From Planctomycetota bacterium (GTDB lineage Bacteria > Planctomycetota > Phycisphaerae > Phycisphaerales > SM1A02), in contig JAGWXC010000003.1 of the NCBI GenBank assembly GCA_018970045.1, positions 1 through 39,398 of the forward strand: DNA of 39,398 bases. Direction: 5' to 3'. The translations under genes were made by a program, and so were the position numbers. Position 1 is the first letter of the stretch. Every line of letters starts with the position of its first letter. The notes below the pieces were generated by a model, which worked only from the letters and a program-made list of their open reading frames with translations, was not told the origin of the DNA and did not search any database. Below are positions 1-39,398 of the stretch, in pieces.

Positions 1-525
1 GGCCATGGCCGGGCCGAGATCGCTGCCGCCAATGCCGATGTTGATGACATGGCGGATGCGCTTGCCCGTTGAGCCAAGCCACGCGCCGGTGCGCACGGCC
101 GTGCTGAAGTGCGCCATGCGCCCGAGCGTGCCGTGCACGTCAGGCACCACATTGCACCCTTCGACCTCGATCGTCGCGGCGGCCGGTGCGCGCAGCGCGG
201 TGTGCAGCACCGAGCGACCCTCGGTCCAGTTCAGGCGCGCGCCCGCGAGCATGGCTGCGAAGCGCTCCGGCACCTGACGTTCTCGAGCGAGCTCGAGCAA
301 GAGGGCCATCGTCGTCGGCTGCATGAGCTGCTTGGACCAGTCGAGCGTCCATCCGGCGCCTGTGGCGGTGCAGCGTGCGGCGCGTCCGGGCTCAGCGGCG
401 AACGCAGCGCGCAGGTCGAGAGGCTCGATGTGCTGACGATGTGCGAGGACGGCCTTCCACGATGCGCAGTCGCACAGTCGGCTGCGAAGCGGAAGGGAAC
501 AGGCATCGGTTGTCGCACGCGACAT
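1..525 (-). CDS. pgi: Glucose-6-phosphate isomerase, N-terminal part (runs off window start)
   Basis: Reverse strand from ATG at 525 reads MSRATTDACSLPLRSRL...GTLGRMAHFSTAVRTGAWLGSTGKRIRHVINIGIGGSDLGPAMA; INIGIGGSDLGP is the PGI signature. Absent from the ORF track because it is open at the edge. Confidence 0.9.
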   Translation of the reverse strand, partial: MSRATTDACSLPLRSRLCDCASWKAVLAHRQHIEPLDLRAAFAAEPGRAARCTATGAGWTLDWSKQLMQPTTMALLLELARERQVPERFAAMLAGARLNWTEGRSVLHTALRAPAAATIEVEGCNVVPDVHGTLGRMAHFSTAVRTGAWLGSTGKRIRHVINIGIGGSDLGPAMA

Positions 526-575
526 GGCCTGACTGTACCCCGGTCATGGCCAGCGCCGCGGGTACAGTTGATCCC

Positions 576-1640
576 ATGAAGCAGACCGCCTTGCTCAATC
601 TCCTTGGCCAGAGCCCCTGGCAGGACAACATCACCCGCCGCATGCTCGACGATGGCTCGCTCGCGCGCACGATCGACGAGCTCGGCATCACGGGCCTGAC
701 GAGCAACCCGACGATCTTCGAGAAGGCGATCGGGTCGGGTTCCGAGTACGACGCGCAGGTCAAGGCGTGCGCAGCACGCGGGCTCGATGCCGATGCAACC
801 TTCTTCGAGCTTGCGCTCGAGGATCTCTGCCGAGCGTGCGATCTGTTCCTGCCGATCCATCGCCGTACCGGGGGTGTGGATGGCTGGGTGAGCCTCGAGG
901 TGAGCCCGCTCCTGGCCAACGACACGCAAAGCACGGTCGAGGCGGCGGTGGCGCTGCACGCGCGGGCGGGTCGCCCGAATCTCTTCATCAAGGTGCCGGG
1001 CACGCCTGAGGGGCTGCCGGCGATCACCGAGCTCATCGCTCGTGGCATCCCGGTCAACGTGACGTTGCTCTTTGACGTGGCGCAGTACGAGGCCACGGTG
1101 CTGGCGTACATCAAGGGGCTGGAGCAGCGCGTGGCAGCGGGGCTGGCTCCGGACACCTGCAGCGTGGCAAGCGTCTTCATCAGTCGGTGGGACAAGGCCA
1201 CGGCGAGCCTGCCCGAAGGCCTGCGCAACCGGGTCGGCATCGCGATGGGGCGAGCGTGCTACGACCGGTTCCTGGATCTCTTCTCGGGCGATCGGTTCGA
1301 GGCGCTGCGGGGCAAGGGCGCGCGGCCTCAGCGCCTGCTCTACGCGAGCACGGGCACGAAGGACCCGGCTCTGCCGAAGTCGTTCTATGTCGAGGCGCTC
1401 TGCAGCCCGGGCACGGTCAACACGATGCCTGAGGATGCTCTGCATGGCTTGGCCAATGCGGGCACACTCAAGGCATGCTTCGTGCCCGGTGATCCGGCGA
1501 CCGCCGAGGTGTTGAAGGGAGCGATGGCGCACGGCATCGATCTCGCCAAGCTGGCCCATCAGCTCCAGACCGAAGGTCGCGATGCCTTCATCGCGAGTTG
1601 GCATGCGCTCCTCAAGAGCATCCAATCCAAGCGTGGATAA
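576..1640 (+). CDS. tal: Transaldolase
   Basis: MKQTALLNLLGQSPWQDNITRRMLDDGSLARTIDELGITGLTSNPTIFEKAI; transaldolase motif GITGLTSNPTIF and downstream NVTLLF. Start trimmed from ORF 375 to ATG 576. Confidence 0.93.
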   Translation: MKQTALLNLLGQSPWQDNITRRMLDDGSLARTIDELGITGLTSNPTIFEKAIGSGSEYDAQVKACAARGLDADATFFELALEDLCRACDLFLPIHRRTGGVDGWVSLEVSPLLANDTQSTVEAAVALHARAGRPNLFIKVPGTPEGLPAITELIARGIPVNVTLLFDVAQYEATVLAYIKGLEQRVAAGLAPDTCSVASVFISRWDKATASLPEGLRNRVGIAMGRACYDRFLDLFSGDRFEALRGKGARPQRLLYASTGTKDPALPKSFYVEALCSPGTVNTMPEDALHGLANAGTLKACFVPGDPATAEVLKGAMAHGIDLAKLAHQLQTEGRDAFIASWHALLKSIQSKRG

Positions 1641-1684
1641 GCGCCAAAAGCGAAGCCGCCCCAGGCGAAGGCCCAGGGCGGGAA

Positions 1685-1768
1685 TGCGGTTGAGAGGACT
1701 TGAACCTCCACGGGTTTTACCCCACTAGAACCTGAATCTAGCGCGTCTGCCAATTTCGCCACAACCGC
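1685..1768 (-). tRNA. tRNA-Leu (anticodon CAG)
   Basis: Reverse complement GCGGTTGTGGCGAAATTGGCAGACGCGCTAGATTCAGGTTCTAGTGGGG...GTTCAAGTCCTCTCAACCGCA; class II tRNA with long variable arm; anticodon loop TTCAGGT. Confidence 0.95.
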
Positions 1769-1868
1769 AAGTGGGGCGACGAGTATAGCGATCCGATCAC
1801 ACGAAGGAAAGGCAGTTATCCGTGTGCGCTGAACCGCTGGCTCCACGGGACGCCGCGTGACGAAGCAG

Positions 1869-1901
1869 GCAGCCCCGCCCGGTGTGGCCGGACGGGGCTG
1901 C
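1869..1901 (-). terminator. Hairpin terminator candidate downstream of recA
   Basis: Inverted repeat gcagccccgcccgg-tgtgg-ccggacggggctgc (one internal mismatch), about 20 nt past the recA stop; no strong U tract. Confidence 0.5.
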
Positions 1902-1920
1902 GTGGGGATGCGTGGTCAGC

Positions 1921-3279
1921 TCACTCGCTCTTGCTCTTCACGAGCGGCGCGTTGGGGTTGGCTGCGCGGAACGCCAGGACGCCCTTGCGGATCTCGATCA
2001 CGAGGTCGCGGTTCTCGCGCAGGAACTGCTTGGATGCTTCGCGGCCCTGGCCGAGGCGAACATCCTTGAAGCTGAACCAAGCGCCGCTCTTCTCGACCAC
2101 GTTGGCGTTGACGGCCAGATCGAGCAGGTCACCGACCCACGAGATGCCCTCGTCGAACATGATGTCGAACTCGGCTTCGCGGAAGGGGGGAGCGATCTTG
2201 TTCTTGACGATCTTGGTGCGCACGCGGTTGCCCACGTTGCGCTCGCCATCCTTGATGGCGCCGATGCGACGGATGTCGACGCGAACCGAGGAGTAGAACT
2301 TGAGCGCACGGCCGCCGGTGGTGGTTTCGGGGCTGCCGAACATGACGCCGATCTTTTCGCGCAACTGGTTGATGAAGATCACGATGGTCTCGCTCTTGGC
2401 GATGGCACCGGTGAGCTTGCGCAGAGCCTGGCTCATGAGGCGAGCCTGGAGGCCAACGTGGCTGTCGCCCATTTCGCCTTCGATTTCGGCGCGCGGGATG
2501 AGTGCGGCCACCGAGTCGACGACGATGACATCGACGGCGTTCGAGCGCACCAGCATTTCGCAGATCTCAAGCGCCTGTTCGCCGGTGTCGGGCTGCGACA
2601 CGAGCATTTCATCCAGGTTCACGCCCAACTTCTTGGCCCATGACGGGTCGAGCGCGTGCTCGGCATCGATGAAGGCCGCCGTGCCACCCGTGCGCTGCGC
2701 GTTGGCGACGACGGTGAGGGCCAGCGTGGTCTTGCCGCTGGACTCGGGGCCGAACACCTCGATGATGCGGCCGCGCGGCAGGCCACGCCCGCCCAGCGCC
2801 AGGTCGAGGCTGAGCGCGCCGGTGGAGACCGCGGGGATGGGCGTGATGTTCTCGCCGTCGAGCTTCATGATCGAGCCCTTGCCGAAGGACTTTTCGATCT
2901 GGCCCATGGCCGCTTCGAGTGCCTTGAGCTTGCCCTTGGAATCGAGCCCGTTGGTGCGCGGATCACCCGCGGAGGCATCGGAGACGAACGGCTTGGGTTC
3001 GACGGTGCGGCTGCCGGCATCGCCAGCGGCCGGTGCCTTGCCTGCGGTGGGTGCGGTGACGGATACGGTGGACGGCTTGGCCATGCTGCTCCCCTGAGTG
3101 GTGCTGCCTTCGAGGCGCGCAGGCGAGGAGGCCGACGAGGCATCCGTGCCTGCTGCGGTTCGAGTTGTAACGGCTTTCGCCTGCTCTGGCGCGCGGGTTG
3201 CGGCGCGTGCGACGGTTTCGGCGGGCTTGCTGGCGGTGGTGGTCTTGCTGGCGGTTTGGGCTGCGGTGGGGGCTGACAT
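1921..3279 (-). CDS. recA: Recombinase RecA with long N-terminal extension
   Basis: [22 protein letters not shown]...[19 protein letters not shown]...[38 protein letters not shown] at 3279 is preceded by AAAGGA; ORF-track start at 3294 is an upstream GTG. Confidence 0.95.
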
Positions 3280-3354
3280 GGTGAGTCCTTTCACGAGGTG
3301 GTCACGTTGGGTTGGGACGGGAGGTCCGATTCCGTTCGGTAGGTGTTAGGGTAG

Positions 3355-3372
3355 ACCGAACACATGTTCGGT
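3355..3372. promoter_or_regulatory. LexA/SOS box (Gram-positive type) upstream of recA
   Basis: accgaac-acat-gttcggt, 7-bp arms around 4 nt; core CGAACACATGTTCG fits the B. subtilis-type pattern CGAAC-N4-GTTCG; about 77 nt upstream of the recA ATG. Confidence 0.8.
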
Positions 3373-3499
3373 GTCAAGCGAACGGATCGAGGCGGGCAGT
3401 GTGACGCCCGGAGGAGCAACATCCGGGGAACCCGCGGAAAATTCGGTGGTGATTCCTGCCCTGATTCGCTCGCAGAGCGACCTGGGCTAAGGTAAGCCC

Positions 3500-5701
3500 A
3501 TGCCGCTCCCCACGACCCTCGCTGCCTTGGTTCTCGGACAGTTGACGCCTTGGATCGGCCAACCGATCCCCAGTCCGATCGTTCGTGAGGATGTGGAACT
3601 CGCCCCCGCGCTTGCCCAAGCCGCTTCGGTCGTGCGCATCGACCTGCCGGCGTGGGCCGCCACGCGGGCCAACGAGCTGCAGCGCTGGCAGGGGGTGCCC
3701 ATCGCGCCCGGTCGCAACGTCGACCTCACCCTGACCCGAGTGAACCCCTTCACCGACGATGCCACGATCGTCGATGCGCAAGGCGAGAAGACCGAAGCGG
3801 TGATCGACGCTCCGACCGTCGATTGCTTCATGGGTTCGGTCGACGGTGAACCGGGTTCACGCGCGTACATCGCCATCAGCGAGTTCGGTCACTACGGCTA
3901 TGTGCTGGCGCAGGGCCGCACGTTCATCCTCTCGAGCGGTGACTTCGGCTCGAACCTGCCCACGCTCTTCTATGACCTCGGTGCACTGCCGCCTGGCCTC
4001 GTGCCCACACCGACCTTCACGTGCTCGGAACTCACGGTGCCCGGCGCCAAGCCGCCGGTGACCACGCCCGTCGATGGCTCGCTCGCGGGCTCGCCGTGCC
4101 GACAGGTGCGTATCGCCGTCGAGACCGATCACGAGTATCTGCAGTCGCTCTTCGGCGGCAGCACGACGGCGGCGACCGCCTACACCGCGGTCCTCATGGG
4201 CGCCGTGAACGAGCTCTACGTGACGGCGCTCAACACGCGCATCGGCGTGAACTACCTGCGCCTGTGGAGCACGCCGAACGATCCGTGGTCGGCGACCTCC
4301 ACGGGTGCCGAACTTGGCGTCTTCCGTGACTACTGGGCGGCGAACATGGGCTCGCAGCCCCGCGAACTCGCCCACTTCCTCTCCGGGCGCGGACTCGGCG
4401 GCGGCGTGGCCTGGCTCAGCGTCGTCTGCAATCCTGATTACGGCTTCGGGCTCAGCGCCAACCTCGGTGGGTCCTTCCCGTATCCGATCATCAACAACTC
4501 GGATGCGAACTGGGACATCATGGTCGTGGCACACGAGATCGGCCACAACTTCGGCACCACGCACACGCACAACTTCAGCCCGCCGGTCGATGGCTGCGGC
4601 TCGAATCCGCAGGATTGCGCCGTCGCCGACCAGGATCTGGGCACCATCATGAGCTACTGCCACATCTGCCCGGGTGGCCTCGCCAACGTGCGCATGGAGT
4701 TCCACCCGGTCTGCATCACGGCCATGCATGGGCACCTCGATGGCAACGGCTGCGCGGAGGAAGGCTCGTCGCGCCCGCCGCAGACGATGATCGATGCGAT
4801 CACGGCACTGCCAGGCCAGCCGGTGACCTTCGATCCGCTCGCCAACGACATCCCGATCAACTGCGAGGCGATTTCGCTGCGCTTCTATGCGCCGACCACC
4901 GCGCTCGGTGGTGTGGTTGAGCGCGTCGGCACGACCGGTTCGGTCCTGCGCTACACGGCACCAGCGGGCAGCGCCGGCAACGATGTGATTGCCTATGCGA
5001 TCGAAGAGGCTTCGGGCGCCACCGCGACCGGTGAGATCCGCGTGCAGGTGAAGCCGGTGCGAGCCGCCACGCCGGTGCAGGGCGACGTGCCCGCGCTCCT
5101 GGTCGACTACTACAACCTGAGCGCGGCGCCGCCATCGGTGCTGCCTGACTTCACGCAGCTCACGCCGTATCGAAGTTTCTCGTCGGCCACCGTGAACTAC
5201 GCGTCGACCGGCGGCAACTTCGCCGACAGCCAGCGCGCGGACACCGTCGGCGCGGTGTGGACCGGCTGGATCAACGTGCCGACCTCTGCGGACTGGACCC
5301 TCTTCATCGAGAGCGATGATGGTTCGCGGCTGTGGATTGGCGACCAGATGCTCATCGACAACGATGGCCTGCACGGGATGGTCGAGCGTTCAGGCACGAT
5401 CGCGCTGGCTGCGGGCAAGCACCCCGTGCGCCTGGCCTTCTTCGAGAATGGCGGCGGTGCCGGCATGATCCTGCGGTGGCAGGGGCCGGGCGTGGCGAAG
5501 GCCGTGATCCCGGCGTCGGCGCTCACGCGCGGCGGCACCGTGAACCGCAGCGACATCAACCTGGATGGTCGTGTCGATGGTGGTGACCTCGGCCTCCTGC
5601 TCGCTGCGTGGGGCACGGCCAATGCCGCCGCCGACATCGACCAGAGCGGCACCGTGGACGGCGCCGACCTCGGCACGTTGCTGAGCGCGTGGACTGGTTG
5701 A
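3500..5701 (+). CDS. Secreted reprolysin-like zinc metallopeptidase with PA14 domain and C-terminal dockerin-like tail
   Basis: HEIGHNFGTTH (HExxHxxGxxH) plus Met-turn GTIMSYC; PA14-like stretch LLVDYYNLSAAPPSVLPDFTQL...SADWTLFIESDDGSRLWIGDQMLIDNDGLH; tail DINLDGRVDGGDLGLLLAAWGTANAAADIDQSGTVDGADLGTLLSAWTG. Confidence 0.85.
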   Translation: MPLPTTLAALVLGQLTPWIGQPIPSPIVREDVELAPALAQAASVVRIDLPAWAATRANELQRWQGVPIAPGRNVDLTLTRVNPFTDDATIVDAQGEKTEAVIDAPTVDCFMGSVDGEPGSRAYIAISEFGHYGYVLAQGRTFILSSGDFGSNLPTLFYDLGALPPGLVPTPTFTCSELTVPGAKPPVTTPVDGSLAGSPCRQVRIAVETDHEYLQSLFGGSTTAATAYTAVLMGAVNELYVTALNTRIGVNYLRLWSTPNDPWSATSTGAELGVFRDYWAANMGSQPRELAHFLSGRGLGGGVAWLSVVCNPDYGFGLSANLGGSFPYPIINNSDANWDIMVVAHEIGHNFGTTHTHNFSPPVDGCGSNPQDCAVADQDLGTIMSYCHICPGGLANVRMEFHPVCITAMHGHLDGNGCAEEGSSRPPQTMIDAITALPGQPVTFDPLANDIPINCEAISLRFYAPTTALGGVVERVGTTGSVLRYTAPAGSAGNDVIAYAIEEASGATATGEIRVQVKPVRAATPVQGDVPALLVDYYNLSAAPPSVLPDFTQLTPYRSFSSATVNYASTGGNFADSQRADTVGAVWTGWINVPTSADWTLFIESDDGSRLWIGDQMLIDNDGLHGMVERSGTIALAAGKHPVRLAFFENGGGAGMILRWQGPGVAKAVIPASALTRGGTVNRSDINLDGRVDGGDLGLLLAAWGTANAAADIDQSGTVDGADLGTLLSAWTG

Positions 5702-5767
5702 CTGGGAGCGTTCCCTCGCAGCGCGGCGCCGGCCCGCCCGGCTTCACCGCTGTGAGGGTTCATCCAT

Positions 5768-5810
5768 GCGGATCACTGCGGATCACTGCGGATCACTGCG
5801 GATCACTGCG
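5768..5810. repeat. Short tandem repeat, 10-bp unit gatcactgcg x4
   Basis: tgcg-gatcactgcg-gatcactgcg-gatcactgcg-gatcactgcg, in the gap between two convergent genes. Confidence 0.95.
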
Positions 5811-5815
5811 CTGCT

Positions 5816-7015
5816 TCAGGCGCTCGGTGCGAGCGCCATCGCGCACATGGCCATCACGCCCGTGGCGATCGCGTCGTCGTTGAAGTCAAAGTGTGGTGAG
5901 TGCAACGGGTGCACGGGTGCGCCCTCGCGGCATGTGCCGAGCACGATGTAGCACGCGGGCACGCGCAGGCCGTAGTAGCTGAAGTCCTCGGCTCCCATGA
6001 CGGGCGCAGGCATCGTGCGGTTGTTCGCGCTGCCGACCGCGCGTGAGAGCTGGCGGCTGGCGAGCTCGGTGAGCGCCTCGTCGTTCACGGTCACGGGGTA
6101 GCCATCGCGAAACGCTACGGTCGCCGTGCAGCCGTGCGCGAGCGCGGTGTTCGTGGCCACGTGCTTGATGCGCTCCTTGACCTCGGTGCGGGTCGACTCG
6201 CGCAGGGTGCGCATGGTGCCCAGCAGGTCGACGCGTTCGGGCATGACGTTGCCGGCGGTACCGCCGTGGATCGAGCTGATGCCCACGACCGCGGCATCGA
6301 GCGGATCGAGCGTGCGCGCCACGATCTGCTGCAGCGCGACGACGATGGCACTCGCCGCCAGCACCGCATCGCGGCCGGTGTGCGGCATGGCGGCGTGCGA
6401 GCCCGTGCCGTGCACGGCGATCTTGACCTCATCGGCGCTCGCCATGACGGGCCCCGCGCGCAGCGCGACCGCGCCGGTCTCGAGCCATGGCCAGCAGTGC
6501 AGGCCCATGATGCGATCGACCGGCGGACCGAGCACCGATCCATCGAGCGCACCGCTCTCGATCATGTGGCGACCGCCGCCGCCGCCTTCCTCGGCCGGTT
6601 GGAAGACGAGCGTGATCGGATGCGGCAGCCGACCGTCGCGGCCCAGTGCAGCGAGCACGCGGGCGGCACCGATCAGGATCGTGGTGTGGCCGTCGTGCCC
6701 GCATGCATGCATGCGGCCCGGGATCGTGCTTGCCCACGCGGCGCCGGTCGCTTCCGTGATCGGCAGGGCATCCATGTCGGCGCGCAGGGCGGTGGCTCGA
6801 TCGCCGGGTGCAGCAATGTGTGCCAGCACGCCGGTGCCGCGCGCCAGGCCGCCGCGGTGCTCGATGCCAGCGGCTGCGAGTTCACGCTGCACGACCTCGC
6901 TCGTGCGCTGCTCCTCGAACGCGGTCTCGGGGTGCGCGTGCAGGTCGCGACGCAGCGCGATGAGTGAAGGCAGTTCCTGGGCGATCAGCGCGCGCAGCCG
7001 TTCGGTCGTGGGCAT
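5816..7015 (-). CDS. M20 family amidohydrolase/peptidase (hippurate hydrolase-like)
   Basis: LRRDLHAHPETAFEE...MHACGHDGHTTILIGAARVLAAL...FQPAEEGGGGGRHMI...MGAEDFSYY; M20 metal-binding motifs. Confidence 0.9.
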   Translation of the reverse strand: MPTTERLRALIAQELPSLIALRRDLHAHPETAFEEQRTSEVVQRELAAAGIEHRGGLARGTGVLAHIAAPGDRATALRADMDALPITEATGAAWASTIPGRMHACGHDGHTTILIGAARVLAALGRDGRLPHPITLVFQPAEEGGGGGRHMIESGALDGSVLGPPVDRIMGLHCWPWLETGAVALRAGPVMASADEVKIAVHGTGSHAAMPHTGRDAVLAASAIVVALQQIVARTLDPLDAAVVGISSIHGGTAGNVMPERVDLLGTMRTLRESTRTEVKERIKHVATNTALAHGCTATVAFRDGYPVTVNDEALTELASRQLSRAVGSANNRTMPAPVMGAEDFSYYGLRVPACYIVLGTCREGAPVHPLHSPHFDFNDDAIATGVMAMCAMALAPSA

Positions 7016-7067
7016 GGGGCAAGCCTAGCGGGCGGCCGTGGCTCGAGCCACGAACGCACGCCTGGCA

Positions 7068-7853
7068 TCACGCCGTGAGCATCTTGATGGCGATGCCCAG
7101 CAGCGTGAGGCCCACGATCGACTTGAGCCAGCGAGCATCGAGCCGTGCAGCGAGCATGCTGCAGACGATGGCCAGTGGCAGCGCGCCCACGAGCAGCAGG
7201 CCGAGCAGCGACCAATCGGTGCGCCCTTGCACGGCGAACGAGCCGCCCGCAACGAGCGCCACGGGAATCGCAAAGACCGTGTCGGTCGCCACCAGGCGGA
7301 TCGGCGTCATGCGAAGGGGATAGAGCGCGCGCAGCAGCACCGCGCCAATGGCCCCCGCGCCGATCGAGGTGGCGGCGATCACGGAGCCGAGGAGCGCACC
7401 AGCGACGACCGTGAGCGCAGCCTGCGGCTTCTTGAAGCGCTCGGGATCAGCCAGACGCTTGGCGGTGCTCAGCCGTTGCACCACGTGGCCAAAGAGCATC
7501 GAGAGGCCCGAAACCAGGATCAGAGCGCCCATCGTGCGCACGACGAGGACCTTCTGGTCGGGCTCGACCTTGATCGCGAGCACCGAGCCCACCACGATGC
7601 AGGCCGGGATGCTGCCGAGCCAGAGCCGCCGCACGACCTGCATGTCGACGTGCTGGCCGCGGAAGTGGATGGTGCCCGCGGCGATCTTCACGACCGACGC
7701 GAAGAGCAGATCAGTGGCGATCGCCACGACCGGATCGATGCCAAAACCCAGCACCAGGATCGGCGTCATGATCGCGCCGCCGCCCACGCCCGTGAGCCCG
7801 ACGAACGCGCCCACGAGAGCACCGGCAGCGACGACCAGCAGGGGATCAGGCAC
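7068..7853 (-). CDS. TSUP (TauE/SafE) family membrane permease
   Basis: GALVGAFVGLTGVGGGAIMTPILVLGFGIDPVVAIATDLLFASVVKIAAGTIHF; duplicated TSUP-type motif, multiple hydrophobic segments; GTG start. Confidence 0.85.
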   Translation of the reverse strand: MPDPLLVVAAGALVGAFVGLTGVGGGAIMTPILVLGFGIDPVVAIATDLLFASVVKIAAGTIHFRGQHVDMQVVRRLWLGSIPACIVVGSVLAIKVEPDQKVLVVRTMGALILVSGLSMLFGHVVQRLSTAKRLADPERFKKPQAALTVVAGALLGSVIAATSIGAGAIGAVLLRALYPLRMTPIRLVATDTVFAIPVALVAGGSFAVQGRTDWSLLGLLLVGALPLAIVCSMLAARLDARWLKSIVGLTLLGIAIKMLTA

Positions 7854-7883
7854 GCTGCGAGTGTAAGGGAATCGCCCCGGGCC

Positions 7884-8930
7884 TCACGCCTTCAGCGACT
7901 GCATGTCGATCACGAAGCGGTAGCGGACGTCCTGGCGCAGCATGCGCTCGTAGGCCTCGTTGATCTGGTCCATGCGAATGAGCTCGATGTCGCAGGCCAC
8001 GCCGTGCTGGCCGCACCAGTCGAGCATCTCCTGCGTCTCGCGGATGCCGCCGATGCACGAGCCGGCGAGGTTGCGGCGAGGCAGGATCAGGCTGAAGGCC
8101 GCGATCTGCTGCGGATTGGGCGGCACGCCGACCATGCAGAGCGTGGCGTCGAGCTTGAGCATGGCCATGTAGGCATCGAGCGAGTGGTCGGCCGAGACCG
8201 TGTCGATGATCAGGTCGAAGCTCCCCGCATGGCGCGCCATCGCGGCCTCGTCGGTCGAGAGCACGACCTCGTGCGCACCCAGGCGCAGGCCGTCGTCGAT
8301 CTTGCTGCGCGAGGTTGTGAAGAGCACCGTGTGCGCCCCGAGCGCGCGGGCGAACTTGACGCCCATGTGGCCCAGCCCGCCCAGGCCGATGATGCCGACC
8401 TTCTTGCCCGGACCGGCGCCCCAGTGGCGCAGCGGCGACCAGGTGGTGATCCCGGCGCAGAGCAGCGGTGCCGCCTTCGCAGGATCCAGCGTGGTCGGCA
8501 CCTTGAGCGTGAACGCCTCGTCGACGACGACCTTCTCGGAGTAGCCACCGAAGGTCATGCCGCCTTGGTGCTTGTCTTCGCCGTTGTAGGTGAAGATGGC
8601 GCCGCCCATGCAGTACTGCTCGAGGCCCTTCGCGCAGTGCGCGCAGGTGCGGCAGCTGTCGACGAGGCAGCCCACCGACGCCAGGTCGCCGACCTTGAAC
8701 CGCGTGACCGATGCACCCACGCGCGTGACCCGGCCGAGGATCTCGTGGCCGGGCACGACCGGGTACTGCGTGAAGCCCCATTCGTTGCGCGCGAAGTGCA
8801 GGTCGCTGTGACAGACGCCGCAGTAGAGGATGTCGATCTCGACATCGGTCGCGGTGGGCTCGCGCCGCGTGATCGCGTGCGGGGCCAGGGGCGTGATCGG
8901 GGACTGTGCTGCGTAGGCGCGGGTCGTCAT
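7884..8930 (-). CDS. Zinc-dependent NAD(P) alcohol dehydrogenase (cinnamyl-alcohol/YahK type)
   Basis: MTTRAYAAQSPITPLAPHAITRREPTATDVEIDILYCGVCHSDLHFARNEW...GHEILGRV...GVGCLVDSCRTCAHCAKGLEQYC-like zinc motifs, IIGLGGLGHMGVKFARALGA. Start trimmed to ATG 8930. Confidence 0.9.
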   Translation of the reverse strand: MTTRAYAAQSPITPLAPHAITRREPTATDVEIDILYCGVCHSDLHFARNEWGFTQYPVVPGHEILGRVTRVGASVTRFKVGDLASVGCLVDSCRTCAHCAKGLEQYCMGGAIFTYNGEDKHQGGMTFGGYSEKVVVDEAFTLKVPTTLDPAKAAPLLCAGITTWSPLRHWGAGPGKKVGIIGLGGLGHMGVKFARALGAHTVLFTTSRSKIDDGLRLGAHEVVLSTDEAAMARHAGSFDLIIDTVSADHSLDAYMAMLKLDATLCMVGVPPNPQQIAAFSLILPRRNLAGSCIGGIRETQEMLDWCGQHGVACDIELIRMDQINEAYERMLRQDVRYRFVIDMQSLKA

Positions 8931-9006
8931 GCGTGGATCCTCGTTGGAGTCGGGCAAGGGTAGCGGCGCCATGTGTGAGCAGGATGTCGATTGGGCCACA
9001 TGCGCA

Positions 9007-9564
9007 TCAACTGCGCAGCGGCGCGAGCCCGACGGCCTTGCGACCATCGTTCAGCATGCCGAAGGCGTGCTTGTGGTGGCGCACGAGCCGACTGAGCTGG
9101 CTCATCGTGATGCCGAGCACGCCCGCAGCGCCGGCCACGTCGTAGCGACGCGCGACGATCACATCGAGCGCTTCGGCCAGGAGCGCCGGATAGTCCTCGT
9201 GCTCGGGATTCACGCTCATCTTCTCGCCCTGGCGACGACGGCACCAGAGCTCGCTGCACTGGTGGCGGTCTCGGTTCGTGGGGGTGCGGCAGTGCACGGC
9301 GAGCTTCAGGCGAACGCGCCAGATCGCCATGCCCTTGTTCTGTCCCTGGCTGCGCCGCTCGGTGGCCTGGGCTTCGATGCCGGTGGCCGTGTGCTGCACC
9401 CAGCAGGCCGTGTCGACGCGATTGCGGTGCTGGCCGCCGGGCCCGCTCACGCGGCCGAACTCGACGGTGCACTGCTTGAGCAGCTCGGCTTCGTCCAGCG
9501 TGGCCGGGTGCGGAGCCTGCAGCATGGTCAGGCGGGGATCGACGTAGGGAATGCGGTAGCTCAC
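9007..9564 (-). CDS. Peptide chain release factor-like protein (GGQ domain)
   Basis: MSYRIPYVDPRLTMLQAPHPATLDEAELLKQCTVEFGRVSGPGGQHRNRVDTACWVQHTATGIEAQATERRSQGQNKGMAIWRVRLKL; GGQ motif. GTG start overlaps the tsaD stop (GTGA). Confidence 0.85.
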   Translation of the reverse strand: MSYRIPYVDPRLTMLQAPHPATLDEAELLKQCTVEFGRVSGPGGQHRNRVDTACWVQHTATGIEAQATERRSQGQNKGMAIWRVRLKLAVHCRTPTNRDRHQCSELWCRRRQGEKMSVNPEHEDYPALLAEALDVIVARRYDVAGAAGVLGITMSQLSRLVRHHKHAFGMLNDGRKAVGLAPLRS

Positions 9565-10643
9565 GATGCCTTTCTCTGCGGTCCACGCGCGCCGCGTGCG
9601 ATCCTGCTCATGGGTTCGGCGACGAAGCCGAGGTCGCCCGCGCCGCGTGGGGCCGGCATCAGCGCGGCAAGCCCGGCGATCATGGCGGCGTTGTCGATGC
9701 AGTGGGCCATGCTCGGCACGCGGCACTCAAGCCCGTTCGCGAGCGCCCAGGCCTCCAGCGCCGAGCGCAGCGATCGGTTGGCGCTCACGCCACCGCCCAC
9801 GAGCAGCGTGCGTGGGCGATCCCCGGGTTGCGCGAGCGCTGCGTCGAGCCCTTCGATGATGCTGGCGACCGCGGCGTGCTGGAAGCTCGCGGCCAGGTCG
9901 CGCACACGCCCAGGCGTGAGCGGCGGTGCAGCGGGGGCGGGGCGGCGCGCCGTGCCAGGCACGCCACGCGCGGCGTAGAGCAGCGCGGTCTTCAATCCGC
10001 TGAAGGAAAATTGAACGCCGTCGCGGCGCAGGAAGGCACTCGGCAGCCGCACGGCGTTCGGATCGCCGCCTTCGGCCTCGCGCTCGATCCGCGGCCCGCC
10101 CGGGTAGCCCAACCCGAGCATCGCCGCCGCCTTGTCGAAGGCCTCGCCGATCGCATCGTCGATCGTCCAGCCGATCAGGACGGGCTCCGTCGGCCCATCC
10201 ATGCGGAAGACGCTGGTGTGGCCGCCGCTGGCGACCAGGCCAAGCGCAGGCCAAGCAGGCATGGGCCGATCGAGCAGGCATGCGGCCAAGTGCGCGACCA
10301 CGTGATCGACCGGAACGACCGGCTTGCCGAGCGACCAGGCCACGCCCTTGGCGGCGCTCACGCCCACGAGCAGGCTGCCGATCAGGCCGGGGCAGTGGGC
10401 TACACCCACGCGGTCGAGGTCGGACCAGCGGACCTTGGCATCCTGCAGCGCGCGCTCGAGCGTGGGCACGATGCAGGCAAGGTGGGCGCGGCTCGCGAGT
10501 TCAGGCACCACGCCGCCGTACGGTGCGTGCAGCGCTTCCTGGCTGGCGACCACGCTCGAGCGCACGTGCAGCACGCCTGCGGTGCACTCGACCACGCTGG
10601 CGGCGGTCTCGTCGCAACTGGTCTCGATGCCCAGGACAAGCAT
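9561..10643 (-). CDS. tsaD: tRNA N6-adenosine threonylcarbamoyltransferase TsaD
   Basis: MLVLGIETSCDETAASVVE...VPVDHVVAHLAACLL...LVASGGHTSVFRM...; start trimmed from ORF 12110 to ATG 10643. Confidence 0.93.
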   Translation of the reverse strand: MLVLGIETSCDETAASVVECTAGVLHVRSSVVASQEALHAPYGGVVPELASRAHLACIVPTLERALQDAKVRWSDLDRVGVAHCPGLIGSLLVGVSAAKGVAWSLGKPVVPVDHVVAHLAACLLDRPMPAWPALGLVASGGHTSVFRMDGPTEPVLIGWTIDDAIGEAFDKAAAMLGLGYPGGPRIEREAEGGDPNAVRLPSAFLRRDGVQFSFSGLKTALLYAARGVPGTARRPAPAAPPLTPGRVRDLAASFQHAAVASIIEGLDAALAQPGDRPRTLLVGGGVSANRSLRSALEAWALANGLECRVPSMAHCIDNAAMIAGLAALMPAPRGAGDLGFVAEPMSRIARGARGPQRKAS

Positions 10644-10691
10644 GGCATGGAGCCTACGGCATCGCGGCGCATCGCCCCTAGAATCGGCTCC

Positions 10692-12251
10692 GTGGAGCAA
10701 GGACTTCGTGACGACATCGACATCCGCCGTGAGCGCGCCATCGTGGCCAGCGTGCTTGCTCGCGAGGATGAGCACGATCCCGATCCCCTGGCCGAGTTGC
10801 GCGCGCTCGCCGACACCGCCGGCGTGCGCGTGGTCGGCGAGCTGACCCAGCGCCGCTCGAAGCCCGATCCGCACAGTTACCTCGGCAAGGGCAAGGTTGA
10901 GGCCCTCGCTGCAATGGTGCAGGAGCTGGGCGCCAAGGTGGTCCTGCTCGACAACGACCTTTCCCCGAGCCAGCTCCAGGCGCTCGAAGAGGCCGTGAAG
11001 TGCAAGGTGCTCGATCGGAGCGAGCTCGTGCTCGACATCTTCGCGGGCCGTGCGACCACGCGCGCCGCGCAGCTCCAGGTCGAGATCGCGCAGCTCGAAT
11101 ACACGGCACCGCGACTGCGCGCGATGTGGTCCCACCTGGGCCAGGTCACTGGCGGCGCACCCATGGGCGTGGGCACGCGCGGTCCCGGCGAGAAGCAGAT
11201 CGAGATCGACCGTCGGCTCGTGCAGCGCCGGCTCTCGCAGCTCAAGCGCGAGCTCGCCGAGGTGCAGCTGCGCCGTACGCGCGAAGTCGCCAGCCGCCGC
11301 GCGGATCACTTCACGGTGGGCATCGTGGGGTACACGAATGCCGGCAAGAGCAGCCTCTTCAACGCACTCACCGCCGGCGGGGCGTTCGCCAACGACCAAC
11401 TCTTCGCCACGCTGCACACGCGCGTGGAATCCTGGCAGCTCGGTGGCGGTGAGTCCTGCCTGCTCAGCGACACCGTCGGTTTCATCCGGCGGCTGCCGCA
11501 CCACCTCGTGGCGAGCTTTCGCAGCACGCTCGAGGATGCGATTGCCGCGCATGTGCTCCTGATCCTGCTCGATGCGGGCGATCCGCACGCCGAGCGCCAG
11601 CTCGGCACGGTCAACGAGGTGCTTGACGAGATCGGCGCGGGCGACCAGCCGCGGATCGTCGTGCTCAACAAGCTCGATCGTGTGGCGGAGCAGTGCGCGG
11701 AGTGGGATGCACTCAGCGATCGCGAGCGCGCTCGGCTGTCCGGGCCGGGCACGGCTGCCACGGAGGAAGGGTTCGACGGCGACGACGAGCCGTCCACGCG
11801 GCCGGGCACGAGCTGGGCCGAGTACGCCAAGGTGCACGGCGGCATCGCGGATCCGCGCGAACGCCTGGAGCGACTGCGGCGAGCGTGCCCGGGAGCGGTC
11901 GAAGTCAGTGCCCGCACGGGCGAAGGGCTCGATGCCCTGGCAGACGCCGTGCGCGCGCAGATGCTCGGGCCAGTGGTGACCGTGCGCATCCAGGTCCCAC
12001 TCTCGGCCGGCAAGGCCGTGGACATGCTGGAGAAGCGGGGCCACGCGCGTGACCGTGACTACGGCGACGACGGCACCGTGACGCTCACGGCCGACCTGGC
12101 GCGCCGCCACGTCGAGGTACTCCTTGCGCAGGGTGTGAAGGCTGTGATCGACGGCGAGCCGGCGGCGATCGCGCTCAAGCGGCTCTGGCCTGCTGAGTCA
12201 GCCGGGCCCGCTGCCAGGATCCCGCTGCACGAGCGGTTGTTCGGCGCATAG
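10692..12251 (+). CDS. hflX: GTPase HflX
   Basis: PDPHSYLGKGKVEAL...GPGEKQIEIDRR...VGIVGYTNAGKSSLFNALT...LLSDTVGFIRRLPHHLVASFRSTLEDA; GTG start at 10692, diverging from tsaD. Confidence 0.93.
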   Translation: MEQGLRDDIDIRRERAIVASVLAREDEHDPDPLAELRALADTAGVRVVGELTQRRSKPDPHSYLGKGKVEALAAMVQELGAKVVLLDNDLSPSQLQALEEAVKCKVLDRSELVLDIFAGRATTRAAQLQVEIAQLEYTAPRLRAMWSHLGQVTGGAPMGVGTRGPGEKQIEIDRRLVQRRLSQLKRELAEVQLRRTREVASRRADHFTVGIVGYTNAGKSSLFNALTAGGAFANDQLFATLHTRVESWQLGGGESCLLSDTVGFIRRLPHHLVASFRSTLEDAIAAHVLLILLDAGDPHAERQLGTVNEVLDEIGAGDQPRIVVLNKLDRVAEQCAEWDALSDRERARLSGPGTAATEEGFDGDDEPSTRPGTSWAEYAKVHGGIADPRERLERLRRACPGAVEVSARTGEGLDALADAVRAQMLGPVVTVRIQVPLSAGKAVDMLEKRGHARDRDYGDDGTVTLTADLARRHVEVLLAQGVKAVIDGEPAAIALKRLWPAESAGPAARIPLHERLFGA

Positions 12252-13190
12252 ATCCCGCACGAGCGCCGCTGCCGCGTCGGTCGACGCCTCGCGCAGCCAC
12301 GCGCGGCCTGCGCGCGGCCAGGGCGCCATCCACGCAGCCATGCGGCAGGAAGGTTCGCGGCCTCGTGACCACAGGCCGTCGTCCGCCCGCCCGAAGGCCA
12401 CGCGCTCGCCGCGCCTGGGGAATCGATCCCACCGTTCGATCGGCGTGCCCAGGAGCGCCCAGTCGATGGCCAACTCCTGTTCAGGCATCGCAGCGATGGC
12501 GACCAGGTTGCGCTCGCCCGGCATGAACTGCGCGCACGCCTTGCGCACGAGGCGATCGATGCGATCGCGCTGGTGCCCCGGGCGCTGCACGTCGCCGGGT
12601 GCGATCGCCACGTGGCCGCCCTCCCACGGCGAGAGCACGCTCATGCGGCCGAGCACGTCACCAGCCGCTGATCGAACGAGCAGCTCATCGCCGATCGAGG
12701 CACGGCGGAGGAAGTCCTGCGCGGCCTCGACGTCGGGAGCGGAGGCGAGGAGTGGCGCAAGGGCCTCGACGGAGACGACCACGCCGCGCGGCACGCGCTC
12801 CACGCCGCGCAGTGCTGCGACGAGCTCTTCCTGCACGGCGCGCCGCCGCTCGATCGGTGCAGGGTCGTGGAGTGGATCCGGTGCCAGCGACTTCACGTGC
12901 ACCCAGAGCCGTGTGGGGCCGCGCGTGGCGACGAGGTCGCACGTGCGGCCGTCGTGCGTCGGCACGTGCAACTCCGTGGATGCACCGGCAGCGAGCGCGG
13001 CGGCGATCGCTTGGGCCTCGGCGAGCGCGCTCCACCATCCGGTCGTGGCGGGCCCGGCTCGCAGCATCGCGTGCATCGATTCGATGTGTCGCTGCGACGA
13101 GCGGCCTCGTACCGGCCCTTGGTCGCCCGACCCCGTGCCGAGCCAGGATTCGACTTGGGCAAGAAGGGCGTGGGGCGCTGATGCGGTCAC
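12198..13190 (-). CDS. Uncharacterised protein with possible degenerate PD-(D/E)xK-like segment
   Basis: Full-length ORF from GTG 13190: MTASAPHALLAQVESWLG...ELHVPTHDGRTCDLVATRGPTRLWVHVKSLAPDP...; 3' end overlaps hflX by 54 bp. Confidence 0.7.
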   Translation of the reverse strand: MTASAPHALLAQVESWLGTGSGDQGPVRGRSSQRHIESMHAMLRAGPATTGWWSALAEAQAIAAALAAGASTELHVPTHDGRTCDLVATRGPTRLWVHVKSLAPDPLHDPAPIERRRAVQEELVAALRGVERVPRGVVVSVEALAPLLASAPDVEAAQDFLRRASIGDELLVRSAAGDVLGRMSVLSPWEGGHVAIAPGDVQRPGHQRDRIDRLVRKACAQFMPGERNLVAIAAMPEQELAIDWALLGTPIERWDRFPRRGERVAFGRADDGLWSRGREPSCRMAAWMAPWPRAGRAWLREASTDAAAALVRDLCAEQPLVQRDPGSGPG

Positions 13191-13309
13191 CGCGCAGAGC
13201 CTATCGGCGCAGGCGTCTGGGTCGGCAGGGGACAAAGTTGCCCAAATCCCGGTCGTCGGGCGAAAGTCGCTCCCGGATGGGCCCGATGCATCCGGCGGAG
13301 GGAAGCACG

Positions 13310-13852
13310 ATGGACCCAATGGAACTCATCCGCAGTGTGCCGCGACTGGGCGAACTGCTCGTGGCGCAGGGCGTGATGACCGAGCGCGAAGTGGAGCGAG
13401 TGCTCTCGCGCCAGCAGCAGGATGGTCGTCCCTTCGGCGCGCTTGCCGAGGAGATCTGCGGCGTCGATCCGTCGCTCATCGAGGCCGCCTGGATCGACCA
13501 GTACCGGCAGATCCAGGCCACCTCGCGCCGGACCCTTGCGACCGCCGAGCCCGAAGCGCTCGCGCTCGTCGACGCTCGCCAAGCATGGCAGTTCCGACTG
13601 CTCCCGCTCACCATCGATGACGAGGCCTTGGTCGCCGCCACCACGACCCAGCACATGGCGCGTGCGGCGCGCTTTGCCAGCGCGGTGCTCGGCCGGACCG
13701 TCATCTTCACCATCGTCGACAGTGAAGAGCTTGCCGGGGCGCTCGAGCGCCACTACCCCATGAACGCAGCGACGGGCATGGACGCGCGGACCGTGCGCGG
13801 CGGCGTGCACCTGGACCCCCTTGGCGGTCGCCCTGAACCGAGCAGTCGGTGA
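13310..13852 (+). CDS. Stand-alone type II secretion GspE N-terminal-like domain protein
   Basis: MDPMELIRSVPRLGELLVAQGVMTEREVERVLSRQQQDGRPFGALAEEICGVDPSLIEAAWIDQYRQ; GspE/MshE N-domain pattern; SD-like GGAGGGAAG before ATG 13310. Confidence 0.75.
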   Translation: MDPMELIRSVPRLGELLVAQGVMTEREVERVLSRQQQDGRPFGALAEEICGVDPSLIEAAWIDQYRQIQATSRRTLATAEPEALALVDARQAWQFRLLPLTIDDEALVAATTTQHMARAARFASAVLGRTVIFTIVDSEELAGALERHYPMNAATGMDARTVRGGVHLDPLGGRPEPSSR

Positions 13853-13871
13853 GGCGACCCAACAATGACGC

Positions 13872-13901
13872 GCGGCGCCCAGTGAACCTGGGCGCCGCGT
13901 C
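13872..13901. terminator. Strong GC hairpin (terminator-like)
   Basis: cgcggcgccca-gtgaacc-tgggcgccgcg perfect 11-bp stem between the 13310 CDS and tRNA-Phe; no long U tract. Confidence 0.55.
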
Positions 13902-13907
13902 GTTGAT

Positions 13908-13980
13908 GCCACCTCGCGGACTTGAACCGCGGACACCCGCATTTTCAATGCGGTGCTCTACCAACTGAGCTAAGGTGGCG
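13908..13980 (-). tRNA. tRNA-Phe (anticodon GAA)
   Basis: Reverse complement GCCACCTTAGCTCAGTTGGTAGAGCACCGCATTGAAAATGCGGGTGTCCGCGGTTCAAGTCCGCGAGGTGGCA. Confidence 0.95.
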
Positions 13981-14010
13981 GACCGAATTGGCCCCTGACC
14001 GGGCGGCCGA

Positions 14011-14709
14011 TCACTGCACCGCGGCAATCAGGGGGAAGCGAAGGGTACGCGCTTCCTCGACGATGTCAAGCGTGTCAAGCGTGTCAAGCGTGTCAAGCGT
14101 GTCGAGCGCTCGCGCGGGCGCCGTTCGGCATGCCGGCACACACGCGCGTGCGTGCTGGACCTGCCCGAAGAGCAGATCGGCCAGCCAACGGGAGAGTGGG
14201 CGCCGCGGATCCCAGCCGTGCAGACCCAGTTCGCCGCGATCGGTTGCTGCCTGCAGATCGGACCAGAAGCGCTCGATCTGCAGGCCGCCGTCGCGCGATG
14301 GTGACCAGGTGTTCAGCGCCTCGCGCAGTCGCCACGTGTGCTGCAGGCGCAGTTCGCTCCATGCTTGCGGTGCGTGCCGCGTGCAGCCCACCACCAGCAC
14401 GAGATCGAGCACCGACGCTCGGATCGTGTCGGCTTCGAAGACGCTGAAGCCTGCAGTGGGTTGCAGCGCGCGGACGTGGGCGACGCACGCGTCGATGCTG
14501 ACGCCCATCGATGCCGCGAAGCGGCCCGCGTCACTGAAGAACGCGCGGCGAAGCGGGGTTTCCCAGCGCTTCATGCGCGCTGCACGAGACGGCTTCGTGC
14601 ACGAGGTGCCGCGAGCACCGCGTGCGAACGACGTCGAGGATCCCCGTGATGATGATGTCCTGGCAGTGGAGGTGCGCGATGACGCGCGACGAGACGTCCT
14701 GGTCTGCAT
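14011..14709 (-). CDS. Uncharacterised protein; middle resembles sigma-70 region 2 (weak); C-terminal DTL repeat
   Basis: MQTRTSRR...MKRWETPLRRAFFSDAGRFAASMGVSIDACVAHV...APQAWSELRLQHTWRLREALN...GWDPRRPLSRWLADLLFGQVQHAR...DTLDTLDTLDTLD; SD-like GGAGAAAG before ATG 14709. Alternative start MKRW at about 14574. Confidence 0.55.
   Translation of the reverse strand: MQTRTSRRASSRTSTARTSSSRGSSTSFARGARGTSCTKPSRAARMKRWETPLRRAFFSDAGRFAASMGVSIDACVAHVRALQPTAGFSVFEADTIRASVLDLVLVVGCTRHAPQAWSELRLQHTWRLREALNTWSPSRDGGLQIERFWSDLQAATDRGELGLHGWDPRRPLSRWLADLLFGQVQHARACVPACRTAPARALDTLDTLDTLDTLDIVEEARTLRFPLIAAVQ
14065..14109. repeat. In-frame 9-bp tandem repeat (gtcaagcgt x4 plus one degenerate copy)
   Basis: gtcaagcgt gtcaagcgt gtcaagcgt gtcaagcgt gtcgagcgc; encodes (DTL)n on the minus strand. 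Confidence 0.95.
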
Positions 14710-14802
14710 GGTCTTTCTCCGCGATCCGTGCGAGTGCAGGGCAGGGCCCGGCGCGCGGAGTCTACTTCGCGCGCGGCGCACGTCAACTGAAACGCTTGCG
14801 TT

Positions 14803-15606
14803 TCAAGGCTGCGCGTGCGTGCTGCCGAGCCAGCGCGGCTGCAGGTCCCGCAACGCACCGAAGTCGCGCCGCCAGGACTCGATCGTGTCGCGCCGTGCAG
14901 TCGCCACGAGCGCACTCGCCTGATCGTTGCCGAGCACGAGTGCATCGCCCAGGGGATCGATCAGCGCAGAACCACCGTCATACGAGAGGTTCGGATCGCG
15001 GCCCACCCGATTGCAGCAGGCGACGAAGGCTTGGTTCTCGATCGCGCGCGCACGCACGAGTGCGGCCCAGTGCGCATGCCGGCGCGCGGGCCAGTTCGCG
15101 CTGAGCGCGAAGAGCTCGGCGCCCGCAAGTGCGGCATGGCGCCACACTTCGGGGAAGCGGAGGTCGTAGCAGATGAATGGAGCGACCTTCCATCCCGCAA
15201 CGTCCACGACCATCGGCCCCGAACCCGCCGCGTAATGCTCGGTCTCGGTGCCATACGAAAAGAGGAAGGTCTTTCGGTAGGTCGCCCGGAGCGTGCCATC
15301 AGGTCCGATCACGCAAGCAGCGTTGAACACCCGGCCAGCCTCGTTCAGTGCAAGTCCGGCTTGGAGCCAGACTTGATGGCGAGCGGCCAGTTCCTGCGCC
15401 CAAGGCAGGCCCGAGGGCTCGGCGGCTCGCTCGGCCCGCATGGTGAAGCCCACGTCACACAGCTCAGGCAGGATGACGAACGAACCGGGCTCGGCCGAAT
15501 CGGCCACGAGCGAGGCGAAGGCGCGCTGGTTGGCGGGCTTGTCCTCCCATGTCAGGTCGTGCTGGAGCAGCACGATGCGGAGGTCGTTCGTGGGTGCTTG
15601 ACCCAT
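14803..15606 (-). CDS. Carbon-nitrogen hydrolase (nitrilase superfamily, omega-amidase-like)
   Basis: MGQAPTNDLRIVLLQHDLTWEDKPANQRAFASLV...FVILPELCDVGF...TYRKTFLFSYGTE...PFICYDLRFPEVWR; E-K-C triad context. Confidence 0.9.
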   Translation of the reverse strand: MGQAPTNDLRIVLLQHDLTWEDKPANQRAFASLVADSAEPGSFVILPELCDVGFTMRAERAAEPSGLPWAQELAARHQVWLQAGLALNEAGRVFNAACVIGPDGTLRATYRKTFLFSYGTETEHYAAGSGPMVVDVAGWKVAPFICYDLRFPEVWRHAALAGAELFALSANWPARRHAHWAALVRARAIENQAFVACCNRVGRDPNLSYDGGSALIDPLGDALVLGNDQASALVATARRDTIESWRRDFGALRDLQPRWLGSTHAQP

Positions 15607-15617
15607 AATCGAGGAAG

Positions 15618-15691
15618 GGAGTCCGACGGGGCTTGAACCCGCGACACCCGGGATCACAACCCGGTGCTCTGCCAACTGAGCTACGGACTCC
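15618..15691 (-). tRNA. tRNA-His (anticodon GTG)
   Basis: Reverse complement GGAGTCCGTAGCTCAGTTGGCAGAGCACCGGGTTGTGATCCCGGGTGTCGCGGGTTCAAGCCCCGTCGGACTCC; extra G-1:C73 pair. Confidence 0.95.
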
Positions 15692-15807
15692 GCGAGTGGC
15701 GGGAGTCTAGCGCGCTCGCACGGTCGCTGCAACGGTCGGTGCGAGTGGGGCGGACCCGTTGAGCCGGGTACCATTGGCCACTTCCCGTGTGCCGGGATGA
15801 ACCACCC

Positions 15808-17388
15808 ATGACCACCACCCTTCAGGCCCGTCCGTCGTTTGGCTCCGCCACGATTCACTCCAATCTGACCGCACCGAGCCTCGTGGAGCAGGCCTTGGCC
15901 CGCGGCGAGGGCATCCTTGCGGCCAACGGTGCGCTGACCTGCGACACCGGCGAGCGCCGCGGCCGCAGCCCCAACGACAAGTTCCTCGAGGACACCGCTG
16001 GCATCCACGGCACCATCGACTGGGGCAAGGTCAACCAGCCGGTCACGCCGGCCCAGTTCGATGCCCTGCACGCCAAGGTCATGGCCTACATGTCGGCCAA
16101 GAAAGACCTCTACCGATTCGACGGCTACGCCGGCGCCGACCCGTCCTACCGCCTCAAGGTCAGCGTCTTCACCGAGGAAGCCTGGCACAGCCTCTTCGCC
16201 AAGACGCTGTTCATCAACGCACCCGAGAAGGAACTCACCGGGTTCGCGCAGGACTGGACGATCATCAACGCATGCAACCTGCGCATCGATGATCCCGCCG
16301 CGTACGGCCTGAAGACGCACTTGGGCATCGTGCAGAGCCTCGAGCGCCGCACGGTGCTGATCGTGGGCACGCGCTACGCGGGCGAGATCAAGAAGTCGAT
16401 CTTCTATGCGATGAACTACGACCTGCCGGACATGGGCGTGTTCCCCATGCACTGCTCCTGCAACGTCGCGCGCAACGACCCGTCGAACGTGGCCCTCTTC
16501 TTCGGGCTCTCGGGAACGGGCAAGACCACGCTCTCGGCCGATCCCAACCGCGACCTCGTGGGCGACGACGAGCACGGCTGGAGCGACACGGGCGTCTTCA
16601 ACATCGAGGGCGGCTGCTACGCCAAGTGCATCAAGCTCTCGAAGGAGGGCGAGCCCGAGATCTGGAACGCGATCCGCTTCGGCAGCGTGCTCGAGAACGT
16701 GGTGCTCGATCCCGCCACCCGCGTGCCCGACTACGACGACGCGTCGCTCACGGAGAACACGCGCGTCACCTATCCGCTCTCGTACATCGCCAACGCCAAG
16801 CTCCCAAGCGTGGCCGGACACCCGAAGAACGTCGTCTTCCTGACCGCCGACGCGTTCGGCGTGCTGCCGCCGGTCGCGAAGCTCACGCCCGAGCAGGCGC
16901 AGTACTACTTCCTCAACGGCTACACCTCGAAGCTCGCCGGCACCGAAGCCGGCGTCACCGAGCCGCAGCCGAACTTCAGCGCGTGCTTCGGCGGCCCGTT
17001 CATGCCGCGCCCGCCCATGGTCTACGCCCGGCTCCTGAGCGACCGCATCCGCAAGCACGGCTCGCACGTGTGGCTGCTCAACACCGGCTGGACCGGCGGC
17101 CCGTACGGCGTGGGCAGCCGCTTCAAGCTCTCGTACACGCGCGCGATGGTGACGGCGATCCTCGATGGCTCCCTGGCCAAGGTGCCGTGCGTGAAGCACC
17201 CGGTCTTCGGGCTCGAGATGCCCACCGCGGTGCCCGGCGTGCCGGCCGAGGTGCTGGACCCGCGCAACACGTGGAAGGACAAGGCCGCCTACGACGCCAA
17301 GGCCAAGGAACTCGCGCAGAAGTTCCGCGCGAACGACCAGAAGTTCGACATTGCTCCCGAGGTCCGCGCAGCAGGGCCGGTGGCCTGA
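15808..17388 (+). CDS. pckA: Phosphoenolpyruvate carboxykinase (ATP)
   Basis: RGRSPNDKF...MGVFPMHCSCNVARNDPSNVALFFGLSGTGKTTLSADPNRDLVGDDEHGWSDTGVFNIEGGCYAK. Confidence 0.96.
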   Translation: MTTTLQARPSFGSATIHSNLTAPSLVEQALARGEGILAANGALTCDTGERRGRSPNDKFLEDTAGIHGTIDWGKVNQPVTPAQFDALHAKVMAYMSAKKDLYRFDGYAGADPSYRLKVSVFTEEAWHSLFAKTLFINAPEKELTGFAQDWTIINACNLRIDDPAAYGLKTHLGIVQSLERRTVLIVGTRYAGEIKKSIFYAMNYDLPDMGVFPMHCSCNVARNDPSNVALFFGLSGTGKTTLSADPNRDLVGDDEHGWSDTGVFNIEGGCYAKCIKLSKEGEPEIWNAIRFGSVLENVVLDPATRVPDYDDASLTENTRVTYPLSYIANAKLPSVAGHPKNVVFLTADAFGVLPPVAKLTPEQAQYYFLNGYTSKLAGTEAGVTEPQPNFSACFGGPFMPRPPMVYARLLSDRIRKHGSHVWLLNTGWTGGPYGVGSRFKLSYTRAMVTAILDGSLAKVPCVKHPVFGLEMPTAVPGVPAEVLDPRNTWKDKAAYDAKAKELAQKFRANDQKFDIAPEVRAAGPVA

Positions 17389-17391
17389 CGC

Positions 17392-18645
17392 ATGGCCGTC
17401 GCGACCGTCACCTTCGATGACGTGAAGGCTGCGGCGGCGCGCATCGCCGGCGGCGTCGAGCGCACCCCGTGCCGGCGAAGCTCCACGCTCAGCGACCACT
17501 TTGGCGCCGAGATCTTCTGCAAGCTCGACTACCGCCAGGCGACCGGCTCCTTCAAGGAGCGCGGTGCACGCAACGCGCTGCTGCAGCTCGATGCCAGCCA
17601 GCGCGCCCGCGGCGTGATCGCGGCGAGCGCAGGCAATCATGCCCTGGCGCTGGCGTACCACGGGCGCGACCTGGGCATTCCCGTCACGGTCTGCATGCCG
17701 CGGTTCGCTCCGCTCATCAAGCAGGTGCGGTGCAAGGAACTGGGTGCGCGCGTGGTCGTCTACGGCGACAACATCGCCGAGGCCCGCGTGCGCGCCGACC
17801 AGCTCGTCGGCATGGAGGGCCTGGCGTACATCAACGGCTTCAACGATGCGTCGATCATCGCGGGCGCTGGGACGATGGCGCTGGAGGTCTTCGAGCAGGT
17901 CGAGCGGCTTGATGCCGTGATTGTGCCCATCGGTGGCGGAGGCCTGCTGGCGGGCGTCGGCCTGGTGGCGCGCGCAGTCTCTCCCCACACCAAGATCATC
18001 GGTGTCGAACCCTTCCGGGCTGCGAGCTTCCGTGCCGCGATGGATGCGGGTCATCCGGTGCGCGTGTCGATGGAGCCCACGCTGGCCGATGGCTTGGCGG
18101 TGCCCGAGGTCGGCGACTTGGCATTCTCAATCGCGCGCGACCACGTGGACGAGGTGATCGAGGTCGGCGAAGAAGCGATCTCACTCGCGATCCTGCGCCT
18201 GCTCGAGTGGGAGAAGGGCGTGGTCGAGGGCGCGGGGGCGGCGAGCCTTGCGGCGTTCATCGCCGGCCGCGTGCCGCAGCTCAAGGGCAAGCGCGTGGCG
18301 CTGATGCTGTGCGGCGGAAACATCGATCCCACCACGCTGGCGCGCGTCATCGAGCACGGGCTGGCCGTCGATGGCCGCATCGTGCAGTTCACGGCGATCA
18401 TCAAGGACCGCCCGGGTGGGCTGGCCGAACTGGCGACCACGCTGGCCAATGCCGGCGCAAGCGTGACGCAGGTCAGCCACGACCGCGCGTTCGGCGGCCC
18501 CGACATCAGCAAGGTGCAGGTGCTCTGCCAAGTCGAGGTCCGTGGTCCCGAGCATGCGGAGCAGGTCTACGCGGCGCTTCGCGACTGCGGGATCACGGTG
18601 CTCGAGCGTTCGCGCATGGGCCTCTCGCGGTTCGGCGAGGACTGA
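17392..18645 (+). CDS. ilvA: Threonine ammonia-lyase (with C-terminal ACT domain)
   Basis: ATGSFKERGARNALLQL...AGNHALALAYHGRDLGIPVTVCMPRFAPLIKQ...PIGGGGLLAGVG; C-terminal ACT-like VQFTAIIKDRPGGLAELATTLANAGASVTQVSHDRAF. Confidence 0.92.
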   Translation: MAVATVTFDDVKAAAARIAGGVERTPCRRSSTLSDHFGAEIFCKLDYRQATGSFKERGARNALLQLDASQRARGVIAASAGNHALALAYHGRDLGIPVTVCMPRFAPLIKQVRCKELGARVVVYGDNIAEARVRADQLVGMEGLAYINGFNDASIIAGAGTMALEVFEQVERLDAVIVPIGGGGLLAGVGLVARAVSPHTKIIGVEPFRAASFRAAMDAGHPVRVSMEPTLADGLAVPEVGDLAFSIARDHVDEVIEVGEEAISLAILRLLEWEKGVVEGAGAASLAAFIAGRVPQLKGKRVALMLCGGNIDPTTLARVIEHGLAVDGRIVQFTAIIKDRPGGLAELATTLANAGASVTQVSHDRAFGGPDISKVQVLCQVEVRGPEHAEQVYAALRDCGITVLERSRMGLSRFGED

Positions 18646-18651
18646 GCGCGC

Positions 18652-20283
18652 ATGCGCATCGCGCCGCTCCAGCTCGATCCGGTCGTGGGGGATGTGCAGG
18701 GCAACCTCGCGCGGATCGTCGCCGCGGCACGGACCGCCGCCGCGCAGGGCGCCGACCTCGCGGTCACGAGCGAACTCGCGATCTGCGGCTACCCGCCGCG
18801 CGATCTGGTTGAGCGCGAAGGATTCGTCGAGCGGTGCGAAGCCGCCATCGCCAGCCTCGCCGCACAGGCGCCGCTGCCGCTGCTGGTCGGTTCGCCCCGC
18901 CGCGTCGGCCGTCGCGTGCGCAACGCCGTGGCGTTCCTGCGCAGCGGTTGCATCGAGGCGTGGTACGACAAGCGGCTCCTGCCGACCTACGACGTCTTCG
19001 ACGAATGGCGGCACTTCGAACCGGGTGCGGAACCGCTCGTCATCGAGCTGGCGGGCAAGCGCCTGGGCGTGCTGGTCTGCGAGGACCTCTGGCGTGCCGA
19101 CGATGCGGTCGGTCCGGGCCGGTACGCCTGCGATCCCGTGGCGGAGTGCGCGGCACGCGGCGTGCACGCGATCGTCGCGCTGAGCGCGAGCCCCTTCCGG
19201 CTGGGCAAGCACGAGCGCCAGGCCGGCATCCTGCAGGCCGCTGCGGCGCGCATCGGGGGCACGGTGGTCAGCGTGAACCAGGTCGGTGCCAACGATGACC
19301 TGGTCTTCGACGGTGCGAGCGCGCTCGTTGGTGCGCACGGCACGATCGCCGAACTGCCGCGCTTCGCCGAGTCGGTCGAGGCGCTTGAGCTCGACGGGCC
19401 CGCGCGCGCAGTCGAACCGCGTGATGCCCAGCACGACACCTTTCGTGCGTTGGTCGCCGCGATCGAGGGCTACCTGCGCAAGACCGGGCACTCCCGGGCG
19501 CTCGTCGGCCTGTCCGGCGGCATCGACAGCGCCGTCGTGGCAGCGCTCTGCGTCCGCGCGCTCGGCTCGGCCAACGTGCGTGGCGTGATGATGCCCAGCC
19601 GTTTCAGCAGCGCCCATTCGCTGTCGGATGCCCGAGCGAGCGCCCAGGCGCTTGGCATGGCCGAACCCGACCTGCTGCCGATCGCCGATGCGCACGCACT
19701 GCTCGCGGGTTCGATCGGCACCGTGGAGGCCCTTGAGGGCCTTGCCGACGAGAACCTCCAGAGCCGCCTGCGCGGGCTCACCCTCATGGCGCTCTCGAAC
19801 GCCACGGGCGCCATGGTGGTGAGCACGGGCAACAAGAGCGAACTCGCGGTCGGCTATGCCACGCTCTACGGCGACATGTGCGGCGGCATCGCGCCGATCG
19901 GCGACCTCACGAAGGGCCAGGTCTATGCGCTGGCGCGCTGGATGAACGATCATCACGTGCGCGCTGGATTCGCACGGCCACCCATCCCCAAAGGCAGCAT
20001 CACGAAGCCCCCGAGCGCGGAACTCCGGCCGGACCAGCGCGACCAGGACACGCTGCCGCCCTACGACCAGCTCGATGCGATCGTGCACGGGTTCGTGGAC
20101 CTCGAGCAGTCGCCGTCTTCGATCGCCCGCAGCACCGGGCTCGACGAGGTGATGGTGCGCCGGTGGTGCCTGGCGATCGATCGCGCGCAGTACAAGCGCG
20201 AGCAGGCGGGGGTGGTGCCCAAGATCAGCATGCGTGCCTTCGGTCCGGGCCGACGTCTGCCCCTCGCGATGCGGGAGTCCTGA
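18652..20283 (+). CDS. nadE: NAD+ synthase (glutamine-hydrolysing)
   Basis: N-terminal amidase MRIAPLQLDPVVGDVQGNLARI...; synthetase LVGLSGGIDSAVVAALCVRALG...STGNKSELAVGYATLYGDMCGG. Confidence 0.94.
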   Translation: MRIAPLQLDPVVGDVQGNLARIVAAARTAAAQGADLAVTSELAICGYPPRDLVEREGFVERCEAAIASLAAQAPLPLLVGSPRRVGRRVRNAVAFLRSGCIEAWYDKRLLPTYDVFDEWRHFEPGAEPLVIELAGKRLGVLVCEDLWRADDAVGPGRYACDPVAECAARGVHAIVALSASPFRLGKHERQAGILQAAAARIGGTVVSVNQVGANDDLVFDGASALVGAHGTIAELPRFAESVEALELDGPARAVEPRDAQHDTFRALVAAIEGYLRKTGHSRALVGLSGGIDSAVVAALCVRALGSANVRGVMMPSRFSSAHSLSDARASAQALGMAEPDLLPIADAHALLAGSIGTVEALEGLADENLQSRLRGLTLMALSNATGAMVVSTGNKSELAVGYATLYGDMCGGIAPIGDLTKGQVYALARWMNDHHVRAGFARPPIPKGSITKPPSAELRPDQRDQDTLPPYDQLDAIVHGFVDLEQSPSSIARSTGLDEVMVRRWCLAIDRAQYKREQAGVVPKISMRAFGPGRRLPLAMRES

Positions 20284-22091
20284 TGCCGATCCGCCTGCTC
20301 CCGCCTGAACTCGTCAACCAGATCGCCGCTGGTGAGGTGGTGGAGCGCCCGGCGAGCGTGGTGAAGGAGCTCGTCGAGAATGCGCTCGATGCTGGCGCGG
20401 CGCGCGTGAGCGTTGAGCTCGAGGGCGGCGGCGCCGATCTGATCCGCGTCAGCGACGACGGCGGCGGCATCGCACCCGATGAGTTGCTGCTGGCGGTCAC
20501 CGCGCACGCCACGAGCAAGATCGCCAGCTTCGATGACCTCGAGGCGGTCGCGAGCTACGGTTTCCGCGGCGAGGCCCTGGCCAGCATCGGCAGCGTGGCG
20601 CAGCTGAGGATCACCAGCCGTCGTGCCGGCGATGGCCACGCGCACGCGATCGAGGTCGACGGCGGCCTGGTGAACGGGCCTCGTCCTGCTGCCGGTGCGC
20701 CGGGAACGGTCGTCGAGGTCCGTACGCTCTTCCGCAACGTGCCGGCGCGCCGGAAGTTCCTGCGCAGCCAGGCGGCGGAGACCGGTCGCGTGCACGATGC
20801 GATCGACAGCATCGCGCTCGGCGCGCCGGGCATCGGGTTCCGGCTGTCGAGCGACGGCCGCGCGATCCTGGACCTGCCGCCGCAGGATGAGCGCACGCGC
20901 TGCGTGCAGGTGCTCGGCGCAGGGCTCGCGCCCGAACTGCTCGACCTGTCGTTCGAGTTCGAGGCTCCCGAACTGCACGGGCCCATCCGCATCGGCGGCG
21001 TGGTGGGCACGCCTGCCGCGGCGAAGGCATCGGCCCGCAACCAGTGGCTGCTCATCAATGGGCGCCCGATCGAGGATCGTTCATTGCAGCACGCCGTGCG
21101 CGAGGCCTTCCGCGGCCTGATGGATCCTTCCGTGCATCCGGTGTATGCGCTCTTCATCGAGCTCGATCCACGGGGCGTCGACATGAATGTGCATCCGGCG
21201 AAGACCGAGGTTCGATTGCGGTTCCCGAGCCTCGTGCACCGGGCCATCCGCCGCGCAGTCGCGCAGGCCCTGGAGCATCGCGGGCTGGTCGTGCAGGACC
21301 GTGTCGCCGCCACGGACCACGCCGACCCCACCTTGCCGCTTCCGCTGGGCATGCCGCAGCGCACGATCGTGCACGCCGATGGCGGGATCGGCATGGTGGC
21401 ACCGCTCGCACGCCCGCAGCAGGTCACCGCCGCGGAGCTCGATCCGGCGCCGTCTGACGATGCCCGGACCGTGGCCGTTCCGGCGCACGAGCCATGCGCA
21501 CTCGATGCTTCGGCTCCCGTGCGGTTCATGCAGGTCGATCGGTCGTGGCTCGTGGTCGAGGAAGGTGATGGGCTGACCGTGATCGATCAGCATGCGCTGC
21601 ACGAACGCGTGATGTTCGAGGACCTCAGGGCCCGCATCGAGCGCAGCCCGCTCGAGCGGCAGCGCCTGCTCGTGCCTGAGCTCGTCGACTGCGGGACAGG
21701 CGCCATCGAGCGCATCGAGGCGCTTGCGCCGATCCTCGAGCGTTTGGGGCTCGAATGCACGCCCGCGGGCGCGCGGACGATTGCCGTGCACAGCATGCCC
21801 AGCTTCCTGGTGGAGCGCGGGGTCGGTGCGCAGGACTTCCTCGTCTCGGTCGCCGCGAGCGACCTGCGCGCCGATGATCCGCGCGCCGCCGAGGCGGCGC
21901 TGGCCGAGGTGCTCGACCTGATGGCCTGCAAGGCCGCGGTCAAGGCCGGTGATCGATTGACGACCACGGAGATTGCGGCGTTGCTGGCGCGCCGCGCGAC
22001 CATCGATCGCCCCGATCGATGCCCGCATGGTCGGCCCACGGCCTTCCGCCTGACGACGGCTGAGCTCGAGCGCCGCTTCGGGCGAGCGTGA
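20283..22091 (+). CDS. mutL: DNA mismatch repair protein MutL (endonuclease-type motifs present)
   Basis: MPIRLLPPELVNQIAAGEVVERPASVVKELVENALDAGA...YGFRGEALASI; C-terminus DQHALHERVMFE, ACKAAVKAGD, CPHGRPT. ATG overlaps nadE stop (TGATG). Confidence 0.95.
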   Translation: MPIRLLPPELVNQIAAGEVVERPASVVKELVENALDAGAARVSVELEGGGADLIRVSDDGGGIAPDELLLAVTAHATSKIASFDDLEAVASYGFRGEALASIGSVAQLRITSRRAGDGHAHAIEVDGGLVNGPRPAAGAPGTVVEVRTLFRNVPARRKFLRSQAAETGRVHDAIDSIALGAPGIGFRLSSDGRAILDLPPQDERTRCVQVLGAGLAPELLDLSFEFEAPELHGPIRIGGVVGTPAAAKASARNQWLLINGRPIEDRSLQHAVREAFRGLMDPSVHPVYALFIELDPRGVDMNVHPAKTEVRLRFPSLVHRAIRRAVAQALEHRGLVVQDRVAATDHADPTLPLPLGMPQRTIVHADGGIGMVAPLARPQQVTAAELDPAPSDDARTVAVPAHEPCALDASAPVRFMQVDRSWLVVEEGDGLTVIDQHALHERVMFEDLRARIERSPLERQRLLVPELVDCGTGAIERIEALAPILERLGLECTPAGARTIAVHSMPSFLVERGVGAQDFLVSVAASDLRADDPRAAEAALAEVLDLMACKAAVKAGDRLTTTEIAALLARRATIDRPDRCPHGRPTAFRLTTAELERRFGRA

Positions 22092-22107
22092 ACACGCGTG
22101 CGCCAGA

Positions 22108-22734
22108 TCAGCGTTCCCGCGCAGCCGCCGCGTCGAGCACAGCCACGACCTGCAATCGACCACCGAAGACGAGTTCCCAGCCCCTCGGATAGAGGCGCAT
22201 GGGGCTGATGAGCTTCAGGATTGGCGCGTGCACGCGCGAACAGAGCGCCCTCCACTCCTGCAGCGAGTGGTAGCGGTAGAGACAGGGCACGCCGTACGGC
22301 GCGTTGGCCGCCCAGTCCATGAGCGAGATCCGTGACTGCGCGAGCGGACCCTCGCGGGCATGGTCCTTCACCACGACCATGCGGCGTGCCACGCGCAGGC
22401 ATTCCCGCAGCAGCGCCTCGTCGTCGGGTTCATGGTGCAGGACATCCGCAACCGTCACGACGTCGAACGACGCATCATCGAAGGGGAGCCTGCCGCCGTC
22501 GTAGGCGACGACCGGAATGGGCTCGCCGCCGCGCGCCACGCGCTCGACGCCCATGGGTGAGACACCCTTGGGACAGCGTGGATCGCGGACGAGGGCATCG
22601 AGCAGCGTGCCGTTGCCGCACCCGACGTCGAGGATCCGGTCGCCCGGCTGCACGAGGTTGATGAGCACGTCCACCAGGCGCCGCAGGCGCTCCGCGTAGA
22701 TGCCGCGGTGCAGCGACTTCATGATCGATTTCAA
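22108..22734 (-). CDS. Class I SAM-dependent methyltransferase
   Basis: GDRILDVGCGNGTLLDAL...LPFDDASFDVVTVADVLHHEPDDEALLRECLRV. ORF start 22734 is TTG; ATG at 22722 is an alternative. Confidence 0.85.
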   Translation of the reverse strand: MKSIMKSLHRGIYAERLRRLVDVLINLVQPGDRILDVGCGNGTLLDALVRDPRCPKGVSPMGVERVARGGEPIPVVAYDGGRLPFDDASFDVVTVADVLHHEPDDEALLRECLRVARRMVVVKDHAREGPLAQSRISLMDWAANAPYGVPCLYRYHSLQEWRALCSRVHAPILKLISPMRLYPRGWELVFGGRLQVVAVLDAAAARER

Positions 22735-22752
22735 CGCCGTGCCTCCATGGCC

Positions 22753-22962
22753 TCAGTCCTCGATGATCTCGTGGAAGACGATCTGGCCTGTGGCCAGGCA
22801 GCGGCGCAGGTAGGGCTCGCAGGAGCCGCAGCCGGTGGTGCAGCCAAGTTCGTCGGCGAGCTGGTCGAGCGACAGCGAACGGTTCTTGGCCACCTCGAGT
22901 GCGTGCTCGAAGGTCACGTCGTGGCACACGCAGCGATCGATGCGCAGTTGTTGCTCAGGCAT
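22753..22962 (-). CDS. BFD-like (2Fe-2S)-binding small protein
   Basis: MPEQQLRIDRCVCHDVTFEHALEVAKNRSLSLDQLADELGCTTGCGSCEPYLRRCL; CxC...C..C arrangement of bacterioferritin-associated ferredoxin family. Confidence 0.85.
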   Translation of the reverse strand: MPEQQLRIDRCVCHDVTFEHALEVAKNRSLSLDQLADELGCTTGCGSCEPYLRRCLATGQIVFHEIIED

Positions 22963-22968
22963 GGGGGC

Positions 22969-23751
22969 TCACCGGGGATCGTATGCGGCGTCATCCTCAG
23001 AAAGGAAGCCGTTGTCGGGATGGCCCATCACGTCGGCAAGGGCCTGCGGCGTCGAGAGCGCACCGGCGCAACTCGTGCAGGCACCGTGCACGGAGCCATC
23101 GAGCCGGGCCACGTGCGAACAGCCGAGATGTCGGAACGCCTGCGCTCCGGCACAGATCATCAGCAGGTCGCCCTCGATGGTGTTCATGGGTGCTCGCATG
23201 TACTTGTTGGTGCCGCCCGCCCAGCCGGCGTCGCCGAGGATGGCGGCCTGCGTGTTGCGGCACTGCGCGCTTGCCAGGCCCAGGCGAACGTTGGACCATC
23301 CATCGAGGATCGCGCCGCCCGGGCCGACCTGCGGAAAGCGGCCCTCGGCGCCGATGAAGGTCGTGTTGTAGTTGTAGCCCGTGAAGGGATCGCCGGCGGG
23401 ATCGTTGCCGGTCCAGCTCGGGCACTGCTGCACGCGGCTCGGCGCATCAAGGTGGCGCGTGATCGAACCGGGCAGCGCCGCACGACCCGGCGCCGTGTCG
23501 AGGTCCCACGAGAGCGTGCGGATGCCGGCGCCGGACGTGGGTGCGAACATGAGCACCGCAGGGGCGAAGCGCTCCTTGTTGAGCGTGACGTACGCCTGCG
23601 ATGCACTCGCGAGTTGACGGAGATTCGATTGGCACTCCGCGCTGCGGCCACCTTCGGCAAGGGTCGACAACGCGGGCAGCACGAGCCCGATCAGGATCAC
23701 CACGATGCCGATCACCACGAGGACCTCGATGAGCGTGAAGGCACGCCTCAT
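22969..23751 (-). CDS. Type II secretion/pilin-like protein with prepilin N-terminal cleavage/methylation motif
   Basis: MRRAFTLIEVLVVIGIVVILIGLVLPAL; planctomycete-style pseudopilin. ATGA overlap with the upstream gene. Confidence 0.88.
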   Translation of the reverse strand: MRRAFTLIEVLVVIGIVVILIGLVLPALSTLAEGGRSAECQSNLRQLASASQAYVTLNKERFAPAVLMFAPTSGAGIRTLSWDLDTAPGRAALPGSITRHLDAPSRVQQCPSWTGNDPAGDPFTGYNYNTTFIGAEGRFPQVGPGGAILDGWSNVRLGLASAQCRNTQAAILGDAGWAGGTNKYMRAPMNTIEGDLLMICAGAQAFRHLGCSHVARLDGSVHGACTSCAGALSTPQALADVMGHPDNGFLSEDDAAYDPR

Positions 23752-24641
23752 GACCAGGCCGCCAGCAGCGCGCCGAGGTCGCCGCCGTCGACGCTGCCGC
23801 TTCCATCGAGGTCCGCCCCCGGCTCGGTCGTGCCGAACGCACTGAGCAGGATCCCCAGGTCGGCGCCATCGATCGAGCCGTTGCCATCGAGGTCACCCGG
23901 CACGGCCAGGGGAGCCACGTCGCTGAAGCCATCGATCTCGGCGCTTTGCATCGCACCAGACGGAACGCGCACGCGCACGAAGCGGATCGACGACAGGCCG
24001 AGCGGAGCAAGATCGATGCCCGCGCCGCCGCCGGAGCCGTTGTACATCGCGCGCACCGCCGACCACTCCTGGCCGATCATCGACGCGACCGTGATCGACG
24101 GATCGATCGGCCGCGTGAAGTCCGTGGGTTCGAGCCCGGGCACCGTGGCGTACGGCGATGCATCGAGCCAGCCGCACGTTGGCGCGAAGCCGTCGGCGTC
24201 CGTTCCCGGAACGACCACCCAGGTCAGGCCGTCGTGGCTCACCGAGATCTGCCCACCTTCGGCGAAGAGGCCTGATGGCGTCCCCATCGGATACGCCGCG
24301 TCGCCGAAGAAGGCGTTGCCGAAGACGATGAGGTCCACGCCGAAGGGGTTGCGTGGGTCGTCGGTCACGTCGTGGTCGAACGACACCACGAGTTCGCCAC
24401 CTGCGCCGATCGAGACCAGCTCGCTCGTCATGAAGGCAGGCTGAAACGGCGTGACGGCCTGTGGGAAGAACGGACCGCCCGTGAAGCGCGTGGGTTCGCC
24501 GAGGGCGGATGCAGCGATGGTGAAGCCGCCGGCGGGACTCGAGCCGGGCGAATACGTGATGACGCTCGAGGCGTAGGGTGATTGCGCACGCGCCAAGGTG
24601 GGCAGGGCGGCAAGCAGGACAACGATGACCAAACGATGCAT
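23748..24641 (-). CDS. Secreted protein with C-terminal dockerin-like tail, downstream of a cobalamin riboswitch
   Basis: Signal peptide MHRLVIVVLLAALPTLARAQ; body YASSVITYSPGSSPAGGFTIAASALGEPTRFTGG...NPFGVDLIVFGNAFFGD; tail GDLDGNGSIDGADLGILLSAFGTTEPGADLDGSGSVDGGDLGALLAAWS. Start trimmed to ATG 24641. Confidence 0.85.
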   Translation of the reverse strand: MHRLVIVVLLAALPTLARAQSPYASSVITYSPGSSPAGGFTIAASALGEPTRFTGGPFFPQAVTPFQPAFMTSELVSIGAGGELVVSFDHDVTDDPRNPFGVDLIVFGNAFFGDAAYPMGTPSGLFAEGGQISVSHDGLTWVVVPGTDADGFAPTCGWLDASPYATVPGLEPTDFTRPIDPSITVASMIGQEWSAVRAMYNGSGGGAGIDLAPLGLSSIRFVRVRVPSGAMQSAEIDGFSDVAPLAVPGDLDGNGSIDGADLGILLSAFGTTEPGADLDGSGSVDGGDLGALLAAWS

Positions 24642-24704
24642 GGAAACCTCCGCGGACTCGCGCCCTGGCCCCGGGATCGCGGGGGCACGCAGCGCTGGGT
24701 GTCG

Positions 24705-24900
24705 GCAGGTCTTCCGGCTTCGGGTCTTGGCTCGACCTTCCCGAGCCGCGGAGCCCAGTGGTCTTCGTTGAGCCAAGGTGCTGGCGTGTTGGGCCAGCCA
24801 CCCGTTACGGCGGCGCGTCCGCGGTGGTGTTGCACCACGCTTCCCTCGCAGCGCACGGCGTGCTGCGATTGGCCGGACATCCGGCCAACGACCGACGTCC
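24705..24900 (-). promoter_or_regulatory. Cobalamin (B12) riboswitch
   Basis: Reverse complement contains GGGAAGCGTGGTGCAACACCACCGCGGACGCGCCGCCGTAACGGG ... CCACTGGG...CGGGAAGG ... CCAAGACCCGAAGCCGGAAGACCTGCCGAC, the conserved blocks of the cobalamin riboswitch family in order; ends about 65 nt before the ATG at 24641. Confidence 0.92.
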
Positions 24901-25040
24901 GAAGGTTACCGGGAACTCCGCGAGGCGTTTCTGCGAACGGTCGGGTGGGGCTTCGTTGCACTGCATCGCGATGCCCGATACCCTCCCCAAACTCGCCACG
25001 GCGCCTGCCGAGGCCACCCCACGACCACGGAGTCCGCGAC

Positions 25041-27452
25041 GTGATCCAACCGCTCTCGACCGTTTCGTTGCTGCTTGCCCTTGGCCTCGTTCCTTCGGCC
25101 CTGGCGGCTCCCCTGACGGTGACGCTGCCCACGTCCGTGGTCGCTGCATCCATCGATGACCCGACCGACCCCGATGAGCCGTCGGAACCCGCCGCCGAGC
25201 CCGCGGACGAGCCGATGGATGAGCCCGCCGCCGAGCCAGCGGGCGACGCACCCTCAAGCGATGAGCCCATGGCCGATGACGCAGCGGCAACCGGGAGCGA
25301 CGACGACGCAGCCGCGTCCGACGACGCAGGTGCCGAGGGTGCTGGTGCGACGGCCGAGCAGGCCCGCCTCCTGCAGGATGTCCTGCACTATGTGCTGGTG
25401 GCCAACATCGAACTGGCCGAGGCCAGCGCTGAGAAGTTGATGGAGTCGGGCATCTCCGATCAGGACCTTGCTCTGCTCGTGCAGGAGCAGAACCTGACGG
25501 AGCGCCTTGAGCGCGCCCTCGCCCGTAGCCGCAAGATGGGTGATGGCATCACCAAGGCGATGGCCACGCTGGAGACCCGCGTGGAGAACGGTCGTCGTGC
25601 ACTGGCCCGCAATGGCCGCATGATCCAGTCTGCGGTCGACAATCTCGTCGGCTCCGGCCGCCAGCAGGTCTACGCCCGCGCCCGCCTCATGAGCGCCGGC
25701 GAGTTTGCCGTGCCCGCGCTGCTTCGTGCGGCGACTGGCATCGGCAACGACCAGCTCGCGCTGGCCGCGCAGCGCATGCTCACCCAGCTTGGCTCGGCAG
25801 CGGTGGCTCCGCTCGTGGCCGCGCTTCCGAACCTCGACGGCAGCAACCAGGTCCTCGTGTGCGAGATCCTCGGCACCATCGGTTCGCCGACGGCGGCCGC
25901 GGGCCTGCGCGCGCTCGAACTCGCCAAGGATGGTTCGCAGGAAGTGGCCTCGGCCGCTGGGCGCGCCTACACCGCCTGTGGCGGCAAGGGCGCATCGGTC
26001 TCGGCCGAGTACACCTCGCTCGCCCGCGCGCACTTCGATCGCCGCAGCGCGCTGCTGGCGCAGCCGTACGAGCCGAACAACTTTGCGTGGACGTGGGAAG
26101 GTGATGGGCTCATGCCGGTGGCCGTGCCCACCGAAGCCTTCCATGCCGTCATGGGCATGCAATCGGCACGTGCCGCGTTGCAGGCTGACTCGGGCAACGC
26201 GCAGGCGCTCGCGCTCTTCGTGGCGAACGACCTGCGCCGCGAAGCCGTCATGGGCGAATCACCTGATCCGGTCAGCGGCAATCGCGCCTACAGCGCGGCC
26301 TTCTTCGCGACCGCAGCCGGCGCAACGATTGGCCAGGATGTCCTGGCGCTTGCGCTCGGTGCCGATGACCTCGGCCTGGCGCGCACCGCGCTCATGCACC
26401 TGGGCGAGATCGCCGGCGAGCAGCGCCTGGCGCCGAGCGATGTCAGCGCGGCCTGCGAAGCACTGACCTACGGCGACCGCCGCGTGCGATTCGACGCGGC
26501 GCTGCTCTTCGGAGCCCTCGCGCCGACGAGCTCGTTCGCCTACGACTCGAGCGTGGTGCCCACTCTCGCGTCGATCCTGGCCGTCGGTGCCGACCCGCTC
26601 GCCGCCGTGATCGCGACCAGCAACGAAGACCGTGCGGCCCTGCAGCAGAAGCTCAGCGCCGCGGGATTCCGCGTGGTCGGTGGTGACTTCACGACCTTCG
26701 AGGAACTCGAGGCCGAACTTGGTTCGACGGCCGTCGACCTGCTCGTGGTGCAGATGATGGCTCCCGAGCGTGGCGGCCGTCGCCCGGCTGACGAGGCGGG
26801 CAGCCGCACCGATGTGAATGGCACCGCGCGCGCCGTGGCTGGCCTGCGCGCGAGCCGCACCATGGCCTCGGTCCCCGCACTCGTGAGCGTCGGTGCTGCC
26901 GAGAGCGGCCGCCTGCGTGCAGCGATGGGTCCCGACATGAACACGCAGCTGTTCGAGATCGGTGCGCCCGACGAGGCGTTCACGGCAGCCGTCACGAGCA
27001 TCATGGGCTCGGTCGCAGGTGGCGCGATGACTGCCGAAGATGCCTCAGGCTACGCCACGGGGGCGCTTGCAGCGCTCCGTGCGATCGCCGCAAAGCCCGG
27101 CTGCGTGCTCGATGCCGGCGTGGCCGAGCCCCAGCTGCTCGATGCAATCGCGCGTTTCGAGGGGGAGTCGCGGTTGGACGTCGCCAGCACCGTGGCCATG
27201 CTGAAGTCGGCTCGCGCGCAGTGCGCGCTGGCTGACGCAGCCCTTGCCGCCAGCGGCGATGAGCAGGCCGCGCTCCTGCGTTCGCTGGCCGCCAGCGCCC
27301 GCATGGGCGGCAATCGCCTGCAGTCCCGCCATGTCGATGGCCTGCGAGCCCTGATCAGTTCGTCCAGCGGTGACACCGCGGTGGCGGCCGGCCAAGCATG
27401 GGGCGCCTTGGATCTTCCGGTTGCCGAAAGCGTCGGCCTGATTCTGAAGTAA
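25041..27452 (+). CDS. Secreted HEAT-repeat protein with acidic low-complexity segment and internal pseudo-receiver domain
   Basis: GTG start at 25041 then signal-like IQPLSTVSLLLALGLVPSALAA; acidic DDPTDPDEPSEPAAEPADEP; helical repeats; REC-like AVIATSNEDRAALQQKLSAAGFRVV...VDLLVVQMMAPERGG. Confidence 0.75.
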   Translation: MIQPLSTVSLLLALGLVPSALAAPLTVTLPTSVVAASIDDPTDPDEPSEPAAEPADEPMDEPAAEPAGDAPSSDEPMADDAAATGSDDDAAASDDAGAEGAGATAEQARLLQDVLHYVLVANIELAEASAEKLMESGISDQDLALLVQEQNLTERLERALARSRKMGDGITKAMATLETRVENGRRALARNGRMIQSAVDNLVGSGRQQVYARARLMSAGEFAVPALLRAATGIGNDQLALAAQRMLTQLGSAAVAPLVAALPNLDGSNQVLVCEILGTIGSPTAAAGLRALELAKDGSQEVASAAGRAYTACGGKGASVSAEYTSLARAHFDRRSALLAQPYEPNNFAWTWEGDGLMPVAVPTEAFHAVMGMQSARAALQADSGNAQALALFVANDLRREAVMGESPDPVSGNRAYSAAFFATAAGATIGQDVLALALGADDLGLARTALMHLGEIAGEQRLAPSDVSAACEALTYGDRRVRFDAALLFGALAPTSSFAYDSSVVPTLASILAVGADPLAAVIATSNEDRAALQQKLSAAGFRVVGGDFTTFEELEAELGSTAVDLLVVQMMAPERGGRRPADEAGSRTDVNGTARAVAGLRASRTMASVPALVSVGAAESGRLRAAMGPDMNTQLFEIGAPDEAFTAAVTSIMGSVAGGAMTAEDASGYATGALAALRAIAAKPGCVLDAGVAEPQLLDAIARFEGESRLDVASTVAMLKSARAQCALADAALAASGDEQAALLRSLAASARMGGNRLQSRHVDGLRALISSSSGDTAVAAGQAWGALDLPVAESVGLILK

Positions 27453-27467
27453 TCTCCCCGACCCCTC

Positions 27468-27540
27468 GCCGCCCTAGCTCAGTTGGTAGAGCGGAGCTTT
27501 CGTAAAGCTCAGGTCACGGGTTCGAGTCCCGTGGGTGGCT
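27468..27540 (+). tRNA. tRNA-Thr (anticodon CGT)
   Basis: GCCGCCCTAGCTCAGTTGGTAGAGCGGAGCTTTCGTAAAGCTCAGGTCACGGGTTCGAGTCCCGTGGGTGGCT. Confidence 0.95.
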
Positions 27541-27550
27541 TCCAGATCAG

Positions 27551-27575
27551 CGGCCCGTCCCCTGTGGACGGGCCG
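27551..27575 (+). terminator. Hairpin terminator after tRNA-Thr
   Basis: cggcccgtcc-cctgt-ggacgggccg, 10-bp perfect stem followed by ttgtcgt. Confidence 0.65.
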
Positions 27576-27639
27576 TTGTCGTGAGTGGGCATCGCGCACG
27601 TCGTGCACGCATCGTGCGCGTGGTGCACGAACGGGCCTG

Positions 27640-28809
27640 TCACTCGCGCGACGGGGTCTCGATGCGTCCGAGCAGGAGCTCGAGCGTGGCGCACACCTGA
27701 TCGACGTCGTCGTCGCTCATCGAGGTGTACATCGGCAGCGTGATCGTGCGGTCGGCGAGGCTCTCGGCGACCGGGCATTGACCCGGGTGCGTGCCGAGCG
27801 CCGCGCGCACGTGCGGCAGAAGATGGCACGCTGGGTAGTGGTTCGCCGCACCGATGTCGTGGCGGTGCAGGCCATCGACGATGGCATCGCGCTCCATCGC
27901 GCCGAACCGATCGGACAGGCGCACCCAGAAGAGTGGCCACGAGATCGTCCCGTGATCGGGGATCGACGGCACGATGAGGTCGGACACCGCGCAGAGCCGG
28001 CGCACGTAGCGGCGGGCGACCTCGGTGCGGCGCTCCAGGATGGAGTCGAGCCGATCGATCTGGCTGGCCCCGAGGGCGGCAAGCGGCTCGGCCAGGCGCG
28101 CGTCGTAGCCGAGGCAGGCGAACTGCATGATCATGCCGACGTCAGGCGACTGGTCGGGGAACGAACGCCGATCGGTGCGGCCCTGGTTGCGCATGGCGCG
28201 GCAGAGCATGGCCAGTCGATCGTCGTTGGTCACGATGGCTCCGCCTTCGCCCATGGCGATCGGCCGGTTGGGCCCGAAGCCCAGTGCGGTGATGCGTCCG
28301 AAGCGCCCGGCATTGTCCGGCCCCAGCGTGCTGCCGAACGCCTCGGCAGCGTTCTCGACCATGGGCAGCTCGGCTCGCGCACAGACGGCGATGAGGTCCT
28401 GCAGGCCGGCGATCGCGCCGAAGATGGGGACGCCGAGCACCGCCCGCGTGCGGGGCGTGAGCTTGGTCTCGGCTTCCGTGGCGCTCATGCAGAGCGTGCG
28501 ATGGTCGGCGTCGACGAACACCGGCGTGGCGCCGACCGCGAGGACGGCGTTGGTGTTGGCCGGGAAGGCAAAGCTCGGCACCAGCACCTCGTCGCCGTCG
28601 CCGATGTCGAGCGCGCGAAGCGCGAGTTCAAGCGCCGTGGCGCCACTGGAGACGCCGATGGCGTGCGGCCGACGCGTGACGTGCGCGACCTTGCGCTCGA
28701 ACTCGAGCAGTGCACGGCCCTGCGAGAGCCGCTCGCCATGGAGCGTGTCGATGACCGCGTCGAGGTCCGCCCGAACGAGGTCGGGCTTCGAGAGAGGGAT
28801 GTTGCTCAT
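27640..28809 (-). CDS. DegT/DnrJ/EryC1/StrS-family aminotransferase homologue, catalytic residues substituted
   Basis: MSNIPLSKPDLVRADLDAVIDTL...SSGATALELALRALDIGDGDEVLVPSFAFPANTNAVLAVGATPVFVDAD...VENAAEAFGS...GFGPNRPIAMGEGGAIVTND. Confidence 0.9.
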   Translation of the reverse strand: MSNIPLSKPDLVRADLDAVIDTLHGERLSQGRALLEFERKVAHVTRRPHAIGVSSGATALELALRALDIGDGDEVLVPSFAFPANTNAVLAVGATPVFVDADHRTLCMSATEAETKLTPRTRAVLGVPIFGAIAGLQDLIAVCARAELPMVENAAEAFGSTLGPDNAGRFGRITALGFGPNRPIAMGEGGAIVTNDDRLAMLCRAMRNQGRTDRRSFPDQSPDVGMIMQFACLGYDARLAEPLAALGASQIDRLDSILERRTEVARRYVRRLCAVSDLIVPSIPDHGTISWPLFWVRLSDRFGAMERDAIVDGLHRHDIGAANHYPACHLLPHVRAALGTHPGQCPVAESLADRTITLPMYTSMSDDDVDQVCATLELLLGRIETPSRE

Positions 28810-30293
28810 GGTGTGGCCTTGAGGGATGCCTCGGTCATGGCCTTGATCGCGCGATCGGCCTGGCCCGAGCGCGACAGGAAGATCCATGCCGCCTGCGTCC
28901 TGAAGTTGATGCTGAGTTCGCTGCCGCCCGAGGCCGCCACGCCGACTTGGGCGAGGATCGCAGGGTCGACCGGATCGCTCGTGCGGGCGCGCGCCATGCA
29001 CGCCATCGAGGCGGCGCTGCGACCGAGCTTCTCGCGCGCAGCGCACGCCAGTTCGGCGGCGCGTGCATCCTTCGATTGGTAGATCGCGTTGACGAGGAGT
29101 TCCGATCCATCGCGGTCATCGCCGGCGCTCACGAGTCGAGCGGCCATGCCGGCAGGATCGATCGCGGCCAGGCGCTGCCCCGCGTCGAGTGCCATCGATC
29201 GCAGAGGGATCGATGCATCGGCCTTGAGCCCTGCGTCGACGATCGCTTCGAGCGCAGGTCGTGCCGCGGCATCGGGCATCGATCGCGATCGCTGGAGCGC
29301 CGCCTCGGCCAGGAGCCGCTGCCCGGTGCCCGCCATGGCGGCCAGCCGTTCGCCCAGCGCCGATGCATCGTTTGATGCAGCCGCATCGATCGCATTGGCC
29401 AGTGCTTCCATGGAAGGATCCCCGTTGCGGATCATGGCGGCCCAACCGACGGGCGGGGCATCGATCGACACAAGCAATTGAAGTCCGGCACGAAGGAGCG
29501 CAACCTGCGAGCGGTCAGCGGTCGCCGCACGCCAGAGTGGCTCGGCCTGCGCGGGATCGAGCTTCAGGACCGTACCCATCACGAGCAGGCGAAGGTTGGC
29601 GGGAATGCCGTCGCCCGCTGCGAGCGCGGCCAGCTTCGGCGCGGTTGCCTTGAGCGTGTACGCCTCGGCCGCTCGCGCCACCTCCTGGATCGCGGCGGTG
29701 CGGTCGCCGCCCTGCAGCCCGGCCACGCGGCTGGCGAACTGGTCCCAGCCCTGGGCATCGCCGGCCTGGAGCATGAGCGCTGCGGCGAGACCCGCGACCG
29801 CCGGCCGCTCATCGGCCAGAAGCGGGCTGATCGAGGCCGTGTCGATCGACTCGCCGGCCTGGAGCAGCACGCTGGCCAGGACCGCGCGGTCAAGCGGTTC
29901 GATGTCGTCCCAATCCATGATCTCACGCGCTGCGGCAGGCGAGAGCAACTTGAGCCCGACCGCGGCGCGCATCGCCGCCAGGCGCGTGGGCGTGTCGGTG
30001 ATCAAGCGCAGCGAGAGCGGCGTGACGCCGGCGGGGCTGGCCAGTTCGGCCTCGCCCAGCAGGCCGTCGATCGCAGCCGTCGGATCAGGTCGCTGCGCCA
30101 GCGTGTTGAAGAGCGGCGCGAGCCGAGGATCCTTCATCGATCGCAAGGCGAGCAGGGCATCGTGATGCGAACCATTGGCACGCGGGGCGATCGAACGCAC
30201 CAAGGCATCCAGGCTCGCCTGGGTGTAATCGATCTGCTCGAACTGCACGAGGGCGGCAAGCGCCATCGGACCGACCACGCCCATCATGACCAT
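28806..30293 (-). CDS. Secreted/anchored helical-repeat protein of unknown function
   Basis: MVMMGVVGPMALAALVQFEQIDYTQASLDALVRSIAPRANGSHHDALLALRSMKDPRLAPLFNTLAQ...; ATGA overlap with the downstream DegT-like gene; start trimmed to ATG 30293. Confidence 0.75.
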   Translation of the reverse strand: MVMMGVVGPMALAALVQFEQIDYTQASLDALVRSIAPRANGSHHDALLALRSMKDPRLAPLFNTLAQRPDPTAAIDGLLGEAELASPAGVTPLSLRLITDTPTRLAAMRAAVGLKLLSPAAAREIMDWDDIEPLDRAVLASVLLQAGESIDTASISPLLADERPAVAGLAAALMLQAGDAQGWDQFASRVAGLQGGDRTAAIQEVARAAEAYTLKATAPKLAALAAGDGIPANLRLLVMGTVLKLDPAQAEPLWRAATADRSQVALLRAGLQLLVSIDAPPVGWAAMIRNGDPSMEALANAIDAAASNDASALGERLAAMAGTGQRLLAEAALQRSRSMPDAAARPALEAIVDAGLKADASIPLRSMALDAGQRLAAIDPAGMAARLVSAGDDRDGSELLVNAIYQSKDARAAELACAAREKLGRSAASMACMARARTSDPVDPAILAQVGVAASGGSELSINFRTQAAWIFLSRSGQADRAIKAMTEASLKATP

Positions 30294-30330
30294 GGCGGCC
30301 AGTGTAGGGGAAGCCCCGCGGGAGGGAGGC

Positions 30331-31770
30331 TCAGGAACGAGGCGCAGCCAGCACCGAGCGGCGCACGCGGGCCACCAGTTCATCCGCACCGGATGATCCA
30401 TCGGCGGTCTCGATCGCGGCACGCTCCTCGACGAGCTTCTGCACGCGGCTGGCCGCTGCGTGAATCGTGCTGTGCGTGCTGCGGCCCATCGCCTTGGCGA
30501 TCTCGGGGTAGCTGCGGGTGGTGAACTCCCGGGCAAGCAGGGCGATCACGCCGCGCGCCAGCACCGCGCGTCGGTGGCGGCTTGCGCCCAGGCACTCGGA
30601 TCGCTCGACCCCGAGCGCCTCGCAGGTGGCGTCGATGATCGTGGGGATCCGCACGTTGGTCCTGCGCTCCCGTGCGGCGTCGGCGTCGAGCACTTGGGTG
30701 ACCGAGGACTCGTTGATCGCCTCGCCCTGCAGGCGGCGGGTATCGAGGACCGAGACCGCCGCGAGCTTGGCCACGGCGCCTTCGATCTCGCGCACGCTGC
30801 CCACGCATCGGCTGGCCACGCAGTCGATCGCCGAATCGGTGAGCCGCAGCCCCCGGCGCTGGGCGAACCGACGGACGAGCGCGTTGCGCAGGTCGCGGTC
30901 GGGGGCATCGACCTTGGCCACGATGCCCGCGAGCAGTCGGCTCACGAGTGCCTTCGAGAGCCGAGCGATCTCGCGAGGATGCTCGTCGCTCACGATCGCC
31001 ACCTTCGCGCCCATCAGCCCGACGGCATCGATCGTGTGCAGGAACTCGGCCTGCGTGGCGGTCTTGTCGGCGAGGAAGTGCACGTCGTCGATCGCGAGGA
31101 GGTCGCACTCGCGCACGCGCTGGCGGAAGGCCGAGACGGTGTTGGCGCGCAGCGCCGCGAGGAAGCCGTTGGTGAACTGTTCGCCGGTCAGGTATCGCAC
31201 CCGCGTCGAGCCGGTCGACTGGCGGGCCGAGCAGAGCGCATGCAGGAGGTGGGTCTTGCCGACGCCGCACGGGCCGTGGAGCACGAGCAGGTTCACGCCC
31301 GGCAGCGTGCCGGCCGCGAACTGCCGGGCGCTCTCGAGGGCGATCCGGTTGCTAGGCGCCGCGACGAAGTCATCGAAGGTGCGCCACTCGCTGCCGGGAC
31401 GGGTACGCCGCTCGCGCTCCGGGAGCGCCGATTCGATCGCGCGTTCCGGATCGCCACGCCGCGCACGCGCGCTCGAGGGCGTGGCCTGCTGCGGCGCGGC
31501 ACGGATCGTGACCTTGGCGCCAGCGCCACTGCGCTCGCGCATCACCGACTCGAGCACGCCCCGGTAGTGACGCTCGATCCAGTCGCTGGCGAAGGTGGTG
31601 CGCACCGCGACGTCGAGCGAACCGCCTTCGACGGCAAGCTCCGACTGGCTCTCGAACCACATCCGGAAGGGAACGTCGCCGATGCGGTTGCGGATGGCTT
31701 CGCCAAGCGCCTCGCGCTCGATGGAGGAGCCGCGCGCGTCGAAGGAGCAGGAGGTCTGGGTGTCGTTCAA
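30331..31770 (-). CDS. dnaA: Chromosomal replication initiator protein DnaA
   Basis: Domain I RMWFESQSELAVEGGSLDVAVRTTFASDWIERHYRGVL; Walker A LHGPCGVGKTHLLHAL; Walker B DLLAIDDVHFLADKTATQAEFLHTID; domain IV SYPEIAKAMGRSTHSTIHAA. TTG start at 31770 is a best guess. Confidence 0.92.
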   Translation of the reverse strand: MNDTQTSCSFDARGSSIEREALGEAIRNRIGDVPFRMWFESQSELAVEGGSLDVAVRTTFASDWIERHYRGVLESVMRERSGAGAKVTIRAAPQQATPSSARARRGDPERAIESALPERERRTRPGSEWRTFDDFVAAPSNRIALESARQFAAGTLPGVNLLVLHGPCGVGKTHLLHALCSARQSTGSTRVRYLTGEQFTNGFLAALRANTVSAFRQRVRECDLLAIDDVHFLADKTATQAEFLHTIDAVGLMGAKVAIVSDEHPREIARLSKALVSRLLAGIVAKVDAPDRDLRNALVRRFAQRRGLRLTDSAIDCVASRCVGSVREIEGAVAKLAAVSVLDTRRLQGEAINESSVTQVLDADAARERRTNVRIPTIIDATCEALGVERSECLGASRHRRAVLARGVIALLAREFTTRSYPEIAKAMGRSTHSTIHAAASRVQKLVEERAAIETADGSSGADELVARVRRSVLAAPRS

Positions 31771-32079
31771 GCGCGGTGCTCGTGGCAAGGGGCGGCGGGA
31801 CCCGGCAAGGACAGGGGACAGCACCGACGATGGGGGTCGTCGCTGCACGATCTCTCCGTGCCGAACACAATGTGGTGTGGACCTCGTCGTCCGTGCGAGC
31901 CGCCCACGAGAACCGGGCGTTGGTCATCCTGACCGGGCCGCACACTCTAGCCCATGTTCAGGACCTGCCAAGACGATCGTGGCGAGTTGGTGCGCATGCA
32001 TCGACAAGCCGCGTGCACGTGCGCACTTGCGTGCCGAGGATTTCCTTGGGCATGCGCGCATGCACTCGCGTGCATGCAG

Positions 32080-32088
32080 TGTGGACAA
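32080..32088. promoter_or_regulatory. Candidate DnaA box (TGTGGACAA = TTGTCCACA on the minus strand)
   Basis: Exact match to the DnaA-box variant common in high-GC bacteria, in the noncoding region upstream of dnaA; single good match. Confidence 0.4.
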
Positions 32089-32092
32089 CTCG

Positions 32093-33043
32093 TCACCGCA
32101 GCGCGTGGATGAACGCGACGCGACGCATCGTCCTGTGGAATCCGGCGTTGTGATAGAGGTGCAGCGCCGGAGCGTTCGCTTCATCGCACGCCAGGTGCAG
32201 GCTGCGCACGCCGCGGTGCTCCAGTCGCCCGATCGAGTGTTGCAGGAGGGCAGGACCGATGCCTCGGCCGCGCGCCCAGTGCGCCACGCCGAAGTACACG
32301 AGCTCCGCGGCATCGGTGCCCGGCAGCGGCGCGCACATGCTCACGGCGGCAGGGCGTCCATCCAGCCAGACCATCGTCCAGAGGTCGGGATCGACCGCGT
32401 GGGTCGCCAGGTGGCCCTCGAGGGTCTCCTGCGGCGTTCGCATGCCGGCCAGGGCGGGGCAGTCGAGTGTGGCCTCGTAGGTTGCCTGCAGGAGCGCCGA
32501 GAGGGTGGCGTGGCCCTCATCGCTGTGAACGTCGCAGGCGGTGATCGATGCCCCGGCGGGCCAACTCGCCGCCACGCGGCCCCGTCGGGGCAGGGCGCGC
32601 TCGTAGTAGCCCAGCGTGGCGAGCCGGCGCATGCCGGCGGCTTCCAGAACACGAAGTTCTCGGCCGCGCGCGGGCTCGACCAGGGCCTGGGCCATGGCGC
32701 GGCCCAACCCGTGCGCGCTGGCCAGGGCTCGTGCGAGGAGCCGCCCCAGCGCGGGGATCGCGGCATCGGACGAACCGCGCGTGAGCAGGGCGTGCAGCGT
32801 GTTGCCAGCTTGTGGGGCCAGCAGCGCCGTAGCACCGATGCAGCCGTCTGGGTCGGCGACGCACCAGGCGTGTTCGAAGAACGTTGGGTCGGCCCTGGCG
32901 TCGCGAATCAGGCGCCGAAGGACGGCCGGGTCGGGTCCAGCCAGGCGGCGGAGCGCCTCTGCCCGCTGGGAGACCGCGGGCTGGAACGGCTCACCCCAGT
33001 CAGGGGCGTGGCCAAAGAGCCCAGTTCGGTCAAGGAGCGACAC
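32093..33043 (-). CDS. GNAT family N-acetyltransferase (tandem GNAT-like)
   Basis: ELVYFGVAHWARGRGIGPALLQHSIGRLEHRGVRSLHLACDEANAPALHLYHNAGFHRTMRRVAF; GTG start at 33043 inferred. Confidence 0.85.
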   Translation of the reverse strand: MSLLDRTGLFGHAPDWGEPFQPAVSQRAEALRRLAGPDPAVLRRLIRDARADPTFFEHAWCVADPDGCIGATALLAPQAGNTLHALLTRGSSDAAIPALGRLLARALASAHGLGRAMAQALVEPARGRELRVLEAAGMRRLATLGYYERALPRRGRVAASWPAGASITACDVHSDEGHATLSALLQATYEATLDCPALAGMRTPQETLEGHLATHAVDPDLWTMVWLDGRPAAVSMCAPLPGTDAAELVYFGVAHWARGRGIGPALLQHSIGRLEHRGVRSLHLACDEANAPALHLYHNAGFHRTMRRVAFIHALR

Positions 33044-33097
33044 GTCGAAAGCGTATCGGAGCAAGGGGGCGTGGGCGAGGATCGGTACACTTCGGCG

Positions 33098-33706
33098 ATG
33101 CTGATTCGCCCGCTGGCCATCGCGCTCCTTGCTGCTTCGTCGCTCGCCGCCCTGCCGTGGTCCGCCTCGCAGCCCGCTGTCGCTGCGGTGCTGGGCGAAC
33201 AGTGGAAGCTCGACGTTCGGCCGAAGGGCCTGCGCCTCTGGGTCGATCCGCAGGATGGCAAGGGCTACTGGTACTTCGTCTATGACGTGGTGAACCAGAC
33301 CAAGCAAACGCTGCTGTGGTCGCCCAAGATCCAGCTGCTGGACGGCGAGGGGCGCCTCATGCGTGGTGGCAACGATGTGCCGCCCCAGGTGCGCAAGGCG
33401 ATGTGCGCCTCGATGGCCGAAGAGGGCGTCGAGGACCAGTTCGCCGTGATGGACGACCTGCTGCCCGGCGAAGACAACGGCCGCACCGGCATGGTGGCCT
33501 GGCTGGCCGAAGGCACCGACGGCACCGAATTGACCGTGTTCATCGCGGGCGCTTCGAGCGAGACCGAGCAGAAAGTGCACCCCAAGACCGGTGAGAAGGT
33601 GACCCTTCGCGAAAATCTCCAGCTCGACTACGCGGTCCCTGGTGATCCGAAGGGGCGTCGTACGGAGCCTGCGATCCTCAAGAATCGCGAATGGGTCATG
33701 CGCTGA
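33098..33706 (+). CDS. Secreted protein of unknown function
   Basis: Signal peptide MLIRPLAIALLAASSLAALPWSASQPAVA; GLRLWVDPQDGKGYWYFVYDVVNQTKQTLLWSPKIQLLDGEG. Confidence 0.8.
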   Translation: MLIRPLAIALLAASSLAALPWSASQPAVAAVLGEQWKLDVRPKGLRLWVDPQDGKGYWYFVYDVVNQTKQTLLWSPKIQLLDGEGRLMRGGNDVPPQVRKAMCASMAEEGVEDQFAVMDDLLPGEDNGRTGMVAWLAEGTDGTELTVFIAGASSETEQKVHPKTGEKVTLRENLQLDYAVPGDPKGRRTEPAILKNREWVMR

Positions 33707-33856
33707 GGTGCCCCAATCGCGGCGGCAGTGCTCGCGCGCATCGTCGAACGGGCTGTCATGGCCCTGATAATCACGGATCGCCATCGAGGTTGGCGCTTCA
33801 CAAGAGCCTCGGTTGCCCCTACACTCCGCGACTCGCTCTCGAAAGGACTTTTCGTC

Positions 33857-34132
33857 ATGGCACACAAGAAGGGCCAGGGCTCGACCCAAAACGGCCGCGA
33901 CTCGAATCCGCAGTTCCTCGGCATCAAGCTCTATGGCGGCCAGGACGCAAAGGCTGGTTCCATCATCGTCCGCCAGCGCGGCACGAAGTGGAAGGCCGGC
34001 TTCATGACCTATCTGTCGGCCGATGACTCGGTCATGGCCAAGGTGCCCGGCACCGTGCGGTTCCGCGGCCGGATGGTCGACGTGATCCCCGCCGACCCCA
34101 GCCTGCCCCGGCTGGCCATGGACACCAAGTGA
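33857..34132 (+). CDS. rpmA: 50S ribosomal protein bL27
   Basis: MAHKKGQGSTQNGRDSNPQFLGIKLYGGQDAKAGSIIVRQRGTKWKAG; bL27 signature. Confidence 0.95.
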   Translation: MAHKKGQGSTQNGRDSNPQFLGIKLYGGQDAKAGSIIVRQRGTKWKAGFMTYLSADDSVMAKVPGTVRFRGRMVDVIPADPSLPRLAMDTK

Positions 34133-34147
34133 ATCGAACTCATCGTG

Positions 34148-34184
34148 ACGGGCGCAGCCACCACGCTGCGCCCGTTTCGTTTTT
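34148..34184 (+). terminator. Rho-independent terminator after rpmA
   Basis: acgggcgcag-ccaccacg-ctgcgcccgt followed by ttcgttttt; 10-bp stem plus U tract. Confidence 0.88.
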
Positions 34185-34260
34185 GCCCTCGGCGTGCGCG
34201 CCGTGCGCGTGGACTCATCATGTCGTGCCCAACCGCACGCGTGGCCAGGAGCGCTGAACG

Positions 34261-35280
34261 ATGTTCGTCGATCGTGCCGTCATCCATGTGCGCAGCGGCA
34301 AGGGCGGCGACGGCTGCGCCCACCTGCTGCAGCTGAAGGGCAACCCCAAGGGCGGCCCCGATGGCGGCGACGGCGGCAAGGGCGGCGATGTGGTCGTCGT
34401 GGGCGATCCGCACCTCGACACGCTGGTCGAGTTTGCCTACAAGCCGCACTGGTTCGCGAAGGATGGCGAGAACGGCCAGAAGAAGAAGTGCCACGGGTGC
34501 GATGGCAGCGACATCGAGATCCGCCTGCCGCTGGGCGCGCAGGTGATCGATCCTGAGTCGGGCGACATCGTGGCCGAGATCCTCGAGCCCGGCCAGCGCG
34601 TGGTGATCGCCGCCGGCGGTCGCGGCGGATTGGGCAACGACCATTTCAAGAGCGCCGTGCACCAGACGCCGCTCGAACGCACGCTCGGTGAGCCGTCGAT
34701 CGACAAGACCTTCGAGGTCGAGCTCAAGCTCATCGCCGACGTTGGTTTCGTGGGCCTGCCCAACGCAGGCAAGAGCACGCTGCTCAAGGCGAGCACGCGC
34801 GCGAATCCCAAGGTGGCGGACTACCCGTTCACCACGCTCGGGCCGCAACTGGGGATCCTCGATCTCGGTGACGAGCGGCGGCTCGTGCTTGCCGACCTGC
34901 CGGGCCTGATCGAGGGCGCGGCGGAGGGCGCCGGGCTGGGCCACGACTTCCTGCGGCACGTGGAGCGCACGCGGTGCATCCTGCACGTCGTCGATGCACT
35001 GCCGGTCGATGGCAGCGATCCGGTCGAGTCCTACCGAACGATCCGCCGGGAGCTCGCGGAGTTCAGTGACGAGCTCGCGCGCAAGCCCGAGCTCGTGGTG
35101 CTGAACAAGATCGACCTGCTGCCTGCCGAGGATCGAGCGGAGCTCCTGGCCGACGTGCTCGAGCGCTTCGCCAAGCGCGGCGTGAAGCCGATGATGATGA
35201 GCGGCGCGACGGGCGAGGGTGTGCGCGAGGTCATGCTCGCGGTCTGGCGCATGGCTGAGTCGGCGCGCGCGCGGGGGTGA
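34261..35280 (+). CDS. obgE: GTPase Obg
   Basis: MFVDRAVIHVRSGKGGDGCAHLLQLKGNPKGGPDGGDGGKGGDVVVVGD...VGLPNAGKSTLLKAS...YPFTTLGPQLG. Confidence 0.96.
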   Translation: MFVDRAVIHVRSGKGGDGCAHLLQLKGNPKGGPDGGDGGKGGDVVVVGDPHLDTLVEFAYKPHWFAKDGENGQKKKCHGCDGSDIEIRLPLGAQVIDPESGDIVAEILEPGQRVVIAAGGRGGLGNDHFKSAVHQTPLERTLGEPSIDKTFEVELKLIADVGFVGLPNAGKSTLLKASTRANPKVADYPFTTLGPQLGILDLGDERRLVLADLPGLIEGAAEGAGLGHDFLRHVERTRCILHVVDALPVDGSDPVESYRTIRRELAEFSDELARKPELVVLNKIDLLPAEDRAELLADVLERFAKRGVKPMMMSGATGEGVREVMLAVWRMAESARARG

Positions 35281-35289
35281 GCCGGGACC

Positions 35290-36453
35290 TCACTCCGCCG
35301 GTCGCGGCACCACGGTCCCCGGTGCGGAGAGCGCTCGCACGAATCGGTGCGCGCGCAGCAGCCGAACCGCACGGTGGATGTCGGCGGCCAGTGGCGCGAT
35401 GAACTGCATCGGCTCGTTCGTGATCGGGTGGCGGAACCCGAGCATGGTCGCGTGGAGCGCCTGACGGCACAGGAAGGGCTCCGTGGACGAGCCGCCGAAA
35501 TCGGCCTCGCTTGAATGCTTGCCGCCGTAGAGATCATCGCCCACGATCGGGTAGCCGATGTGCGACAAGTGCACGCGGATCTGGTGCGTGCGGCCGGTCA
35601 GCAGCTCGAGCTCGACGAGCGATGCGCCCTCGTACTCCTCGATGACCCGGTAGACGGTGCGCGACGGCTTGCCGGTCTCGTCGTGGCGGACGGCGTACTT
35701 CTCCTTGATCGTCGGGTGCTTGCCCAGCGGCAAGTCGATCAGGTCGGCCTCGGGCTCCATGCGGCCGTGCACCAGCGCCAGATAGCGCTTGCTCGTCTGG
35801 CGGTGCTCGAACTGCTTGGCCAGGCGCCAGTGCGAGGTGTCGCTCTTGGCCACGACCATCACGCCGCTGGTGAGCTTGTCGAGCCGGTGGACCACGCCGG
35901 GGCGCGCGATGTCCTTGCCGACGCTGGAGAGCTGTCCCCCCGAGCGATGGCGGAAGTGCCACGCCAGCGCATTGATGAGCGTGCCGGTCTTGTGGCTGCG
36001 CGCTGGGTGCACGATCAGGCCGGGCTGCTTGTTCACGACGATGAGTTCGTCATCCTCGTACAGCACGTCGACCGGGATGTCCTCGGCCGGGATCTCGCTC
36101 GAGGGCGGCGGTGGCAGCATGGCCACCACGCGGTCACCCTTGCGCAACTTCGTGCTGGCCTTGGGGATCCGGCCGTTGACGGTCACGGCCTCTTCGTCGA
36201 TGAGTCGCTGCAGTTGCGTGCGCGAGAGGAACGGCACGCGATCGACGAGGTAGCGGTCGAGCCGCTTCTCGAGATCGCGCGTGAGCTCGAAGGTCACGCT
36301 GACGGGGTTGTCGTCGTCGAACTCACCGCTGGACTCGTACAGCGCAAAGAGCGCCTCGCGATCGACCTGGCCACCGGGGGCGATGAGCTGCACGGCACCG
36401 CCCGGGCCCGACACGATCGAGTCGTCATCGGGAACGCTGGTTGGGCTGGACAT
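35290..36453 (-). CDS. RluA/RluD-family 23S rRNA pseudouridine synthase
   Basis: S4-like N-terminus RYLVDRVPFLSRTQLQRLIDEEAVTVNG; catalytic HRLDKLTSGVMVVAKSD; LLTGRTHQIRVHLSHIGYPIVGD. Confidence 0.93.
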   Translation of the reverse strand: MSSPTSVPDDDSIVSGPGGAVQLIAPGGQVDREALFALYESSGEFDDDNPVSVTFELTRDLEKRLDRYLVDRVPFLSRTQLQRLIDEEAVTVNGRIPKASTKLRKGDRVVAMLPPPPSSEIPAEDIPVDVLYEDDELIVVNKQPGLIVHPARSHKTGTLINALAWHFRHRSGGQLSSVGKDIARPGVVHRLDKLTSGVMVVAKSDTSHWRLAKQFEHRQTSKRYLALVHGRMEPEADLIDLPLGKHPTIKEKYAVRHDETGKPSRTVYRVIEEYEGASLVELELLTGRTHQIRVHLSHIGYPIVGDDLYGGKHSSEADFGGSSTEPFLCRQALHATMLGFRHPITNEPMQFIAPLAADIHRAVRLLRAHRFVRALSAPGTVVPRPAE

Positions 36454-36495
36454 GGCGAGGCGTGCGTTGGAGCGGCGCGCCGGGCAGCTGCCGGA

Positions 36496-37365
36496 TCAGG
36501 GCGTGGCAGCGGGTGCTGCCGCGGGGGCCGGAGCCGCGGGGGCCGGAGCGGCGGGGGCGGCCGGCGCGGCCGGAGCCGTTGCAGGTGCATCGGTGGCTGG
36601 AGCGACCGGTGCGGTGGCGGGGGCGTCGGTGGCCGGCGCCGTGGCGGGGACATCAACCGCCGGGGCGGGTGCGGCCGGCGGAGCGGGCGGTTCGGGGATG
36701 AACACCGGCGTCTCGAGCGAAGCGAGCGACTCGATGCGAGCCTTGGCCTGAGCAGCGAGCTGCGGGTAGGCATCCTTCGCCAGCGCGGCGGCCTGCTCGT
36801 AACGCTCCTTGGCGAGCGCGAGCTTGCCTTCGCTCTCCGCGACGGTGGCGCGACCAAAGGCCGCCGGAATCGCGAAGACGAGATTCGTCGTGGGTGAGGT
36901 CGCCGCCGTCACGACCTGCGCGTACAGCTCATCGGCCTTGCCGAGGTACTCGGTGCGCAGTTCCGGCGTGACGGCCTTGTCAGCGTCCTCGGGCTTGCGG
37001 TCCCAGCGCACGCCGGTCTGCAGGCAGGTCATGTAGGTGTCTGCGGCGGTGAGCAGGGCCATCATCCGCACGCCAGGCTCGCCTTCGTTGCGGCTGGCGA
37101 TCTCGACCATGGCGGGCGGGATGCTCGCGCCGGCGAGTTCTTCCCACGCCAGCGCGACGGCGTTGGCCTGCTTCTGCGTCCACCAGTTCCAGCCCATGAA
37201 CGCGCACAGCACCACCAGCACGCCCAGCAGCCAGTTGGGGCCGCTGGTCTTGAGCCACTGCACGAAGTCTTCGTTCAGGCGACCTTCCGCCAGATCGGTC
37301 TGCTGCATCTGCGCGAGACGCTTGCGATCGGAGACATCCCCGGCGGGTCGTTTCTGGTCTGCCAT
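36496..37365 (-). CDS. Single-pass membrane protein with TPR-like domain and Ala/Pro-rich tail
   Basis: MADQKRPAGDVSDRKRLAQMQQTDLAEGRLNEDFVQWLKTSGPNWLLGVLVVLCAFMGWNWW (one TM), helical middle, tail PATAPATDAPATAPVAPATDAPATAPAAPAAP. Start trimmed to ATG 37365. Confidence 0.75.
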   Translation of the reverse strand: MADQKRPAGDVSDRKRLAQMQQTDLAEGRLNEDFVQWLKTSGPNWLLGVLVVLCAFMGWNWWTQKQANAVALAWEELAGASIPPAMVEIASRNEGEPGVRMMALLTAADTYMTCLQTGVRWDRKPEDADKAVTPELRTEYLGKADELYAQVVTAATSPTTNLVFAIPAAFGRATVAESEGKLALAKERYEQAAALAKDAYPQLAAQAKARIESLASLETPVFIPEPPAPPAAPAPAVDVPATAPATDAPATAPVAPATDAPATAPAAPAAPAAPAPAAPAPAAAPAATP

Positions 37366-37412
37366 AAGGGCGGGAAGTGTAGCATCGGCCGAGCCCAAAC
37401 GGGCTCCGCACC

Positions 37413-38282
37413 ATGCGTTACCGACTCCTCGTCACCGACCTCGATGGCACGCTCCTGGACCGTCGTGGGCGCGTGAGCGAGGGCAATCGCCTGGCCATCC
37501 GCAAGGCCCGGGACGCGGGGTTGGAGATCGTCGTCGCCACCGGCCGGAGCTGGATGGAAGCTCGTGCGGTGGTCGAGGAGGCCGGGATCGAGGGACTGTG
37601 CATCGCGGTCGGGGGCGCGAGCCTGCACCGAGCGACCGACGGAGGCGTGGAGCACACGTTCGACATGTGCCCGCAGGCAGCGCAGGACTGCACTCGCATC
37701 ATCAGCGAACACGGCCATGTGGCGCACGTCTTCCGCGATGCATCGCGTGCCGGCCACGACTACCTGCTCGTCGGCAGCCACGACCTGCACCCGGTGAGCG
37801 ATTGGTGGTTCAAGGAGTTCCCGGTGGCGGTGGAGCGCATCGCCTGCCCGACCTACTGGCAGCCGCACGCTCACGCCCATGCGGTGCTGCGCACGGGCAC
37901 GGTCGCCAGCGCTCGCGAGCTTCCGGCGCTGGTCGATCGACTGCGTGAGTGCGTGGGTGATGCGGTCACGATGCAGCACTGGGGCGCCGTGACGCAGGAC
38001 ATGTCGATCGGCACGCAGACGCACGTGCTGGAGATCTTCGCGGCTGGCGTCGACAAGTGGACGATGATCGAGCACGTGTGCGGCTTGCGTGGCGTGGGCA
38101 CCGACCAAGTGGCGACCGTCGGCGATGGCATGAACGATCTCGGCATGCTCCGCGCCGCAGCACTGGGCATCTCGATGGAGAATGCGCACGAGCATGCGCA
38201 TGCCGCGGCGAACGTGCGTGTGGGCCATCATGATCGCGACGGCTTCGCGGAAGCGGTCGAACTCGTGCTTGGGCATCGATAG
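37413..38282 (+). CDS. HAD superfamily (Cof-type) phosphatase
   Basis: MRYRLLVTDLDGTLLDRRGRVSEGNRLAIRKARDAGLEIVVATGRSW...VGTDQVATVGDGMNDLGMLRAAALGISMENAHE. Confidence 0.93.
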   Translation: MRYRLLVTDLDGTLLDRRGRVSEGNRLAIRKARDAGLEIVVATGRSWMEARAVVEEAGIEGLCIAVGGASLHRATDGGVEHTFDMCPQAAQDCTRIISEHGHVAHVFRDASRAGHDYLLVGSHDLHPVSDWWFKEFPVAVERIACPTYWQPHAHAHAVLRTGTVASARELPALVDRLRECVGDAVTMQHWGAVTQDMSIGTQTHVLEIFAAGVDKWTMIEHVCGLRGVGTDQVATVGDGMNDLGMLRAAALGISMENAHEHAHAAANVRVGHHDRDGFAEAVELVLGHR

Positions 38283-38291
38283 GATTCACGC

Positions 38292-39398
38292 GTGATCGGC
38301 CGCGAGCACGACCCCCGTGATGCGTGGACACCGCCCCTGGCGCGCACCGACGGGGATGCGTTGCTCTCGGCGCCCGAGGCGCTCCTGAAGGGCGCGCTCG
38401 AATCGACCGTGCCGGCGGTGGCGGTCTTCGGCCCGCGGCGACCGCCGTTCGAGCCGCTCTTCCGCATGGCCGCAGACCCGGCTGCGCAGGCAGCCTTGGA
38501 TCGCAATGGTCTGCGGCTCGAGGCTTCGGTGGATGCGGTGCGGAGCATCAGCCTGGCGGCGATCGAGTCCGCCGCCGGACGCGGCGCGATCGCGCTCCTG
38601 CCCAACGACCAGCTCGATCGCGGCATGGGTGCGCTTGAGCGTCTGGCACGTGCGTGCGCCGGTCCGGTCGCGCTCGTGCTGGAGGACAATCCGCACCTTT
38701 CGCCGGCCACGTGCCCGCGCCGCATCTGCTGGCGCCTGCGCATGCCGACGCTCGAGCCATGGGATCTCGAGAGCCTGCGCCGCAGCGTCGGCCTGGCGCT
38801 GCGCATGTCGAGCGCTGCAGGCATCCCGGTGGGCATCGTGGTGCACAACACCATGCTGCGATCGTGGGCAACGCTGGCGATGCGGCCCAATCGCGTGGTC
38901 ACGATGCTCGATGCGGTCGAGCCCGAGGCGCTGGTCGTGGATGGTCGCGATCCGCTGCGCGACCTCCGGCGCGATGAGTTCAATCACGCCTGGTTCATGC
39001 CCAGCCCTGGTGAGCGCGAGCGTTACGGCATCATCGCGATCGGTCCGTGCGTGCATGCCACGCTGCACATGCTCGATGCCACGGGGTTCACCGGCCGCGT
39101 GCCGGTCTTCCGACTCGGGGCCAGCGCGCCGATCGATGAGAGCGCGCTCGAACGGTTCCTCGAGCGTTGCGAGCATGCCATCGTGGTGGAGCCACGCCCC
39201 GGCAGCACGGCACCGCGCGTGGTCGGCCTGGCACAACGGATCCGTCGCGCGCACGGCCACGCCGCGCAGGTCTGGTGGACGGAGCTTCCGCCGATCGAGG
39301 GGCATGCGAGGGTGAGGCTCGAACCCAACGAAGGCACGCGAAGCTCCACGCTCGTGCGCAAGATGATTCACCTGCTGGATGAGCTCCGTCCGAGCAAG
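38292..39398 (+). CDS. Indolepyruvate/2-oxoacid ferredoxin oxidoreductase alpha subunit-like, 5' part (runs off window end)
   Basis: GTG start at 38292; LLSAPEALLKGALESTVPAVAVFGP...GPVALVLEDNPHLS...IPVGIVVHNTMLRSW...YGIIAIGPCVHATLHMLDATGFTGRVPVFRLGASAPIDESALERFLERCEHAIVVE; resembles IorA-like pyrimidine/transketolase C-terminal segments. Open at the edge, so missing from the ORF track. Confidence 0.6.
   Translation, partial: MIGREHDPRDAWTPPLARTDGDALLSAPEALLKGALESTVPAVAVFGPRRPPFEPLFRMAADPAAQAALDRNGLRLEASVDAVRSISLAAIESAAGRGAIALLPNDQLDRGMGALERLARACAGPVALVLEDNPHLSPATCPRRICWRLRMPTLEPWDLESLRRSVGLALRMSSAAGIPVGIVVHNTMLRSWATLAMRPNRVVTMLDAVEPEALVVDGRDPLRDLRRDEFNHAWFMPSPGERERYGIIAIGPCVHATLHMLDATGFTGRVPVFRLGASAPIDESALERFLERCEHAIVVEPRPGSTAPRVVGLAQRIRRAHGHAAQVWWTELPPIEGHARVRLEPNEGTRSSTLVRKMIHLLDELRPSK

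Follow-up and report, generated by a model that had tools for sequence, protein, structure and literature searches.

A riboswitch-led operon of Phycisphaerales pairs a distant, probably B12-binding BtuH homologue with a dedicated pseudopilin

In the literature that we found, BtuH-type B12 capture has so far been described from Bacteroidetes. The BtuH family includes BtuH1 and BtuH2 of Bacteroides thetaiotaomicron and the H-domain of BtuG1/BtuGH, and residues 390-659 of BtuG1 (PDB chain 8blw_B) are the region reported as a BtuH-homologous extension of roughly 250 residues (PMC10404256). The residues of BtuH2 that contact B12 are Asn399, Phe401, Tyr510, Gln333, Trp511, His476, and Trp577 (PMC8941943). 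A second riboswitch-linked exported B12 binder is the beta-jellyroll DUF4465/BtuJ (IPR027828), and a planctomycete DUF4465 protein, from Mucisphaera, binds B12 (PMC13398666). Uptake by BtuBG with ExbBD is TonB-dependent. The Planctomycetota also have H-X9-DG/DUF1559 prepilin-like proteins, with dozens of prepilin-like genes of this sort per genome. In the open-access literature, we found neither cobalamin riboswitches nor BtuH described for Planctomycetota, nor a pseudopilin described in a B12 locus, which is weak evidence of novelty.

The window, by which we mean the whole 39,398-nt stretch of DNA that was analysed, is contig 83 in a 332-contig, 2.49-Mb genome assembly. We put the probability at about three in four that a locus on its minus strand serves a planctomycete, probably a B12 auxotroph, as an operon for cobamide scavenging, made up of a B12-repressed BtuH-type binder and a dedicated pseudopilin; it is best read as a Planctomycetota variant of the BtuH systems. 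The features are as follows.

24687..24911, minus strand: cobalamin riboswitch aptamer (RF00174); cmscan 54.3 bits, gathering score 31.5, full model 1-189
24642..24686, minus strand: linker and putative expression platform, 45 nt; from the sequence, with a Shine-Dalgarno GGAGG at 24651-24647
23748..24641, minus strand: P0001, secreted BtuH-like protein, predicted cobamide-binding surface protein, 297 aa; profile homology, model, conservation
23916..24584, minus strand: BtuH-homologous domain of P0001, residues 20-242; hmmsearch matches to 8blw_B and 7biz_A, residue mapping
23751..23906, minus strand: dockerin-like (EF-hand type) C-terminal tail of P0001, residues 246-297; Dockerin_1 and dockerin_GC below cut-off, Foldseek, recurrence
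22969..23751, minus strand: P0002, dedicated H-X9-DG-type prepilin/pseudopilin, 260 aa; N_methyl at cut-off, DUF1559 below cut-off
22753..22962, minus strand: P0003, BFD-like [2Fe-2S] protein, 69 aa; PF04324 (Fer2_BFD) 27.5 bits, cut-off 26
22108..22734, minus strand: P0004, class I methyltransferase, last gene of the run; Pfam Methyltransf_11

The gene layout given in an earlier note on this DNA, with its ORFs, its ATGA overlap, and its short gaps, is all as described. That note had also seen none of the usual B12 targets, and of the window genes that we examined, none was recognised as btuB, btuFCD, cob/cbi, metE, or nrd. Its proposal of a B12 riboswitch, to be checked with the RF00174 covariance model, was confirmed by a match at 24911-24687 (54.3 bits, gathering score 31.5, window E-value 6e-11), which is the sole riboswitch in the window. 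The aptamer ends 45 nt before the P0001 gene on the same strand, and this gap is 45 nt throughout the genus wherever the riboswitch is present. Most of the genus has kept the aptamer, and the linker is conserved even where the aptamer is gone. One same-genus orthologue has lost the aptamer, and this counts against the cobamide-scavenging reading.

Within the linker, CCGCGGAG (24655-24648) was found in a complementarity scan to pair perfectly over 8 nt with the L5 segment of the aptamer, CTCCGCGG (24753-24746). Because CCGCGGAG overlaps the Shine-Dalgarno sequence, the pairing would suit translational repression, and translational control by the riboswitch is the mechanism that we infer for this locus. 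A general anti-Shine-Dalgarno pairing between L5 and platform was rejected, since over all loci the complementarity (14.56) is barely above that of 50 re-paired controls (mean 13.76, maximum 14.34) and is convincing only in the genus and at one other locus. Single-strand folding of the leader was likewise set aside as support, its minimum free energy being not clearly better than that of shuffles (z -1.2).

The first gene of the operon (ORF 24641-23748, 298 codons including the stop) encodes a protein with a signal-peptide-like N-terminus, MHRLVIVVLLAALPTLARAQS, and P0001 has no Pfam domain over the cut-off. With a profile made from 19 diverse members of the P0001 family, 8blw_B was the sole PDB chain matched across the domain, at residues 390-659 (E 1.2e-12), and the remaining matches were EF-hand matches to the tail. 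Once the tail was trimmed, the profile matched the H-domain of 8blw_B at E 1.5e-26 and 7biz_A, which is BtuH2 with B12, at E 1.1e-20, and beyond these it gave one more match only, at E 0.34. The AlphaFold model of P0001 (pLDDT 93) also has 8blw_B as its best PDB fold match, at E 1.2e-6 and as the sole match below E 0.001. With a global TM-score of only 0.33, however, the fold match argues less strongly for BtuH homology than the sequence profile does.

We mapped the BtuH2 contacts onto P0001 through the profile alignment. Asn109 is the equivalent of Asn399 and is invariant in 58/58 and 19/19 sequences, Phe111 is the equivalent of Phe401 (Phe in 44/58), and Trp158 is the equivalent of Tyr510, at a position that is aromatic in 58/58. 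Gln333 is retained only in a subset of distant family members, and the alignment of the P0001 family shows no evident conservation of Trp511, His476, or Trp577. Given the profile matches and the contact mapping, P0001 is by sequence a distant BtuH homologue, and it probably binds B12 in a pocket altered from that of BtuH2. The gaps in conservation at Gln333, Trp511, His476, and Trp577 are among the points that count against the cobamide-scavenging reading. The binder thus belongs to a known family, BtuH, and in this respect the earlier idea of an undescribed system fails.

P0001 shares with BtuH the homologous domain, export, a riboswitch-led gene, and the invariant equivalent of Asn399. In contrast to BtuH, it has no lipobox and no N-terminal PKD/Ig-like domains and carries a dockerin-like tail instead (PEP-CTERM in some relatives), its locus has no btuB and is coupled to a pseudopilin and a BFD gene, and its host belongs to the Planctomycetota, not the Bacteroidota. 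What places P0001 with BtuH is therefore its sequence homology, and neither its architecture nor a link to btuB; that the BtuH lipoprotein/PKD architecture and btuB linkage are missing also counts against the cobamide-scavenging reading. We ruled out P0001 as a DUF4465 protein, as it has no PF14717 (DUF4465) match at E<=1, and its own genome has no DUF4465 at all. The likeness to DUF4465/BtuJ lies in the riboswitch-linked exported binder and in the similar loci of four relatives, whereas the domain that P0001 matches is that of BtuH.

To place the locus among its relatives, we searched for P0001 homologues and RF00174 independently of each other in 101 Phycisphaerales genomes, whose assemblies are largely MAGs. 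Counting only matches that extend beyond the tail, there were 65 P0001 homologues, and 56 of these are preceded on their own strand, within 1 kb and at a median distance of 176 nt, by a cobalamin riboswitch. The riboswitch itself is present in 89/101 genomes, with 107 RF00174 matches, 99 of them over the gathering score. Of these 107 riboswitches, 51 are not directly upstream of a counted P0001 homologue; 48 of the 51 precede related genes for a secreted protein or a pilin (BtuH-like, propeller-like secreted, PEP-CTERM family C15, and pilin families), a tally that is descriptive since the family profiles were made from riboswitch-adjacent genes, and the remaining 3 lead directly into BtuB-type receptors. 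The 56/65 count is independent of those profiles. Altogether, 104/107 riboswitches stand before the BtuH-like/pilin module or before related genes for secreted or prepilin proteins. The C15 family has nothing over the Pfam cut-off and no PDB relative. DUF4465 domains occur in 4/101 genomes, in riboswitch-led loci of the same kind and once inside the first gene itself.

The earlier note had suggested looking for homologues behind B12 riboswitches or beside btu genes, and the 56/65 riboswitch-led homologues give a positive answer. Its idea of a secreted corrinoid-binding or scavenging factor is strongly supported by the BtuH-domain homology, the order-wide riboswitch linkage, and DUF4465 in like loci of four relatives, all of which point to P0001 as a probable binder.

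P0002 overlaps the P0001 gene by 4 nt (ATGA) and carries the prepilin motif RAFTLIEVL, with N_methyl at 21.2 bits (cut-off 21.2) and TIGR02532 at 21.2 bits (cut-off 16.3). Its N-terminal prepilin motif and its H-X9-DG motif, HLGCSHVARLDG (H-LGCSHVARL-DG), are what it has in common with the H-X9-DG/DUF1559 proteins of Planctomycetota, and its N-terminal profile matches solved pilins. The model has a whole pLDDT of 87 and its C-terminal part models well, and it gave no fold match in the PDB. Unlike H-X9-DG/DUF1559 proteins generally, the P0002 subfamily is associated with cobalamin riboswitches and binders. Across 43 sequences the subfamily has 51% mean column identity, with the motifs GYNYNT..IGAEGR, ANKFMRAP, and NGFLSDDD. 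The own genome has 14 other prepilin-like matches, the best paralogue at E ~1e-15, whereas the operon pilin orthologues in the family are mostly at E 1e-40 to 1e-177, and on these sequences the operon pilin is a dedicated subfamily, apart from the prepilin paralogues of its own genome.

The named relatives are mostly MAGs of Phycisphaerales/Phycisphaerae and of other Planctomycetota, from lakes, ponds, and seas. Where a named locus had enough sequence to judge, the pilin gene came directly after the BtuH-like gene in 73/75 cases, often with a 1- or 4-nt overlap, and this linkage is far beyond chance. The BFD gene, which here starts 6 nt after the P0002 gene, follows the pilin in 35/68 named loci. 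Gene calling gave the order riboswitch, a propeller-like protein in some cases, BtuH-like, pilin, and BFD across families whose surroundings are otherwise different. MoaD/MoeA-like, alpha/beta hydrolase, and PQQ-propeller neighbours in some relatives were too little conserved to count as core, and the first genes of tandem loci were rejected as BtuG, since their beta-propeller match was weak and was to a surface-layer protein. The relatives G085 and G094 have one riboswitch before a pilin and a second before BtuB; in G085, the BtuB-like gene is followed by ExbB/D-like genes and preceded by the riboswitch-led pilin. In G090, the unit lies downstream of BtuC-like, BtuD-like, and flavodoxin-like genes. 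These arrangements tie the pilin to B12 transport. G085, G094, and G100 each have a locus with a riboswitch-led pilin and no recognised binder.

The own genome encodes B12-dependent enzymes (the C-terminal half of MetH and, together with MeaB, the small domain of methylmalonyl-CoA mutase), and a BtuF-BtuC-BtuD-like set lies on a different contig from the window. CbiC catalyses a step of corrin-ring synthesis. It was found in 0/101 Phycisphaerales genomes, while 7/14 reference genomes were positive in the control search, so the order looks B12-auxotrophic; judged by this one synthesis gene, we consider auxotrophy probable. TonB-dependent receptor plug or barrel domains occur in 42/101 genomes (union) and both are absent in 59/101, including 41/61 of the window's family; in a second family, apparently 12/12 genomes are without them. 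The locus resembles the BtuBG and ExbBD system in its type of regulation and in the inner-membrane BtuFCD-like transporter, and differs from it in that BtuB is missing from the P0001 locus and those 59 relatives have no TonB-dependent receptor domain. This raises the question of how B12 crosses the outer membrane in diderm, apparently auxotrophic bacteria without a recognisable BtuB.

In the cobamide-scavenging reading, the riboswitch would keep the mRNA on when intracellular cobalamin is scarce and turn it off when it is plentiful. The first gene would supply an exported BtuH-type protein of predicted beta-sandwich fold that holds B12 around the nucleotide loop and corrin ring and is retained at the surface by its dockerin-like tail. 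The co-translated pseudopilin would be a dedicated subunit of a type II secretion or type IV pilus machine. Its most likely task is to export the binder, or to display it at the surface, through this secretin-linked machine, a role in export or assembly like that proposed earlier. Captured B12 would then pass into the periplasm and on to the cytoplasm through the unlinked BtuFCD-like transporter, and the BFD protein may supply electrons for reduction of cob(III)alamin after entry.

The own genome has one TonB-dependent receptor, which is split over contigs and is ~1,000 aa long as judged from same-genus orthologues, so this genome is not receptor-free; its presence counts against the cobamide-scavenging reading. 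The binder could feed this unlinked outer-membrane receptor, or an unknown porin, with the pilin acting as an export factor only, which we think possible though on the unlikely side. Plug and barrel pieces are indeed there, and the BtuH of Bacteroides likewise has no stable BtuB binding (PMC8941943), but none of the riboswitches found in the genome leads into this receptor, and most of the relatives that share the operon have no receptor of the kind.

Most of the 59 genomes without TonB-dependent receptor domains nevertheless retain the riboswitch, the binder, and the pilin. These could be explained by a retracting pseudopilus, in which the pilin and the BtuH-like binder would form a B12-fishing filament that pulls the vitamin through a secretin and replaces BtuB. 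A FecCD (BtuC-type) permease in 96/101 genomes, three secretins and one PilT family protein (a PilT-type ATPase) in the own genome, and a pilin that is as conserved as the binder, and riboswitch-led even at the three loci without a recognised binder, would all fit. We nonetheless regard it as unlikely, given that the pilin model has no fold match, that G085 and G094 have riboswitch-led pilins alongside a BtuB, and that one large TonB-dependent receptor is present in the own genus. If this doubtful scheme were true, Phycisphaerales would take up B12 without a TonB-dependent receptor, the binder and a secretin-linked pseudopilin filament moving cobamide across the outer membrane.

The weaker fold matches of P0001 are carbohydrate-binding and discoidin-type beta-sandwiches, and part of the BtuH2 contact residues differ, as would be expected if the riboswitch controlled a non-corrinoid surface protein, for example for adhesion or carbohydrate binding, switched by B12 status. 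This is very improbable, since the profile matches only two B12-binding proteins besides the one match at E 0.34, the Asn399 equivalent is invariant, and DUF4465 occurs in riboswitch-led loci of this type. It is scarcely credible that the pilin and BFD genes ended up here by chance and were retained by synteny, for although synteny in the window's family extends to mutL and other surrounding genes, other families keep the pair in different gene neighbourhoods and with stop/start overlaps, and the pilin is the distinct subfamily set apart by the E-values given above.

The cobamide-scavenging reading would extend BtuH-type capture to a planctomycete order common in lakes and seas, give the riboswitch-linked pseudopilin subfamily a testable function, and offer an annotation for genes without a Pfam domain.

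The last gene of the run, P0004, starts at TTG 22734 (18-nt gap) or at ATG 22722 (30-nt gap). Its cluster has 2 members only, both in the window's genus. The methyltransferase had earlier been taken as part of the unit, and we ruled it out as an operon member: it is genus-specific and lies outside the conserved unit.

The dockerin scores of the P0001 tail are below the cut-offs (12.8 against 22.9 for Pfam, 20.3 against 29 for NCBIfam), and in Foldseek the P0001 model matches a solved dockerin, 2y3n, with a TM-score of 0.82 normalised by target. As a B12-specific display device the tail was ruled out, because it recurs on many other proteins of the same genome and is replaced by PEP-CTERM in some relatives; it is a general anchor of the lineage.

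None of the 101 genomes of the order contains CbiC, a step of corrin-ring synthesis and the sole B12-synthesis gene searched for, suggesting that the whole order is dependent on external cobamides. The genome that carries the window has a second cobalamin riboswitch, which leads a gene of the PEP-CTERM family that we named C15:

L103 (contig 149 of this genome) 791-665, minus strand: second cobalamin riboswitch, 27 bits, sub-threshold
L103 617-105, minus strand: C15-family PEP-CTERM-like protein gene, led by this riboswitch

C15 genes are likewise riboswitch-led in many relatives. A Pfam search with the C15 protein gave no domain over the cut-off, and no relative was found among PDB entries.

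A hairpin with a CGCGA loop precedes the start codon in 31/75 loci, versus 8% of random stretches, lying about 10-20 nt 5' of the start codon in many of the loci L155-L234, and its stems vary strongly in sequence while complementarity is kept. This hairpin is probably an expression platform. One species of the window's genus (genome G006, L158:5700-6011) lacks the aptamer, and yet its ~60-nt expression platform and Shine-Dalgarno region are nearly identical; this is a natural case of riboswitch loss.

One relative carries transport-like genes beside its riboswitch:

L145 (G090 contig 41) 13-1852: BtuC-like and BtuD-like genes, then a flavodoxin-like gene, immediately before the riboswitch

The flavodoxin-like gene here and the BFD gene at other loci hint at a redox step for corrinoids. 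We also observed, in one family (L102, L115, L121, L140, L141), a thioredoxin-reductase-like gene a short way downstream of the riboswitch-led genes. In part of a family, the pilin gene is followed immediately, frequently with overlaps, by genes resembling MoeA and MoaD (for example at L075, L079, L088 and L091).

At L104, L106-L110, L113, L119 and L120 the first genes are tandem (a propeller-like secreted protein plus a BtuH-like protein) or fused, the two-domain forms being 718/733 aa and one carrying the B12-binding domain DUF4465. The window itself also contains:

3500-5701, plus strand: M12-type metallopeptidase that contains PA14 and carries the dockerin-like tail also present on P0001, the secreted BtuH-like protein
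30331-31770, minus strand: dnaA gene
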